The notes under the pieces are model-generated. The model was not told the origin of the DNA. It did no database searches and saw only the letters and a list, made by a program, of their open reading frames with translations. Made by a program: the position numbers and the translations under genes. Shown piece by piece: positions 1 to 64,000 of a stretch of 64,000 nt of DNA. Source of the stretch: Streptacidiphilus sp. ASG 303 (lineage in GTDB: Bacteria; Actinomycetota; Actinomycetes; Streptomycetales; Streptomycetaceae); assembly GCF_020991365.1 (NCBI RefSeq), contig NZ_JAJLRA010000002.1, positions 310,001 to 374,000 on the forward strand. Reading direction: 5' to 3'. Position 1 is the stretch's first letter. Every line of letters starts with the position of its first letter.

Positions 1-1
1 C

Positions 2-334
2 GAGATCGGCGGGCTGGGTCAGCTGGTCGCCGAGGTCTCCCCCTACGCGACCGACCTGGACTGGAGCGACCTGGCCGAGCCGGAGGACATCCGCGCCGTG
101 GTCGAGTACCTGGGCCGGGCCACCGCCACCATGCACGCGGCCGCCGACGAGTCCAGCGGGCAGACCCTGGTGCCGTTCTCGACGGAGCACGCCATCGACG
201 CGGCGGTCTCCCGCGACGAGGAGGGCTTCGTGGAGGGGCTGGTCGACTTCGCGCACGCGTACGGGGCCCGGGCGCGCACCGACCACCAGATCTTCGTCGA
301 CCTGTTCCGCAACGGGCGCATCCCGGGGCTGTGA
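2..334 (+). CDS. DUF2252 family protein, C-terminal part only
   Basis: The reading frame is open from the window edge to a TGA at 334, so only the last 110 residues are present. The end of the protein (FAHAYGARARTDHQIF, then NGRIPGL) resembles the C-terminus of DUF2252 proteins, which usually have an AYADQNERDHxAL-like stretch followed by SGRI. DUF2252 proteins are a kinase-like-fold family of about 400-450 residues with no settled function, common in actinobacteria. No start, promoter or upstream neighbour can be judged. The family call rests on this short tail alone, so it is moderately secure. Confidence 0.6.
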   Translation, partial: EIGGLGQLVAEVSPYATDLDWSDLAEPEDIRAVVEYLGRATATMHAAADESSGQTLVPFSTEHAIDAAVSRDEEGFVEGLVDFAHAYGARARTDHQIFVDLFRNGRIPGL

Positions 335-380
335 GCCCGGCCGCGCGGGGCGGCGCGGGCCGCCGGCCCCGGGGCGGGAC

Positions 381-941
381 TCACCGCCCCGGGCCGCGCG
401 GCCCGACCGTCCCGGGCCGCCGGGAGGCGTCCGCCTCCCCGTGTCCCTCCCCCTGCGGCACCTCGCCCAGGAAGATCGGGACCCGGTGCAGCGGCGGGGG
501 CTCCCCCGGCAGCCCCGCCCGGGACCAGGCCACCCGGAGCGTCATCAGCAGCAGCCTGCGGGCCCGCAGCAGCAGGTAGCCGGCCAGCGGCAGCTCCACC
601 AGGAGCGCGGAGGCGAGGGCGGCCAGGAAGTCGCGGGAGCCGCGGGCCAGCATCACGTCGAACCAGGCGTCGCAGACCAGCAGCACCGCGGTGGCGACGG
701 CCAGCGGGATCACCACCTGGCGGCGGCGCCAGGCGGACCAGGCCGTCCCGGCGAGCGCGGCCAGCAGGCCGGCGTCGAAGCCGACCCAGGCGTAGCGCCA
801 CTGCCGGGCGACGTAGTGCACCGGCAGGGACATCGCGAGGTAGGCGATCCACGGGATCAGCGCGAGGCAGGCCACGACCAGGACCCGCAGGGCGCGGCGG
901 TGCCTGCGCGCGGCCCCCGGCGGCAGCGGGGCGGCGTCCAT
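381..941 (-). CDS. Multi-pass membrane protein of unknown function
   Basis: A 186-residue protein with an ATG start at 941. Hydrophobic segments lie near residues 18-38, 52-68, 75-95 and 105-125, so about four membrane passes are likely. The last 40 residues are polar and proline-rich and probably cytosolic. The segment WRYAWVGFDAGLLAALAGTAW followed by short basic loops resembles small hypothetical membrane proteins seen in Streptomyces, but I recognise no family with a known role. It converges with the DUF2252 gene. A GC hairpin at 368-393 overlaps its stop codon and may end transcription from one or both sides. Confidence 0.6.
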   Translation of the reverse strand: MDAAPLPPGAARRHRRALRVLVVACLALIPWIAYLAMSLPVHYVARQWRYAWVGFDAGLLAALAGTAWSAWRRRQVVIPLAVATAVLLVCDAWFDVMLARGSRDFLAALASALLVELPLAGYLLLRARRLLLMTLRVAWSRAGLPGEPPPLHRVPIFLGEVPQGEGHGEADASRRPGTVGPRGPGR

Positions 942-996
942 GGAGCCATTGTCCGTCCGGGCCCCGGGAGCCGCCGCCGGTGGGGCCCGGGCCCGG

Positions 997-1138
997 GGCG
1001 AGCGGGGGTGAGCCCGGGGCCCGAGGCGAGCGGGGGTGAGCCCGGGGCCCGGGGCGAGCGGGGGTGAGCCCGGGGCGCGAGGCGAGCGGGGGTGAGCCCG
1101 GGCCCGGGGCCCGGGGTGAGCCGGGGTGAGCCCGGGGC
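997..1138. repeat. 28-bp GC-rich tandem repeat
   Basis: Four near-perfect copies of a 28-bp unit start at 997, 1025, 1053 and 1081. Each holds the core GGCGAGCGGGGGTGAGCCCG, and shortened, degenerate copies run to about 1138. The array fills the space between the divergent membrane-protein gene and phoD and ends about 50 bp before the phoD -10 element. Units differ by one or two bases (GAGG or GGGG at the joint), which fits slippage or unequal exchange. No spacers are present, so it is not a CRISPR array. Confidence 0.85.
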
Positions 1139-1190
1139 GAACACCTGACGAACAGTCGGGCGGCGGGTTCCCCGGGCCCGTACCGGCCAG

Positions 1191-1196
1191 TAGCGT
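1191..1196 (+). promoter_or_regulatory. Candidate -10 element of a leaderless phoD transcript
   Basis: TAGCGT fits the actinobacterial TANNNT -10 consensus and ends 7 bases before the GTG at 1204, so transcription would begin at or next to the start codon. There is no Shine-Dalgarno sequence in front of that GTG, which agrees with leaderless translation. No convincing -35 is visible. Confidence 0.45.
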
Positions 1197-1203
1197 GCCC
1201 GGC

Positions 1204-2898
1204 GTGACCGAGTCCCTTCACGCGGCTCACGCCGCCGACGCCACCGCGTCCCCCCGCCGCACCCCGGCCCGCCGCGCCGTCATCAAGGCCGCCGCCGCCG
1301 TCACGGGTGCCGTCGCCCTGCCGGCCGCCACCGCGGCCCGGGCCGCCGCCTCCCCGGCCGCCACCGCTACCGCCCCGGCCTTCGTGCACGGCGTCTGCTC
1401 CGGCGACCCTCTGCCCGACGGCGTGGTCCTGTGGACCCGGGTGACCCCGACCCCCGACGCGCTGCCCGGCTCCGGCGCCGGCCCCGACCTGCCCGTGGAG
1501 TGGACCGTCGCCGCCGACCGCGGCTTCGCCTCCGTCGTCGCCTCCGGCACGGTGACGGCCTCCGCCGCCACCGACCACACCGTCAAGGTCGACGTGCGCG
1601 GCCTGGCCGCCGACACCCCGTACTGGTACCGCTTCACCGCGGGCGGCGCCTCCTCCCCCGCCGGCCGCACCCGCACCGCCCCCGCCGCCGACGCCGCCGT
1701 CGACCGGCTGCGCCTCGGCGTCGCCTCCTGCGCCAACTGGGAGGCCGGGTACTTCTCCGCCTACCGGCACCTGGCCGCCCGCGGCGACCTGGACGTCTTC
1801 CTCTTCCTCGGCGACTACGTCTACGAGTACCGCAGCGGCGACTTCTGCGCGCGGGGCACCGTCGTCCGCCCGCACCAGCCGCTGAACGAGACCGTCACCC
1901 TCGCCGACTACCGCACCCGGCACGGCGCCTGCAAGACCGACCCCGACCTCCAGGCGCTCCAGGCGCAGGTGCCGCTGATCGCGATCTGGGACGACCACGA
2001 ATTCGCCGACAACGCCTCCTCCACCGGCGCCGTCAACCACCAGCCCGACACCGAGGGTGACTGGGGCGCCCGGGTCGCCGCCGCCAAGCAGGCCTACTTC
2101 GAGTGGATGCCGGTCCGGCCGTCCATAGCGGGCACCACCTACCGGAAGCTGCGCTACGGGCGGCTCGCCGACCTGTCGCTGCTGGACCTGCGCTCCTTCC
2201 GCACCGCCCAGGCCGCCGCGGGCAGCGGCGGCGTGGACTCCCCCGACCGCACCATCACCGGCCGCGCCCAGCTCGACTGGCTCAAGGCCGGGCTCGCCGC
2301 CTCCGACACGGCCTGGCGGCTGGTCGGCAACTCGGTGATGATCTCGCCGGTCGCCTTCCTCTCGATGCCCGCCTACCTGCTGCGGCCGCTGGCGAAGCTG
2401 CTGGGCCTGCCCGAGGAGGGCCTGGCCGTCAACACCGACCAGTGGGACGGCTACACCCACGACCGCCGCGAACTGCTCGGCCACCTCTCCTCCCGCGGCA
2501 TCCGCAACACCGTCTTCCTCACCGGCGACATCCACTCCGCCTGGGCGGCGGACGTCCCCGCCGAGGCCGCCACCTACCCGGCGTCGGGATCGGTCGCCAC
2601 CGAGTTCGTCGTCACCTCGGTCACCTCCGACAACGTCGACGACTTCCTCAAGGTCCCGGCGCAGACCGTCTCCCTGGCCGGCGTCGCCGCCATCGAGGCC
2701 GCCAACCGGCACGTCAAGTGGGTCGACCTGGACTCCCACGGCTACGGCGTCCTCGACGTCACGGCGGAGCGGGTGCAGATGGACTACTACGTCCTCTCCG
2801 ACCGCACCCGGCCCGACGCCACGTCGCGGTGGGTCCGCTCCTACCGGACCCGCTCCGGCAGCCAGCAGGTCGAGCGGGTCTGGTCGCCCGTCGGCTGA
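1204..2898 (+). CDS. phoD: Alkaline phosphatase / phosphodiesterase, PhoD family, Tat-exported
   Basis: A secreted metal-dependent phosphomonoesterase or diesterase that frees phosphate from organic phosphates outside the membrane. The GTG at 1204 is preferred (564 residues); an in-frame upstream GTG at 1126 would place the minisatellite edge in the protein. A Tat signal is clear: [14 protein letters not shown] with the twin arginine at residues 23-24, followed by an alanine-rich core. Next come the PhoD N-terminal domain, with [20 protein letters not shown] near residue 65, and the metallophosphatase domain with GDYVYEY (about 203), WDDHEFADN (about 261) and TGDIHSAW (about 440), which carry the metal ligands. 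Length fits the family. Streptomyces phoD genes are usually PhoP-controlled, but I see no clear PHO box here. Confidence 0.93.
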
Positions 2899-3018
2899 TC
2901 CCGCGCCAGGCGGCCCGCTCCGGAAAGCCCGTGCCGGGCGGCGCCGTCCGGGCACCACCGCCGCCTCCCGGCCGTTGATCGAACACAGTGGCGGTCGGGA
3001 GGCGGGGGCAGGGCGGGC

Positions 3019-3606
3019 ATGGCATCCAAGGGGACGGGGACCAAGGGGAAGGGAACCGGGGGAAAGGGAGCCGGGGGCGCGTCCGGCGCGGGGAGGCGGC
3101 GGGCCGGACTGCTCGCGGCCGCCTCCCTGTTCGGCGCCGTCGTGCTCCTCCTCGGCGCCCTCGGCCTGCTCGGCGGCCTCCAGGGCGTCGCCGCCCAGGT
3201 CCGGGCCGAGCGCTGGAGGCCCGAGCAGCCCACCGGCCCCGACCACGTCACCGCCCGCATGCGCGCCGTCCGCGACGCCGTGGAGAAGGAGTTCCGCCTC
3301 CCCGGCGGCTCCGGCTGCTACCGCGAGGACGGCGGCATAGCCGGCGGCGGCGAGCACCCCCTCGGCCGCGCCTGCGACTTCATGCTCGGCCCCGCCGGGG
3401 TGCGCGCCACCGGCGACCGCGCCGAGCTCGGCGACCGCATCGTCCGCTGGGTGCGCGAGCACGCCGACGACTACGGCATCTGGTACGTGATCTACCGTCA
3501 GCACATCTGGTCCAGCCGCCACCCCGAGCGAGGCTGGCTCCCCATGGAGGACCGCGGCGGCGTCACCGGGAACCACTACGACCACGTCCACATCTCGGTG
3601 TACTGA
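3019..3606 (+). CDS. Membrane-anchored protein with ARB-07466-like C-terminal domain
   Basis: A 195-residue protein starting at ATG 3019, preceded by GGGGGCAGGGCGGGC, which gives only a weak ribosome site. The N-terminus is a 26-residue Lys/Gly-rich repeat (KGTGTKGKGTGGKG), then one hydrophobic helix at about 29-55 that should act as a signal anchor. The outer domain (about 75-195) contains RMRAVRDAVEKEF, GGEHPLGRACDFM and the ending GNHYDHVHISVY. The HPLGRACDF and HYDHVHISV signatures are those of the ARB-07466-like domain, related to D-Ala-D-Ala peptidase and peptidase M15-type folds, with conserved His and Asp residues. A cell-wall role is likely, but the substrate is unknown. It follows phoD by 120 bases. 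Confidence 0.75.
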   Translation: MASKGTGTKGKGTGGKGAGGASGAGRRRAGLLAAASLFGAVVLLLGALGLLGGLQGVAAQVRAERWRPEQPTGPDHVTARMRAVRDAVEKEFRLPGGSGCYREDGGIAGGGEHPLGRACDFMLGPAGVRATGDRAELGDRIVRWVREHADDYGIWYVIYRQHIWSSRHPERGWLPMEDRGGVTGNHYDHVHISVY

Positions 3607-3829
3607 CCGGCGGCCCCGCCGGCCCGGCGTCCGAGGTGGGACCGGCTGCGCCGCTTCCGGAGAAACCGGCCGGACGCCGCGCGCACCCTCGACCGGGTCG
3701 TGGGACTTCCGGGCGAAGCCACTGCACCGGCCGGAACCCTCCGTCTCCGGTCGCCCCGCCCGAAGGCATTGACAACGCCGTCGGCAGTGAGGAGCCTGAT
3801 GCATCGCCATGGAGAGCGGGGGGTCTCAC

Positions 3830-4210
3830 ATGCCTCATGAAAACACCCGCATGAGAGCCAGTTGGATCTGCCTGGCCGTCATCGGCGCGGGCATCCTGAT
3901 TTTCGGCGTCGCCGCTGTCGTGGCGCCGGCCTCCCCTGACAAGCCGCTCATGCGGGCCGACGGACTGGCGTCGGCCGGCATGGGCCTGTTCGGGATGGCG
4001 ATAACCCTGGGCCCTTTCCGCGACCGGAGACGCTGGGCATGGGCCACGCAGTGGTTCTATCCGGTCTTCTGGGCGGCGCACCTGGTGGGCCGGCTGCCCC
4101 CGGGAAAGGACCACGTTCATCAGGTGGTGTTCATCGTCCTGTCGCTCGTGGGTTTGCTCCTGCCCATCCGAGACTTCTTTCCGCGCCCCCTACGGCAGGG
4201 CCGGGCTTGA
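3830..4210 (+). CDS. Small membrane protein of unknown function
   Basis: A protein of 126 residues with four hydrophobic stretches (roughly residues 10-32, 45-64, 75-92 and 103-120). The ATG at 3830 is chosen because GCGGGGGG lies 6 bases upstream; an in-frame ATG at 3809 adds seven residues but its GGAG is 14 bases away. Codon use is less G/C-extreme than its neighbours, and the following 800 bases also look atypical, which hints at acquired or decaying DNA. The pattern of a MRADGLASAGMGLFGM helix and a WATQWFYPVFWAAH helix resembles small Streptomyces membrane proteins without assigned function. A short hairpin (GAATCG / CGATTC, 4223-4239) follows the stop. Confidence 0.55.
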   Translation: MPHENTRMRASWICLAVIGAGILIFGVAAVVAPASPDKPLMRADGLASAGMGLFGMAITLGPFRDRRRWAWATQWFYPVFWAAHLVGRLPPGKDHVHQVVFIVLSLVGLLLPIRDFFPRPLRQGRA

Positions 4211-4379
4211 TTGCCGCCCAGCGAATCGTGGAGCGATTCCCCGATCACACCGAAAGGGGCGGACATCCACGAGAAGCAGGGGTCCGCAGGGACGATTTCG
4301 GCGGGACTGCGCAAGGGACGGGAAACGCACAGGCCACGCGCACGGCCGCTCACCCCCACTCTCGAGAACCCCGAACGGG

Positions 4380-4917
4380 GTGGGGCACTCTCATTCATGG
4401 TGGAGGTGCCGGACCCGTTCCGGCCGGAAGGTGCGCGACGCCCCGCTCCGAGCCCTGGGAGGCAGGCGACGAGCCGTGGACGTCGATCGAGCCGCTGGCC
4501 CCGCCCGTACCCCGGTGCTCCCGCAGCCGGACAAGCGAGGTCGACCGGCGAGACGCACCGTGCCGCCGTCCCCGAGCGGGGCCTCCAGCAGAAGAACGGG
4601 CAGCGGCCGTCGCGGAAGACCCCCTCGACCGGCGGGTCCGGGTGTCCCGGCCTGGCACTGGAGGCCCACCAGATGCGCCAGACCCCGGATTCCGGGTCGA
4701 ACTGGCGGAGGATGAGGCCCTCGAAGGTGTCGGTCCGGATCCGGTCGACGTTCCCCGGGCCGCCCAGGACCGGTTCGGCCTCGGCCGTCGCGTCGAACCC
4801 GGTCCGCTCCTGGCGCTCCGGGCCGGTGACGTCCAGGGGCTTGCGGTTGTGCACCCGCCGGCGCCCGACGATGAAGTCGAAGTCGGAACGGCCGTCCTCG
4901 GGCACGGCAGTGCTCAT
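4380..4917 (-). pseudogene. Degraded gene for a small calycin-like hypothetical protein
   Basis: From the ATG at 4917 (GGGGAG six bases upstream) the first 100 codons read as a recognisable protein: EDGRSDFDFIVGRRRVHNRK, then FDATAEAEPVLGGPGNVDRI, then LRQFDPESGVWRIWWAS and PPVEGVFRDGR. This is the pattern of a roughly 150-residue actinobacterial protein family, which I would place with DUF1579-like calycins from memory. After about residue 100 the expected RPVRVRFEW and WEQAFSxDGGxTW motifs are missing, the frame turns Pro/Arg-rich, and no stop occurs until 4120, inside the neighbouring gene. One or more frameshifts or substitutions have probably destroyed the C-terminal half. An in-frame ATG at 4968 is a second possible start. 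Confidence 0.55.
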
Positions 4918-5127
4918 GTGGACTCCCCGGCGAGTGGTCGCCACCGGTCCCTCGGCGGCGGTGGACATGCGCGGATCCGCATCGTACGGAAAGTCACTGG
5001 CACTCCGTCGGGTCCGGCGGTCCCGGTCAACGGATGACCGACGGGCGGGCCCGCTGTGGAACGATCGGCGGGCGTCCGGGGCGTCCGCCCGTCGGGCGGT
5101 CGGGGTCGGACGGAGGAGGACGGCGGC

Positions 5128-6024
5128 ATGGGAGGGCACGGCGGCATGGAGGGTCACGACGGCATGGCGGCTGGATCGGACGGCGGCGACGACGGCGGGG
5201 AGCCGTTCGGTCCGCTGGTGGCCGCCGGCCGGCTCGCCCGCCTGCTGGGCGCACCCGGCGTGGTCGTGCTCGACGCCTCGGTCGGGGCGCACCGCGGCTC
5301 CCTCCGGCGGATCCCGGGAGCGCGGCCCTTCGACATCGACGGGGCGCTGTCCGACCCAGCCGCCCCCCTGCCCCACACGATGCCCGGGGCGGCGCGGCTC
5401 ACCGAGGAGGTGCGCGCGCTCGGCGTGGACGACGGCAGCACGGTGGCCGTCTACGACGCGGCGGGCGTCTACTCCAGCGCCCGCGCCTGGTGGATGCTCC
5501 GGGCGATGGGCCACGAGCGGGTCGCGGTCCTCGACGGCGGCCTGCCCGCCTGGGAGGCCGCCGGGCTGCCCGTGGAGGAGGGCCCGCCCGCGCGCGCCGG
5601 GCGGCACGGGGACTTCACCGCCCGCCCCCGCCCCGGGCGGTTCGTGGACGCCGACGGGGTGGCGGCCGCCCTGGCCGACCCCGCCGCGGCGGTCCTCGAC
5701 GCGCGCTCCAGCGAGCGCTTCCGGGGCGAGGCCCCCGAGCCCCGCCCGGGGCTGCGCGGCGGCCACATGCCCGGGGCGGTCAGCCTGCCGTTCGGCGAGG
5801 TCCAGCGGGACGGTCTGATGCTCCCGGAGGCGGAGCTGCGGGCCGTCCTCGCGGCCCGGACCGGGGGCCGGGAGAGGCTGGTGGTGAGCTGCGGTTCGGG
5901 GGTCACGGCCTGCGTCCTGGCGCTGGCGGCCGTGCTCGCCGGGTACCCGGAGCCGGCCGTGTACGACGGCTCCTGGAGCGAGTGGGGCCTGCCCTCGGAC
6001 CTCCCGGTGGTGACGGGCGGGTAG
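5128..6024 (+). CDS. sseA: Two-domain sulfurtransferase (thiosulfate / 3-mercaptopyruvate type)
   Basis: Two tandem rhodanese domains in 298 residues, the usual size. The ATG at 5128 is set by GGAGGAGG eight bases upstream, which excludes the longer frame from 5056. The N-terminus is Gly/Met/His-rich (MGGHGGMEGHDGM) and probably disordered. The inactive first domain runs from about residue 30 to 145 (VVLDASVG, AVYDAAGVYSSARAWWML, DGGLPAWEAAG). The catalytic domain ends with CGSGVTAC, where the persulfide-forming Cys is near residue 255. A CGSGVTA loop is typical of mercaptopyruvate sulfurtransferases, whereas CRKGVT marks thiosulfate-specific enzymes. It converges with the YceI gene. Confidence 0.88.
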   Translation: MGGHGGMEGHDGMAAGSDGGDDGGEPFGPLVAAGRLARLLGAPGVVVLDASVGAHRGSLRRIPGARPFDIDGALSDPAAPLPHTMPGAARLTEEVRALGVDDGSTVAVYDAAGVYSSARAWWMLRAMGHERVAVLDGGLPAWEAAGLPVEEGPPARAGRHGDFTARPRPGRFVDADGVAAALADPAAAVLDARSSERFRGEAPEPRPGLRGGHMPGAVSLPFGEVQRDGLMLPEAELRAVLAARTGGRERLVVSCGSGVTACVLALAAVLAGYPEPAVYDGSWSEWGLPSDLPVVTGG

Positions 6025-6057
6025 TCCGGCGGCCGACGGCCGGGCGGGCCGGGCCCG

Positions 6058-6969
6058 TCACTCGGGCGGGGTCGGGGTGTCCTCGCAGCGGAACATGGCC
6101 TGGACGTCCAGCTCCAGCTTGATGCGGGGGCCGACGACGGCGATGCCGCGGGCCAGCATGGAGCGCCAGTTGAGGGTGAAGTCCTCGCGGTGCAGCTCGG
6201 TGGTGGCGAGTGCGGCGCAGCGCAGCTCCTCGCCATAGCCGCCGTTGACCATGCCGAGGTAGGTGGTGTCCAGCTGGACGGACCGGCTGGTGCCGTGCAT
6301 GGTGAGCGCGCCGTGGACGGTCCACTTGGCGCCGTGCCGGTGGACGAGGCGGTCGCTGGCGAAGTGCAGGTACGGGTACCGCTTGACGTCGAGGAAGTCG
6401 GCGGACCGCAGGTGGGTGTCGCGGGTGCGGTTGCCGGTGGTGAGGGAGCCGGCCTCGATGGTGATCTCGATGGACGAGTCCTCCATCCGCTCGCCGATGC
6501 GGATGCCGCCCTCGAAGTCGGTGAACCGGCCGTGCACGTGGGCCATCCCGACGTGCTGCGCGATGAAGCGGATCGCGGTGTGCGGGGGGTCGAAGTCCCA
6601 GGCGCCGGGGACGGGCAGCTCCTTGAGCGGGGACGGCATGAGCTGGAACGGCCCGACGTGGCTGCGCTGCCCGGCCGTGACGGTCACGGCGGAGCGGACC
6701 GGCTCCAGGCTGTCGGCGGTCACCGCCAGCTGGTACTCCCCCGGCGGCAGCGCGGCCGCGAACCAGCCGAAGGGGTCGCTGGTGGCCGTCACCAGCGGGA
6801 GGCGGTGGACCGGGTCGAAGACGGTGATGTCGGCGCCGCGCAGTGCGGTGCCCATCGGGTCGTGCACCTCGCAGCTGACGACGCCCGCCCCGCGGGGCGG
6901 GGCCGGGAGCAGCGGCGCGTCGGCGGTGCCGGTGCGCGCGTGCCTGCGCCGCAGCAGTCCCAGGGGCAT
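6058..6969 (-). CDS. YceI-family lipocalin-like protein with N-terminal carboxypeptidase-regulatory-like domain
   Basis: ATG at 6969 with GGAGGAG six bases upstream (303 residues). Residues about 35-110 form a Cna B / carboxypeptidase-regulatory-like beta sandwich (GVVSCEVHDPMGTALRGADI, FGWFAAALPPGEYQLAV). Residues about 128-300 are a YceI domain: GAWDFDPPHTAIRFIAQHVG, VHGRFTDFEGGIRIGE, SADFLDVKRYPYLHF and FTLNWRSML. YceI proteins form a long hydrophobic tunnel that binds isoprenoid-like lipids. Normal YceI proteins are about 180-190 residues, so the first domain is an addition. No Sec or Tat signal is visible, so it is probably cytosolic. Confidence 0.85.
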   Translation of the reverse strand: MPLGLLRRRHARTGTADAPLLPAPPRGAGVVSCEVHDPMGTALRGADITVFDPVHRLPLVTATSDPFGWFAAALPPGEYQLAVTADSLEPVRSAVTVTAGQRSHVGPFQLMPSPLKELPVPGAWDFDPPHTAIRFIAQHVGMAHVHGRFTDFEGGIRIGERMEDSSIEITIEAGSLTTGNRTRDTHLRSADFLDVKRYPYLHFASDRLVHRHGAKWTVHGALTMHGTSRSVQLDTTYLGMVNGGYGEELRCAALATTELHREDFTLNWRSMLARGIAVVGPRIKLELDVQAMFRCEDTPTPPE

Positions 6970-7048
6970 GGTTCTCCTCCTTGCCGGAGCGGTCCGAGGG
7001 TCGTCCCCGTCGCCTTCCGGCGGTTCTCGGGCGGTCGGCGGGATTCCG

Positions 7049-7077
7049 CCGATAAAGATCGTCAGTAGGCAGACTAA
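7049..7077 (-). promoter_or_regulatory. Candidate promoter of the YceI gene in a 350-bp gene-free stretch
   Basis: On the minus strand TTAGTC (7077-7072) and TATCGG (7054-7049) are separated by 17 bases, a fair vegetative promoter about 80 bases upstream of the YceI start. The gene-free stretch 6970-7322 is less GC-rich around 7050-7200 than its surroundings, and I see no other gene or structured element in it. Confidence 0.4.
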
Positions 7078-7322
7078 CCCGGCCCGGAGCCGCCTCCGCG
7101 CCACGCAGGTGACCTGGGGGTGAGAGAAACTTCACCGTGTCAGAAATATGTGTGGGCGACGTGTCCGGATTTCAAGGAAAGGCATTAACTGAAGCCCTGT
7201 CACGGATTCCCGCGCCCCGGAGGCCGCTCCCCGGACGCGACGGCAGCACCTCCCGCGCCGGTACGGGGGCAGGCCGGTGAGGGGCCGTCCGGCCCGGCTG
7301 CGGGCGGCCCGCGCGGGAGCCC

Positions 7323-7682
7323 TCAGCCCAGGAGGGCCAGGAGGCGGCGGGCCTGGCGCTCCAGGGTGCCCGCCGGGTTCCGTGCGTGACCCGGGGCGTC
7401 CGGCAGGAGCATGAGCAGCCGGATCAGGGCGAAGAGCCTGCGGAGGTCCTCCAGGCGGCGTGCCTCGGCGGGGGTGAGGGCGAAGCGGCCGAGGAAGGCC
7501 GGCACGTCGAGGGTGCCGTCCACCCACGTGGACACGTGCTCGGCGATCTCGGCCAGCTCGAAGGCGCGGTCGCTTCGGCCGGAGATCTCGAAGTCCACGA
7601 GGCGGACGCGGTCGCCGTCCCAGAGGAAGTTCGCCAGGTTCCCGTCCGCGAGGCCGAGGCCCCCTCCCGCCGGGCGTTCCAT
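7323..7682 (-). pseudogene. C-terminal fragment of an aminoglycoside-phosphotransferase-like kinase
   Basis: Only 119 residues of a protein family that is usually 280-330 long. LADGNLANFLW corresponds to the catalytic loop HGDLxxxNxL, but with Ala where the usual His-Gly lies before the Asp, and VRLVDFEISGRSDRAFELAEI matches the DFE/DxD metal-binding segment and the helix behind it. The ATP-binding N-lobe is absent: the 200 bases upstream are non-coding in every frame, and the L7/L12-like gene then begins divergently. The upstream part must have been deleted. An APH-fold remnant is fairly secure; its former substrate cannot be told. Confidence 0.6.
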
Positions 7683-7888
7683 CCGCCGGGACGTGACGGG
7701 ACGCGGTGGGAGCGGCCGCCCCGGGGGTCGCGTGCGGCCGTCCCGGCCCGCGGGGCGCGGACCGGTGCGGGCGGCGTCCCGCCGTCCCGGCCCCCGCCCC
7801 CCGGTTCCCCGGTCCCGTCGACCCCAGAGGGGTCGAGAGCCGTCCGGGGCGGGCCCTACCCTGCACAGGGGTCCACGGAGGAGGGGCG

Positions 7889-8152
7889 ATGACGGTGTAC
7901 TTCACCCTCGTGTGCGACGACCCGCCGTACGGCGTGGTGCTCACGGACCCGGGCCCTCGCCCCGTCGAGGTGGTGAAGGCCCTGCACCGGCGGACGGGGC
8001 TGAGCCTGTGGCGCAGCAAGGTCCTCATCGGCGACCTGCCCGCCACCGTCCTCGCCGACGTGCCGGAGCAGGACGCGGTGGCCATGGCGGCGGCACTGCG
8101 TGAGGCGGGCGCCCGGGCCGACGCGGTGCGGATGCCGCCGCTTCGGCCCTGA
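7889..8152 (+). CDS. Stand-alone ribosomal protein L7/L12 C-terminal-domain-like protein
   Basis: An 87-residue protein with GGAGGAGG in front of the ATG at 7889 and a -10-like TACCCT near 7858. Residues 28-80 (VEVVKALHRRTGLSLWRSKVLI, then LPATVLADVPEQDAVAMAAALREAGARADAV) align by pattern with the L7/L12 C-terminal domain, which has VIKxVREITGLGLKEAKxLV, then P..V...V....A..I...LE.AGA.VE. Residues 1-27 form a short beta-rich start instead of the L10-binding N-domain, so it cannot join the ribosomal stalk in the normal way. Its role is unknown. It is transcribed alone, divergent from the APH fragment and convergent with the PH-domain gene. Confidence 0.7.
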   Translation: MTVYFTLVCDDPPYGVVLTDPGPRPVEVVKALHRRTGLSLWRSKVLIGDLPATVLADVPEQDAVAMAAALREAGARADAVRMPPLRP

Positions 8153-8237
8153 GCCCCTGCGGGAGGCAGCCGGAACGGCGGGTCGTGGCATGTGCCGCGG
8201 CGGTCCGCGGAACACGCCGACGGACACCCGGGCGCCC

Positions 8238-8813
8238 TCAGGCGTCGGTGCGGTCGCGCTCGACGGCGGCGGACCGGAGCGCGCGGAGCGCATCTGCGGC
8301 CTCCAGGACGGGCCCGGCGCCCCGGCGGGCGTGCGCGAGGGGCGCGGGGAGCACCACGGCGGTGCCGTCCGCGGTGGTGATCCGCAGGTTCCAGTACCCT
8401 CCGTGGCGGTGGACGGCCGATGCGGCGTCGACCGAGGCGATCTCCGCCCACCGCCACGACCGGCGCCGTCGCATCGGGCGCCCGTACGAGATCCCCTCCG
8501 CGTCGGCGGTCGTGTGCACGAGGGCGCCGCCGGCGAGGTAGGCGGCCAGGATCAGGAACGGGGCGGCGGCCAGGGCTTCGCCGAGGCGGTAGGCCGCGCT
8601 GTAGGACCAGGGGTCCTGCGTGAGCGCGTCGACCAGCGAAGGGGTCGCCATCAGGGCCACCAGTCCGCCCGCCAGGAGGGAGAGCGCCCGGCTGCGGGCG
8701 TCCGCGCGGTAGCGGAGCCTGACGGGTGCGGCCGTGGGGCGGGCAGCGGTCGGGCGGGCAGCGGTCGGGCGGGGAGCGGTCGGGCGGGGGGCGGTCGGGA
8801 CGCCGGGTCTCAC
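8238..8813 (-). CDS. PH-domain (bPH-type) membrane protein
   Basis: GTG start at 8813 with AGGAG seven bases upstream (191 residues). The N-terminus has a tandem peptide (A)RPTA repeated five times from a 15-bp DNA repeat at about 8736-8800. Two hydrophobic helices follow (about 42-62 and 78-100), then a bacterial PH-like domain (GISYGRPMRRRRSWRWAEIASVD, and WNLRITTADGTAVVLP). This two-helix plus PH arrangement is common in small actinobacterial membrane proteins of unknown role. The protein is probably anchored with the PH domain in the cytosol. Confidence 0.7.
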   Translation of the reverse strand: MRPGVPTAPRPTAPRPTAARPTAARPTAAPVRLRYRADARSRALSLLAGGLVALMATPSLVDALTQDPWSYSAAYRLGEALAAAPFLILAAYLAGGALVHTTADAEGISYGRPMRRRRSWRWAEIASVDAASAVHRHGGYWNLRITTADGTAVVLPAPLAHARRGAGPVLEAADALRALRSAAVERDRTDA

Positions 8814-8924
8814 GGTCTGCTCCTGTGCCGGGGGACGGGACGAAGATCATGGCACGGCCGGTCCGCGTCCTCGGTCCGCCGGAGCGCGGCCCCGGAGGCG
8901 CGGAGCGCCGCCCGGGCCGCCGGC

Positions 8925-9542
8925 TCAGGCGTCGGCGTCGATGTCCGCCAGGAAGTCCAGTGCGGCGGCCCACGCCTGGGCGGCGGCCTCGGCGTCGTGG
9001 TCGGGCAGGTCCGGGTCGGTGAAGAGGTGGCCGGCCCCGCGGTAGCGGTGGATCTCGACGTCGGCCCCGGCGCGGCGCATCCGCAGGTACCAGGCGTTGA
9101 GCCAGTCCTCGGTCTCGAACGGGTCGGGCTCGGCGACGTGGAGCTGGACGGGGACGGAGGTGGCGGCGTCGTCGAGGATGTCGGAGGTGCCGTGGAAGAG
9201 CAGCAGGCCGCGGGCGGTCTCGTCGGCGAGGGCGAGGTTCTGGGCGAGGGCGCCGCCGAGGGAGAAGCCGGCGTAGACGAGGCCCGGGGCGTCGGGGCCA
9301 GCCCCGTTGCCGGAGGAGGTGGTGCCGATCAGGGGGACGGCGGCGGCCACGGCGCGGCGCAGCAGCTCCTCGGTGCCGATCTCGTCCTTGATCGCCATGC
9401 CCTCCTCGACGGTGTCCACGACCCGGCCGTCGTAGAGGTCGGGGACGTGCACCTCGTGGCCGGCGGCGCGCAGCCGGTCGGCCGCCGCGCGGACCGCGGG
9501 CCGCAGGCCGTAGGCGGAGTGGAGGAGGAGGATGCGAGCCAC
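8925..9542 (-). CDS. Dienelactone hydrolase family protein
   Basis: A 205-residue alpha/beta hydrolase with GTG start at 9542 and GGAAGGG upstream. The catalytic triad is readable: the nucleophile elbow is GFSLGG with Ser94, the acid is Asp140 in AEPDPFE, and the base is His172 in GAGHLF. Classic dienelactone hydrolases carry a Cys nucleophile, so the Ser here points to an ester or lactone hydrolase of the same fold. The sequence MARILLLHSAYGLRPAVRAAADRL and PDLYDGRVVDTVEEGM is typical of the actinobacterial branch. It is divergent from the MscS gene. The physiological substrate is unknown. Confidence 0.85.
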   Translation of the reverse strand: MARILLLHSAYGLRPAVRAAADRLRAAGHEVHVPDLYDGRVVDTVEEGMAIKDEIGTEELLRRAVAAAVPLIGTTSSGNGAGPDAPGLVYAGFSLGGALAQNLALADETARGLLLFHGTSDILDDAATSVPVQLHVAEPDPFETEDWLNAWYLRMRRAGADVEIHRYRGAGHLFTDPDLPDHDAEAAAQAWAAALDFLADIDADA

Positions 9543-9687
9543 GGGAGGTGCCCTTCCTGGCGTGTCGTCCGGTTCTGTCCCCCATCATGGCCGGTGAGGG
9601 AGGGTCCGCGGTAATCGGCTGCCCGACGGTCCGTCAAGATGTCCGAAGATCATTCGAGTAGGCCCATACGATCGGAAGTCGACAACC

Positions 9688-10947
9688 ATGTGGAGCGTGA
9701 TGCGCCCCCTGGCCCTGCTGTGCTGCGCGGTCGCCGTGCCCGCCCTGGTGGGGTGGGGGGTGGACCGGCTGCTGAGACGGGCGATGGGCTCCCGGCCCGG
9801 CTCGCGGACCCTGCCGCTGCTGCGCCGCTGCCGGATGCCCCTGCAGGCCCTGGTGGCGGCGGCGTGGCTGTACGCGGCGCTGCCGGCCGCGGGACTGCCG
9901 TCCGAGGTGTACCCGGCGGCGCGGCACACCCTGCTGGTGCTGGTGATGGCCGCCTCGGGGTGGCTGGGGGTGCGGGTGACCGGCGCCCTGGTGACCACGG
10001 CGGTCGGCCGGTACGAGAACGCGGTGGACGACCACTCCCGGGTGCGGCGGATGCGCACGCAGGTCGGGCTGATCCGCCGGGTGGTCCAGGCCGCGATCGT
10101 GCTGGTCGCGATCGCGTCCGCGCTGATGACCTTCCCGGCGGCCCGCGCGGTGGGCACCAGCCTGCTGGCGTCGGCCGGCGTGATCGGCGTGGTCGCGGGC
10201 ATCGCCGCGCAGTCCACCCTGGGCAACCTCTTCGCGGGCCTGCAGATCGCCTTCGGCGACATGGTGCGGATCGGCGACGTCGTGGTGGTGAACGGCCAGC
10301 AGGGCCAGATCGAGGAGATCACCCTCACCTACCTGGTCCTGACCACCTGGGACCAGCGCCGGATCGTCATGCCGGTCTCGTACTTCACCGGGCGGCCGTT
10401 CGAGAACTGGTCGCGCAAGGACCCGCGGATGACCGGCACGGTGATCCTCCACCTGGACCACGCGGCGCCGATCGGCGAGCTGCGGGCCGAGCTGAAGCGC
10501 TACCTGGACGGCAACGCGCTCTGGGACCGGCAGGGCTGGAGCCTGCTGGTCACCGACACCACGCCGTCCACGGTGGTGGTGCGGGCCCTGATGACGGCGC
10601 GGGACGCGGACGACGTGTGGACGCTGCGCTGCGCGGTCCGCGAGCACCTGCTGGAGTACGTGCGGGAGCGCCACCCGCAGGCGCTGCCCCGGGTCGCCAC
10701 GACCGTGGTCGCGGCGGGCGGGCCCGAGGGCCACGGCGCGGAGGACCAGGCCGCGCAGGAGCGCGGCACGGAGGAGCACGGGGTCGGGGCGCCCTGGGCG
10801 GAGGGGCCCTGGACCCGGCCGGAGGGGACCCCCCACGAGAGGGTCCGGGACGCGGAGGGGCCGCGGGCCGCACGGGGTGCCCGGGTGCCGGTGCCGGCGC
10901 AGCGGCGGTCCCCCGGGGGCGTCAGCCTGGCCAAGGAGCCCCGCTGA
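9688..10947 (+). CDS. MscS-family mechanosensitive channel (copy 1)
   Basis: A 419-residue channel of the small-conductance family, expected to release solutes on hypo-osmotic shock. Hydrophobic helices lie at about 6-25, 50-70, 80-105 and 130-155. The pore helix and beta domain follow: TSLLASAGVIGVVAGIAAQSTLGNLFAG, then GDMVRIGDVVVVNGQQGQIEEI and NWSRKDPRMTGTV. A hydrophilic tail from about 350 ends in SPGGVSLAKEPR. The nearby gene at 15048 is a paralogue, with long identical stretches in the pore and beta domain and the same SPxGVSLAK ending. The start is the ATG at 9688, where no strong Shine-Dalgarno is seen. Confidence 0.9.
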   Translation: MWSVMRPLALLCCAVAVPALVGWGVDRLLRRAMGSRPGSRTLPLLRRCRMPLQALVAAAWLYAALPAAGLPSEVYPAARHTLLVLVMAASGWLGVRVTGALVTTAVGRYENAVDDHSRVRRMRTQVGLIRRVVQAAIVLVAIASALMTFPAARAVGTSLLASAGVIGVVAGIAAQSTLGNLFAGLQIAFGDMVRIGDVVVVNGQQGQIEEITLTYLVLTTWDQRRIVMPVSYFTGRPFENWSRKDPRMTGTVILHLDHAAPIGELRAELKRYLDGNALWDRQGWSLLVTDTTPSTVVVRALMTARDADDVWTLRCAVREHLLEYVRERHPQALPRVATTVVAAGGPEGHGAEDQAAQERGTEEHGVGAPWAEGPWTRPEGTPHERVRDAEGPRAARGARVPVPAQRRSPGGVSLAKEPR

Positions 10948-10989
10948 CCCGGCGGCCCGCCGCCGTTCCCGCGGCGGCGGGCCGCCGGG
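10948..10989. terminator. Bidirectional hairpin terminator between convergent genes
   Basis: An 18-bp perfect stem (10948-10965 with 10972-10989) closes a 6-base loop TTCCCG. It starts one base after the stop of MscS copy 1 and ends four bases before the stop of the ABC permease on the other strand. There is no U-run, as is usual for Streptomyces terminators. Confidence 0.8.
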
Positions 10990-10992
10990 CGG

Positions 10993-11952
10993 TCAGGACA
11001 CCACGTCCTTGCCGCGGAAGCCGCGGAAGGCCAGCGCCAGCAGCACCACCGCGTAGGAGGCGGAGACCACCGTGCCCTTGACCATGCCGCCCCACTCCAG
11101 CTGGGGCTGGAGGGCGTCCGCCCAGGCGTACTGCCAGTGGGCGGGCAGCAGGTCGCGCCAGTCGCCGAGGGCGGTGACGGCGTCCAGCACGCTGCCGACG
11201 ATGGTGAGGAAGACCGCCCCGCCGACGGCGCCGAGCGGCGCGTCGGTGGCGGTGGAGAGCCAGAAGGCGAGCCCGGCGGTGGCCAGCTGCGAGAGCAGGA
11301 CGTACCCGACGGCGATCGCGAGGCGTGGCAGCGCCGACCCGGCCTCCAGGCTGGTGCCGGTGGGCAGCCTCAGGTCGCCCCAGCCGTAGGCGGCGGTGCC
11401 GACGGCGAGGGCCACCGCGGGCAGCAGCACCACCGCCGCCGCGCTGAAGGCGAGGGCGACGGAGAGCTTGGCGGCCAGCAGCCGGGTGCGCGGCACGGGG
11501 GCCGCGAGCAGGTAGCGCAGCGAGGACCAGCCGGCCTCCGCCGCCACCGTGTCGCCGCAGAACAGCGCCACCGGGATGACCAGCAGGAAGCCGGTGGAGA
11601 CGAAGAGGGCGGTGGCGGCGAAGTTCGCACCGGAGGCGGTGGCGGTGTCGATGAGGGTGGTGCGGCCGCGGTTCGGGTCGGGGCCGCCGCCGATGGCGAA
11701 GGCCGCGAGCAGCACCAGCGGCAGGCCGGCCAGGACGGCGGCCATGACGAGGGTGCGGCGGCGGCGCAGCTGGCGCACGGCCTCCACCCGGAAGGACAGG
11801 GTGCGGCGCGGCCGGTAGCCGGGGGCGTGCCCGGCGTCGGGTGGCCCGGGGGCGGCCAGCGGCGGGACGTGCGGGGTCCCGGGCTGCTGCCGGGCCGGCG
11901 ACGGCGGACCGGCCTGCGGCGGCGGGGCCGCGGACGGCTGCGGGGCGCTCAC
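10993..11952 (-). CDS. ABC transporter permease partnered with the hydrolase-ABC fusion
   Basis: A 319-residue membrane protein with GTG at 11952; its first codon overlaps the stop of the fusion gene (GTGA), so the two are translationally coupled. About 60 Pro/Ala-rich residues come first, then FRVEAVRQLRRRRTL and six helices (about 76-98, 122-145, 170-195, 215-235, 245-265, 290-310). GWSSLRYLLAAPVPRTRLLAAKL is the coupling-helix region typical of ABC-2 permeases. Two subunits would form the channel with two copies of the ATPase domain. Substrate and direction are not revealed, although ABC-2 systems usually export. Confidence 0.85.
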   Translation of the reverse strand: MSAPQPSAAPPPQAGPPSPARQQPGTPHVPPLAAPGPPDAGHAPGYRPRRTLSFRVEAVRQLRRRRTLVMAAVLAGLPLVLLAAFAIGGGPDPNRGRTTLIDTATASGANFAATALFVSTGFLLVIPVALFCGDTVAAEAGWSSLRYLLAAPVPRTRLLAAKLSVALAFSAAAVVLLPAVALAVGTAAYGWGDLRLPTGTSLEAGSALPRLAIAVGYVLLSQLATAGLAFWLSTATDAPLGAVGGAVFLTIVGSVLDAVTALGDWRDLLPAHWQYAWADALQPQLEWGGMVKGTVVSASYAVVLLALAFRGFRGKDVVS

Positions 11953-14813
11953 GCGGGTCCTCCGATCAGGGAGAGGAAGGCGTCCTCCAGGCGGCGGTGC
12001 GGTCCGACCCGCTCGACGGGCACGCCGAGCCGGACCAGTTCGGCGACCAGCGCGGGCACGGTCAGGCCGTCGAGGCGCACCAGCAGCCCGGCGTCGACCG
12101 CCTCGGCGGAGGCGACGCCGTCGAGGGCGGCGGCCTTCTCCGCGGCGGCGGTGCGGCCGCCCGCGTCCAGGGCCTCCGGGCCCTGCGCCGGGGTGGCGAC
12201 GAGCAGCAGGTCGCCCGCGCCGACGATGTCCGCGACGGGCCCGGCGGTGACCAGGCGGCCGCGGTCCATGACGACGAGGTGGGTGCAGCTCTGCTCGACC
12301 TCGGAGAGGAGGTGGCTGGAGACGATGACGGTGCGCCCGGTGGCGGCGTACCGCACCATGACCTCGCGCATCTCGCGGATCTGCGGCGGGTCGAGGCCGT
12401 TGGTGGGCTCGTCGAGGATGAGCAGCTCGGGCAGGCCCAGCATGGCCTGGGCGAGGGCGAGGCGCTGCCGCATGCCCTGGGAGTAGGTGCGCACCGCCCG
12501 GTCCAGCGCCTCGCCGAGGCCGGCGATCTCCAGCGCCTCCTCCAGGTGGGAGTCCCCGTCGGGGCGGCCGGTGGCCTGCCAGTACAGGCGCAGGTTGGCG
12601 CGGCCGGTGAGGTGCGGAAGGAAGCCGGCGCCCTCGACGAAGGCGCCGACGCGGGAGAGGACGGGGGCGCCGCTGCGCACGGCGTGGCCGAAGACGCGGA
12701 TCTCGCCGCTGTCGGGGCGGATGAGGCCCATGAGCATGCGCAGGGTGGTGGTCTTGCCCGCGCCGTTGGGGCCCAGGAGTCCGACGACCTGGCCCTGTTC
12801 GACGCGGAAGGAGAGGTCGCGGACGGCGTACCGGTCGGCGGCGCCCGCGTAGCGCTTGGACAGGCCGGTGATCTGCAGCGGGACGGCGGCGAGGTCCGGG
12901 TCCGGCCGCGGGGTGCGGCGCAGCCGCCCGGGGCCGGTGAGCAGCAGCAGGGCGGCGAGGGCGACCGCTCCGGCGGGCATGGCCCACACCCAGGCGGGCA
13001 GCGGGGCGGCGGCGGTGCGCAGGCCCTGGTCGGTGGGGACGGCGAGTCCGGGGCCGGCCGTCGCGACACGGTAGGCGGCGGGTTCGGCGGGCGAGGCGTA
13101 GGCGAGGTCGGTGCTGGCGAACACGACCGCCATGCGGTGCCCGGCGGTGAACTCGTGGTCGATCGCCGGCAGCCTCACCTGCACGGTGCGGCCCTGCGGG
13201 GCGTCGGCGCCGGTGACGCGGAAGGGGGCGACCAGCTGCTGGGGCAGGGTGCGGCCGCCGTCGGGGGCGACGTCGTAGAGCTTGGCGAAGAGCACGGCGT
13301 CGGGCCGGTCGGCGCGGACCCGCACGGAGAGGCGCGGCGCGCCGGTGACCCGGACGGAGGAGGCGAGCGGCGCGGAGCTGAAGACGGCGGACTGGCCCGG
13401 GAGGTCGAGGGAGAGGCCGGGCCCGACGGCGGACAGCCGGGAGAGGGCGGCCAGGCCGGGCACCGTGGAGACGGCGGGCGGCGAGCCGCCCGGGGGGTTG
13501 GCGGCGGTCTGCTCGCCGCCGGCCAGCGGCACGGTGCGGACGGTGGTGCCGTCGAGGCCGGGGTAGCGGTCGGCGGTCGCGCCGCGCAGCACGGACTGGA
13601 CGCCGGTGGAGTCGAGGCCGCCGGTGCGGGTGACGCGGAAGGCGGGGCCGGCGGGGGCGTGGCCGCCCTTGAGGTGGTGGTCGAACCAGGCGGTGACGCG
13701 CCGCTGGACGCGGGCGGTCTCCTGGTCCCCGCCGTCGTGGCCGCCCGCGTACCAGTCGACGGCGACGGGCGCGCCGTTCGCGGCGACGGCGCGGGCGATG
13801 GCGTCGCCCTGGTCGAGGGGGAAGAGCGAGTCGTGCAGGCCCTGGACGACGAGGGTGGGGACGCGGATGCGGCCGGCGACCGAGGAGGGGCTGGAGCGCT
13901 CCAGGAGCCTCACCGCGGCGGCGTCGGGCCGTCCGGCGACCGCGACCCGGCGGTACATGGCGCACAGCTCGGCGGTGAAGCGGCCGCAGCCGGGGTCCGC
14001 GGCGGCCGGGCCGGGCCGGGCGCCGGGGGCGGCGTCGGGCGCGGCGGGACCGGCGGGGCCGCCCCGGCCGACCTGGCCGCCCTGCGCACCCTGGCCGCCC
14101 TGTGCGGACGGCCCGGCGGGGTCGGTGGACCCGGTGGAGAAGAAGATCCCGGTCCAGAGCTTCTTGAGGACGCCGTCGGCCGGACCGCTGCCGGCCGCGT
14201 TCTGCGGGAAGAGCGCGCCGGCCAGGTCCCACCAGGTGATCTGGGGCGCGATCGCGTCGATGCGGCGGTCGTACCCGGCGGCGAGCAGCGCGACCGCGCC
14301 GCCGTAGGAGGCGCCGGTGACGCCGACCCGGGGGTCGCCCGGGGCGTCGAGCCGGACCTCCGGCCGGGTGGCCAGCCAGTCGACGAGGCCGCGGACGTCC
14401 TGCACCTCGGCGTCGGGCGCGTCCAGGCCGATCCGGCCCCCGGAGCGGCCGAAGCCGCGGGCGGACCAGGTCAGCACCGCGTACCCGGCGCGGGCGAGCT
14501 GCTCCGCCTGCGCCCGCACGCCGTCCTTGGAGCCGCCGAAGCCGTGCGCGAGCAGCACCGCGGGGCGGCGCCCCGCGGGGCCCGCGGTGAGGAAGGAGGT
14601 GTCGATGCGGACCTTCCGGGCGCTCCCGGGGGCCTCCGGAAGCTCCAGGAAGCGCTGCTCGACGCGGACCGGCGGCCCGCCGCCGGAGGCGGCGGCGGTC
14701 CACACGCCGACGGTCCCGGCCGCGAGGGCCAGGGCGAGCACGGCGGCCGCGAGCCGCCGGGAGCGGCGCGGCCGCCCCGTCCACCACCGCCGCAGGCGGC
14801 CGCCGAGGTCCAT
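11949..14813 (-). CDS. Fusion protein: CocE/X-Pro-dipeptidyl-peptidase-like hydrolase + ABC ATPase
   Basis: A 954-residue protein with ATG at 14813. Residues 20-42 are a membrane helix that places the next domain outside. Residues about 55-580 form an S15/CocE alpha/beta hydrolase: VLLAHGFGGSKDGV, GVTGASYGG with the nucleophile Ser near 170, VQGLHDSLFPLDQ with the acid, and GGHDGGD with the base, followed by a C-terminal jelly-roll (PRLSVRVRADRPDAVLFAKLYDV). A second helix near 620-640 (LPAWVWAMPAGAVALAALLLL) leads to a full cytosolic ABC domain: GPNGAGKTTTLRML near 680, YSQGMRQR near 777 and LLILDEPTNGLDP near 796. Hydrolase and ATPase therefore sit on opposite sides of the membrane. It forms an operon with the permease gene. 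Confidence 0.9.
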   Translation of the reverse strand: MDLGGRLRRWWTGRPRRSRRLAAAVLALALAAGTVGVWTAAASGGGPPVRVEQRFLELPEAPGSARKVRIDTSFLTAGPAGRRPAVLLAHGFGGSKDGVRAQAEQLARAGYAVLTWSARGFGRSGGRIGLDAPDAEVQDVRGLVDWLATRPEVRLDAPGDPRVGVTGASYGGAVALLAAGYDRRIDAIAPQITWWDLAGALFPQNAAGSGPADGVLKKLWTGIFFSTGSTDPAGPSAQGGQGAQGGQVGRGGPAGPAAPDAAPGARPGPAAADPGCGRFTAELCAMYRRVAVAGRPDAAAVRLLERSSPSSVAGRIRVPTLVVQGLHDSLFPLDQGDAIARAVAANGAPVAVDWYAGGHDGGDQETARVQRRVTAWFDHHLKGGHAPAGPAFRVTRTGGLDSTGVQSVLRGATADRYPGLDGTTVRTVPLAGGEQTAANPPGGSPPAVSTVPGLAALSRLSAVGPGLSLDLPGQSAVFSSAPLASSVRVTGAPRLSVRVRADRPDAVLFAKLYDVAPDGGRTLPQQLVAPFRVTGADAPQGRTVQVRLPAIDHEFTAGHRMAVVFASTDLAYASPAEPAAYRVATAGPGLAVPTDQGLRTAAAPLPAWVWAMPAGAVALAALLLLTGPGRLRRTPRPDPDLAAVPLQITGLSKRYAGAADRYAVRDLSFRVEQGQVVGLLGPNGAGKTTTLRMLMGLIRPDSGEIRVFGHAVRSGAPVLSRVGAFVEGAGFLPHLTGRANLRLYWQATGRPDGDSHLEEALEIAGLGEALDRAVRTYSQGMRQRLALAQAMLGLPELLILDEPTNGLDPPQIREMREVMVRYAATGRTVIVSSHLLSEVEQSCTHLVVMDRGRLVTAGPVADIVGAGDLLLVATPAQGPEALDAGGRTAAAEKAAALDGVASAEAVDAGLLVRLDGLTVPALVAELVRLGVPVERVGPHRRLEDAFLSLIGGPA

Positions 14814-14821
14814 GACCGGTG

Positions 14822-14827
14822 ATCCTA
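14822..14827 (-). promoter_or_regulatory. Candidate -10 element of a leaderless fusion-gene transcript
   Basis: TAGGAT on the minus strand ends eight bases before the ATG at 14813. No Shine-Dalgarno sequence lies between them, so a leaderless message is likely. I find no clear -35. MscS copy 2 runs divergently from this 234-base intergenic stretch. Confidence 0.5.
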
Positions 14828-15047
14828 ACCGGCCCCGGTGACGGCGCCCGGCGCGGCCCTCGGCACCGGGCCCGGCGGGGATCCGGGCCCTGCGGGGACC
14901 CGGGCCCGGTGTGGGCCGCGCCACGCCACCGACCGCGTGTTCGGCCCGCCCGCCCGGCAAGGGGTAACCGGATCGCGGTGCGCCGAGGAGCCGGAGGGCC
15001 GGGAGGCAGGCGGGCCGAGGAGAGCCGAGGAGAGGAGAGGGCCGACC

Positions 15048-16388
15048 GTGGATCCGTGGAGCGTGCTGAGGCCGGGACTGGTGCTGGTGGGCACGGTGCT
15101 GGTGACGCTGGCGCTGGGGAAGGCCGCCGAGCTGCTGGTGGGGAGGATGGCGGCAGGCCGCCCGGACAACCCGCTCTGGGCGCTGCTGCGGCGGTGCCGG
15201 GCGCCGTTCCTGCTCACCGTCGGCTCGATGGTGCTGCTCGCCGGCGAACGGGCCGCGGAGCTCCCGGACGGGGTGCGCGGGCCGCTGCGGCACCTGCTGG
15301 CGCTGTTCCTGATCGGGGTGGCGGCGTGGCTGGTCTCCCGGGTCGCGGCGCTGCTGATCAACACCTCCTTCAACCGCTACGCGGCCGTCCGGCGGGACCC
15401 GGCGCGGGTGCGGCGGGTGCGCACCCAGGCGGGCATGCTCCGCCGGGTCACCACGGTCATGGTGGTGCTGATCGCCCTGGCCTGCATGCTGATGACCTTC
15501 CCGGGCGTGCGGGCGGTGGGCACGAGCCTGCTGGCCTCGGCGGGCCTGATCGGCGTGGTCGCCGGCGTCGCGGCGCAGTCCACGCTGGCGAACCTCTTCG
15601 CCGGGCTCCAGGTGGCCTTCGGCGACATGGTGCGGATCGGCGACGTCGTGGTGGTCGAGGGCGAGTGGGGGACGGTGGAGGAGATCACCCTCACCTACCT
15701 GGTCCTGGCCACCTGGGACCAGCGGCGGATCGTCATGCCGGTGTCGTACTTCGCGGGGAGGCCGTTCGAGAACTGGTCGCGCAACGACCCCCGGATGACC
15801 GGCACGGTGATCCTCCACCTGGACCACGCCACACCGGTGGCGGAGCTGCGCGAGGAGTTCGACCGGCTGATGAAGGAGTCGCCGCTCTGGGACGGCGTGG
15901 GCTCGGCGCTCCAGGTGACCGACACCACGCCGAGCGGCATCGTGGTGCGGGCGCTGATGACCGCGCGGGACGCCGACGACGCCTTCACGCTCCGCTGCGA
16001 GGTGCGGGAGCGGCTGGTCGACTGGCTGCGCCGCACCCACCCGGAGGCGCTGCCGAGGATCGCCACCTCCCCCGCCCCGGGCCCGGTCGGCCTGCCCCGG
16101 CAGCGGCCCGGCGGCCCGGCCGGGGACGGGCACGCCTGGCCCCGGGACGGGGAGCGGCCCGGGGACGGCGGCCGGGAGCCGGAGTACCGGCGGCGGGAGC
16201 CGGAGTACCGGCGGCGGGAGCCGGAGTACCGGCGGCGGGAGCGGGTGCTCGCCGAGGCCGGCCACGACGGGGAGCCGCCCCGCCACACCGGCTCGCCGGC
16301 CGGCTCCCCCGACGGCGTCTCCCTGGCGAAGGGCGGCGACGGGGGGACCGGGGACGCCGGGGGCGGGGGCGGCGACCCGCGCGGCTGA
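15048..16388 (+). CDS. MscS-family mechanosensitive channel (copy 2)
   Basis: GTG at 15048 with GGAGAGG nearby (446 residues). It is a paralogue of the 9688 gene: MTFPGVRAVGTSLLASAGLIG, VVAGVAAQSTLANLFAG, FGDMVRIGDVVVVEGEW and RPFENWSRNDPRMTGTV match copy 1 almost residue for residue, while the N-terminal helices differ. Helices lie at about 8-28, 48-65, 80-105 and 128-150, followed by the pore helix. The tail beyond residue 345 is low-complexity, with three copies of REPEYRR from a 21-bp repeat, and carries SPDGVSLAKGG near its end. A perfect hairpin follows the stop. Confidence 0.9.
   Translation: MDPWSVLRPGLVLVGTVLVTLALGKAAELLVGRMAAGRPDNPLWALLRRCRAPFLLTVGSMVLLAGERAAELPDGVRGPLRHLLALFLIGVAAWLVSRVAALLINTSFNRYAAVRRDPARVRRVRTQAGMLRRVTTVMVVLIALACMLMTFPGVRAVGTSLLASAGLIGVVAGVAAQSTLANLFAGLQVAFGDMVRIGDVVVVEGEWGTVEEITLTYLVLATWDQRRIVMPVSYFAGRPFENWSRNDPRMTGTVILHLDHATPVAELREEFDRLMKESPLWDGVGSALQVTDTTPSGIVVRALMTARDADDAFTLRCEVRERLVDWLRRTHPEALPRIATSPAPGPVGLPRQRPGGPAGDGHAWPRDGERPGDGGREPEYRRREPEYRRREPEYRRRERVLAEAGHDGEPPRHTGSPAGSPDGVSLAKGGDGGTGDAGGGGGDPRG
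16173..16241 (+). repeat. 21-bp in-frame tandem repeat in MscS copy 2
   Basis: Three exact copies of a 21-bp unit start at 16173, 16194 and 16215, and a partial fourth runs to 16241. Each encodes REPEYRR in the cytosolic tail, so copy-number change would alter tail length without shifting the frame. Confidence 0.85.
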
Positions 16389-16393
16389 GATCG

Positions 16394-16429
16394 GCACGGC
16401 GCCCGGCCCCGCGGGGCCGGGCGCCGTGC
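16394..16429. terminator. Hairpin terminator between MscS copy 2 and the acetyltransferase gene
   Basis: A 17-bp perfect inverted repeat (16394-16410 with 16413-16429) lies between convergent stop codons at 16388 and 16442. It can serve both strands. The loop is very tight, so the innermost pairs probably stay open. Confidence 0.75.
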
Positions 16430-16441
16430 GCGCGGGACGGG

Positions 16442-16981
16442 TCAGGCCGCCCCGGGGCCGTCCAGCGGGCGGCTCATGGTGCGGTGCGGGATGCCCGCGT
16501 CCAGGTACTCGGGGCCGCGGGCGGTGTAGCCGAGCCGCTCGTAGAAGCCGATCGCGGAGACCTGGGCGTGCAGCTCCACCTCCCGCGCGCCGAGCTCCCG
16601 GGCGGCCCGCTCGACCTCGCGGACCAGGGCGGCGCCGAGCCCGGTGCCCCGGGCGGCGGGCAGGACCGCGAGGCGGCCGAGCAGGACGGCCCCGTCCCGG
16701 CCGGCCTGCTCGCGGGCGGGCGCGCCGTGCACGACGCGGCCGGTGCCCAGGGGCTCGCCGCCGGGCCCGGTGGCGAGCAGGTGGAGGCAGAGCGGGTCGA
16801 GGTCGTCCCACTCCTCCTCCTCGGCGATGCCCTGCTCGACGACGAAGACCTCGCGGCGCACGCGGTGCACGAGCTCCATGTCGGCGGGGCCGTCGGCGGT
16901 GCGGACGCGGACGCCGTCGGGGCGGACGCCCTCGGAGGGGCGGGCGACGGGGGCGTCGGCGGTGCGGAGGGGTGCGTCCAC
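16442..16981 (-). CDS. GNAT-family N-acetyltransferase
   Basis: A 179-residue protein whose GTG at 16981 directly follows the TGA of rluD, so the two are co-transcribed and probably translationally coupled. The acetyl-CoA site is seen in LGRLAVLPAARGTGLGAALVREVE, where R/Q-x-x-G-x-G/A appears as ARGTGLG. IGFYERLGYTARGPEYLDAGIPHRTMSRPL is the C-terminal strand and helix of the family. HRVRREVFVVEQGIAEEEEWDDLD near the start gives it an ElaA/YhbS-like look. The acyl acceptor is unknown. Confidence 0.85.
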   Translation of the reverse strand: MDAPLRTADAPVARPSEGVRPDGVRVRTADGPADMELVHRVRREVFVVEQGIAEEEEWDDLDPLCLHLLATGPGGEPLGTGRVVHGAPAREQAGRDGAVLLGRLAVLPAARGTGLGAALVREVERAARELGAREVELHAQVSAIGFYERLGYTARGPEYLDAGIPHRTMSRPLDGPGAA

Positions 16982-17920
16982 TCAGCTCTCCGCGGAGATG
17001 ACGTCGAGGGCCCTGGCCAGGTCCTCGGGGTACTCGCTGGCGAACTCGGCCCACTGGCCGTCCGAGGGGTGCTCGAAGCCGAGGTGGACCGCGTGCAGCC
17101 ACTGCCGGGTGAGGCCGAGCCGCTTGGCGAGGACGGGGTCGGCGCCGTACGTGAGGTCGCCGGCGCAGGGGTGGCGGAGCGCGGCCATGTGCACCCGGAT
17201 CTGGTGGGTGCGCCCGGTCTCCAGCTTGATGTCGAGCAGGGAGGCCGCGCGGAAGGCCTCGATGAGGTCGTAGTGGGTGACCGACGGCTTGCCGGAGGCG
17301 ACGACGGCCCACTTCCAGTCGGCGGTGGGGTGCCGGTCGATGGGGGCGTCGACGGTGCCGCGCATCGGGTCCGGGTGGCCCTGGACGAGGGCGTTGTACC
17401 GCTTGTCGACGGTGCGCTCGCGGAACTGCTGCTTGAGCAGGCTGTAGGCGAGCTCGGACTTGGCGACGACCATCAGGCCGGAGGTGCCCACGTCCAGGCG
17501 GTGCACGATGCCCTGGCGCTCGGCCGCCCCGGAGGTGGAGATGCGGTAGCCGGCGGCGGCGAGGCCGCCGATGACGGTGGGGCCGGTCCAGCCGGGGCTG
17601 GGGTGGGCGGCGACGCCGACCGGCTTGTCGACGACGACGATGTGGTCGTCGTCGTGGACGATCCGCATGCCCTCGACGGGCTCGGCGACGACCTGCACGG
17701 GGGCCGGCGGGGCCGGGATCTCCACCTCCAGCCAGGCACCGGCGGTGACCCGGTCGGACTTGCCCGCCGTCGCCCCGTCGACCCGGACCTTGCCGTCGGA
17801 GGCGAGCTCGGCGGCCTTGGTGCGGGAGAAGCCGAACATGCGGGAGAGGGCGGCGTCGAGACGCTCGCCCTCCAGGCCGTCGGGTACGGGCAGGGTGCGG
17901 ATCTGCGCTGCGGTGCTCAC
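16982..17920 (-). CDS. rluD: RluD-type 23S rRNA pseudouridine synthase
   Basis: A 312-residue enzyme that converts uridines in helix 69 of 23S rRNA to pseudouridine. The S4 RNA-binding domain is at about 15-65 ([30 protein letters not shown]), and the RluA-family catalytic domain follows. [20 protein letters not shown] carries the catalytic Asp near residue 142, and [17 protein letters not shown] is the second signature. Length and motif order are normal. GTG start at 17920. It lies downstream of lspA on the same strand with a 97-base gap, an arrangement shared by many bacteria. Confidence 0.93.
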
Positions 17921-18017
17921 CTGAACGAGTATGCCGGACCGCGGGGGCCCGGCTGCCCGCCCCGGGCGGCGGGACCCGGCGGCAGGACCGGGGGCCGGAC
18001 CGGCGGGGCGGGCCCGC

Positions 18018-18743
18018 TCAGCCCTGGCGGCCCTCCTCCGCGGCGCCGGCCGGCTCCTCCGCGGCGTCCCGGTCGCCCCGGTCGTCCCGGTCGCGGTGGA
18101 CGGTGCCGTCGGGGTTGGAGCCGCGGAAGGAGAGCAGGACCACCAGCACGCCGCCGCAGACGATGGCCGAGTCGGCCAGGTTGAAGACGGCGAAGTGCTG
18201 GAGCGAGACGAAGTCGACGACGTGCCCGCGGAAGACGGCCGGACCGCGGAAGAGGCGGTCGGTGAGGTTGCCGAGGGCGCCGCCGAGCAGCAGGCCGAGC
18301 GCGACCGCCCAGGGCAGGCTGTGCAGCTTGCGGGCGATGCGCCAGATGACGACGATCACCGAGGCGGCGATGAGGGTGAAGACGATGGTCAGCGCCTGGC
18401 CCATGCCGAAGGCCGCGCCGGGGTTGCGGATGACCTGGAAGGTGAGCACGTCGCCGATGACCCTGATGGGGGCGTGGCCCTCGAGGCCGGAGACGACGAG
18501 CAGCTTGCTGCCGAGGTCGACCAGGTAGGCGACGAGGGCGACGGCGAGGAGCACGGCGACCCGGCGGCGGCGGTGCGCCGCGCGTCCGTCCCGGTCCTCG
18601 GCGGTCCCGTCCTCCGCGGCGGGGGCGGTGCCGTCCTGCCCTGTGCCGTCCTGGCCTGCGCCGTGCCGGGTCGGACCGCCCTGGGCCGCGCCGTCCTGGG
18701 TCTGGTGGGAACCTGGCGTACTGATGATCCGCTCCGCTGCCGG
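18018..18743 (-). CDS. lspA: Lipoprotein signal peptidase II (start codon unresolved)
   Basis: This aspartyl protease cleaves the signal peptide of diacylglyceryl-prolipoproteins within the membrane. Four helices are present, beginning with [23 protein letters not shown]. The catalytic region shows [23 protein letters not shown] with the first Asp, and [20 protein letters not shown] with the second. A long N-terminal Gln/Asp/Gly-rich extension is usual in Streptomyces. The start is odd: a strong AGGAGGGG lies at 18756-18749, but the in-frame codons behind it (CAC CCG GCA GCG GAG CGG ATC ATC) include no ATG, GTG or TTG. The next in-frame GTG upstream is at 18911, inside traR, and the next downstream is in the first helix at 18554. 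The end given, 18743, is where translation ought to begin. Confidence 0.85.
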
Positions 18744-18883
18744 GTGGGCCCCTCCTGACCGAAGGCGGGCAAGGAGGGAAGGTGGGGACCGGCCCCGGGG
18801 CCGGGGCGGCGCTGTCGAGGTCGAGGGTACGGCACCGGGCCGCCGCGGGGCGGCCCGGTCCGCACCGGCCGGGCGGGCGGGGG

Positions 18884-19477
18884 CTAGCGGCGCTCCTGCT
18901 TCGCCTTGCACTGGACGCAGAGCGTCGCCCGGGGGAACGCCTGCAGCCTGGCCTTGCCGACGGCCTGGCCGCAGGACTCGCAGAGGCCGAAGGCGTTGGC
19001 GTGCAGGCGGGCGAGGGCGCGCTCGGTCTGGGCGAGCATGTCGCGGGCGTTGTTGGCGAGGGCCAGCTCGTGCTCGCGGGAGATGTTCTTGGTCCCCGCG
19101 TCCACCTGGTCGTCGCCGGCGCCGTCGCCGGAGTCGCGCATCATGCCGGAGATGGCGGCCTCGGAGGTGTCGATCTCCTCGCGCAGCCGGGCGGCTTCGA
19201 CGGTCAGCTCGTCGCGCAGCTCGTCGACCTCGGCGGCCGTCCAGTGGTCCTCGCCGGGGCGGACGGGGAGCTGCGCCGGGTCGAGCGGCCCGGGGTCGGG
19301 CGCGGCGACGGCGGCGGCGCCGGCCGCGGCCGGCGCGTGGGTGCGGGTGGTCGCCGCGGGCCGTGCGGCGGCGGTGCCGGTCTTGCGGCGGGTGGTCACA
19401 GTCCCCTCCCCCGGGTCCGCCACGGCCCTGCGGGCCCGCCGGACGGCGGTGGTCCCGTTCTCAGCCTTCTCAGCCAT
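18884..19477 (-). CDS. TraR/DksA-family zinc-finger protein
   Basis: A 197-residue protein with ATG at 19477 and GAAGGGG eight bases upstream. About 75 residues of Ala/Arg/Thr-rich low complexity precede the DksA-like coiled coil ([23 protein letters not shown] and [27 protein letters not shown]). The four-Cys zinc finger [20 protein letters not shown] and [11 protein letters not shown] ends it. DksA relatives enter the RNA polymerase secondary channel, but actinobacterial members often lack the acidic tip and their targets are unclear. It lies between ileS (divergent) and lspA. Confidence 0.9.
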
Positions 19478-19537
19478 GGCTACGACCCCTTCACGAATGA
19501 CGGTGGCCCGGAGGTTCCCGGACCGCTCAGTGCCGGA

Positions 19538-19566
19538 ACGATAATTCGATGCGATTCGTGCCACAA
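19538..19566 (-). promoter_or_regulatory. Candidate promoter of the traR/dksA-like gene
   Basis: TTGTGG (19566-19561) and TATCGT (19543-19538) on the minus strand are spaced by 17 bases. Transcription would begin near 19531 and give a leader of about 54 bases before the ATG at 19477. Confidence 0.5.
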
Positions 19567-19703
19567 CCGGACATTCCGGCAACATCAGATGTCCACCCGG
19601 GGAGTCCCTCCCCAGGTCTGACGGGTTTGTGCCCAGAACGTCACCCACTAACCGCATTCCGTGGCCGTTACCGGCCGGTCCGGGGAAAGCGGTGGCACCG
19701 GCC

Positions 19704-19709
19704 TATACA
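19704..19709 (+). promoter_or_regulatory. Candidate -10 element of the ileS transcript
   Basis: TATACA is a good -10 element, and transcription would start near 19715, just at the base of T-box stem I. The -35 region is GC-rich and not recognisable. Confidence 0.5.
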
Positions 19710-19715
19710 CTGCTG

Positions 19716-20004
19716 CTGCGAGGCGTCGATGGGACGAGTACCTCCGCACGCAGCCAGCAGCGAACCGGGGACGGTGGGAGCCCGGGGGCGTGCGCGGCGG
19801 GAAGATCACCCCGGAGCCGCCGGAAGAACGGCCCAGGCCCCAGGCCGCGGCCCGGTAGAACCGGCAGCAAGCACAAACGAGTGGGTCGGGGAACGCGCAG
19901 GCGGCACCCGGCCAAGGAGGGTGGTACCGCGGGCCGGCGCACGCCGTCTCGTCCCTCCGTCGGAAGCCGTCACGACACGCGTCCGCCGGAGGAAGGCCCC
20001 CGCG
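19716..20004 (+). promoter_or_regulatory. T-box riboswitch controlling ileS (translational type)
   Basis: The leader holds the T-box core GGGTGGTACCGCG within 19914-19931, where TGGT (19922-19925) can pair with the uncharged ACCA end of tRNA-Ile. Stem I is readable: AGTA (19737-19740), helix CGCACGC (19745-19751) pairing with GCGTGCG (19788-19794), an inner CCGGG hairpin, then GAAG followed by the likely Ile specifier ATC (19805-19807) and an A. CCCTCC (19953-19958) can pair either with GGAGGG of the T-box arm (19916-19921) or with the ribosome site GGAGG (19988-19992). Uncharged tRNA-Ile should therefore free the ribosome site. No U-run follows, which supports control of translation, as known for actinobacterial ileS leaders. 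Confidence 0.92.
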
Positions 20005-23148
<3,144 letters not shown>

Positions 23149-23210
23149 ACCGCACGGCCCCGCCGTGCGGCCCGACCGCACGGCGGGGCCGGACGGCCTG
23201 ACCGCACGTG

Positions 23211-23249
23211 AAGGAGCCGTCGCCCCCGGTCCGGGGGCGGCGGCTCCTT
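23211..23249 (+). terminator. Intrinsic terminator of ileS
   Basis: A long hairpin: AAGGAGCCG (23211-23219) pairs with CGGCTCCTT (23241-23249) and CGCCCCCG (23221-23228) with CGGGGGCG (23232-23239), with one T-G mismatch and a 3-base loop. It begins 62 bases after the ileS stop. Confidence 0.85.
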
Positions 23250-23308
23250 CGTGTCCGGCTCCTCGGCGCCCGGGGCCGGCCCCCGGGCGTGTCCGGCGCC
23301 CGCGGACC

Positions 23309-23405
23309 CCGGACACGAGGACCCGGACACGAGGACCCGGACACGAGGACCCGGACACGAGGGCCCGGACACGAGGACCCGGACACGAGGACCCGGACAC
23401 GAAGG
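23309..23405. repeat. 14-bp tandem repeat between ileS and divIVA
   Basis: Almost seven copies of CCGGACACGAGGAC start every 14 bases from 23309. One copy has GGGC in place of GGAC, and the last is cut short by the divIVA terminator stem. The array fills the space between the ileS and divIVA terminators in a 319-base gene-free stretch. Confidence 0.9.
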
Positions 23406-23434
23406 CGCCCCCGCTGCGGTGCAGCGGGGGCGCC
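23404..23434. terminator. Hairpin terminator at the end of divIVA
   Basis: A 14-bp perfect stem (23404-23417 with 23421-23434) with a 3-base loop lies 33 bases beyond the divIVA stop. It can also act on readthrough from ileS. Confidence 0.8.
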
Positions 23435-23467
23435 CTCGGCGTGTCTCAGATCACGGCCGACCGGACC

Positions 23468-24667
23468 TCAGTTGTCGTTCTCCTCGTCGATGAGGAAGCC
23501 GCGCATCGGGGTCGGGGCCTGCTGCAGCGGCTGCGGGGGCTGCGGGCGCACCGCGGCCATCGGCTGGGTCATGCCCGCCGGGGCCATCGGGGAGCCGTTG
23601 CCGCCGCCGAAGCTCGGCTGGCCGCCGTTGCCGCCGCCGAACGACGACTGGCCGCCGAAGCTCGGCTGGCCGCCGTTGCCGCCGCCGAAGGACTGCTGGC
23701 CGCCGAAGGTCTGGCCGCCCATGCCCGACGGGGCGCCGGCCGGGGCCATCGACGCCGCCGGGGGCAGCGAGGCCGTGGCCGGTGTCCGCGGCGGGGCGAG
23801 CGAGTCGTCGGCCTGCGACTCCAGCTGGCGCAGCTGCGTCTCCAGGTACGACTTCAGGCGGGTGCGGTACTCGCGCTCGAAGGCGCGCAGGTCCTCGACC
23901 TTGCGCTCCAGCGTGGCGCGGGCCGACTCCAGGGAGCCCATGGCGACGCGGTGCTTCTCCTGCGCGTCACGCTCCAGCGCGTCGGCCTTGGACCGGGCGT
24001 CGCGCTCCAGGCCCTCGGCGCGGCTGCGGGCCTCGCCGACGATCTTGTTGGCCTCGGAGCGGGCCTCGGCGATCGCCTGGTCGGCGGTCTGCTGGGCGAG
24101 GGCGAGCACGCGGGCGGCGCTGTCGCCGCCGGGGCCCTGCTGCTGGGGCATGTGCGGCTGCGGGCCGCCGTGACCCATGGGGCCGCCCATCGGACCGCCC
24201 ATGGGGCCGCCCATCGGACCGCCGTGGCCCATCGGACCGCCCATGGGGCCGCCCATCTGCTGCGGCATCGGCTGGCCGCCGGGGCCGGCCGGGAGCTGCG
24301 GGGGGCCGCCCATCTGCTGCTGGTGCTGCTGCTGGCCGCCCGGGGGCAGGCCGAGCTGCTGGGGGCCGCCCATCTGCTGCGGCATCTGCTGCTGGCCCGG
24401 CACGGGGGGGCCCGATATGGCAGCGGGGACGGGGGCGCCCGGACGCTGCTGCTGGTCCTGCTCCTTGCGCATGTTCTGCTGGTTCTGCGCGGCGGCACGG
24501 GTCGCCGCGGCCAGCTTGGCGCGCAGGTCCTCGTTCTCGCGGAGCAGACGGGTCAGCTCTGCTTCGACCTCGTCGAGGAAGGCATCGACCTCGTCCTCGT
24601 CATAGCCTTCGCGGAGGCGGACGGTCGTGAACTGCTTGTTACGAACGTCCTCGGGGGTCAACGGCAT
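23468..24667 (-). CDS. divIVA: Polar growth scaffold DivIVA / Wag31
   Basis: A 399-residue coiled-coil protein that marks hyphal tips and recruits the wall-synthesis machinery. The N-terminal membrane-binding domain is MPLTPEDVRNKQFTTVRLREGYDEDEVDAFLDEVEAEL (quoted in part: LTPEDVRNKQF), with the first coiled coil to about residue 65. A Gln/Met/Pro/Gly-rich linker (about 70-180) contains many GGPMG repeats. The second coiled coil (about 185-285) starts at ARVLALAQQTADQAIAEAR and contains EANKIVGEARSRAEGLERDA. The tail has repeated QPSFGG units and ends in RGFLIDEENDN. The long linker is a Streptomyces feature. ATG at 24667. Confidence 0.95.
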   Translation of the reverse strand: MPLTPEDVRNKQFTTVRLREGYDEDEVDAFLDEVEAELTRLLRENEDLRAKLAAATRAAAQNQQNMRKEQDQQQRPGAPVPAAISGPPVPGQQQMPQQMGGPQQLGLPPGGQQQHQQQMGGPPQLPAGPGGQPMPQQMGGPMGGPMGHGGPMGGPMGGPMGGPMGHGGPQPHMPQQQGPGGDSAARVLALAQQTADQAIAEARSEANKIVGEARSRAEGLERDARSKADALERDAQEKHRVAMGSLESARATLERKVEDLRAFEREYRTRLKSYLETQLRQLESQADDSLAPPRTPATASLPPAASMAPAGAPSGMGGQTFGGQQSFGGGNGGQPSFGGQSSFGGGNGGQPSFGGGNGSPMAPAGMTQPMAAVRPQPPQPLQQAPTPMRGFLIDEENDN

Positions 24668-24709
24668 CTCTTCACCTCAACGTGATCGTCGGCACACCGG
24701 TGTCCTGTC

Positions 24710-25006
24710 TCATGACAGCCACATGAACTGCGCAACGAGCGACCTCAGGACATACACAATGATCATCAATACGAAGAAGGACAGGTCGAGCGCCACGCCC
24801 CCGAGACGCAGCGGCGGAATGAACCGCCGCAGAAGCTTGAGCGGCGGATCCGTGACAGTGTACGTGGCCTCCAGGACCACAACCATGGCCTTGCCCGGGT
24901 GCCAGGACCGGGCGAACTGGAAGACCCAGTCCATCACCAGCCGGAAGAGCAGGATGACGAGGAAAGCGGTCAGTGCGTAGAAGAGCACTGCCGACACGAT
25001 GCCCAT
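24710..25006 (-). CDS. YggT-family integral membrane protein
   Basis: A 98-residue protein with ATG at 25006, GGAAGG upstream and a longer frame rejected for lack of a ribosome site. Two YggT repeats can be seen: helices at about 2-25 (IVSAVLFYALTAFLVILLFRL) and 70-95 (LDLSFFVLMIIVYVLRSLVAQ), with the conserved TDPPLKLLRRFIPPLRLGG in between. It sits in the conserved sepF-yggT-divIVA order. Relatives have been linked to septum and membrane functions, but the molecular role is unknown. Confidence 0.88.
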   Translation of the reverse strand: MGIVSAVLFYALTAFLVILLFRLVMDWVFQFARSWHPGKAMVVVLEATYTVTDPPLKLLRRFIPPLRLGGVALDLSFFVLMIIVYVLRSLVAQFMWLS

Positions 25007-25085
25007 CGCGCCTTCCCCTCCCTCTTCCTGTTCGTTCCGGACGTCACTTGCTGTCAGCGGATCCGCACGTGGTGTCGCGGCCGGG

Positions 25086-25682
25086 TCAGCTCTGGTTGAA
25101 GAACCCACCCTCGGCGATGCGCGCCTTGTCCTCCGCCGTGACATCGACGTTAGCAGGAGACAGGAGGAACACCTTCTGCGTCACCCGCTCGATGCTGCCG
25201 TGGAGGCCGAAGACGAGCCCAGCCGCGAAGTCTACGAGGCGCTTGGCGTCGGTGTCGTCCATCTCCGTGAGATTCATGATCACGGGGGTCCCGTCGCGGA
25301 AGTGCTCCCCGATGGTGCGGGCCTCGTTGTACGTTCGGGGGTGGAGCGTGGTGATGCGGTAGGGCTCTCGCTCGTTGACGACCTTGGGCATGATCACCGG
25401 GGCGCTCTTCTCCACGTGGCGGCGTTCGGGTGTGATGGACGACACCGGGGCCATCCGCACCGGCTCCTGGCGGACCGGCACCGGCCGCTCCGGCACGGGG
25501 GCGGCGTGCGGCACCGGCTGTGCGGGCGCGGCGGCCTGCCGGGGCACCTCCTCGGTGCGCCCGGTGCGGAGCGGCTCGGGGTCCGCGTCGTAGTCGTCGT
25601 CGGGGTCGTACCCCTGGCCGTCGTAGGTCTCGTCCTCCACGAGGCCGAGGTAGACCGCCATCTTGCGCATAGCGCCGGCCAT
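25086..25682 (-). CDS. sepF: Cell division protein SepF
   Basis: A 198-residue Z-ring anchor that binds the FtsZ tail and the membrane. Residues 1-15 ([15 protein letters not shown]) form the amphipathic membrane helix. An acidic, then Pro-rich linker covers about 16-95. The SepF core lies at about 105-190: [40 protein letters not shown] and [19 protein letters not shown] at 25682. In the 217-base gap upstream, two TTTTGTCC copies (25855-25862 and 25865-25872) lie ten bases apart and could be a binding site near its promoter. Confidence 0.95.
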
Positions 25683-25899
25683 ACTCCTGTCCTCCGCTCT
25701 GTGGTGGATCGGCCCGTCACCGGCCGGACCCCGCCGTCGGCGGGACGCCCACGGTCGGGACCGCGGTCCGCCCGGGCCCGACCATGGGTCAGATCCCGTG
25801 CGCGGCCGCGGACATGCGATCCACAGGTCGCGGCCGAGAGGTGGCTGCGACCACTTTTGTCCTATTTTGTCCTGTGGTCTGATCTACTCATCGGTGACG

Positions 25900-26697
25900 T
25901 TACCGGAGGGGTGGCCGCGCACCGAGCACCGCCGTTCCGACGCGCACATGTGTCGCACCGGCCGCAACGGCCTCCTCGAGGTCGCCACTCATGCCCGCGG
26001 AGACCATCGTGGCACCGGGATGCACCGCCCGTACGGCGGTTGCGATTTCCGCCAGCCGCCCGAAGGCGGCCGCCGGATCGCCCGCGTAACGGCCCGCCAG
26101 GGGTGCGACGGTCATCACACCCCCCAGCCGCAGCCCGGGCGCGTCGGCGATCATGTCCGCGAGCGCCGCGACCTCCTCCGGGGTCACCCCGGCGCGGCCT
26201 CCGCCCGCCCCCGCCTCGCGGTCGAGCGCCACCTGCACCAGGCAGCCGAGGTCGGGCCGCTCCGCGCGCACGACCGCGGCGGAGAGGGCGTCGACCAGCC
26301 GCGGCCGGTCGACGGAGTGCACCCAGTCCGCGTACCGGACGACGGAGCGGGCCTTGTTGGTCTGCAGCTGTCCGACGAAGTGCCAGGTGAGCGGCAGGTC
26401 CGCGCAGGCCTCGGCCTTGGGGGCGGCGTCCTGGTCGCGGTTCTCGGCGACGTCGGACACCCCGAGCGCGCTCAGCAGCCGGGTGTCCTCGGCCGGATAG
26501 GTCTTGGTCACCACGACGAGGGAGACCTCGTCGCGGGCGCGGCCGGCGGCGGCGCACGCGGCGGCGATCCGCCGCTCGACGGCGGCGAGGTTCGCGGCGA
26601 GCTGCCGGTGGCGCTCCCGCAGGGCGGGGGCCGCTCCCTCGGGGGGCGGGGGGAGTGCCGGCCCGCCGGGGTGCGGGCCGTCGAGGTCGTCGTTCAT
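25900..26697 (-). CDS. YggS-family pyridoxal-phosphate homeostasis protein
   Basis: A 265-residue TIM-barrel protein that binds PLP and helps control free vitamin B6 levels. The PLP lysine lies in VSLVVVTKTYPAED. VAENRDQDAAPKA, LTWHFVGQLQTNKAR, LGGVMTVAPLAG and MVSAGMSGDLEEAVAAGATHVRVGTAVLG (shortened here to SAGMSGDLEEA) are family signatures. The first 30 residues are Pro-rich and extra. Its ATG at 26697 overlaps the stop of pgeF by four bases (ATGA), so translation is coupled. Confidence 0.93.
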   Translation of the reverse strand: MNDDLDGPHPGGPALPPPPEGAAPALRERHRQLAANLAAVERRIAAACAAAGRARDEVSLVVVTKTYPAEDTRLLSALGVSDVAENRDQDAAPKAEACADLPLTWHFVGQLQTNKARSVVRYADWVHSVDRPRLVDALSAAVVRAERPDLGCLVQVALDREAGAGGGRAGVTPEEVAALADMIADAPGLRLGGVMTVAPLAGRYAGDPAAAFGRLAEIATAVRAVHPGATMVSAGMSGDLEEAVAAGATHVRVGTAVLGARPPLR

Positions 26698-27434
26698 GTC
26701 GATCGGGGGTCCAGCCAGACGTAGCCCGCGAGGCGCCCGGTGCGCTGCTCGCGGCGGTAGGAGAAGTGGTCCGCCGACTCCAGGGTGCAGACCGGGGAGC
26801 GGCGCAGGTCGGTGACGCCGGCCTCGGCGAGCTGGGCGGCGACCCCGCCCGGCACGTCCAGGGCCGGGGTGCCCCAGGAGGTGGCGGCGTGCGCGGCCGG
26901 GACGGCGGCGGCGACCTCGGCGCGCAGCGCCTCGGGCACCTCGTAGCAGTGGCCGCAGACGGCGGGCCCGGTCACGGCGGTGATCCGCCCGGGTCGGGCG
27001 CCGAGCCGCACCATCGCGGCGACGGCGGCGGGGACGACCCCGGCGGCGAGGCCGGGGCGCCCGGCGTGGGCGGCGGCGGCCACCCCGGCGACGGGGTCGG
27101 CCAGCAGCACCGGGGTGCAGTCGGCGGTGAGCACGGCGAGGGCGAGGCCGGGCCGGGCGGTCACCAGGGCGTCCACCCGGGGTGCCTCCCCGTCGGCCTG
27201 ACGGCCGGTCGCCTCGGCGACGTCGCGGCCGTGGACCTGGTTCATCCAGACCACGTCGGCCGGGTCGAGGCCGAGGGCCCCGGCGGCGAGCGCCCGGTTG
27301 CGGCGCACGTCGGCGGGGTCGTCGCCGACGGCCCCGCCGAGGTTGAGCTCGCCGTACGGAGCGGAGCTCACCCCGCCCCACCGGTCGGTGAAGGCGAAGT
27401 GAGCCCCGTCGCGGTCGATCCGCTCCCCGATCAC
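26694..27434 (-). CDS. pgeF: Laccase-domain purine nucleoside phosphorylase PgeF (YfiH family)
   Basis: A 246-residue protein of the polyphenol-oxidoreductase laccase family. Relatives phosphorolyse adenosine and inosine, and a peptidoglycan-editing role has been shown in E. coli. Metal ligands are visible in WMNQVHGRDV (His), VLTADCTPVLL (Cys) and AAAHAGRPGLA (His), in family order. TDRWGGVSSAPYGELNLG is the N-terminal signature. GTG start at 27434. It lies 55 bases downstream of ftsZ. Confidence 0.92.
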   Translation of the reverse strand: MIGERIDRDGAHFAFTDRWGGVSSAPYGELNLGGAVGDDPADVRRNRALAAGALGLDPADVVWMNQVHGRDVAEATGRQADGEAPRVDALVTARPGLALAVLTADCTPVLLADPVAGVAAAAHAGRPGLAAGVVPAAVAAMVRLGARPGRITAVTGPAVCGHCYEVPEALRAEVAAAVPAAHAATSWGTPALDVPGGVAAQLAEAGVTDLRRSPVCTLESADHFSYRREQRTGRLAGYVWLDPRST

Positions 27435-27489
27435 GCGCTGCTCCCCGGTCGTGCGGCGGGCGGTGCGGCTATCGGTGCTGCCGGAGCGG

Positions 27490-28689
27490 TCACTTGAGGA
27501 AGTCCGGGACGTCCAGCTCCTCGGCCGGCGTCTCCACGTAGGGCCGCTGCACCGGGGGCATCTGCGGCGGGACCGGCGGCGCCACCGGGGCGGGCTCGGT
27601 GCGGGCGGCCGGCATCTCGTCGGCGGCCGGGGCCACCGAGCCGAGGCCGCCGTAGGAGGGGCGCGAGGGCGCGGCCGGGCGGTCGCGGTCGCGGTCCGCC
27701 GGACCGGCCTTGACCACCGGCTCGCGGACGATGGCCGGGGGCTGCCCGCCGTCGAACCCGGCCGCGATCACCGTCACCCGGACCTCGTCGCCGAGCGCGT
27801 CGTCGATGACGGCGCCGAAGATGATGTTGGCCTCCGGGTGGGCGGCCTCGCTGACCAGCTGGGCCGCCTCGTTGATCTCGAAGAGGCCGAGGTCGGAGCC
27901 GCCGGAGATGGAGAGCAGCACACCGCGGGCGCCGTCGATGGACGCCTCCAGCAGCGGGGAGGAGATCGCCATCTCGGCCGCGGCCTTGGCGCGGTCCTCG
28001 CCGCGGGCGGAGCCGATGCCCATGAGGGCCGAACCGGCGTCCGACATGACGGACTTGACGTCGGCGAAGTCGAGGTTGATCAGGCCGGGGGTGGTGATGA
28101 GGTCGGTGATGCCCTGGACGCCGGAGAGCAGCACCTGGTCGGCGGAGCGGAACGCGTCCAGCACGCTGACCTGGCGGTCCGAGATGGACAGCAGCCGGTC
28201 GTTGGGGATGACGATGAGGGTGTCGACCTCCTCGCGCAGCTGCGCGATGCCGTCCTCCGCCTGGTTGGCGCGGCGGCGGCCCTCGAACGTGAAGGGGCGG
28301 GTGACCACGCCGATGGTCAGGGCGCCCAGCGAGCGGGCGATGTTGGCGACGACGGGCGCGCCGCCGGTGCCGGTGCCGCCGCCCTCGCCGGCGGTGACGA
28401 AGACCATGTCGGCCCCCTTGAGGACCTCCTCGATCTCCTCGCGGTGGTCCTCGGCGGCCTTGCGGCCGACGTCGGGGTTGGCGCCGGCGCCGAGACCCCT
28501 GGTGAGTTCGCGGCCCACGTCGAGCTTGACGTCGGCGTCGCTCATCAGGAGGGCCTGTGCATCGGTGTTGATCGCGATGAACTCGACGCCCTTGAGCCCG
28601 ACCTCGATCATCCGGTTGATGGCGTTCACGCCACCGCCGCCGATACCGACGACCTTGATGACTGCGAGGTAGTTCTGCGGTGCTGCCAC
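27490..28689 (-). CDS. ftsZ: Cell division GTPase FtsZ
   Basis: The tubulin homologue that forms the Z-ring; in Streptomyces it is needed for sporulation septa but not for growth. 399 residues, GTG at 28689. [19 protein letters not shown] opens the nucleotide domain, the tubulin signature GGGTGTG is at residues 103-109, and the catalytic T7 loop is [11 protein letters not shown]. The C-terminal linker is Pro/Ala-rich, and [10 protein letters not shown] is the tail that binds SepF and other partners. A 401-base regulatory region with two palindromes separates it from ftsQ, which agrees with separate control of ftsZ. Confidence 0.97.
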
Positions 28690-28814
28690 GTCGAAGGCCT
28701 CTCGCCTCGGTGTACCGGGTCGGACGGCTGCGTGGTGACCGCCGTTCGACGAATGCCGATGGGTGGGGTGCCCGTTTCCGGGGCATGCGCCCCGGAATGC
28801 CGACCGCCGACCCG

Positions 28815-28839
28815 AACCCTAAACTTGAGGTTTAGGGTT
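28815..28839. promoter_or_regulatory. 25-bp palindrome upstream of ftsZ
   Basis: Ten-base arms AACCCTAAAC (28815-28824) and GTTTAGGGTT (28830-28839) are perfectly complementary around TTGAG. The element lies 126-150 bases upstream of the ftsZ start. On the minus strand a TTGAGA about 18 bases upstream of TAACCC would place a promoter -10 in one arm, so the palindrome may be an operator over an ftsZ promoter. The neighbouring GGACACGGACACGG carries two GACAC motifs, the core that WhiA recognises in Streptomyces. Confidence 0.6.
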
Positions 28840-28901
28840 AATGCCGTGTCCGTGTCCTTCTCAACGTCCTGGTGACACAGGACCCTAGGTCGATGCGCGG
28901 C

Positions 28902-28918
28902 CGTGTTCAACGAACACG
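28902..28918. promoter_or_regulatory. 17-bp palindrome in the ftsQ-ftsZ intergenic region
   Basis: CGTGTTCAACGAACACG has two perfect 7-base arms around AAC. It lies about 65 bases further upstream of ftsZ than the first palindrome, in a stretch with lower G+C. A dimeric DNA-binding protein is the likely reader, but I cannot name it. Confidence 0.5.
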
Positions 28919-29090
28919 CCGAGCCTCCCGCTTTTCTTTTGAGCCTATGTGATCATCCTGCGGCCCTCACAGCCGGGGTGGACCACCAAGGGTCGGGCCG
29001 CGCGGCCGTCCCGTCAATATCCGGGAGCCGCCCGGCACACCGGCGGGAACACCGGCCGGCCCGGCGGCCGGGTGACCGCCCGAACCGGCG

Positions 29091-29864
29091 TCAGCCCGCC
29101 GTCGCCGGCGCCTCGGGGGCGCTGACGTCGTAGGTCCGGGCCCGGTGCCCGAGCAGCGCGGTGAGCACCCTCGCCTTGCGCGGCCCGCGCTCGCTGCTGC
29201 CCCAGCGGACCGTGCGCCCGCCGTCCAGCCGCAGCTCGATGTCGTCGTACGAGTGCACCTCGACCGCGGCGGCCTTCCCCGCCACCGCCGGCGGCAGGTC
29301 CCCGGCGACCCGGACCGCGGCCGCGACCAGTTCCCGCTGCGGGATGACGGCGTCCGCGTCCCGGGCGGCCTGGTCGAGGACGAGCCGCACCACCGGCACC
29401 CCGGGCGGGGCGGCGGGCCCGGTCGCGAAGCGGACGCCCGCGGCGTCGACCTCGGTGAAGCGGCCGTCCGCCTCCGCCACGGCCGCCACCGGGCGGCGTT
29501 CGACGACCTTGATCCGCAGGGTGTGCGGCCAGCCCCGCCACACCTCCACCCGGTCCACCCGCCGCAGCCGGCCGGTGATCCGGCGGCGCACCGCGTCGGT
29601 GTCCACCCGGGCCAGCGGCCCGCCGGGGTCCACCCCGGCCGCGGCCGCGACCTGGTCCGGGGTCAGCTTCGCGGTGCCGGTGACGGCGACGGCGCGGACG
29701 TCGAGGACCGGGGAGAAGAAGACCAGCCAGACGCAGCCGCCCGCGGCCAGCGCGCCCAGGGCGCCGACCACGGCCGTGCCGCGCCGGGAGAGGCGGAGCC
29801 GGGGCGGCGGCCCCTCGGCCGCCGCCCGCTCCGTCCCCTCCGGGGCTGCGGTCTCCTCAGCCAC
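29091..29864 (-). CDS. ftsQ: Cell division protein FtsQ
   Basis: A bitopic divisome protein of 257 residues that holds the FtsL/DivIC complex. Cytosolic tail to about 30, one helix at about 32-52 ([21 protein letters not shown]), POTRA domain at about 55-125 ([23 protein letters not shown], then [25 protein letters not shown] in part), and a beta domain to the end. GTG at 29864 overlaps the murG stop by eight bases. It is the last gene of the transcript that begins before rsmH. Confidence 0.92.
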
Positions 29865-30966
29865 GGTGCGTGCCGTGCCCCCGGGCCGCGCTGATGGCCT
29901 CGTACACCATGCCGACCAGCAGGTCGTCGGCGTCCCGGCGGCCGAACTCGGACGCGGCGCGGCTCATGTCCCACAGGCGCTGCGGGTCGGTGAGCACCGG
30001 CAGGACGTTGCCGAGGACCCACTCCGGGGTCAGCTCCGCGTCGTCGACCAGCAGGCCGCCGCCGGCCTTCACCACCGGCTGGGCGTTGAGCCGCTGCTCG
30101 CCGTTGCCGATCGGCAGCGGGACGAACGCGGCGGGCAGGCCCACGGCGGCGAGCTCGGCGACCGTCATGGCGCCGGCCCGGCAGAGCATCATGTCGGCCG
30201 CGGCGTAGGCGAGGTCCATGCGGTCCAGGTAGGGCACCACCCGGTACGGGGGCATCCCGGGCACGTCGGCGACCTGCGGCACCTCGTTCTTGGGGCCGAC
30301 CGCGTGCAGGATCTGGACCCCGTACTGCTGGAGGCGGGGGGCGATGGCCTGCACGGTCTCGTTGAGGCGGCGGGCGCCCTGGGAGCCGCCGGTGACCAGC
30401 AGGGTGGGCAGCCGCTGGTCGAGGCCGAAGTAGTGGCGGGCCTCGGGGCGGGCCGCGTTGCGGTCCAGGGTGGCGATGGTGCGGCGCAGCGGGATGCCGA
30501 CGTAGCGGGCGCCGCGCAGCTTGCTGTCGGGCGTGGAGACCGCGACGAAGTCGGTGTAGCGGGAGCCGACCTTGTTCGCCAGGCCGGGCCGGGCGTTGGC
30601 CTCGTGGACGACGATCGGCACGCCGGCCCGCTTGGCGGCCAGGTACGCGGGCATGGCCACGTAGCCGCCGAAGCCGACGACGGCGTCGGCCTTGGAGCGC
30701 TCGATGATGTCCTGGGTGGCCTTGACGGTGGCGCGCAGCCGGCCCGGGACGGTGATCAGCTCCGGGGTGGGCCTGCGCGGCAGCGGGACCGCCGGGATCA
30801 GTTCCAGGTGGTAGCCGCGCTCGGGGACCAGTCTGGTCTCCAGGCCCCGCTCCGTGCCCAGCGCCGTGATGCCGACCGTGGGGTCGTGCCGGCGGAGTGC
30901 GTCGGCGAGGGCGAGCGCGGGCTCGATGTGACCGGCGGTCCCCCCGCCGGCGAGTACGACATGCAC
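29857..30966 (-). CDS. murG: MurG: UDP-GlcNAc transferase forming lipid II
   Basis: Adds GlcNAc to lipid I on the inner face of the membrane. 369 residues, GTG at 30966. The N-domain begins [19 protein letters not shown], with [15 protein letters not shown] and [14 protein letters not shown] behind it. The C-domain shows [17 protein letters not shown] and the UDP-GlcNAc site [20 protein letters not shown]. All match the GT28 family. It lies six bases after ftsW. Confidence 0.96.
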
Positions 30967-30972
30967 CGAAAT

Positions 30973-32340
30973 TCACCGCTCCCTGCGCGGCTGCTTCGCG
31001 GGCCGCGCTGTGGTTCGTCGTGGCAGCACCCGGGCCAGGACCGACCTGGACCGGGAGGTGGAGCCCCGCGCGGCCAGCGCCGCCCTGGCCCCCGGCTCGC
31101 TGCGCGCGAAGCACAGCAGCATGCCGACGGCGAACAGGGTCGGCAGCAGTGCGGACCCCCCGTAGGAGAACAGCGGGAGCGGGACGCCCGCAATGGGCAG
31201 CAGTCCCAGCACCGCACCGATGTTGATCACGGCCTGGGCCGTGATCCAGGTGGTGGCGCCTCCCGCGGCGTACCTGACGAAGGGGTCCTTCGTGCGTCCG
31301 GCCACGCGGATACCCGCATACCCTAGTGCCGCGAAGAGGGCGAGCACCGACAGCGTCCCTGCCAGGCCGAGCTCCTCCCCCGTGACGGCGAAGATGAAGT
31401 CGGTGTGCGAGGCGGGCAGCTGGCCCCACTTCTCGACGCCGGCGCCCAGCCCCGAGCCGAAGAGGCCGCCGGAGGCCAGCGCGTACAGGCCGTGGACCGC
31501 CTGCCAGCAGGGCTCGTCGGGGCCGGTGTGGGTGACGCCCACGCAGTTGATCCGGGCGAGCCGGTGCGGGGCGAGGACGATGAGTGCGGCGGACATCACC
31601 ACGGCGACGCCGGCCGAGCCCGCGAAGAGCCGCAGCGGGGCCCCGGCCATCCACAGGAGGCCGAAGAGGACCGCGACCAGGATCATGGCGGTGCCCATGT
31701 CCCCGCCGGCCATGATGAGCATCAGCAGGAAGACCGCGCCGGGCACCAGCGGCACCAGCAGGTGCTTCCACTGGTCCAGCATCCGGTTGCGCTGCTTGCG
31801 GGCCAGCAGGTCGGCGCCCCACAGGACGAGGGCGAGCTTGCCGAACTCCGAGGGCTGGATCTGGAAGAGGCCGACGTTGATCCAGTTGCGGTTGCCGCCC
31901 ACCTCCACGCCGATGCCGGGGATGGTGACGAGGACCATGAGCAGGACGGAGAGCAGCAGCAACGGGTAGGCCAGCGCCCGGTGCGCCGCGACCGGCAGGC
32001 GGGCGGCGACCAGCATCAGGCCGCAGCCGAGGACGACGGCCAGCAGCTGCTTGCCGAAGTAGAAGAGCACCGGCAGGCCCTGGCGCAGGGCGGTGATCTG
32101 GGAGGCGGAGAAGACCATCACCAGGCCCAGCACCAGGATCAGCAGGCTGGAGCCGAGGAGCAGGTAGTACGCGGTCAGGGGCCGGTCCAGGGCGCGGCGC
32201 AGCCGGGCGGAGGCCCCGCGCAGGGCCGCCGCCCGGCCGGCGGCGCGGAAGGTGGTGCTGGTGGCCGAGATCACCGGCAGGCGGCCGGAGGGGCGCTCGG
32301 CGGGCCGGGCGGCGGTGCGCCCGCGTACCTGTCCTGGCAC
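30973..32340 (-). CDS. ftsW: FtsW: septal peptidoglycan glycosyltransferase
   Basis: A SEDS-family polymerase of 455 residues that works with the PBP FtsI at the septum. A basic, polar N-terminus of about 55 residues precedes about ten helices. Landmarks are YFGKQLLAVVLGCGLMLVAAR, GGNRNWINVGLFQIQPSEFGKLAL, the catalytic-loop region SHTDFIFAVTGEELGLAG and GVPLPLFSYGGSALLPTL. The C-terminal tail is Arg-rich. GTG at 32340. Confidence 0.95.
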   Translation of the reverse strand: MPGQVRGRTAARPAERPSGRLPVISATSTTFRAAGRAAALRGASARLRRALDRPLTAYYLLLGSSLLILVLGLVMVFSASQITALRQGLPVLFYFGKQLLAVVLGCGLMLVAARLPVAAHRALAYPLLLLSVLLMVLVTIPGIGVEVGGNRNWINVGLFQIQPSEFGKLALVLWGADLLARKQRNRMLDQWKHLLVPLVPGAVFLLMLIMAGGDMGTAMILVAVLFGLLWMAGAPLRLFAGSAGVAVVMSAALIVLAPHRLARINCVGVTHTGPDEPCWQAVHGLYALASGGLFGSGLGAGVEKWGQLPASHTDFIFAVTGEELGLAGTLSVLALFAALGYAGIRVAGRTKDPFVRYAAGGATTWITAQAVINIGAVLGLLPIAGVPLPLFSYGGSALLPTLFAVGMLLCFARSEPGARAALAARGSTSRSRSVLARVLPRRTTARPAKQPRRER

Positions 32341-32447
32341 CGCTCGCCCCTTCCCGGTCGTTCCCCTCGGCCCTGCTGCCGGGCCGTCCCGCCGCGGGAC
32401 CGCCCCGCCGCCGGGCCGGGCGGCGTGCGGCCGCCCGGCCCCGGGCC

Positions 32448-33977
32448 TCAGCGGCCCCGGAGCCCCCGCACCGCGGCGGCGAAGAGGTCGCCGCGCTCGC
32501 CGTAGTTCGTGAACATGTCCATCGAGGCGCAGGCCGGGGCCAGCAGCACGGTGTCGCCGGGCCGGGCGAGGTCCGCGGCGGCGCGGACGACGGTGTCCAT
32601 GGCCTGCGCGCCAGTCTGGCCCTCGGCCGCCTCGATCACCGGCACATCCGGGGCGTGTCGCGCCAGCGCCTCCCGGATCACCGCGCGGTCGGCGCCGATG
32701 AGCACCACGGCCCGCAGCCGGGACGCCGCACCGGCCGCCAGTCCGTCGAAGGCGGCGCCCTTGGCGAGGCCGCCGGCGATCCAGACGACCGGGTCGTAGG
32801 CGGCCAGCGAGGCAGCGGCGGCGTGGGTGTTGGTGGCCTTGGAGTCGTCGACCCAGGTGACGCCGTCCACCACGGCCACCTGCGCGATGCGGTGGGCGTC
32901 GGGCCGGAAGGCCCGCAGGCCGTCGCGGACGGCGCGCGGCTCCACGCCGTAGGCGCGGGCCAGGGCGGCGGCGGCCAGGGCGTCGGCGACATTGTGCGGG
33001 GCGGGCGGCTGGACGTCCTCGACGGAGGCCAGTTCGGCGGCGGTGCGCTGCCGGTCCGCGACGAACGCCCGGTCGACCAGGAGGCCGTCCACGACGCCGA
33101 GCTCGGACGGGCCGGGGGCGCCGAGGGTGAAGCCGACGGCGCGGCAGCCCTCCTCGACGTCGGCGGCGCGCACCAGCTCCTCGGTGGCGGGGTCGGCCGT
33201 GTTGTACACGCAGGCGACCCGGTTGCCCTCGTAGATGCGGCCCTTGTCGGCGGCGTACGCCTCCATGGAGCCGTGCCAGTCGAGGTGGTCCGGCGCCAGG
33301 TTGAGGACGACCGCCGAGTGCGGGCGCAGCGAGGGCGCCCAGTGCAGCTGGTAGCTGGAGAGCTCGACGGCGAGCACGTCGTAGGGCTCCGCCCCGTCCA
33401 CCCCGTCCCCGTACGCGCCGTCCATGCCGTCCACGCCGTTCCCGTCCGCGCCGCCGAAGCCGGTGAGGACGGCGTCGAGGACGGAGACGCCGACGTTGCC
33501 GACGGCGGCGGTGCGCCTCCCGGCCGCGGTGAGGATGCTGGCGAGCATCTGCACGGTCGTCGTCTTGCCGTTGGTCCCGGTGACGGCCAGCCAGGGTGCG
33601 GGCTCGCCGGTGGCGGGGTGCGGGCGGCGCAGGCGCCAGGCCAGCTCGACGTCGCCCCAGACGGGCACGCCGGCGGCGTCCGCGGCGGCGAAGAGCGCGC
33701 TGGAGGGCGGCCAGCCGGGCGAGGTGACGACCAGCCGGGTGCCCTCGGGCAGGGTGGCGCCGTCGCCGAGGCGGACGGCGACGCCGTCCGCCTCCAGGCC
33801 GGCGGCGCGCTCGCGCAGCGCCGGGGAGTCGCCGCCGTCGACGACGGTGACGTCGGCGCCGAGCCCGTGCAGGACGCGGGCGGCGCTGATGCCGGAGACG
33901 CCGAGGCCGGCGACGGCGACGGGCAGTCCCTCGAACCCGGGGGTGTCCGCGCCGTGCGCGGCGGCGCTGTCCGTCAT
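32448..33977 (-). CDS. murD: MurD: UDP-MurNAc-L-alanine:D-glutamate ligase
   Basis: Adds D-Glu to UDP-MurNAc-L-Ala. ATG at 33977 overlaps the mraY stop (ATGA). 509 residues, longer than the usual 440-480. The N-domain has [21 protein letters not shown]; the ATP site is [38 protein letters not shown] and [17 protein letters not shown] follow. Part of the extra length is a Gly/Asp-rich insert near residues 175-200 ([15 protein letters not shown]), encoded by short DNA repeats at about 33395-33460. Confidence 0.95.
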
Positions 33978-35035
33978 CCGGTCACCCAGCCCGCGTAGAA
34001 GAGTCCGAGGCCGACGGCGACGCAGAGGCCCTGGATGATCCAGAAGCGGACCACGATGAGGACCTCGCTCCACCCCTTGAGCTCGAAGTGGTGCTGGAGC
34101 GGCGCCATGCGGAAGACGCGCTTGCCGGTCATCCGGAAGGAGCTGACCTGGATGATCACCGAGAGGGTGATCAGCACGAAGAGGCCGCCGAGCAGGGCGA
34201 GCAGCATCTCGGTGCGGGAGCAGATGGCGAGGCCGGCCAGGGCGCCGCCGAGCGCCAGGGAGCCGGTGTCGCCCATGAAGATCTTGGCGGGCGAGGTGTT
34301 CCACCACAGGAAGCCGAAGCAGGAGCCCATCAGCGCCGAGGCCACCACCGCGAGGTCGAGCGGGTCGCGGACGTCGTAGCAGTTGGCGGTGGCGGTGAGC
34401 GCGAAGGCGCAGTTCTGGCCGTGCTGCCAGACGCCGATGAAGACGTACGCGCCGAAGACCATCACCGAGGCGCCGGTGGCCAGGCCGTCGAGGCCGTCGG
34501 TGAGGTTCACGCCGTTCGACATCGCGGCGATCATGAAGTACGCCCAGACGACGAACAGCACGGGCCCTATCGACCAGCCGAAGTCCTGCACGAACGACAG
34601 CTTGGTGGAGGCCGGGGTCAGGCCGCGGCTGTCCTGGAACTGCAGCGCCAGGATCGCGAAGGCGAGGCCCACCGCCGACTGGCCGACCAGCTTGGCCTTG
34701 GCCCGCAGGCCGAGCGACCGCTGCTTGATGACCTTGATGTAGTCGTCGAGGAAGCCGACGAGTCCCAGACCGGCCGTCAGGAAGAGCACCAGCAGCCCGG
34801 AGGCGGTGGGCTTCTCCATGGTGATGGCCTTGGTGGCCGCGTACGCGATCAGCGTCGCCAGGATGAAGGCGATGCCGCCCATGGTGGGGGTGCCGCGCTT
34901 GCTGTGGTGGGCGGCGGGGCCGTCGTCGCGGATCATCTGGCCGTAGCCGTGCCGGGCGAGCAGCCGGATCAGCAGCGGGGTCCCGATGAGCGTGAGGACC
35001 AGGCCGATGACGCCGGCGAAGAGGATCTGCCTCAC
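33974..35035 (-). CDS. mraY: MraY: phospho-MurNAc-pentapeptide translocase (lipid I synthase)
   Basis: A 353-residue integral membrane enzyme that moves phospho-MurNAc-pentapeptide onto undecaprenyl phosphate. About ten helices. [20 protein letters not shown] is the first signature, GFLDDYIKV carries the Asp pair, and [19 protein letters not shown] and the [10 protein letters not shown] loop are typical. GTG at 35035 overlaps the murF stop by four bases. Confidence 0.96.
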
Positions 35036-36459
35036 CGGGCCGCTCCGTCCGCCGCGGCGCCGCCGTCCGCGAGCAGGGCCTCCGCGACCCGCTCCAGACC
35101 TGCCGCGCGGGATGCCTTCACCAGCACCACGTCCCCCGGCCGTACCTGATCGCGCAGCAGATCGATCGCCGCCTCAGCGTCGGACACCAGCACCGACTCC
35201 TCACCCCACGAACCCTCGTTCTTGGCACCCATGTCGAGCCATGCGGCCTCGCGGCCGCCGACCGCCACCACCTTGGTGACGTTCAGCCGGACCGCCAGGC
35301 GCCCGATGGCGTCGTGCTCCGCGAGGGAGTCCTCGCCGAGCTCCCGCATCTCGCCGAGCACCGCCCAGGTGCGCCGGCGCCCGGGCCCGGTGCCCGCCAT
35401 CGACACGAGCGCCCGCAGTGCGGCCCGCACCGAGTCCGGGTTCGCGTTGTAGGCGTCGTTGACGACGGTGACACCGTCGGCCCGTTCGACGACCTCCATG
35501 CGCCAGCGGGAGAGCGCACCCGCCTCGCCCAGGGCGGCGGCGGTGTCGTCGACGGACATTCCGAACTCCCCCGCCACCGCTGCGGCGGCAAGGGCGTTCG
35601 AGACGTGGTGCTCACCGTACAGGCGCAGGGTCACGGGGGCGGAACCGGCCGGGGTGATGAGGGTGAAGGAGGGGCGGCCGGAGGCGTCCAGGCGGACGTC
35701 CTCGGCCCTGACCTGCGCCTCCGCGGACTCGCCGAAGAGGACGACGCGGGCCCGGGTGCGGGAGGCCATGGCCCGCACCAGCGGGTCGTCGGCGTTGAGC
35801 ACCGCGACGCCGTCGGCGGGCAGGGCCTCCACCAGCTCGCCCTTGGCCTCGGCGATGGCGGCCTTGCCGCCGAACTCGCCGATGTGGGCGGTGCCGACGT
35901 TGAGGACGACGCCGATCCGGGGCGGGGTCAGGCCGGTGAGGTAGGCGATGTGGCCCTTGCCGCGGGCGCCCATCTCCAGCACCAGGTGGCGGGTGGAGGC
36001 GTCGGCGCGCAGCGCGGTGAGGGGCAGGCCGATCTCGTTGTTGAAGCTGCCGGTGGGGCAGATCGTCGGGCCGACGCGCTCCAGGAGCTGGCCGATCAGG
36101 TCCTTGGTGCTGGTCTTGCCGGCCGAGCCGGTCAGGCCCACCACCGCGGTGGTCTCCCGCAGCCGGTCGACGACGGCGCGGGCGAGGCGGCCGAGCGCGT
36201 CGACGACGTCGTCGACGACGACGGCGGGGACGCCCACCGGCCGGGCGGCGAGCACGGCGGCGGCGCCGTCGGCGGCGGCCCCGGCGGCGAAGTCGTGCCC
36301 GTCCGCGTGCTCGCCGCGGACGGCGGCGAACAGCCCTCCCGGCTGCACCTGGCGGGAGTCCACGACCACCGGTCCGGTGATCCGGGCCTGCGGGTCGGGG
36401 GCGTCGTGCAGCGTCCCCCCGACGGCCGTGGCGACCTCGGCGAGGGTCAGTGCGATCAC
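35032..36459 (-). CDS. murF: MurF: UDP-MurNAc-tripeptide:D-Ala-D-Ala ligase
   Basis: Completes the pentapeptide precursor. 475 residues, GTG at 36459. The N-domain has [22 protein letters not shown], the ATP site is [21 protein letters not shown], and [35 protein letters not shown] and [20 protein letters not shown] follow, as in the family. It follows murE by six bases and is coupled to mraY. Confidence 0.96.
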
Positions 36460-36465
36460 TGGGGG

Positions 36466-38175
36466 TTACTCCTTGGAGTCTGCCGCGCCGGCGCCCGCGG
36501 GGCGGGGCTCCTGTGCCGCGGCCTCCGGGTGGCTGCGGACGATGGCGTCGCGCAGCACCTCCCGGTCGTCGAAGGGTCGGATCTCGCCGCGGACGTACTG
36601 GCCGAGCTCGTGGCCCTTGCCCGCGACGAGGACGGAGTCGCCCGCATGGGCGCGGGCGACTGCGGCGGCGACCGCGTCGGCCCGGGAGGGCACGACCAGG
36701 ACGTCGCCGCGCTCCGCCTCGGGGACCTCCAGCGCGCCGCCGAGCATGGCGGCGAGGATGGCGAGGGGGTCCTCGGTGCGGGGGTTGTCGCTGGTGAGGA
36801 CGGCGGTGTCGGCGAGCCGGGCGGCGATGGCGCCCATGGGGCCGCGCTTGTGCGGGTCCCGGTCGCCGCCGCAGCCGACGACGAGGTGCACGCGGCCCTT
36901 GGTGACCTCGCGCAGCGACTCCAGGACGGACCGCAGGGCGTCCGGCTTGTGGGCGTAGTCGACGACGGCGACGAAAGGCTGGCCGGCGTCGACCCGCTCC
37001 ATGCGGCCGGGCACGCCGGGCACGGCGGCGACGCCCGCCACCGCCTGCTCCAGCGGCAGCCCGGCGCTCGCCAGGGCCGCGATCGCGGCGAGGGCGTTGG
37101 CGACGTTGAACGGGCCGGGCAGCGGCACCGAGGCGTCGGCGGCGGCGCCGTCCGGGCCGACCACGCGGAACGTGGAGTCGGCCGGGCCCAGGTGGACGGC
37201 CTCGGCCCGCCAGTCGGCGTCCGGGTCGCCCTCGGCGGAGAAGGTGGTGACCGGGATGCCCGCCTCGGCGGCGAGGCGGCGGCCGTAGGGGTCGTCGAGG
37301 TTGACCACGCCCCGGCGGGCGCGGCGCTCGGTGAAGAGCTGCGCCTTGGCCCGGAAGTAGTCCTCCATGTCGGGGTGGAAGTCGAGGTGCTCCGGCGTCA
37401 GGTTGAGGAAGACCGCGACGTCGTAGACCACGCCGTCGACCCGGCCGAAGACCAGGGCGTGGCTGGAGACCTCCATGGCGACCGCGTCGGCGCCCTGCTC
37501 GCGCATCAGCGCGAGGACGGCGTGCAGGTCGGTGGCCTCGGGGGTGGTGCGCTCGCTCGGGATGCGGCGGTCGCCGACCCGCATCTCCACGGTGCCGATG
37601 ACGCCCGGGGCGCGCCCGGCGCCGCGCAGGCCGCCCTCGACCAGGTACGAGGTGGTGGTCTTGCCGCTGGTGCCGGTGACGCCGACCATGAGCAGGTCCT
37701 CGGCGGGCCGCCCGTACACGGCGGCGGCGAGGGCGCCCATGCGGGCCCGCGGCTCGTCGACGACGAGGACCGGCAGGCCGCAGGCGGCTGCCTGCTCCGC
37801 CCCGGCCGGGTCGGTGAGCACCGCGACGGCCCCGGCGGCGGCCGCCCGGTCGGCGAAGGCCGCGCCGTGGTGGTTGGCGCCGCCGAAGGCGACGTACACG
37901 TCGCCGGGGCGCACCGCCCGGGAGTCGTGGGTGATGCCGGTGACCTCGGCCTCCGCGGCGGCCCCGGCCACGGCGGCGGACGGGACCGGGCCCAGCAGGG
38001 CGGCGACCTCGGCGAGCGGGGTCGGCCGCACCGCGTCGGGGCGGGGCGGGCCGGGGTGCTTCGGGGGCTGATCAGGTTTCGGCACGGCAGGCAGGGTATC
38101 CGGAGCGGCGGCGCCCGGGCCACGCGAGAGGCCGGGGGCGGACCCCGCGGGCTCCTGGGGTGTGATCGAGGTCAC
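36466..38175 (-). CDS. murE: MurE: UDP-MurNAc-dipeptide:diaminopimelate ligase
   Basis: Adds diaminopimelate, LL-DAP in Streptomyces, as the third residue of the stem peptide. GTG at 38175 is chosen because AGGAGA lies six bases upstream; a GTG at 38199 that overlaps the ftsI stop is a second option. 569 residues. VTGITHDSRAVRPGDVYVAF, the ATP site GVTGTSGKTTTSYLVEGG, LNLTPEHLDFHPDMEDYFRAK and the DAP-specific LTSDNPRTEDPLAIL are present. A Pro-rich N-terminus of about 55 residues is extra. Confidence 0.96.
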   Translation of the reverse strand: MTSITPQEPAGSAPGLSRGPGAAAPDTLPAVPKPDQPPKHPGPPRPDAVRPTPLAEVAALLGPVPSAAVAGAAAEAEVTGITHDSRAVRPGDVYVAFGGANHHGAAFADRAAAAGAVAVLTDPAGAEQAAACGLPVLVVDEPRARMGALAAAVYGRPAEDLLMVGVTGTSGKTTTSYLVEGGLRGAGRAPGVIGTVEMRVGDRRIPSERTTPEATDLHAVLALMREQGADAVAMEVSSHALVFGRVDGVVYDVAVFLNLTPEHLDFHPDMEDYFRAKAQLFTERRARRGVVNLDDPYGRRLAAEAGIPVTTFSAEGDPDADWRAEAVHLGPADSTFRVVGPDGAAADASVPLPGPFNVANALAAIAALASAGLPLEQAVAGVAAVPGVPGRMERVDAGQPFVAVVDYAHKPDALRSVLESLREVTKGRVHLVVGCGGDRDPHKRGPMGAIAARLADTAVLTSDNPRTEDPLAILAAMLGGALEVPEAERGDVLVVPSRADAVAAAVARAHAGDSVLVAGKGHELGQYVRGEIRPFDDREVLRDAIVRSHPEAAAQEPRPAGAGAADSKE

Positions 38176-38195
38176 GTCGGCTCTCCTGTCGCTGC

Positions 38196-40334
38196 TCACG
38201 GGGAGGGCTTCCACTCGACGGGGAGCCCGGGGGCTGGGGCGCCGCTGGGCGGCACCTGGAGGGACTTCAGGGCGAACTCCATCACCTGCTTGAACACCGG
38301 CCCGCACAGCTGGCCGCCGAAGTGGCCGTTGACCGGGTCCTGGATGGTGCAGGAGACGGTGAGCCGGGGCCGGTCGGCGGGGGCGAAGCCGATGAAGGAG
38401 GCGGTGTAGCCGGAGTAGCGGCCCGTCCTCGGGTCGACGCGGTTGGCGGTGCCGGTCTTGCCGGCGACCCGGTAGCCGGGGATCTGCGCCCTGGCGCCGG
38501 TGCCCTGCTCGTCGGAGACGACCGACTCCAGCATCCGGGCGAGGGTCCCCGCGGTCTGCGGGCCGACCACGCGGGTCCGCCCGGGGGCGGGGGCGGGGGT
38601 GAAGCGGCCGTCGGGGCCGGTGGTGCCGCGCACGAGGCTCGGGTCGACCCGCACGCCGCCGTTGGCGATGGTGGAGTAGACCGAGGTCGCCTGGAGGGCG
38701 TTGAGCGAGAGGCCCTGCCCGAAGGGGATGGTGTACTGCTGCGAGCCCTGCCAGTCGGCCGCGGCGGCGAGGATGCCGCGGGTCTCGCCGGGGAAGCCGA
38801 GGCCGGTGGGGCGGCCGATGCCGAACTTCCGCAGGTAGCCCTCCAGGACCCGGTTGGACTCCTTCTGGGTCTTCCCGAGGTGCTCGGCGGCCTCGATGGT
38901 GCCGATGTTGGAGGACTTGGCCAGCACCCCGTTGAGGGTGAGGTACCAGGTGCCGTGGTCGACGTCGTCGTGGAAGATCCGGTCGGCGCGGTGCAGGGTG
39001 CCGGGGACGGTGACGTGGGTGTCCCAGGCGGCGGTGCCGGTGTCGAGGACCGCGGCCATCGTCATCAGCTTGGCGGTGCTGCCGGGCTCGTAGGCGTCCT
39101 GGAGGGCGGGGTTGCCGAGGGCACCGGGGGCGGCGTGGGCGAGGTCGCCGGCGTTGAAGCCCGGGGCGGTGGCCATGGCCAGCACCTGCCCGGACCGCAC
39201 GTCCTGCACGATGACGTAGCCCTTCTCCGCGCCCGCCGCCCGCACCTGGTCGGTGATGGCGCGCTGGGCGGCCCACTGGATGTCGCGGTCCAGGGTGAGC
39301 CGCAGGGTGGAGCCGGGGACGGCGGCGCGCTCGTGGAAGCCCGCGGTGGGCACCAGCTGCCCGCCGGACTGGGCGTACGTGATGCGGCCGTCGCGGCCCG
39401 CCAGCTCGGCCTGGTACTGCTGCTCCAGGCCGCCCGCGCCGAGGCCCTCGCCGTTGACGAAGCCCACGACGTTGGAGGCCAGGCCGCCGTCGGGGTAGAC
39501 GCGGCGGCTGGTCCCGCGGTGGAAGACCCCGGCCAGCACGTCGGCGCAGCCCGCGTCCACGGAGGTGCGGCCGCCCTGGTCCGCGGGCCTGCCGACCTGC
39601 GCGGCCTGCGCCTGGCAGGCGGGTGTGGCGGCCTGCTTGGCGAAGGCCGCCTTGAGCGCGCTGATCTGGGTCCAGGCCTGCGGCGGCTGGCGGCCGGCGA
39701 GGAGCGCGTACCGCTTGCCGGGGGCGCTGAGGGCGGCGGCGAGCTTCGCCCGGTCGGTGCCGAGGATCGGGGCGAGCAGGGCGGCGGCCTGCTGCGGGGC
39801 GTCGGGGACCTTCGTCTGCGCGGGGGTGAACATCGTCGGGTCGGCGGTGATGTCGTCGGCGTCGACGGTCGCGGCGAGGACGGCGCCCGAGGCGTCCGTT
39901 ATGGCACCGCGGTCGGCGGGGAGCACGTCGTCGACGTACCGGTTGACGGCGGCCTCCCCGGCGAGGGCGGAGGCGTCCACCAGCTGGAGCTGGACGAGGC
40001 GGCCGACGAAGAGGGCGAGGACGGCGGCCAGGACGGCGGTGACCACCCGCAGCCGGCGGCGGGGGTCGCCCAGGCGGATGGCCTTCCCGGCGGACCCGCG
40101 GGCCGCCGGGGGGCGGCCGGGCCGGGCGGGGCGGCCCGGCCGCCCCTCGCGGTCCTGCGGCCTCTCGCGGTCCTGCTGCCTCTCGCGGTCCTGCCCGCGG
40201 TCGGGCCGGCCGGTACGGGGGCGGGGCGGGCGCGGCGCGGCGGCCCCGGCCGCCGGGCGGCCGCCCGCGGGCCGGGGGGCGGGGGCGGGCCGGGCCGCCG
40301 CGGGGCGGCGGGGCCGGCGGGGTTCGTCGGTCAC
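38196..40334 (-). CDS. ftsI: Septal penicillin-binding protein FtsI (PBP3-like transpeptidase)
   Basis: A class B PBP of 712 residues that cross-links septal wall with FtsW. GTG at 40334 overlaps the ftsL stop (GTGA). An Arg/Pro-rich cytosolic tail of about 105 residues, with repeated DRERQQDRERPQDRE, precedes the single helix at about 120-140. The PBP dimer domain follows. Active-site motifs are YEPGSTAKLMT (SxxK), AKSSNIGT (SxN) and VAGKTGTAN (KTG), in correct order and spacing. The C-terminus ends in a short Pro-rich tail. Confidence 0.95.
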   Translation of the reverse strand: MTDEPRRPRRPAAARPAPAPRPAGGRPAAGAAAPRPPRPRTGRPDRGQDRERQQDRERPQDREGRPGRPARPGRPPAARGSAGKAIRLGDPRRRLRVVTAVLAAVLALFVGRLVQLQLVDASALAGEAAVNRYVDDVLPADRGAITDASGAVLAATVDADDITADPTMFTPAQTKVPDAPQQAAALLAPILGTDRAKLAAALSAPGKRYALLAGRQPPQAWTQISALKAAFAKQAATPACQAQAAQVGRPADQGGRTSVDAGCADVLAGVFHRGTSRRVYPDGGLASNVVGFVNGEGLGAGGLEQQYQAELAGRDGRITYAQSGGQLVPTAGFHERAAVPGSTLRLTLDRDIQWAAQRAITDQVRAAGAEKGYVIVQDVRSGQVLAMATAPGFNAGDLAHAAPGALGNPALQDAYEPGSTAKLMTMAAVLDTGTAAWDTHVTVPGTLHRADRIFHDDVDHGTWYLTLNGVLAKSSNIGTIEAAEHLGKTQKESNRVLEGYLRKFGIGRPTGLGFPGETRGILAAAADWQGSQQYTIPFGQGLSLNALQATSVYSTIANGGVRVDPSLVRGTTGPDGRFTPAPAPGRTRVVGPQTAGTLARMLESVVSDEQGTGARAQIPGYRVAGKTGTANRVDPRTGRYSGYTASFIGFAPADRPRLTVSCTIQDPVNGHFGGQLCGPVFKQVMEFALKSLQVPPSGAPAPGLPVEWKPSP

Positions 40335-40864
40335 CGGGCGGCACCCCCCGCGGCGGCCGGCGCGGCCTGGATGACGCCGTCGGCGCCGGCGGGCGCGGGC
40401 GCGGCGGCCTGGGGGCTGGGGCTGGGGACGCTCCACAGGGCGCCGGAGGAGCGGGTGACCGGCGGAGTGCCGACGGCCTTCCCGGGCTTCCCCAGCACCG
40501 TGCCGTCGTCCCGGAGGAAGGCGGGGCTGCCGCCGGGGACCATGCCGAGCCCGCGGGCGCGCCGCTCCAGCGCGTCCGGGGCGGACAGCTGCGCGATCTG
40601 CTGCTCCAGGCTCTGCTGCTCGTCGGTGAGCCGGGTGGTCTCGCTCTGCAGGCGCGACAGCTCGAAGGAGCCCTGGTTGAGCGCGGTGTTGAGGGTCAGC
40701 AGGCCGATCAGGCCCGCCGCCAGCAGCACCACCACCAGGACGGCGAAGGGCGTGCGGCCGCGGGCCGGGCGGCGGGGGGCGGAGAGCCGGCGGACGGTCG
40801 GACGCGGACCGGCCCCGGGGCGTCCCGGCTGCCGCCGCGCCCCCGCCGTCCCCGCTGCGGGCAC
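40331..40864 (-). CDS. ftsL: FtsL-like septum formation initiator protein
   Basis: A bitopic protein of about 177 residues in the ftsL position between rsmH and ftsI. One helix (about 35-58: RTPFAVLVVVLLAAGLIGLL), a coiled coil (about 62-95: FELSRLQSETTRLTDEQQSLEQQI), then SAPDALERRARGLGMVPGGSPAFL, typical of Streptomyces FtsL. The tail is Pro/Ala-rich. GTG at 40864 (AGGGAG upstream) is chosen; TTG at 40870 behind AGGAG is almost as good. Confidence 0.9.
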   Translation of the reverse strand: MPAAGTAGARRQPGRPGAGPRPTVRRLSAPRRPARGRTPFAVLVVVLLAAGLIGLLTLNTALNQGSFELSRLQSETTRLTDEQQSLEQQIAQLSAPDALERRARGLGMVPGGSPAFLRDDGTVLGKPGKAVGTPPVTRSSGALWSVPSPSPQAAAPAPAGADGVIQAAPAAAGGAAR

Positions 40865-40923
40865 CCTCAACTCCCTGCTCCTTCCCTCCCCCGGCGGACG
40901 CCCCGGGCGCCGCCGCGGGGCCG

Positions 40924-41946
40924 CTAGCCCCGGTCCGCCTTCCGCTCCCTGATCCTCTCCGCCGCGCGCAGCCTGGCCGGGGCGGCGCGCCGGTTCTCCT
41001 CGATCTCCGCCTCGGTCGGCAGTTCGGCGCCGCGGGTGAGCAGCCTCAGCCAGGGCTGGTACTCCTCCGGGACGACCGGCAGGCCGGGCGGGGCGGTGCT
41101 GGTGGCCCCGGCGGCGAGGTACTGCTTGACGAGGCGGTCCTCCAGGGAGTGGTACGAGAGCACGGCGATGCGGCCGCCGACCGCGAGCGCGTCCAGCGCG
41201 CCGGGGATCGCCCGGTCGAGCACCGCCAGCTCGCCGTTGACCTCGATGCGCAGCGCCTGGAAGGTGCGCTTGGCCGGGTTGCCGCCGGTGCGGCGGGTGG
41301 CGGCGGGGATGGCGTTCCGCACCAGGTCCACGAGGCGGGCGCTGGTGGTGAACGGCTCCTTCTCCCGCTCGCGGACGATCACCGAGGCGATCTTCTTGGC
41401 GAACCGCTCCTCGCCGTACACCTTGAGGATGCGGGCCAGCTCGCCGTGGCTGTAGGTGTTGAGCACCTCGGCGGCGCTCAGGCCCCGGGACTGGTCCATC
41501 CGCATGTCCAGCGGGGCGTCCTGGGCGTACGCGAAGCCGCGGTCGGCCTCGTCGAGCTGCATGGAGGAGACACCGAGGTCGAAGAGGACGCCCTGGACGC
41601 GGGGGATGCCGAGGCGCTCCAGCACGGCCGGGATCTCGTCGTACACGGCGTGCACCAGGGACGCCCGGTCCCCGTACGGGGCGAGGCGCCGCCCGGCGAG
41701 CTCCAGCGCGGCCGGGTCGCGGTCCACCGCGACCAGCCGGGCCTCGGGGAAGGTCCGCAGCAGCGCCTCGCTGTGGCCGCCGAGGCCCAGGGTGGCGTCC
41801 ACGACGACGGCGCCGGGCTCGGCGAGGGCGGGGGCGAGGACGTCCAGGCACCGCCGGAGCATCACCGGGACGTGCCGGGGGCCCTGCTCCTGCCCGGTCG
41901 CCCGGCCTCCCGCGGCGGCGGTGCGTGCGGGGTCGTCGGTGCTCAT
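40924..41946 (-). CDS. rsmH: RsmH (MraW): 16S rRNA m4C1402 methyltransferase
   Basis: A SAM-dependent enzyme of 340 residues and first gene of the dcw transcript. [16 protein letters not shown] opens the fold, [16 protein letters not shown] is the SAM site, [21 protein letters not shown] and [20 protein letters not shown] are family signatures, followed by [13 protein letters not shown] and [16 protein letters not shown] at 41946. No mraZ precedes it: the 750 bases upstream contain no credible coding region on this strand. Confidence 0.95.
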
Positions 41947-42277
41947 GGCGGGGAGGGGCCCTTCTCGTGGTGCCGTCGCCCCGGGGCGGGGCGCCGTGCC
42001 GTCCCATGGTGGACGACGGCCCGCCGGCCCGGTCGCGCGGGGTGGGGGCGGCCGGGAGGGGGCCGCGCGCGGCGGGGCCCGCCCGGGGTGCGGACGCGGC
42101 GTCTGGTCCCCGCCCGCTCACTGGGGGAAGTGACCCTCCTGGCGCCGGGGAAGGGGAGCCAGGGGGTGCGGAGCGGGAGGAGGCCGGGCGCAGCGTCCGG
42201 CGGGTGGGGGCGGGGGCCGGCGGGCGTCGTCCCGCGGTGGACTGACGGCGTGTGACGACCCGTGGCGCTCCGCCGTC
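41947..42277 (-). other. Long untranslated leader of the dcw transcript
   Basis: About 325 bases between the predicted start of transcription near 42271 and the rsmH ATG. The stretch is extremely GC-rich. Frames that read through it are Pro/Arg-rich and look like compositional shadows. An AGGAGG at about 42136 precedes GTGAGCGG by 13 bases, too far to call a leader peptide. I see no riboswitch motif. Confidence 0.4.
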
Positions 42278-42305
42278 ACTCTACTCCACCGCCTGCCGGG
42301 GTCAA
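42278..42305 (-). promoter_or_regulatory. Strong vegetative-type promoter upstream of rsmH
   Basis: On the minus strand TTGACC (42305-42300) and TAGAGT (42283-42278) are separated by 16 bases, close to the HrdB consensus. It is the only clear promoter before rsmH and probably drives rsmH through ftsQ, since every junction in that run is overlapped or has a short gap. The rest of the divergent gap up to 42694 holds no recognisable gene. Confidence 0.65.
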
Positions 42306-42694
42306 TCGTCCGCGACGGCGCACCACCCGTGCGGCGCACCGCGAAAGGCCAGGTCGGCGGGGAGCGGGGCGGCGGCGGCCGGGGCGCACCGCACCCGGTC
42401 CCGCGCCGGGCGGCCACCCGGGCGGGTGAAGGTCCGGCGGGCGGACGCGGACGGACGCGAACGGACGCGGTGCCGGCCCGGGGGCGGGCGCGGCGCCGGA
42501 CCGGGGGCGGGGGCGGGCGGCACCGGGGGCGGCCCGCGGGCGGCTGGGCCGAACCGGCGAGCCGCCTCCGTCCGGTCGGCCGCAAAGCGTCCCCTCCCCG
42601 GGTGACACGGGGCGCCGCGGCGGGACAGGGCCCCCGGAACCGGTGATCGGGTGCCGGTGAGCCCCGCAGCCCCCTGCCCCGAGTGAGGTCGTCC

Positions 42695-43189
42695 GTGCGG
42701 AACCAGCGCAGCACCGCCCCCCGTCCGAGAGCGGCCGTCGCCGCGGCCGCCTGCCTGCTGGCGGTCGGCGCCCCCGCCGCGGCCCGCGCCGAGGGCCTGC
42801 ACGTCTTCTCCGGGCAGACGGCGAACCGGGTGCTGGACCTGGTCAACGAGGAGCGGTGGCGCGCCGGGTGCGGGTCGCTGGTCCTGGAGGAGCGCCTGAA
42901 CGCCTCCGCGCGGGAGCACAGCCGGGACATGGCCGTCCGCCACCTCATGTCGCACCAGGGATCCGACGGCTCCGGCCCGGTGGACCGCATCCGGCGCAGC
43001 GGCTACCGCCCCTCGGCCTGGGGCGAGAACGTCGCCCGCGGCTACGGCAGCGCCGAGGAGGTGGTGCGGGCGTGGATGTCCAGCCCCGAGCACCGCTGGA
43101 ACATCCTCGACTGCGGGTACCGGGAGATGGGCCTCGGGGTGGCGGATCCGGGCGGCTACTGGACGCAGGACTTCGGCACCCCGCGGTAG
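42695..43189 (+). CDS. Secreted CAP (SCP/PR-1 type) domain protein
   Basis: A protein of 164 residues with GTG at 42695 and GAGG six bases upstream; a GTG at 42683 is another option. A Sec signal with Arg-rich start, hydrophobic core (AVAAAACLLAVGAPAAARA) and AxA site ends near residue 35. The CAP domain fills the rest: LDLVNEERWRAGCGSLVLEE, ASAREHSRDMAVRHLMSHQG, GENVARGY, VRAWMSSPEHRWNILDCGYREMG (in part) and YWTQDFG. The His and Glu of the CAP cavity and a Cys pair are present. It is unlinked to the dcw transcript and reads the other way. Confidence 0.88.
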   Translation: MRNQRSTAPRPRAAVAAAACLLAVGAPAAARAEGLHVFSGQTANRVLDLVNEERWRAGCGSLVLEERLNASAREHSRDMAVRHLMSHQGSDGSGPVDRIRRSGYRPSAWGENVARGYGSAEEVVRAWMSSPEHRWNILDCGYREMGLGVADPGGYWTQDFGTPR

Positions 43190-43526
43190 CGCGCCGCGCG
43201 ACGGCCCCGTCCGGCGGCGCCCCCTCCCCCTCCCCGCCTTCCCGTCCGGTTCCGCCCTCCCGCCCCAGCCCGGTCCGGTCCGCAGCGCACTCCCGATCCC
43301 GGGCAAAGCGGGCGTGTCGCCCGGCCGGGTGACTTGTGACACCGATGCAGGGAAGAATGCGTGGGGCAGGCCGGGTCCCCGCACCACCTGGGGCGGCCTG
43401 CCCGCGTGCCCGGAGCCGGGCGGCCGGTCCCCCTGGAACCGATCAGCCGGGGTGCGCGTAATCCGGGGTGGAGGGGCCGGTCCCTGGACCAGGAACGGCC
43501 GACAGGACGGGTCCGAGGAGCAGCGG
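43190..43526 (+). other. Gene-free stretch before the MoxR operon
   Basis: About 340 bases without a credible gene. The less GC-rich part near 43330-43365 (GTGACTTGTGACACC) and TAATCC at about 43461 are possible promoter pieces for the MoxR operon, but spacing to a matching -35 is not convincing. Confidence 0.3.
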
Positions 43527-44606
<1,080 letters not shown>

Positions 44607-44607
44607 G

Positions 44608-46092
44608 GTGGCCCCCCAGGGCCAGGGGGAGGCGTCGGGACTGCGCACCGGGCTGCGGGGGCTGACCACCCGGGGCCGCTCCTTCCTGGCGGCCGGCCTG
44701 ACCGCAATCCTCTGCTCCTACCTGCTGGGGCAGGGCGCCCTGCTGCGGGTCGGCATCCTGCTCGCCGCCCTGCCGCTCGCCTCCGCGGTGCTGCTGCTGC
44801 GCACGCGCTACCGGGTCGCCAGCGGCCGCCGCCTCACCCCGCACCGGGTGCCCGCCGGACAGGAGGCACGGGTGCACCTGCGGGTCGACAACGTCTCGCG
44901 CGTGCCCACCGGGCTGCTCATGCTGGAGGACCGGGTGCCGTACGTCCTCGGTCCGCGCCCGCGCTTCGTCCTGGACCGGGTGGAGCCGCGCGGCCACCGC
45001 GAGGTGTCCTACCGGGTCCGCTCCGACCTGCGCGGCCGCTACCCGCTCGGGCCGCTGCAGCTGCGGCTGTCCGACCCGTTCGGCATGTGCGAGCTGGCCC
45101 GGGCCTTCACCGCGGCCGACACCCTCACCGTGGTGCCGCAGGTCGAGCCGCTGCCCCCGGTCCGGCTGGCCGGCGAGTGGACCGGCCACGGCGACAGCCG
45201 GTCGCGGGCGGTGGCGCTGGCCGGCGAGGACGACGTGGTGCCGCGCGGCTACCGGCACGGCGACGACCTGCGGCGGGTGCACTGGAAGTCCACCGCGCGC
45301 TACGGGGAGCTGATGGTGCGCCGCGAGGAGCAGCCGCTGCGCTCCCGCGCCACCGTCCTGCTGGACACCCGCGGCGTCGGCCACCGCGGCAGCGGGCCCG
45401 CCTCCTCCCTGGAGTGGGCCGTCGCCACCGCCGCCTCGGTCGCGGTGCACCTGCTGGAGCGGGGGTACGCGGTGGGGCTGCTCACCGACACCGGGCTGTC
45501 GGTGCCCGGCACCGCCGGGGAGGGCGGGGCGGCCTCCGAGACGTCGGGGCTGATCCTGGACACCCTGGCCGTGCTGCAGGCGTCGGACGGCGGGGGGCTC
45601 TCCCGCGCCGAGGACGTGCTGCGGCTCGGCGGCGAGGGCCTGGTGGTCGCCGTCCTGGGGACGCTCGACGAGGAGCAGGTGGCGCGGCTCGGCAGACTGC
45701 GGCGCCGCGCCGGCGCGGCGGTCGCCTTCCTGCTGGACACCGCCACCTGGGCCGCCGTGCGCACCGCGGCGCACGGCGCGGACGCCCTCGGCGCCGGCAC
45801 CGGGGAGCGGCTGCTGCGGGAGGCCGGCTGGACGGTGCTGCGCGCCGCCGCCGGGGACACCGCCGCCGCGCTGTGGCGGCAGGCCGACCGCGCCGCCCGG
45901 CCGGGGCCGCGGGAGGCGTCGGGGGCGGCGGGCCCGCCCGGGGGCGCGCCGCAGGGGACCGGCACCGGGGCACGGGCCGACGGGACCCGGGCCGACGGGA
46001 CATGGACCGACGGAACCTGGACCGACGCGGCACGGACCGCCGCAGCGCGGGCCGAGGGAGCACGGACCGACGGAGAGGGGGGTCCGCAGTGA
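44608..46092 (+). CDS. DUF58 family membrane protein
   Basis: A 494-residue partner of the MoxR ATPase; GTG at 44608 behind GGAGG. Two helices at about 25-60 (FLAAGLTAILCSYLLGQGALLRVGIL, shortened to FLAAGLTAILCSYLL). The middle is a beta domain (RVHLRVDNVSRVPTGLLMLED), then the DUF58 core YRHGDDLRRVHWKSTARYGELMVR (in part: DDLRRVHWKSTARYGEL), followed by a von Willebrand A-like fold (ATVLLDTRG). The last 60 residues are a repetitive Ala/Thr/Asp/Gly tail with several ADGT/TDGT units. The stop overlaps the next GTG (GTGA). Confidence 0.9.
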   Translation: MAPQGQGEASGLRTGLRGLTTRGRSFLAAGLTAILCSYLLGQGALLRVGILLAALPLASAVLLLRTRYRVASGRRLTPHRVPAGQEARVHLRVDNVSRVPTGLLMLEDRVPYVLGPRPRFVLDRVEPRGHREVSYRVRSDLRGRYPLGPLQLRLSDPFGMCELARAFTAADTLTVVPQVEPLPPVRLAGEWTGHGDSRSRAVALAGEDDVVPRGYRHGDDLRRVHWKSTARYGELMVRREEQPLRSRATVLLDTRGVGHRGSGPASSLEWAVATAASVAVHLLERGYAVGLLTDTGLSVPGTAGEGGAASETSGLILDTLAVLQASDGGGLSRAEDVLRLGGEGLVVAVLGTLDEEQVARLGRLRRRAGAAVAFLLDTATWAAVRTAAHGADALGAGTGERLLREAGWTVLRAAAGDTAAALWRQADRAARPGPREASGAAGPPGGAPQGTGTGARADGTRADGTWTDGTWTDAARTAAARAEGARTDGEGGPQ

Positions 46093-48521
46093 CGGGCCGC
46101 ACCCGGCTGACGCTGTGCTCGGCGGCGGCCGTCATGCTGGTGTCCTTCTGCCTGGAACCGCTGGTGAAGCCCGCAGGGTGGATCCTGCACGCCGCGTTCC
46201 TGACCGCGGCCGCAACGGGCGTCGGCGCCCTCGGGCGGCGGCTGCGGCTGCCCCGCCCGCTGACCCCGGCCGCGCAGGTGGCCGCGGTGGGGTGCCTGCT
46301 GGCCCTGGGGTTCGCCCGCGACGCCGCCGTGTACGGGCTGCTGCCCGGCCCGGCCTCGGTGAGCCGGCTGGTCCAGGTGCTGCAGGGCGGCGTGAACGAC
46401 GTCGGCAACTACGGCACGCCCGCGCCCGCCACCCCCGGCCTGCGGCTGATCCTGGTCGGCTCGGTGGCCCTGGTCGCGGTCGCGGTCGACACGCTGGCGG
46501 TGACCTACCGGCGGGCCGCGCTGGCGGGCCTGCCGCTGCTGGCCCTGTACTCGGTGGGAACCGGCCTGGACGACCGGGGGCCCGCGTGGCTCTGGTTCCT
46601 GCTCGCGGCGGGCGGCTACCTGGCGGTGCTGTTCGCGGAGGGCCAGGACCGGCTCTCCCGCTGGGGCCGGGTCTTCCACGGCGCGGGCGGCGGCTCCGGC
46701 GGTCCGCTCACCGGCGGCGGCCGGCGGGCCGGGGTGGCGGCGCTGGCGGTCGCCCTCGCGGTGCCGTTCTTCCTGCCGGACCTGGACGGGGGCCTGATCG
46801 GGGGCCGCCTGGGCCACGGGGGCGGCAAGGGCGGGGGGACCATCACCGCGATCAACCCGGTGGTGTCCCTCCAGTCCGACCTGAACCAGCCGGACAACAT
46901 CGAGCAGCTGAGCTACACCACCACCTCGAAGAACGCCGGCAGCATGTACATCCGGGTGGCGGTGTCGGACGACTTCGACGGGGTCGAGTGGCGGCCCTCC
47001 CCGCAGCGGGTCGAGGACGTCCCCTCGCCGCTGCCGGACCCTCCGGGGCTCTCCGGCGCGGTGGAGCGCACCGAGGTCACCACCCGGATCGCCGTCGGCA
47101 GTCATCTCAGGCAGGAGTGGCTGCCCATGCCGTACCCCGCCTCCCGGGTGGACGTGCCGGGCAGGTGGCGGTTCGAGCCCAACAGCCGCACGGTGGTCGG
47201 CGACAACGGGCAGAAGACGCTCGGCCTGTCGTACACGGTGACCAGCCTCGACCTGGACCCCACACCGGAGCAGCTGCGCGCCGCGGCGGCGCCGCCCCAG
47301 GACATCGCCGAGCGCGACCTCGCGCTGCCCGCCGACCTGCCCGACGTGGTCCGCACCACCGCCCGGCAGGTGACCCAGGACGCCGACACCCCGTACGACA
47401 GGGCGGTGGCGCTGCAGGACTGGTTCTCCCAGTCCGGCGGCTTCTCGTACAACACCGAGGTGCGGGCCGGCACCGGCATCGACGCCATCACCTCCTTCCT
47501 CCGCCGGAAGGAGGGCTTCTGCGTGCACTTCTCCGCCACCATGGCGGCGATGGCGCGCACCCTGGGCATCCCCGCGCGGGTGGCCGTCGGCTTCACCTCC
47601 GGCAGCCCCCGGTCCGACGGCAGCTGGACGGTGGGCAGCAAGGACGCCCACGCCTGGCCCGAGCTGTACTTCGAAGGGGCGGGCTGGATCCGCTTCGAGC
47701 CCACGCCCAGCCGAGGCACCACGCCCGACTACACCCGGCAGCAGACGCCCGCCGCGCCGGGCGCCGACGACCGGGAGCCGCGGACCAGGCCGACGGCCCG
47801 GCCCTCGGCCGGTCCCAGCACCGCCCCCGGCTGCACCGTCCAGGAGCGGCGGGCGGGCGAGTGCGGCAAGCAGGTCGCGGCCGTGCCCGAGGCGGCGCCG
47901 CGGCGGTCGGCGTGGCCGACGGCGGCCGTGCTGGCGGGTGCCGGGGTCGGACTCCTGCTGCTGGCGCTGCTGCTCGTCCCCATGCTGTGGCGGACCAGGC
48001 TGCGGCGGATCCGGCTGCGGCCGGTGGACGGCGGCGGGGGGAGCAGGGGCGGGCCGGAGGGCGCGTCCGGACCGCCGGAGCTGACGGAGGCCCAGGTGAT
48101 CGCCGCCTGGCAGGAGCTGGTGGACTCGGCCTGGGACCTGGGCATCGCACCGGACGGTGCGGAGACCCCGCGGCGCACCCTGGAGCGGATCGCGGCGGCG
48201 GCGCCGCTGGAGGACGGGCCGCGGGAGGCCGCCGGGCGGGTGGCGCTGGCCACCGAGCGGGCGCTGTACGCGCGCTCCGCGCAGGCGCCGGCCGGGCTGG
48301 GCGACGACGTGCGGGCGGCCAGCGAGGGGCTTCGGGCCGCCGCGGGCAGGTGGACCAGGGTGCGGGCGGTGGTGCTGCCGCCGTCCTCGGTGCGGATGGT
48401 GTGGCGGGTCGCCGGGCGGTACGCCGCCGTGCGGGACACGGTCCGGGACGCCTGGTGGTCGGCGCGGCGGCGGGCCGCGGACGCGGTCGGCGGGCTGCTG
48501 CGGCGGGGCGGGCGCGGCTGA
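46089..48521 (+). CDS. TgpA-like membrane transglutaminase-domain protein
   Basis: An 810-residue protein and last gene of the MoxR-DUF58 operon. Five or six N-terminal helices (to about 225), an outer DUF3488-type region, then a transglutaminase core: LQDWFSQSGGFSYNTEV, FLRRKEGFCVHFSATMAAMAR with the catalytic Cys near 478, DAHAWPELYFEGAGWIRFEPTP with the His near 521. One more helix at about 615-640 and a cytosolic DUF4129-type domain (AWQELVDSAWDLGIAPDGAETPR) end it. A bacterial relative has been called TgpA. A wall or protein cross-linking or peptidase-like role outside the cell is inferred. Confidence 0.9.
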   Translation: MTGRTRLTLCSAAAVMLVSFCLEPLVKPAGWILHAAFLTAAATGVGALGRRLRLPRPLTPAAQVAAVGCLLALGFARDAAVYGLLPGPASVSRLVQVLQGGVNDVGNYGTPAPATPGLRLILVGSVALVAVAVDTLAVTYRRAALAGLPLLALYSVGTGLDDRGPAWLWFLLAAGGYLAVLFAEGQDRLSRWGRVFHGAGGGSGGPLTGGGRRAGVAALAVALAVPFFLPDLDGGLIGGRLGHGGGKGGGTITAINPVVSLQSDLNQPDNIEQLSYTTTSKNAGSMYIRVAVSDDFDGVEWRPSPQRVEDVPSPLPDPPGLSGAVERTEVTTRIAVGSHLRQEWLPMPYPASRVDVPGRWRFEPNSRTVVGDNGQKTLGLSYTVTSLDLDPTPEQLRAAAAPPQDIAERDLALPADLPDVVRTTARQVTQDADTPYDRAVALQDWFSQSGGFSYNTEVRAGTGIDAITSFLRRKEGFCVHFSATMAAMARTLGIPARVAVGFTSGSPRSDGSWTVGSKDAHAWPELYFEGAGWIRFEPTPSRGTTPDYTRQQTPAAPGADDREPRTRPTARPSAGPSTAPGCTVQERRAGECGKQVAAVPEAAPRRSAWPTAAVLAGAGVGLLLLALLLVPMLWRTRLRRIRLRPVDGGGGSRGGPEGASGPPELTEAQVIAAWQELVDSAWDLGIAPDGAETPRRTLERIAAAAPLEDGPREAAGRVALATERALYARSAQAPAGLGDDVRAASEGLRAAAGRWTRVRAVVLPPSSVRMVWRVAGRYAAVRDTVRDAWWSARRRAADAVGGLLRRGGRG

Positions 48522-48871
48522 CCGGGCGCGGCGGGTGGACGGGCACCGTTGAACGGGCGCGGCTGCGCAGGCGCGGGTGGACAGGCGCGGGTGGACAGCC
48601 GCCGTGGCCCCGGCGGGCGGCGAGCGGGCTGCCGGCGCCGGACGGACGGGGGCGCGGCCGGGGACGGGTGCCCGGGCCACCCCTCCGGGCGGCGGCCGGG
48701 CCGTCCGGCCGGGGGCCGTGCCCCGCTCCGGCGGGGCGGGCCGGGATGCGGACCGGTGGCGGTGCAGGCCACCAGGGGCAGGGCGCCGTCACCGGCGGGG
48801 ACCAGGACGAGGACGGGGACGGAGACGGGGATGGGGGGGCGGCCGGGCCGCCGAGGACCGGCCGCGCACGA
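48522..48871 (+). other. GC-rich gene-free stretch with short direct repeats
   Basis: No gene is supported here. Two adjacent copies of CAGGCGCGGGTGGA (about 48568-48596) and many GGACGGGG-type runs make it repetitive. It lies between the transglutaminase gene and a strong terminator. Confidence 0.4.
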
Positions 48872-48910
48872 GGGCGGCGGGCGGACAGTGCCCCTGTCCG
48901 CCCGCCGCCC
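48872..48910. terminator. Hairpin terminator between convergent genes
   Basis: A 17-bp perfect stem (48872-48888 with 48894-48910) and a 5-base loop TGCCC lie 34 bases beyond the stop of the DUF3040 gene and 350 bases after the transglutaminase gene. It can serve both. Confidence 0.75.
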
Positions 48911-48943
48911 GCCCCGTGCCGCCGCGCCCCGGAGGCGCGGCCC

Positions 48944-49330
48944 TCAGGGGCCCTGCTGCTCGTCCCGGCGCCGCTGCCAGCGCTGTTCGATGCGGTCCAT
49001 CATCCCCGCCCTGCGGCGCGGGGCGGGTGCGGAGCGGGGACCCCGGTCGCCGAGTCCGCGCGGTGCGCGCCTCCACCCGGTGACGGCGAGGACGGCACAC
49101 CCCAGCATGACCAGGAAGCCGACCACACTGACCGGCACGATCTTGGCGACCATGCCCCCCATCAGGAGGCCGACCCCGACCACGAACCCGGCGGCGGCCA
49201 GGTAGACGCGCCGGCGGGTGTAGGTGCGCAGTCCGGTTCCCTCAAGCGCTGTCGCGAACTTGGGATCTTCGGCGTACAGCGCTCGCTCCATCTGCTCGAG
49301 CAGTCGCTGCTCGTGCTCCGAGAGCGGCAC
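48944..49330 (-). CDS. DUF3040 family membrane protein
   Basis: A 128-residue protein; GTG at 49330 with GGAGG five bases upstream. MPLSEHEQRLLEQMERALYAEDPKFA (in part: LSEHEQRLLEQMERALYAED) is the hallmark of DUF3040. Two helices at about 45-65 and 68-88, then a basic tail. It is found throughout actinobacteria near the dcw region, but its role is unknown. Confidence 0.9.
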   Translation of the reverse strand: MPLSEHEQRLLEQMERALYAEDPKFATALEGTGLRTYTRRRVYLAAAGFVVGVGLLMGGMVAKIVPVSVVGFLVMLGCAVLAVTGWRRAPRGLGDRGPRSAPAPRRRAGMMDRIEQRWQRRRDEQQGP

Positions 49331-49852
49331 GGAGTCCTCCTACTCGTCGGTCGCGGGGGCGACCGTCGCCACCCCGGCGGGGGTAGCGAGTCCCTTCAGG
49401 ATAGGCAGGGAGGCGACTCCCCGGAACCCAGCCCGATGCAGACGGACACAGCGCGGTTCCGGACGGTTGCGACTCCGCCATGCCATCCGGGCCCTGATGT
49501 GGTCCATATGCCCCATGCGCCTGGCTGCCATGCTTCGTTGCTTTACCCAGATCATACGGTTCGGCGCCCTGTCGTGGTGGGGTCACCCGAAGGTGCGTTG
49601 GACCACTCCCGGGCGGCGACCCGCCGTCCCTCCAACGGCGGAAGGGGGCGGGGAGTGCCCGCCGGGCCGTCCCGCGGGTCCGGCGGCCGCCCGTCGCCTC
49701 CGCACCGGGGGGCGGACGGACACGGGTGGACGCGGTCCGGCGGCCGGCCGGAGCGGGGCGGCCAGGGCGGTGGCGCGGGGCGGAAGGACGCGGGGCGGCC
49801 AGGCCGGTGGCACGGGGCGGCCCGGCGGGCGCGAGGGTCGGGCGGAGGGGGG
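49331..49852 (-). other. Gene-free stretch upstream of the DUF3040 gene
   Basis: About 520 bases. The part at 49440-49600 is less GC-rich and should hold the DUF3040 promoter. A 71-codon frame on the minus strand (49555-49340, MIWVKQRSMAARRMG start) has no ribosome site or recognisable domain, and I do not call it. I see no structured RNA signature. Confidence 0.35.
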
Positions 49853-50605
49853 TCAGGCGAGCTCGGCGAGGAGGTGGAGCTGGGTGGCGACCGCGTGGAA
49901 GGCGGGCTGCCGGGCGGCGGCCTCCTCCAGCCTGAGCAGCGACTCCAGGGCGCCGGGCTCGCTGTCCACCAGCACGCCGGGGACCAGGTCCGCGAAGACC
50001 CGGATGCCGTGCACCGCGAGCACGTGCAGCCCCGCGCCGCCGGCCAGGCCCCGGAGCTCGTCGGCGGTGAAGCGGCGCGGCACGGGGTCGCCGGCGCCCC
50101 AGCGGCCCGTCTCGTCCTCCAGCGCGTGGCGCGCCTCCGCGAAGTGGCCCGCCAGGGCGCGGGCGAGGACGGCCCCGTCCCGGTTGGCGGCGAGCAGGCT
50201 GGCCAGGCCGCCCTTGCGCAGGACCGCCGCGAGGCCGGACAACGCGTCGGCCGGGTCGTCCACGACCTCCAGGACGCCGTGGCAGAGCACCGCGTCGACA
50301 CTGCCGGGCTCGACCAGGTCGGCCAGGGTCTGGGTGTCGCCCTGCACGGCGCGGACCAGGTCGGTGACGCCGGCCTCGGCGGCGCGGCGCTCCAGGGCGA
50401 ACAGGGCGTCGGGGCTCGGGTCGACCACGGTGACGCGGTGGCCGAGGCGGGCGACGGGCACGGCGAAGTTGCCGGTGCCGCCGCCGGTGTCCAGGACGTC
50501 GAGCACCGGCCGGTCCTGCTCCGCGGCCCGGCGGTCGAGGGCCTCGCTGAGCACCTCCCAGACCACGGCGGTGCGCAGGGAGCTGCGGGGACGCGTCGGG
50601 TACAC
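49853..50605 (-). CDS. SAM-dependent class I methyltransferase
   Basis: A 250-residue protein with GTG at 50605 and GGAG upstream. Motif I is VLDTGGGTGNFAVPVARLG, motif II HRVTVVDPSPDALFALERRA, then VDAVLCHGVLEVVDDPADAL as post-motif. The rest resembles the UbiE/COQ5-like branch (CmoA- or SmtA-like, with VPRRFTADELRGLAGGAGL). Actinobacterial orthologues lie in the same place downstream of the dcw cluster. Substrate unknown. Confidence 0.85.
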   Translation of the reverse strand: MYPTRPRSSLRTAVVWEVLSEALDRRAAEQDRPVLDVLDTGGGTGNFAVPVARLGHRVTVVDPSPDALFALERRAAEAGVTDLVRAVQGDTQTLADLVEPGSVDAVLCHGVLEVVDDPADALSGLAAVLRKGGLASLLAANRDGAVLARALAGHFAEARHALEDETGRWGAGDPVPRRFTADELRGLAGGAGLHVLAVHGIRVFADLVPGVLVDSEPGALESLLRLEEAAARQPAFHAVATQLHLLAELA

Positions 50606-50836
50606 GGAGGGACTCCTCAGGCACGGCGGGACGGGACCGGACGGGACCACCTTAGAGCGTGGACCCGGGGCGCGGCGCACCGGCGCGGCCCGACGGCCGG
50701 GACCCCGGCGGACGACAGGTCGGCAGCCCGCCCGGCGCCGGGACGTCCGGTCAGGAGCCGTGCGGCCAGGAGGGATCGGGTCAGGAGGGGTCGGGTCAGG
50801 GGGTCGGGTCAGGGGGTCGGGCCCGGGGGCGCCCGT

Positions 50837-51544
50837 TCAGCCGGTCCGGGGCATCGGCGGCGCCGGGTCGTCCCCCGCCCCGCCGCGGGCGTCCGGGTCG
50901 CCCACGTCACCGGGGGCACCCGCGTCGCCGAGCGGGAGGGTCGGGTCGAGGTCCGGCCGCAGGGAGAGCAGCCGCTCGACGATCCGCAGGAAGAGCGCGG
51001 TGTTGCGGACCAGGTCGTCGGCGTCGCGCAGGGTGGCGGCCCCCTGGATGCCCGCCTCGGCGGCGGCGCGGCGGCGCGCGCCCGCGGCGAAGTACACCGC
51101 CCACTCCGCGAGTTCGGGGGCGACCTCGGGGAGGACGTCCCAGGCGCTGCGGATGGCCTTGCGCCTCCGGGGGCTCTTCTCCGGGCGGCCCCGCACGGCC
51201 AGGACGGCGGCGGAGGTCCGCAGCGCCGCGAGGTGGGCGGCGGCGTAGCGCTCCAGCGGGTCCTCCAGGGAGCGGGCCCCGTCGAGCGTGCGGTGGGCGT
51301 GCGCGAGCAGGTCGAGGGCGGCGGGCGGCGCGGCGGCGCGGCGCAGCACCGGGTGGACGTCGGAGGGCGGGCGGTGGGGGGAGCCCCGGTGGCCGGCCGG
51401 CGCGCCGCCGGGCCCGCCCCACGGGTGCCCGGCCGGTCCGCCGAGCGGGCCCGGCCCCGCGGCCTGGGCCTGGACGGGCAGGGTGCCCTGGACGGGTCCG
51501 CCGCCCAGGCGGATGACACGGGCGTCGCCGCCGGTGGTCGCCAT
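50837..51544 (-). CDS. SAV_6107-type HEPN domain protein
   Basis: A 235-residue protein with ATG at 51544. A Gly/Pro-rich tail to about 60 is followed by an all-helical HEPN-like domain: ALDLLAHAHRTLDGARSLEDPLERYAAAHLAALRTSAAVLAVRG (in part), SAWDVLPEVAPELAEWAVYFAAGA and ADDLVRNTALFLRIVERLL. The usual RxxxxH RNase motif of toxin HEPNs is absent at the place it is expected (RNTALFLRIVE), so RNase action is doubtful. It lies 15 bases downstream of the DUF6504 gene, in one operon. Confidence 0.75.
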   Translation of the reverse strand: MATTGGDARVIRLGGGPVQGTLPVQAQAAGPGPLGGPAGHPWGGPGGAPAGHRGSPHRPPSDVHPVLRRAAAPPAALDLLAHAHRTLDGARSLEDPLERYAAAHLAALRTSAAVLAVRGRPEKSPRRRKAIRSAWDVLPEVAPELAEWAVYFAAGARRRAAAEAGIQGAATLRDADDLVRNTALFLRIVERLLSLRPDLDPTLPLGDAGAPGDVGDPDARGGAGDDPAPPMPRTG

Positions 51545-51559
51545 CTGCTCCAGCCCCCT

Positions 51560-51907
51560 TCAGTCGGCGGTCCGGGTGAGGGTCCATCGGCCGGCGGGGT
51601 CGAGGCTGAGGTCGTAGACCCCGGCGGCGAAGGCCCGGCCGGGGCTCGCCTCGACCCGCCACACCTCGCGCCCGGTCCGCTCGGCGCGGATCCGGCCCGC
51701 CGCCGCGGGCGGGGGCGCCTCGGCCACCGGCCGGGAGCGGCCGGCCGCGGGCGCGGCGGACCGCCGGGCGCCCTCCGGCCGGGGCACGCCCTCCCGCCAG
51801 TGGCCGAGCACCTCGCGGACCGCGTAGACCCGGTCGTGCCAGAGGAAGTGGGTGGGCCTGTCGCCGGTGCCCCGGACCTCGACGGGGTCCGGGTGACGCC
51901 TGGTCAT
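51560..51907 (-). CDS. DUF6504-like small protein
   Basis: A 115-residue protein with ATG at 51907 and AGGAGG four bases upstream. It begins VEVRGTGDRPTHFLWHDRVYAVREVLGHW, which is the pattern of DUF6504 proteins (P..F.W.gr.Y.V..vl..W), followed by an Ala/Pro linker and EVWRVEASPG and YDLSLDPAGRWTLTRTAD. Such genes are often found close to DNA polymerase IV in actinobacteria; none is seen here. Role unknown. Confidence 0.7.
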   Translation of the reverse strand: MTRRHPDPVEVRGTGDRPTHFLWHDRVYAVREVLGHWREGVPRPEGARRSAAPAAGRSRPVAEAPPPAAAGRIRAERTGREVWRVEASPGRAFAAGVYDLSLDPAGRWTLTRTAD

Positions 51908-52175
51908 GGTGCCTCCTGGCTGTTCCTCGTGCCGACGGTCCGGGCCGCGGGTGCGCCGCCCGGGGACGCCCCGCACCCTCGGTCGAAAACCCGTTCGAAC
52001 GCCTTCAAGGTAACCCCGTGGTCGGACACCACGTCAACGCCACCCCCTCCGCCCGCCGTACGGGCCCGAACGGCCCGCACGTCCCATGGTGGACGCCGCC
52101 ACTGACAATCCGGCCGGAGCGCGGGGGGTGCGGGAGCTCACACCGGGGGCGCACATGGGCCGTACGGACCCGGGC

Positions 52176-52199
52176 TAGTATTTAAACTGACCAGTCAGT
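52176..52199 (+). promoter_or_regulatory. Promoter with TetR-type operator
   Basis: TAGTAT (52176-52181) is a good -10. Four bases on, the 14-bp palindrome ACTGACCAGTCAGT (52186-52199) covers the expected start of transcription, so a bound repressor would block initiation. The arms and spacing are typical of operators of TetR/AcrR-type regulators, and such a gene closes the operon at 55384. The rest of the 311-base gap from 51908 carries no gene. Confidence 0.7.
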
Positions 52200-52218
52200 G
52201 CAAAAGGGGGAACGACAG

Positions 52219-53079
52219 ATGACCGACCCCGGATCGGGCGCGGCCGTCACGGCGCGGGCCCTGTCCCTGCGCGGTCCGCGCGGCTGGGTGTACCGGGACG
52301 TGGACCTCGCCGCCGGGCCCGGCACCCTGGCCGCCGTCGAGGGGCCCGCCGGCTCCGGCCGCACCTCGCTCCTGCTCACCCTGGCCGGGCGCATGCGCCC
52401 CACCGGCGGCGAGGCCGCCGTGGACGGGCTGGAGCTGCCCCGGCAGGCGGCGCGCGTGCGGCGGATCGCGGCCCTCGGGCACATGCCCGGCGTCAACCAG
52501 CCGGACCCGGCGCTCACCGTGGGCGAGCACCTGCGCGAGCGGCGGCTGCTGCACGCGCCGGTCCTCTCCCTGCTGGGCCGCGGCCGCGACCGGCAGGTGT
52601 CCGACGCCCTGGCCCGGGCGGGACTGGCCGTGGACGGGCTGCCGCGCGGTGCGCGCACCCCCGTCCGCGACCTCGACGCCCTGCAGCTGCTGCGGCTGAC
52701 CGTCGGCCTCGCGCTGGCCGGACGGCCCCGGCTGCTGTGCGTGGACGACACCGACGACCGGCTGCACGCAGGGGACCGCGAGGCCGTCTGGCGGCTGCTC
52801 CGCTCCGTCGCCGAGGACGGGGTCACCGTCCTGGCCGCCACCACCGACGCCGCCGCGGCCGGCGGCCTGGCCGGCCTGGTGGTGCGCCTGCCGGGCGGCC
52901 CCGCCGACGACGCCCCGGACGCTCCGCGGGACCGTCCGGGCGACGACGCCTGTCCGGCGGGCGGCGGGGACCGCCGGGGACGAGGCGGTCGCAGCGGCGA
53001 CGGCACCGGCAGCACCGGCGGCGAGGGCCGCCGGGACGACGACGAGAACGAGGGGGAAGCCGCGGATGCGCGCGTTTAG
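52219..53079 (+). CDS. ABC-type ATP-binding protein with altered nucleotide-site motifs
   Basis: A 286-residue protein; ATG at 52219 with AAGGGGG eight bases upstream. It follows the ABC fold: ALSLRGPRGWVYRDVDL, Walker A GPAGSGRT at 42-49, Walker B RLLCVDDTDD at 171-180. Key residues deviate: Arg48 stands where the Walker A Lys should be, the signature LSGGQ is replaced by LDALQLLRL (152-160), and the Glu after Walker B is Asp or Thr. ATP hydrolysis is therefore doubtful. The last 60 residues are Gly/Arg/Asp-rich. It overlaps the next gene by 14 bases. Confidence 0.8.
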   Translation: MTDPGSGAAVTARALSLRGPRGWVYRDVDLAAGPGTLAAVEGPAGSGRTSLLLTLAGRMRPTGGEAAVDGLELPRQAARVRRIAALGHMPGVNQPDPALTVGEHLRERRLLHAPVLSLLGRGRDRQVSDALARAGLAVDGLPRGARTPVRDLDALQLLRLTVGLALAGRPRLLCVDDTDDRLHAGDREAVWRLLRSVAEDGVTVLAATTDAAAAGGLAGLVVRLPGGPADDAPDAPRDRPGDDACPAGGGDRRGRGGRSGDGTGSTGGEGRRDDDENEGEAADARV

Positions 53080-55336
53080 CCTGGCCCGCCTGGAGCTGCG
53101 GAGGTTCGCCCGCGGGCGCCTCCCCCGGGCCGCGATGGCGGCCCTGCTGCTGCTCCCCCTGCTCTACGGCGCCCTGTACCTCTGGTCGTTCTGGGACCCG
53201 TACGGACGCCTGGACCGGCTGCCCGTCGCCCTGGTCGTCCAGGACCGGCCCGCCACCGTCCACGGCACCCGGATCGACGCGGGCCGGCAGCTGGCCGGGG
53301 AGCTGGAGCGGCGCCGCGTCTTCGACTGGCGGGAGACCACCCCGCAGGAGGCCGCGTCGGGCGTCGCCTCCGGGAAGTACTACCTGTCCCTGACGGTCCC
53401 GCAGGACTTCAGCCGGAACATCGGCTCCAGCGACAGCGACCACCCCGAGCGCGGCGCCCTGCAGGTGCGCACGGACGACGCGAACAACTACATCGTCGGC
53501 CAGATCTCCCGCTCCGTCTTCACCGAGGTCCGAGCCGCGGCCTCCGCGAAGGCGTCCGCGGGCTTCTACGACCGGATCTTCGTCGCCTTCTCCGACCTGC
53601 ACGACCGGACGGCGCAGGCGGCCGGGGGCGCCGACCGGGTCCGCTCCGGCGCCGACCGGGCCCACCGGGGGGCGGGCGAACTGGCCGACGGCGCCGACCG
53701 GGCCGAGAGCGGCGCCGGGGCGCTCGCCTCCGGCGCGGACCGGGCGCAGCAGGGAGCGGGCGCGCTCGCCGACGGCCTCGCCCGGGCCCGGAAGGGCAGC
53801 AGCGCCCTCGCCGACGGACTGTCCGGCCTCGACCGCGGCGCGGCGCAGCTCGCCGCGGGCAGCCGCGAGGCCGCCGCCGGCACCCAGCGCCTCGCCGACG
53901 CGGTCGACCCGCTCGCCGCGGACGTCTCGCCGCTGCTCCACGGCCACCCGGAGGAGATCGCCGCCTCGGCCCGGCTGGTCGCCGACGCCGCGCACGCGAT
54001 CTCCGCCGACCTGGGGAGGCTGCCCGCCGCCTCCGCCGAGGCGCTCGCCGACGCACGGTCGGCCGCCGCCCGGATGGACGCCGTGTACGCCGCGCAGTGC
54101 CCCGGCGGCTCCCCCGCCGCGCCCCCGGGCCCCTCCGGTGCGGCGGCCGACTGCGCCGCCCTGGGGCGGGCCGACCGGGCCGCCCGCCAGGTGGTGGACG
54201 CCGCCGAGCGGGTCGACGCGGCGGTGCGGCGGGCGGGCCCGCGGCTCGACGGCCTGGCGGCGGACGCCGCCCGGGTCGAGCGGCTCGCCCGGCAGCTCTC
54301 CCGGCCCGGCCTCGCCCGCGACGTCGACCGGGCGGTCGCCGACGTCCACCGCCTGAACGCGGGCGTGCACCGGCTCGCCGCCGGATCCGCCGAGCTCAGC
54401 GACGGCACCGGCCGGGCCCTCGGCGGCGCCCGCGCCCTGGACTCCGGCCTCGGCCGGCTCGCCGACGGCGCCCGGTCGCTCAGCGGCGGCCTGTACCGGC
54501 TCTCCGACGGCGCCCGGAGCCTCGACTCCGGGCTGGGGGCCCTCGCCGACGGCGCCGACCGGCTCGACTCCGGGCTCGGGCGGCTCACGGACGGCGCCGG
54601 CACCCTGGCGGACGGCCTCCACGACGGCGCCGCGAGGATCCCCGACCACGACCGGGCGCAGCGGGACGCCCGCGCCGCGGCGATGAGCGACCCGGTGCAG
54701 CTGGCGAGGAACGAGCTGCACCGGGCGCCCAACTACGGCACCGGCTTCGCGCCCTACTTCATCCCGCTCGCCCTCTGGGTCGGCGCCATGGTCGCGTACA
54801 TGCTGCTGCGGCCGCTCAGCCCCCGGGCGCTCGCCGCCAACGCGCCCTCCTGGCGGGTGGCGGCGGCCGGCTGGCTGCCCGCCGCCGGGATCGGCGTGCT
54901 CCAGGCCGGGGCGCTGCTGGCGGTGCTGCACTGGGGCGTCGGCCTGCAGATGGAGCGGGGCGCCGGGGTGGCCGCCTACCTGGTCCTCACCGTGCTCTGC
55001 TTCACCGCGCTGATGCAGTGGCTGAACGCCCGCTTCGGCCCGGCGGGGCGGCTGCTCGCCCTGGCCCTGCTGATGCTCCAGCTCACCTCGGCCGGCGGCA
55101 CCTACCCGGTGGAGACCAGCCCCGGGTTCTTCGGCGCCGTGCACCCCTTCCTGCCCATGACGTACGTGGTGCAGGGGCTGCGGCGGCTGATCAGCGGCGG
55201 CGGCCTGGCACCGGTGTGGACGGGCTGCGCGGTGCTGGCCGCCTTCTGGGCCGCGGCGCTCGTCCTCACCGCGCTCACCGCACGCCGCCGCCAGGTGTGG
55301 TCGGTGTCCCGCCTCCACCCGGAGCTGGCGCTGTGA
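53066..55336 (+). CDS. YhgE/Pip-domain membrane protein
   Basis: A 756-residue protein similar to phage-infection-protein (Pip) and YhgE. Helix 1 lies at about 24-46. An outer domain follows (LPVALVVQDRPATVHGTRIDAG and YYLSLTVPQDFSRNI). A long helical region (about 180-535) is made of 7- and 11-residue repeats such as ADGADRAESGAGALASGADRA and LADGARSLSGGLYRLSDGA, and should form a stalk. Five helices (about 565-750) with RNELHRAPNYGTGFAPYFIPLALWVG at the start end it, resembling an ABC-2 permease. Together with the upstream ATPase-like protein this looks like an exporter or signalling pair. Confidence 0.88.
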   Translation: MRAFSLARLELRRFARGRLPRAAMAALLLLPLLYGALYLWSFWDPYGRLDRLPVALVVQDRPATVHGTRIDAGRQLAGELERRRVFDWRETTPQEAASGVASGKYYLSLTVPQDFSRNIGSSDSDHPERGALQVRTDDANNYIVGQISRSVFTEVRAAASAKASAGFYDRIFVAFSDLHDRTAQAAGGADRVRSGADRAHRGAGELADGADRAESGAGALASGADRAQQGAGALADGLARARKGSSALADGLSGLDRGAAQLAAGSREAAAGTQRLADAVDPLAADVSPLLHGHPEEIAASARLVADAAHAISADLGRLPAASAEALADARSAAARMDAVYAAQCPGGSPAAPPGPSGAAADCAALGRADRAARQVVDAAERVDAAVRRAGPRLDGLAADAARVERLARQLSRPGLARDVDRAVADVHRLNAGVHRLAAGSAELSDGTGRALGGARALDSGLGRLADGARSLSGGLYRLSDGARSLDSGLGALADGADRLDSGLGRLTDGAGTLADGLHDGAARIPDHDRAQRDARAAAMSDPVQLARNELHRAPNYGTGFAPYFIPLALWVGAMVAYMLLRPLSPRALAANAPSWRVAAAGWLPAAGIGVLQAGALLAVLHWGVGLQMERGAGVAAYLVLTVLCFTALMQWLNARFGPAGRLLALALLMLQLTSAGGTYPVETSPGFFGAVHPFLPMTYVVQGLRRLISGGGLAPVWTGCAVLAAFWAAALVLTALTARRRQVWSVSRLHPELAL

Positions 55337-55383
55337 CGGCGGCCGTGGCGGCCGCACGGCCCGCCGGCGGCGAGAATGGCGCC

Positions 55384-55974
55384 ATGAGCACCAGCAGCAC
55401 GCGGCGCGACGCGACCCGGCAGAAGCTGTACGAGGCGGCGGTGACCCTGATCGCCGAGCAGGGCTTCTCGGGGACGACCGTGGAGGAGATCGCGGACCGC
55501 GCCGGGGTCGCCAAGGGCACCGTCTACTACAACTTCGGCAGCAAGACCGAGCTGTTCGAGGGACTGCTGCGGCACGGGGTGGGGCTGCTGACCGACGCGC
55601 TGCGGCGGGCGGCGGCGGACCGGCCGCCGGTGGAGGGCCTGGAGGCCATGGTGCGGGCCGGGCTGGAGTTCATCGCCGCCTACCCGTCCTTCGCGCAGCT
55701 CTTCGTCGCGGAGACGTGGCGGACCAACCGCGCCTGGCACGACACGCTGCGGCTGCTGCGGGACGAGGCGGTGTCGGTGGTGTCCGGGGTGCTGGACGAG
55801 GCCGTGCGGCAGGGCGCGCTGGCGGCGGACCTGGACACCCGGCTGACCGCCTCGGCGCTCTTCGGGATGGTGCTGGTGGTGGCGCTCGACTGGCTGGCCT
55901 TCCAGCCGGAGCGCAGCGTGGACGACGTGCACGCGGCCCTGGTGCGGCTGCTGCGGGGCCGCATCCGCGGCTGA
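55384..55974 (+). CDS. TetR-family transcriptional regulator
   Basis: A 196-residue regulator. The HTH lies at about 16-62: ATRQKLYEAAVTLIAEQGF, TTVEEIADRAGVAKGTVYYNF and GSKTELFEGLLRHG. The ligand domain continues with FIAAYPSFAQLFVAETWRTNRAWHDTL (in part) and SALFGMVLVVALDWLAFQPE, a common pattern in regulators next to YhgE/Pip genes. It lies 47 bases after the Pip gene, in the same direction, and probably binds the palindrome at 52186. No strong ribosome site precedes the ATG. Confidence 0.92.
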   Translation: MSTSSTRRDATRQKLYEAAVTLIAEQGFSGTTVEEIADRAGVAKGTVYYNFGSKTELFEGLLRHGVGLLTDALRRAAADRPPVEGLEAMVRAGLEFIAAYPSFAQLFVAETWRTNRAWHDTLRLLRDEAVSVVSGVLDEAVRQGALAADLDTRLTASALFGMVLVVALDWLAFQPERSVDDVHAALVRLLRGRIRG

Positions 55975-56331
55975 GGGCGGCCGGGGGCGGCCCGGGGCGC
56001 GTTCGCGGGGCCGCGGGGCGGGCCGTCCCGGCGTCCCCCGGGCCGGCCTCCCCGCGCCGCCCGCCGGGTCCCGCTCCGCCGCCCCGTGTCGGCGGTGCGG
56101 GACCCGCGGCCGGCTCCCCCGCGACGGCCGTGCCCGGCCGGTACCGGGGGGAGCACGGCCCCCGTGTCCCCCGTGGCCCGTGCTCCCCGCCGGCCCCCGT
56201 ACCCGCCGGGCACCGTCCGTCGCGCCCGGGCCGGCGGCGCCTCGCGGCCCGCCGTCCCGGTCCCCACACTCTGCCGTCCGCGCAGGTCGGACGGCATCCG
56301 CGCAGATACTCAGAACCGCGGGCGAGTACCT
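55975..56331 (+). other. Gene-free stretch after the TetR gene
   Basis: About 360 bases of very GC-rich sequence without a credible gene. Repeated CCCCCG and CCGTG runs give overlapping frames on both strands, none with a ribosome site. It ends at the palindrome in front of the DUF4126 gene. Confidence 0.35.
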
Positions 56332-56349
56332 CTGAGTACGCGTACTCAG
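56332..56349. promoter_or_regulatory. 18-bp perfect palindrome upstream of the DUF4126 gene
   Basis: CTGAGTACGCGTACTCAG reads the same on both strands. Partial copies lie close by: ATACTCAG at 56307-56314 and GAGTACC at 56324-56330. A -10-like TACCCT at 56408-56413 follows 60 bases on. An operator for a dimeric regulator, with half-sites upstream, is likely. I cannot name the protein. Confidence 0.6.
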
Positions 56350-56454
56350 GTTCCCCGGACGCCGGGCCGGGCGGAACCGGCCGCCCCGGTGCGGACGTCC
56401 CCTCCCCTACCCTGTGGAGGGGCCCCGGGACCGCCGGGAACGAGGGAGGCGGAC

Positions 56455-57081
56455 GTGTCGATCGTCCCGATGATCTTCACCAGCGGCTGGGCGAGCGGCA
56501 TCAACGCCTATGCGGTGGTGCTGCTGCTCGGCCTCTTCGGCCGGTTCGGCGGTGCGGACTCGGTGCCGCCCGCCCTGGAGCGCACGGACGTGCTGGTCGC
56601 GGCCGGCGTGCTCTTCCTGTTCGAGGCGGTGGCCGACAAGATCCCGTACGTGGACTCCGCGTGGGACGCCGTCCACACGGTGATCCGCCCGGTGGCGGGC
56701 GCCACCGTCGGCGCCCTGATGGCCGGTCACGCCGACGGCTCGCTGGGCGAGGTCGCGGCCGGCGCGGTGGGCGGCACCACCGCCCTGCTCAGCCACCTCA
56801 CCAAGGCGTCGCTGCGGATGGCGGTGAACACCTCGCCCGAGCCCGCCAGCAACATCGTCGTCAGCACCGCGGAGGACCTCTCCGTCGCCGGGATCGTGAC
56901 CCTCGCGGTCTTCCACCCCGTGGCGGCCGCCTCGATCGCGGGCGCGCTGCTGCTGGCCGGGCTGCTGCTGGTCTGGTTCGCCGTCTCCCGCATCCGCCGC
57001 TTCCTGGAGCGGCGCCGCGAGCGCAGGGCCCTGCGGGCCGCCGCCGCGGGCGCCGCGCAGCCGGCCGCGGGGCGCCGTTAG
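56455..57081 (+). CDS. DUF4126 family membrane protein
   Basis: A 208-residue protein; GTG at 56455 with GGGAGG five bases upstream. SIVPMIFTSGWASGINAYAVVLLLGL (in part: GWASGINAYAVVLLLGLFGR) and FLFEAVADKIPYVDSAWDAVHTVIRP (in part) are DUF4126 signatures. Five helices are likely, and NTSPEPASNIVVSTAEDL is a conserved loop. The C-terminus is Arg-rich and cytosolic. Role unknown. Its TAG stop is part of the TAGGAT -10 of the next gene. Confidence 0.88.
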   Translation: MSIVPMIFTSGWASGINAYAVVLLLGLFGRFGGADSVPPALERTDVLVAAGVLFLFEAVADKIPYVDSAWDAVHTVIRPVAGATVGALMAGHADGSLGEVAAGAVGGTTALLSHLTKASLRMAVNTSPEPASNIVVSTAEDLSVAGIVTLAVFHPVAAASIAGALLLAGLLLVWFAVSRIRRFLERRRERRALRAAAAGAAQPAAGRR

Positions 57082-57084
57082 GAT
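57079..57084 (+). promoter_or_regulatory. Candidate leaderless -10 element overlapping a stop codon
   Basis: TAGGAT ends eight bases before the ATG at 57093, and its first three bases are the DUF4126 stop. CCTCCTCC between them is the opposite of a ribosome site, so translation without a leader is likely. Confidence 0.45.
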
Positions 57085-57092
57085 CCTCCTCC

Positions 57093-58586
57093 ATGGCGAG
57101 GATCGTGGTCATCGGTGCGGGTATGGGAGGTCTGGCGGCCGCGGCGCGGCTGGCCACGGTGGGCCACCGGGTGCTGGTCTGCGAGGCGTCCGGCACCTAC
57201 GGCGGCATGGTCGGCCGGTACGCGCGGGACGGCTTCGCCTTCGACACCGGCCCGGCGCTGCTCGCCCTGCCCGCCGTCTACCGCGACCTGGCGCTGAAGA
57301 CCGGCCGGGAGCGGCTGGAGGACCTGGTGGACCTCGCCCCGGTCGACCCGGAGAGCCGCCACCTGCTGCCCGACGGCACCGAGGTGCTGCTGCCCAACGT
57401 CTCCCGCGCCGGGGTGGTGCGGGCGCTCGACGACGCGTTCGGCGCCGGGGCGGGCGAGCGGTGGGGCGCGGTCATGGACCGCGGCCGGCAGGTCTGGGAG
57501 GCCACCCGCCGCCCCCTGCTGGAGGAGCCGCTCGCCGACGACCCCCGCCCGCTGCACGCCGACCCCTACCCCGCCGTGCGGCGCGGCCTGGCCCGGCTGC
57601 GCCGCGGCCCGTGGACGCTCGCCGACGTGGCCCGCCACGAGCTCGGCGGGCAGCCGGGGCCCGCCGCGCTGCTGGGCGAGTACGCGCTGCGCCACGGCCT
57701 GGACCCGCGCCGGGCGCCCGCGAGCACCACCGTGGTGCCCTACATGGAGCAGACCTTCGGCGTGTGGCGGGTCGGCGGCGGCCTGCGGGCCCTGGCCGAC
57801 GCGGTGCACGCGCGCTGCGAGCAGCGGCGGGTGGAGTTCCTGTACCACGCGCCGGTCTCCGAGGTGGTGGTGGAGGACGGCCGGGCGGCGGGCGTGGAGC
57901 TCTCCGACGGCAGCCGCATCGACGCCGACCTGGTGGTCTCCGCGATCGACGTGCGGGCGCTGTACGGGCAGCACCTGGTGCCGTGGGAGCGGCAGGACGC
58001 GTGGCCGCCGGTGCCGGCCCCCGCGCCGGGCCGCCTCACGGTGCTGCTGGCGCTGCGCGGCGCCCGCCCGGAGGGGACCGCCCACCGCACGGTCGTGCAC
58101 GCCGCCGACCCCGCCGACGAGCTCGACGCCCTCTTCTCCGCCTCGCCGCGGCCCTGCGACCGGCCCACCGTGCAGGTGCTGCGGCCCGGCGACCCGGCGC
58201 AGGTGCCGGACGGCGCCCACGAGGCCGCCGTGCTGACGGTGACGGTGCCCCGGCACGGGCCGGTGGACTGGACGGCCCCGGGCCTGGCCGACGCGTACGC
58301 CGACCGGGTGCTCGCCCACGTGGACGCGGCCGGGCTCGGCCTGGCCGGACGGGTGCTGTGGCGGGTCGTGCGCACCCCAGCGGACACCGAGCGGGAGACC
58401 GGCGCCCCGGGCGGCTCGGTGCCCGCGCCGTCGCTGGCGGGGGCGGGCGGCGCCTTCCTCGCGCCGGCGAACCGCTCGCCGCTGCCGGGCCTGCTCCTGG
58501 CGGGCGGCTCGGCCCACCCCGGCGGCGGGCTGCCGCGGGCGGGGATGTCGGCGGCGGTGACGGCCGCGCTGGCCGGCACGCCCTGA
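57093..58586 (+). CDS. CrtI-like FAD-dependent oxidoreductase (phytoene desaturase family)
   Basis: A 497-residue flavoprotein. The FAD site is ARIVVIGAGMGGLAAAARLA, followed by VGHRVLVCEASGTYGGMVGRY and GFAFDTGPALLALP, the start pattern of CrtI proteins. GVWRVGGGLRALADAV and VEFLYHAPVSEVVVEDGRAAGV are the middle motifs. The end has NRSPLPGLLLAGGSAHPGGGLPRAGMSA, the C-terminal CrtI signature. Carotenoid or other polyene substrates are typical; no phytoene synthase is nearby, so the substrate is open. Confidence 0.88.
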   Translation: MARIVVIGAGMGGLAAAARLATVGHRVLVCEASGTYGGMVGRYARDGFAFDTGPALLALPAVYRDLALKTGRERLEDLVDLAPVDPESRHLLPDGTEVLLPNVSRAGVVRALDDAFGAGAGERWGAVMDRGRQVWEATRRPLLEEPLADDPRPLHADPYPAVRRGLARLRRGPWTLADVARHELGGQPGPAALLGEYALRHGLDPRRAPASTTVVPYMEQTFGVWRVGGGLRALADAVHARCEQRRVEFLYHAPVSEVVVEDGRAAGVELSDGSRIDADLVVSAIDVRALYGQHLVPWERQDAWPPVPAPAPGRLTVLLALRGARPEGTAHRTVVHAADPADELDALFSASPRPCDRPTVQVLRPGDPAQVPDGAHEAAVLTVTVPRHGPVDWTAPGLADAYADRVLAHVDAAGLGLAGRVLWRVVRTPADTERETGAPGGSVPAPSLAGAGGAFLAPANRSPLPGLLLAGGSAHPGGGLPRAGMSAAVTAALAGTP

Positions 58587-58598
58587 GAGCGGCGGGAC

Positions 58599-58619
58599 CC
58601 GGGCGCGGGGGCCGCCCGG
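58599..58619. terminator. Short GC hairpin between convergent genes
   Basis: CCGGGCG (58599-58605) and CGCCCGG (58613-58619) form a 7-bp stem with a 7-base loop between stop codons at 58586 and 58635. The short stem makes it a weak candidate. Confidence 0.35.
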
Positions 58620-58634
58620 CGCACCGGCGCAGGG

Positions 58635-59588
58635 CTAGGCGGAGGGCTGCCAGGTGCCGGTCTGCGGCTCGTAGTGGTACTGCTGGTGCTGCTGGGGGTC
58701 GCCGCCCTGCTGCGGCACGGTGTACCCGGCGTAGGCCTGCTGCGACCAGTCCGCCTGGGCGTACTGGCCCTGCTGGGCGTAGGCCTGGGCGTACTGGGCC
58801 TGCTGGTCGTAGCCGCCCTGGGCGGCCGCCGCGTACGGGTCCTGCTGCGGGTGGCCCGCGTAGGAGGCGTCGTACCAGCCCTGCTGGGCGTAGCCCTGGG
58901 CGTACTGGGTCTGCTGGCCGTAGCCGCCCTGGGCGGCCGCCGCGTACGGGTCCTGCTGCGGGTGGCCCGCGTAGGAGGCGTCGTACCAGCCCTGGCCGTC
59001 CGCCCCCGCCGCGGCGCCCGGGTCCGCGCCGACGCCCGCGCCCGCGCCCGCGCCCGTGTAGACGCCGTAGCCGTCGGAGTCGTCGTCGTGCAGCGGCTGC
59101 ATCTCGTAGACCTGCTGCCCGGCGGGCGCCTGCGGCCCGCCGTGGCCCCCGCCGTCGTGGCCCCCGCCGTCGTGGTCCGCGCCGTCGTGGTCGAACCCTG
59201 CGGACCCGAACTCGACGGGGCCGACCTCGCCGACCGGCTCGGCCGGCTCCTCCCAGGGCTCCCCGGCCGGCCCGGGGCCGGCGGAGAGGAACGGCAGGCG
59301 TCCCAGCGGGCCGGGCAGCGAGCCGTCCGGGCGGTGCAGGGACCAGCCCGCCTCGTAGCCGCGCTTGACGGAGAGCGTGACGAAGGTCTGCCCCACCGCG
59401 AAGGCCGCCGCGCCCAGGCCGATCACCGCGACGGAGGCCATCCGCATCCCGCCGACCACGCCGAGGAACCCGGCCAGGGCGGCCGCCCGCCAGACCAGGG
59501 GGGCCTTGTACTGGAGCAGCAGCTCGCCGACCAGCCAGAGCGCCACGACCGCGAACGCGGCGTACAGCAGCAGGTACCCGACGCCCAT
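58635..59588 (-). CDS. Membrane protein with a Tyr/Gln/Ala-rich repeat tail
   Basis: A 317-residue protein; ATG at 59588 with GGAGG five bases upstream. Three helices fill residues 1-70 (MGVGYLLLYAAFAVVALWLVG at the start). The rest is a long, probably unfolded cytosolic tail: acidic Gly-rich to about 165, then two 37-residue copies that begin QGWYDASYAGHPQQDPYAAA and end YAQxYAQ, and a partial third. The DNA repeat is 111 bp. Tyr/Gln-rich repeats of this type are known from proteins that phase-separate or bind partners, but no function is known for this one. It lies alone, upstream of the metF end. Confidence 0.8.
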   Translation of the reverse strand: MGVGYLLLYAAFAVVALWLVGELLLQYKAPLVWRAAALAGFLGVVGGMRMASVAVIGLGAAAFAVGQTFVTLSVKRGYEAGWSLHRPDGSLPGPLGRLPFLSAGPGPAGEPWEEPAEPVGEVGPVEFGSAGFDHDGADHDGGGHDGGGHGGPQAPAGQQVYEMQPLHDDDSDGYGVYTGAGAGAGVGADPGAAAGADGQGWYDASYAGHPQQDPYAAAAQGGYGQQTQYAQGYAQQGWYDASYAGHPQQDPYAAAAQGGYDQQAQYAQAYAQQGQYAQADWSQQAYAGYTVPQQGGDPQQHQQYHYEPQTGTWQPSA

Positions 59589-59748
59589 CGAAACCTCCAC
59601 TCCGCGGTCCGGCACCGCACCGGCCGGCCCCTCCGCGCCGCGCGCGGGTCGAGCGAGCGTACCGCGCCCGCGCGGCGGTGGGGCCGCACCGTGCCGGGTG
59701 CGCGCACGGGCTCCGGACGGGCCGGGGCGCCGGGCCGCGCGGCCCGCG

Positions 59749-60669
59749 TCAGCGGACCCGCTCGTGGAGCCCGAGGCTCTGGTAGATCTCCAGCGTCGCG
59801 GTGGAGTGGTTGAGCGTGATGAAGTGCAGGCCGGGCGCGTCCTCGGCCAGCAGGCGCTCCGCCATCCCGGTGGCGTACTCCACGCCGATGGCGCGCACCG
59901 CCGCCGGGTCGTCGGCGACGGCCAGGATCCGCTCGGCCAGCGCGGGCGGGAAGTCGGCGTTGCTGAGCTTGGCGAAGAAGTCGATCTGCCGGACGTTGGT
60001 GACCGGCATGATCTCCGGGATGATCGGCACGTCGCAGCCCGCGGCGGCGACCCGGTCGCGCAGCCGCAGGTAGTCCTCCACGTGGAAGAACATCTGCGTG
60101 ATGGCGTAGTCGGCCCCCGCCCGGACCTTGGCGACGAAGTGCCGGACGTCCTCCTCCCAGGTGGCCGACCGGGGGTGCATCTCGGGGAAGGCGGCGACGC
60201 CGACGCAGAAGTCGCCCGCGTCCTTGATGAGCTCCACCAGCTCGCTGGCGTAGGAGACGCCCTGCGGGTGGCGGACCCACTCGCCCATCGGGTCGCCGGG
60301 CGGGTCGCCGCGCACGGCCAGCACGTTCCGCACGCCCTCGTCGGCGTAGTGGCCGATGATGTTGCGCAGCTCGGCGACCGAGTGGCCGACGGCGGTGAGG
60401 TGCGCGACGGGCGTGAGGGTCGTCTCGCCGGCGATCCGGCCGACCATGTCGACGGTGCGGTCGCGGGACTTGCCGCCCGCGCCGTACGTCATGCAGACGA
60501 AGTTGGGGGCCAGCGCCTCCAGGCGGCGGATGGCGTCCCACAGCCGGCGCTCGCCCTGCTCGGAGCGCGGCGGCATGAACTCGAAGGAGAACGAGCGGTG
60601 CCCCTCCGCCAGCAGCTCGCGGACGGTCACCGCGCGGTCCGTTCTGGTCGAGGGGATGCCGAGTGCCAT
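59749..60669 (-). CDS. metF: 5,10-Methylenetetrahydrofolate reductase
   Basis: A 306-residue FAD-dependent TIM barrel that makes 5-methyl-THF for methionine synthesis. [21 protein letters not shown] carries the catalytic Glu; [29 protein letters not shown]-like [28 protein letters not shown] and [17 protein letters not shown] are family signatures. Length is normal. ATG at 60669 with a TAACCT -10 seven bases away and no ribosome site, so a leaderless message is likely. No S-box or B12 riboswitch is seen. Confidence 0.95.
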
Positions 60670-60675
60670 AAGGGC

Positions 60676-60681
60676 AGGTTA
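60676..60681 (-). promoter_or_regulatory. Candidate -10 element of a leaderless metF transcript
   Basis: TAACCT on the minus strand (60681-60676) is followed by six bases and then the metF ATG at 60669. Transcription should start at the A of the ATG. The divergent polyprenyl synthetase has its own TAGGCT at 60772-60777. Confidence 0.5.
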
Positions 60682-60807
60682 TCCGCGATACGGACGGCCG
60701 GGGCACCTCGCGTCCACCCCGTGAGACGCGGCACCGGCCAGGTGATCGCGCGATGCGCGCAGGCGGCCGGTTAGGCTGGCAGCCCCGTCTTCCACCGGAG
60801 CCGCATC

Positions 60808-61935
60808 GTGACCCTGCCCGCCGACGCAGCCGCACTCCTCGACGAGAACGCCGGCAACCCCGTGGACCGGGAGGGGCTGCGCATGCGCGTCAACGACGCA
60901 CTGGCGGACTTCCTGGACCGCCAGGAGGCGGTGCTCTCCTCCATCTCGCCGCGGCTCTCCGACGCCTCGACGGCGCTGCGCGACTTCCTGCTGGACGGCG
61001 GCAAGCGGCTGCGCCCGGCCTTCTGCTACTGGGGCTGGCGCGGCGCGGGCGGCGCGACGGGGTCGGACGGGATCGTCGCGGCCGCCGCCGCGCTGGAGCT
61101 GCTGCAGGCGAGCGCGCTGGTCCACGACGACCTGATGGACCGCAGCGACACCCGCCGCGGGCTGCCCTCGGTGCACCGGCGGTTCGAGGCGCTGCACCGC
61201 ACGAGCGGCTGGCGGGGCGACCGGGGCCAGTTCGGCACGGCCGCCGCCGTGCTGCTGGGCGACATGCTGCTCTGCTGGTGTGACGAATTGTTTCTGCGCT
61301 GCGGGCTGGAGCCGTCGGCGGTCCTGGCGGCCAAGCCCGTCTTCGACGTCATGCGCACCGAGGTGATGGCGGGCCAGTACCTGGACGTCCTGGAGCCGGT
61401 CGCGGGCGGCTCGATGGGCGAGGGCGCCGCCGAGCGGGCCCTGGCGGTGGTCCGGTACAAGTCGGCGAAGTACTCGGTGGAGCGGCCGCTGCAGGTGGGG
61501 GCGCTGCTGGCCGGCGCCGGACCGGAGCTGGTGGAGGCGTACTCGGCGTTCGGCCTGCCGCTGGGCGAGGCCTTCCAGCTGCGCGACGACCAGCTGGGCG
61601 TCTTCGGCGACCCGACGGTCACCGGCAAGCCGGCCGGCGACGACCTGCGGGAGGGCAAGCGCACCCTGCTGGTGGCGCTGGCCGTGGAGTCCTCCCCGGC
61701 CGCCGACGCCCGCATCCTGGACGACCGGCTGGGCGCCCCCGACCTGGACGGGGACGAGGTGGAGCGGCTGCGCGGGATCATCGCCCGCAGCGGCGCCGCC
61801 GAGCAGGTGGAGCGGCGGATCGACGCGCTGCTGGGCCAGGCGCTGGAGGCGCTGGAGGCGGCGCCGCTCGCCGACGGGCCGGCCCGCGACGCGCTGCGCT
61901 CGCTGGCGACGGCGGCGACCGTCCGGCGGTACTGA
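60808..61935 (+). CDS. Polyprenyl diphosphate synthase (trans-isoprenyl type)
   Basis: A 375-residue enzyme that adds isopentenyl diphosphate to an allylic starter. GTG at 60808 with GGAG 10 bases upstream. LDGGKRLRPAFCYWGW binds substrate, the first Asp-rich motif is LVHDDLMDRSDTRRG, and the second is LGEAFQLRDDQLGVFGD, where DDQLG is the actinobacterial form of DDxxD. KSAKYSVERPLQVGALLAG lies between them. The residues that set chain length (FELLQASALVHDD-like ALELLQASALVHDD) do not allow a firm product. Streptomyces relatives make geranylgeranyl or longer diphosphates. Confidence 0.92.
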   Translation: MTLPADAAALLDENAGNPVDREGLRMRVNDALADFLDRQEAVLSSISPRLSDASTALRDFLLDGGKRLRPAFCYWGWRGAGGATGSDGIVAAAAALELLQASALVHDDLMDRSDTRRGLPSVHRRFEALHRTSGWRGDRGQFGTAAAVLLGDMLLCWCDELFLRCGLEPSAVLAAKPVFDVMRTEVMAGQYLDVLEPVAGGSMGEGAAERALAVVRYKSAKYSVERPLQVGALLAGAGPELVEAYSAFGLPLGEAFQLRDDQLGVFGDPTVTGKPAGDDLREGKRTLLVALAVESSPAADARILDDRLGAPDLDGDEVERLRGIIARSGAAEQVERRIDALLGQALEALEAAPLADGPARDALRSLATAATVRRY

Positions 61936-62208
61936 GCGGGACGGGGCGGGGCCGGGCGGGGACAGGGCGGGGACGGACGGACTCCGGGGCCCGGCGGTCC
62001 ACCGGGAGCGCGGGCCGGGGCGGGCGGCCGGTGCCGCCCGCCCCGGCCGTCCGGTACGGGTCCCACGGGTCCCACGGGTCTGCGGCCCGTCGGACGGCGC
62101 GGTCGTGCGCCGCGCCGCCGGGCGGGCCCTGCCGGACGGTCCGGCCACGAGGCCGGGCCGGACGGCCCTTCCGGACGCCCGGTCAGGTGCCCCTGCCGGA
62201 CGGCCCGG

Positions 62209-62874
62209 TCAGGCGGTGCGGAGCCTGCGGGCGAGGTCCGCGGCGGCGGCCCCCGGGTCGTCGGCCGCGGTGATCGCCCGGACCACCACGACGCGCTCCG
62301 CCCCGGCCTCCAGCACCCGGTCGAGGTTGCCGGCGTCGATGCCGCCGATCGCGAACCACGGCCGGGCCTGGTGCAGCCCCGCCGCGTACTCCACCAGGCC
62401 GAGGCCGGGCGCGGGCCGGCCGGGCTTGGTCGGGGTCGGCCACACCGGTCCGGTGCAGAAGTAGTCCACCCCCGGCTCGGCGGCGGCCGCGTCCACCTCC
62501 GCCTCGGTGTGGCAGGACCGGCCGACGAGGATGCCGTCGCCGAGGATCGCCCGCGCGTGCCGCACCGGCAGGTCGCCCTGCCCGAGGTGGAGCACGTCGG
62601 GGCGGGCGGCGTGGGCGACGTCGGCGCGGTCGTTCACGGCCAGCAGGCGGCCGTGGCGGCGGCAGGCGTCGGCGAGGACCTCCAGGACCTCCAGCTCCTC
62701 GGCGGCCTCCAGGGCCTTGTCGCGCAGCTGGACGACGTCCACGCCGCCGGCGAGCACGGCGTCCAGGAACTGCGGCAGGTCGCCCTGCTCCCGCCGGGCG
62801 TCGGTGCACAGGTACAGGCGGGCGTCGGCGAGACGGGCCCGCGCCGCGGCGGCGCGGGCCTGCGGTTCGGCCAC
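62209..62874 (-). CDS. thiE: Thiamine phosphate synthase
   Basis: A 221-residue TIM barrel that joins the thiazole and pyrimidine parts of thiamine. [20 protein letters not shown] binds the pyrimidine, then [42 protein letters not shown] and [20 protein letters not shown] follow in family order. GTG at 62874, four bases after the stop of the upstream gene. No TPP riboswitch is visible in the window before it; its transcript begins further upstream. Confidence 0.94.
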
Positions 62875-62878
62875 CGGC

Positions 62879-63244
62879 TCAGACCGCCATCGCCTGGGCG
62901 CGGCGCTTGACCTCGGTGCCGCGGTTCTCGCGCAGTGCCTGGACGGGCGTGCCCGGGAGGGTCGGGTCCTCGGTGAAGAGCCACTCCAGGGCCTCGGCGT
63001 CGCTGAACCCGGAGTCCCGCAGGACGGTCAGGGTGCCCAGCAGCCCCTTGACGGGCTTGTCGTCGCCGATGAAGTCGGCGGGGACCTGGAGGGCGTTGTT
63101 CTCGCCGCGGCGCACCGCGATGAGGTCGCCCTCCTTCACCATCTGGCGGACGCGGGTGACCTCCACGCCCCACCGCTCGGAGATGTCGGGAAGGTACAGC
63201 CAGGCCGGGACAAGGGCCTCAATCTTGGGATCGATCTCGCTCAC
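62879..63244 (-). CDS. Rv2175c-family DNA-binding protein
   Basis: A 121-residue protein. A winged-HTH-like N-half ([43 protein letters not shown] in part: [19 protein letters not shown]) and a C-half [38 protein letters not shown] (in part: [19 protein letters not shown]) match the Rv2175c family. The mycobacterial member binds DNA and is controlled by the kinase PknL. Few Thr residues precede the HTH here. GTG at 63244. It lies directly upstream of thiE. Confidence 0.9.
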
Positions 63245-63306
63245 CCGTCCAGACTGCCATCCGCAGGGCCCGGATGGGTAACTCCGGGCCCCGGCGGTGT
63301 CGCGCC

Positions 63307-63340
63307 GCGCCGCCCCGGCGCGCGGGGGCCGGGGCGGCGC
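63307..63340 (-). terminator. Hairpin terminator after the reductase gene
   Basis: A 13-bp perfect stem (63307-63319 with 63328-63340) and an 8-base loop lie 20 bases downstream of the stop at 63360 on the minus strand. It separates the reductase from the Rv2175c-type gene. Confidence 0.7.
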
Positions 63341-63359
63341 GGGACCGCGGCGGCGGGGC

Positions 63360-64000
63360 TCAGCGGACGGCGGACTTCAGCGGCACGGCCGGGTCGGCGG
63401 CCGCCGCCGGGTCCAGCGGCGTGCCGCGCTCCAGGAGGCGCCGCCCCTGGGCGAGGTCGCGCGGCCGGTCCACGGCCAGCAGGGCGACCGGCACGTCGCC
63501 GCGCAGCCACAGCACGGTCCAGGCGGGGTCGTCCGGCGAACCGCGCCACAGCACGCGGTCACCCGACGGGTGGTGCCCGGCGTACTGGACCGTACGGCCG
63601 AACTGCTCGGACCAGAAGTACGGCACCGGGTCGTACGGCGGCACGTCGAGGCCGAGCAGGTCGGCGGCGGCGGTGCGGGCGGCCTGCACGGCGTTGTCCC
63701 AGTGCTGCACCGTCAGCCGGGCGCCGTAGCGGGCGGAGGGGAAGGAGGCGCAGTCGCCGATCGCGTGCACGCCGGGGAGGGTGGTGCGCAGCCGGTCGTC
63801 GGCGAGGACCGCGCCGTCGTCGCCGAGGGCCGCCCCGGAGTCGCCCAGCCAGCCGGTGGCGGGCCGGGCGCCCACGCCGACGACCACGGCGTCGGCGTCC
63901 AGGCGGGTGCCGTCGGCCAGGTGGACGGCGCCGGGCTCGACGTCCGCGACGGGCGCGCCGGTCCGCAGGTCGACACCGGCGGCGTCGTACCAGGCGCGGG
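63360..64000 (-). CDS. FAD-dependent ferredoxin-reductase-like protein, C-terminal part
   Basis: The frame is open to the window edge, giving the last 212 residues. ADAVVVGVGARPATGWLGDSG and LPGVHAIGDCASFPSARYG are the FAD-binding end of the pyridine-nucleotide-disulfide reductase fold. VQHWDNAVQAARTAAADLLG and the C-terminal domain with VPYFWSEQFGRTVQYAGHHP match the reductase C-domain of ferredoxin and rubredoxin reductases. The partner ferredoxin gene, if any, is outside. The GTG at 63887 is internal, not a start. Confidence 0.85.
   Translation of the reverse strand, partial: RAWYDAAGVDLRTGAPVADVEPGAVHLADGTRLDADAVVVGVGARPATGWLGDSGAALGDDGAVLADDRLRTTLPGVHAIGDCASFPSARYGARLTVQHWDNAVQAARTAAADLLGLDVPPYDPVPYFWSEQFGRTVQYAGHHPSGDRVLWRGSPDDPAWTVLWLRGDVPVALLAVDRPRDLAQGRRLLERGTPLDPAAAADPAVPLKSAVR

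Follow-up and report, generated by a model that had tools for sequence, protein, structure and literature searches.

We found that one gene in the window, the 64,000-nucleotide stretch of Streptacidiphilus sp. ASG 303 DNA that we analysed, encodes a protein in which an S15/CocE-type serine hydrolase, predicted to lie outside the membrane, is joined in a single chain to an ABC ATPase predicted to lie inside, and that an ABC-2 permease gene adjoins it. We are confident of this anatomy and topology. It is possible, though we hold it somewhat doubtful, that the pair is an ancient single-chain ABC machine of the Actinomycetota that couples ATP use to the cleavage of membrane esters or acyl compounds, the principle of YbbAP-TesA having been reinvented from unrelated parts.

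A hydrolase and an ABC ATPase in one frame

The fusion gene (11949-14813, minus strand) begins with an ATG at 14813, ends with a TGA at 11951-11949 and encodes 954 residues. There are no in-frame stops, and third-position GC is 0.95-1.00 in every 100-codon block, which together indicate that the frame is real over its full length. From the N to the C terminus the protein consists of a signal-anchor helix, an S15/CocE-type alpha/beta hydrolase with a jelly roll, a second membrane helix and a DrrA/BcrA-like ABC ATPase. Pfam matches to Peptidase_S15 (residues 82-204), PepX_C (468-576) and ABC_tran (665-805) were all well over their curated cut-offs, and the scores for PF02129 (63.5 bits against a cut-off of 23) and PF08530 (54.2 bits against 22.5) place the hydrolase in the Peptidase_S15/CocE fold family. 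The Ser-Asp-His triad of that family is present as a nucleophile, Ser169 in GASYGG (14307-14309), an acid, Asp328 (13830-13832), and a base, His359 (13737-13739). Similarly, the ATPase carries the motifs that define the ABC superfamily, with Walker A at about residues 681-688, the signature YSQGMRQ at 777-783, Walker B LILDEP at 798-803 and the H-loop histidine at His834; Glu727 occupies the Q-loop position. Thus the open reading frame, the Pfam matches and the motifs confirm the original prediction of one frame uniting a CocE/S15-type hydrolase, complete with GASYGG, Asp and His, and a full ABC domain.

A structure model of the fusion, built from 40 sequences with a mean pLDDT of 73, agrees with this order of domains. 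The first helix spans residues 17-41 (14691-14765) and has an Arg-rich inside flank. The alpha/beta hydrolase and jelly-roll (PepX_C) module, supported by Pfam, the model and fold comparison, covers residues 49-601 (13011-14669), and the second helix, recognized in the model and by hydropathy and charge, covers 607-625 (12939-12995). The ATPase domain, delimited by Pfam, fold and alignment, begins at about residue 646 and extends to 864 (12222-12878), followed by a C-terminal extension of residues 865-954 (11952-12221) placed by the open reading frame and the model. Confidence in the model is low for residues 725-735 and for the link from the second helix to the ABC domain. The hydrolase cap also contains a Gly/Gln-rich low-complexity insert (14057-14102, residues ~238-252) that varies between species and is disordered in the model.

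The permease gene (10993-11952, minus strand) encodes 319 residues, and its start overlaps the fusion stop by 4 nt (GTGA). Its matches to PF12730 and PF12679 were over their cut-offs and the model has six TM helices, which identify it as an ABC-2 transporter. The best alignments of the permease model were to NosY and to a mycobacterial efflux pump (8k1n), at a Z of ~11, a score that is moderate for a helical protein. Within the outer loops of the permease, we found no motif that clearly sets the fusion partners apart from the permeases of hydrolase-free paralogues.

Topology and the nature of the hydrolase

We examined the charges flanking each helix in 66 homologues, being those in which a simple hydropathy scan detected both helices. 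The mean charge was +4.9 before and -0.8 after the first helix, and -0.2 before and +1.6 after the second. By the positive-inside rule, the first helix was oriented with its N terminus in and its C terminus out in 98% of these homologues and the second helix in reverse in 73%. The N-termini of stand-alone relatives of the hydrolase resemble signal peptides that end in AxA. In addition, a likely disulfide loop, Cys276 to Cys284 (CGRFxxxxC, 13962-13988), is shared by every fused protein examined and by 12 of 14 stand-alone exported relatives. Taken together, the flank charges, the export signals of the relatives and the cysteine pair indicate that the hydrolase is almost certainly on the outer side of the membrane with the ATPase inside, consistent with the earlier suggestion that the first helix exports the hydrolase. 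At least four stand-alone relatives (L137, L140, L162 and L164) also carry C-terminal wall-anchor tails, sortase-type or similar, of the LPATGG/ATTGS/LPNTGG type, an alternative means of attaching a related enzyme to the surface.

ABC ATPases are ordinarily soluble subunits. The one described here would itself cross the membrane and bear an enzyme on the far side.

Fold comparison bears on what this enzyme may cleave. The nearest solved fold is PaL lipase (8yzo; Z 31.5, rmsd 3.2, 449 residues), followed by the cocaine esterase CocE (Z ~27 over ~450 residues), while CocE/NonD hydrolases, alpha-amino-acid ester hydrolase and X-Pro peptidases score at a Z of ~25. Because the lipase and the cocaine esterase outscore the X-Pro peptidases, an esterase is somewhat favoured over a peptidase by these model comparisons, although this is not proof. 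The earlier proposal of peptide or ester cleavage is therefore weakly sharpened toward an ester, with the X-Pro peptidases sharing the fold.

Distribution, history and genomic context

The same domain order was sought across actinobacteria, with sampling confined to the Actinomycetota. From a scan of reference genomes with the hydrolase part, we kept the best 80 loci, all of which belong to Streptomycetaceae bar one record labelled Streptosporangium. In these loci and in three genomes of the window's genus (83/83), hydrolase and ATPase share one open frame and a homologous permease gene follows it directly, and most Streptomycetaceae loci with a callable permease start show the 4-nt stop/start overlap. 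Outside this best-match set, phylum and class samples yielded 18 fused-clade loci from other families and classes, and all 18 are fused with the permease adjoining. The total is 101 of 101 loci examined in detail, plus one annotated protein on a Tsukamurella plasmid record, where the pair is named "alpha/beta fold hydrolase" and "ABC transporter permease" and again overlaps by 4 nt. The translation of that hydrolase contains a full ABC domain, so the one annotated copy examined is named by its hydrolase half only. With the fusion conserved at 101 loci and in Tsukamurella, we rejected a sequencing or assembly error or chance read-through as its origin. Neither a stop nor a frameshift separates the domains; far from being always separate genes, the two parts are always one gene within this clade, and the predicted link to a permease gene holds at every fused-clade locus examined.

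Conservation extends to the active sites. Ser169, Asp328, His359, the HG of the presumed oxyanion region and the cysteine pair are invariant in all 101 fused proteins, as are the Walker A lysine, the signature serine and glycine, the Walker B aspartate and glutamate and the H-loop histidine, suggesting that both halves are under selection as enzymes. At the Q-loop position, 100 of the 101 have Glu.

Within Streptomycetaceae, 65 of 81 sampled genomes (about 80%) have a match at E <= 1e-60; presence counts of this kind are lower bounds, as only the best candidates per genome were scored. The 18 loci include two single-contig genomes of ~1.34 Mb (L157 and L158) that keep both fusion and permease, which there neighbour a DUF305-like gene and genes for other small exported proteins. 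Conservation over much of this antibiotic-producing phylum and retention in two 1.3-Mb genomes suggest that the pair probably serves something basic at the cell envelope.

We built a tree of the hydrolase from 33 fused and 15 stand-alone sequences, leaving out L140, a mis-cut fragment, and six stand-alone rows that failed a simple motif search. A single branch (SH-aLRT 88) splits fused from stand-alone hydrolases, so that one fusion or one fission would suffice; the tree is suggestive, but not decisive, of one such change. Among the 33 fused loci, the pairwise distances of hydrolase, ABC domain and permease correlate with r of 0.84-0.91, as expected if the three were inherited together. In the fused clade we found no case of hydrolase and ABC domain encoded by separate genes. 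A mere tether should allow such a split, and its absence counts against the possibility that the fusion just sets the stoichiometry and location of a surface esterase whose hydrolysis is independent of transport. The stand-alone exported relatives, some of them wall-anchored, presumably do act without an ABC partner, and yet we regard this as the least probable of the explanations weighed here.

Across genomes only the fusion-permease pair is constant, and no conserved neighbour that would name a pathway was found among the compared fused loci. We rejected operon context as a pathway clue, as the MscS, GNAT, RluD and LspA genes beside the pair recur in close relatives only. In the window, the operon lies between two paralogous genes for MscS-type channels (9688-10947 and 15048-16388, both plus strand), an arrangement that only a few close relatives share. 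The second encodes a C-terminal tail of EYRRREP repeats from a 21-bp tandem repeat (3.6 copies, 16166-16242).

The varied contexts bear on an alternative in which an ABC-2 pump exports a cytoplasmic lipid, peptide or secondary metabolite, which is trimmed or deacylated on emergence by the outer hydrolase. The ABC-2 fold and a DrrA/LanF-like ATPase are typical of exporters. Moreover, the closest other ATPase-permease pairs in the window's genus are ordinary two-gene transporters with ~46% (ATPase) and ~33% (permease) identity; the nearest paralogue, in 3/3 genomes of the genus (L004, L005 and L006), is such a pair with no hydrolase. However, biosynthetic genes do not travel with the fusion, and its occurrence in ~80% of the Streptomycetaceae sampled, together with its retention in the 1.3-Mb genomes, points to a general substrate. 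We consider export with maturation unlikely, though it deserves attention.

A BcrAB/LanFEG-like immunity transporter, expelling a membrane-active peptide or ester antibiotic that the hydrolase destroys, would also draw on this ATPase family. The ATPase scored with the DrrA subfamily model (drrA, TIGR01188; 177 bits against an NCBIfam cut-off of 312) and the LanF/gallidermin immunity model (galliderm_ABC, TIGR03740; 170 bits against 310), under the cut-off in both cases, and immunity ABC-2 pumps often pair with a further membrane-associated component (PMC4239024). Against such a role, no antibiotic cluster recurs beside the fusion, there are only three plasmid-record matches, of which two lie in replicons as large as 2.8 and 11.9 Mb, and the small genomes retain the pair. 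The Glu at the Q-loop position, which we considered as an immunity marker, was rejected as it is common to ordinary paralogues. We judge a defence pump quite improbable. Phage defence was likewise rejected, PADLOC giving only generic ATPase matches.

A proposed mechanism and its relation to known systems

Our leading reading, still a tentative one, is that fusion and permease, at the expense of ATP, draw a hydrophobic ester or acyl compound out of the membrane and hand it to the tethered hydrolase. The two proteins would assemble as one ABC-2-type machine, [fusion]2[permease]2; one ATPase gene and one permease gene, in the usual ABC architecture, imply two of each and thus two tethered hydrolases at the outer mouth. 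The N-terminal signal anchor would export the hydrolase, and a short C-terminal tether would keep it next to the permease at the outer surface of the membrane. In the model the last strand of the hydrolase ends only ~5 residues before helix 2, so the hydrolase must sit close to the membrane. The chain would then re-enter through helix 2 to the cytoplasmic ATPase, whose cycling would drive the permease to lift the membrane-borne compound outward, where the hydrolase would cleave it. We infer the stoichiometry, the direction of extraction, the ester substrate and the functional coupling; a link between ATP use and catalysis is plausible. Transporters of the ABC-2 family are usually exporters, which counts against extraction. 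If the coupling is true, the pair offers a one-operon model for ATP inside driving chemistry outside.

The short tether would also suit a mechanism in which ATP cycling gates the hydrolase from the cytoplasmic side, much as FtsEX-EnvC controls cell-wall amidases, and the permease carries no substrate. Close structural relatives of the ATPase and permease include NosFY, which has an extracytoplasmic partner, NosD. However, a single helix is a weak lever, and we know of no S15 enzyme that requires gating. Such mechanotransmission seems to us a shade less probable than defence.

The S15/CocE family and PaL lipase share the alpha/beta hydrolase, jelly roll and Ser-Asp-His triad with the fusion, but they are free enzymes with no ABC domain. 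The add-ons to S15 named in a survey of alpha/beta hydrolases are PepX_C and PepX_N only (PMC11878206). BcrAB, LanFEG and DrrAB have the same family of ATPase and an ABC-2 permease, BcrAB and DrrAB with one gene for each, whereas their ATPases are without a hydrolase domain or extra helices. The ATPase is nearest in structure to ABCA transporters, NosF and TM_1403/TM0544. NosF and NosY of NosDFY, the ABC-2-type system of N2O reductase maturation, are among the closest solved structures to the fusion ATPase and the permease, and NosDFY likewise works an extracytoplasmic partner from the membrane; the sequence similarity is at superfamily level only. NosD, unlike the fused hydrolase, is a polypeptide of its own and is not known to be a serine hydrolase.

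The original prediction knew of no described system. For the protein architecture this stands within the open literature, where our search found no description of a hydrolase-ABC fusion. It does not stand for the principle, which has one described relative. By analogy, the described system functionally most like the fusion and permease is YbbAP-TesA of E. coli, a type VII ABC transporter with a periplasmic GDSL esterase, which is proposed to extract hydrophobic compounds for the attached esterase (PMC12646458). Both place an ABC motor inside and a serine esterase outside, and the pair described here may work in the same mode, combining an ABC-2 transporter with an S15-type hydrolase that is fused to the ATPase. 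The parts are unrelated: the permease belongs to ABC-2 rather than type VII families, and the hydrolase is of the alpha/beta S15 type rather than GDSL. With its 10 TM helices and its large periplasmic domains, YbbP contrasts with the six-helix ABC-2-type permease that partners the fusion. TesA, whose fold is unrelated, is a protein in its own right, whereas the hydrolase of the fusion is covalently joined to its ATPase.
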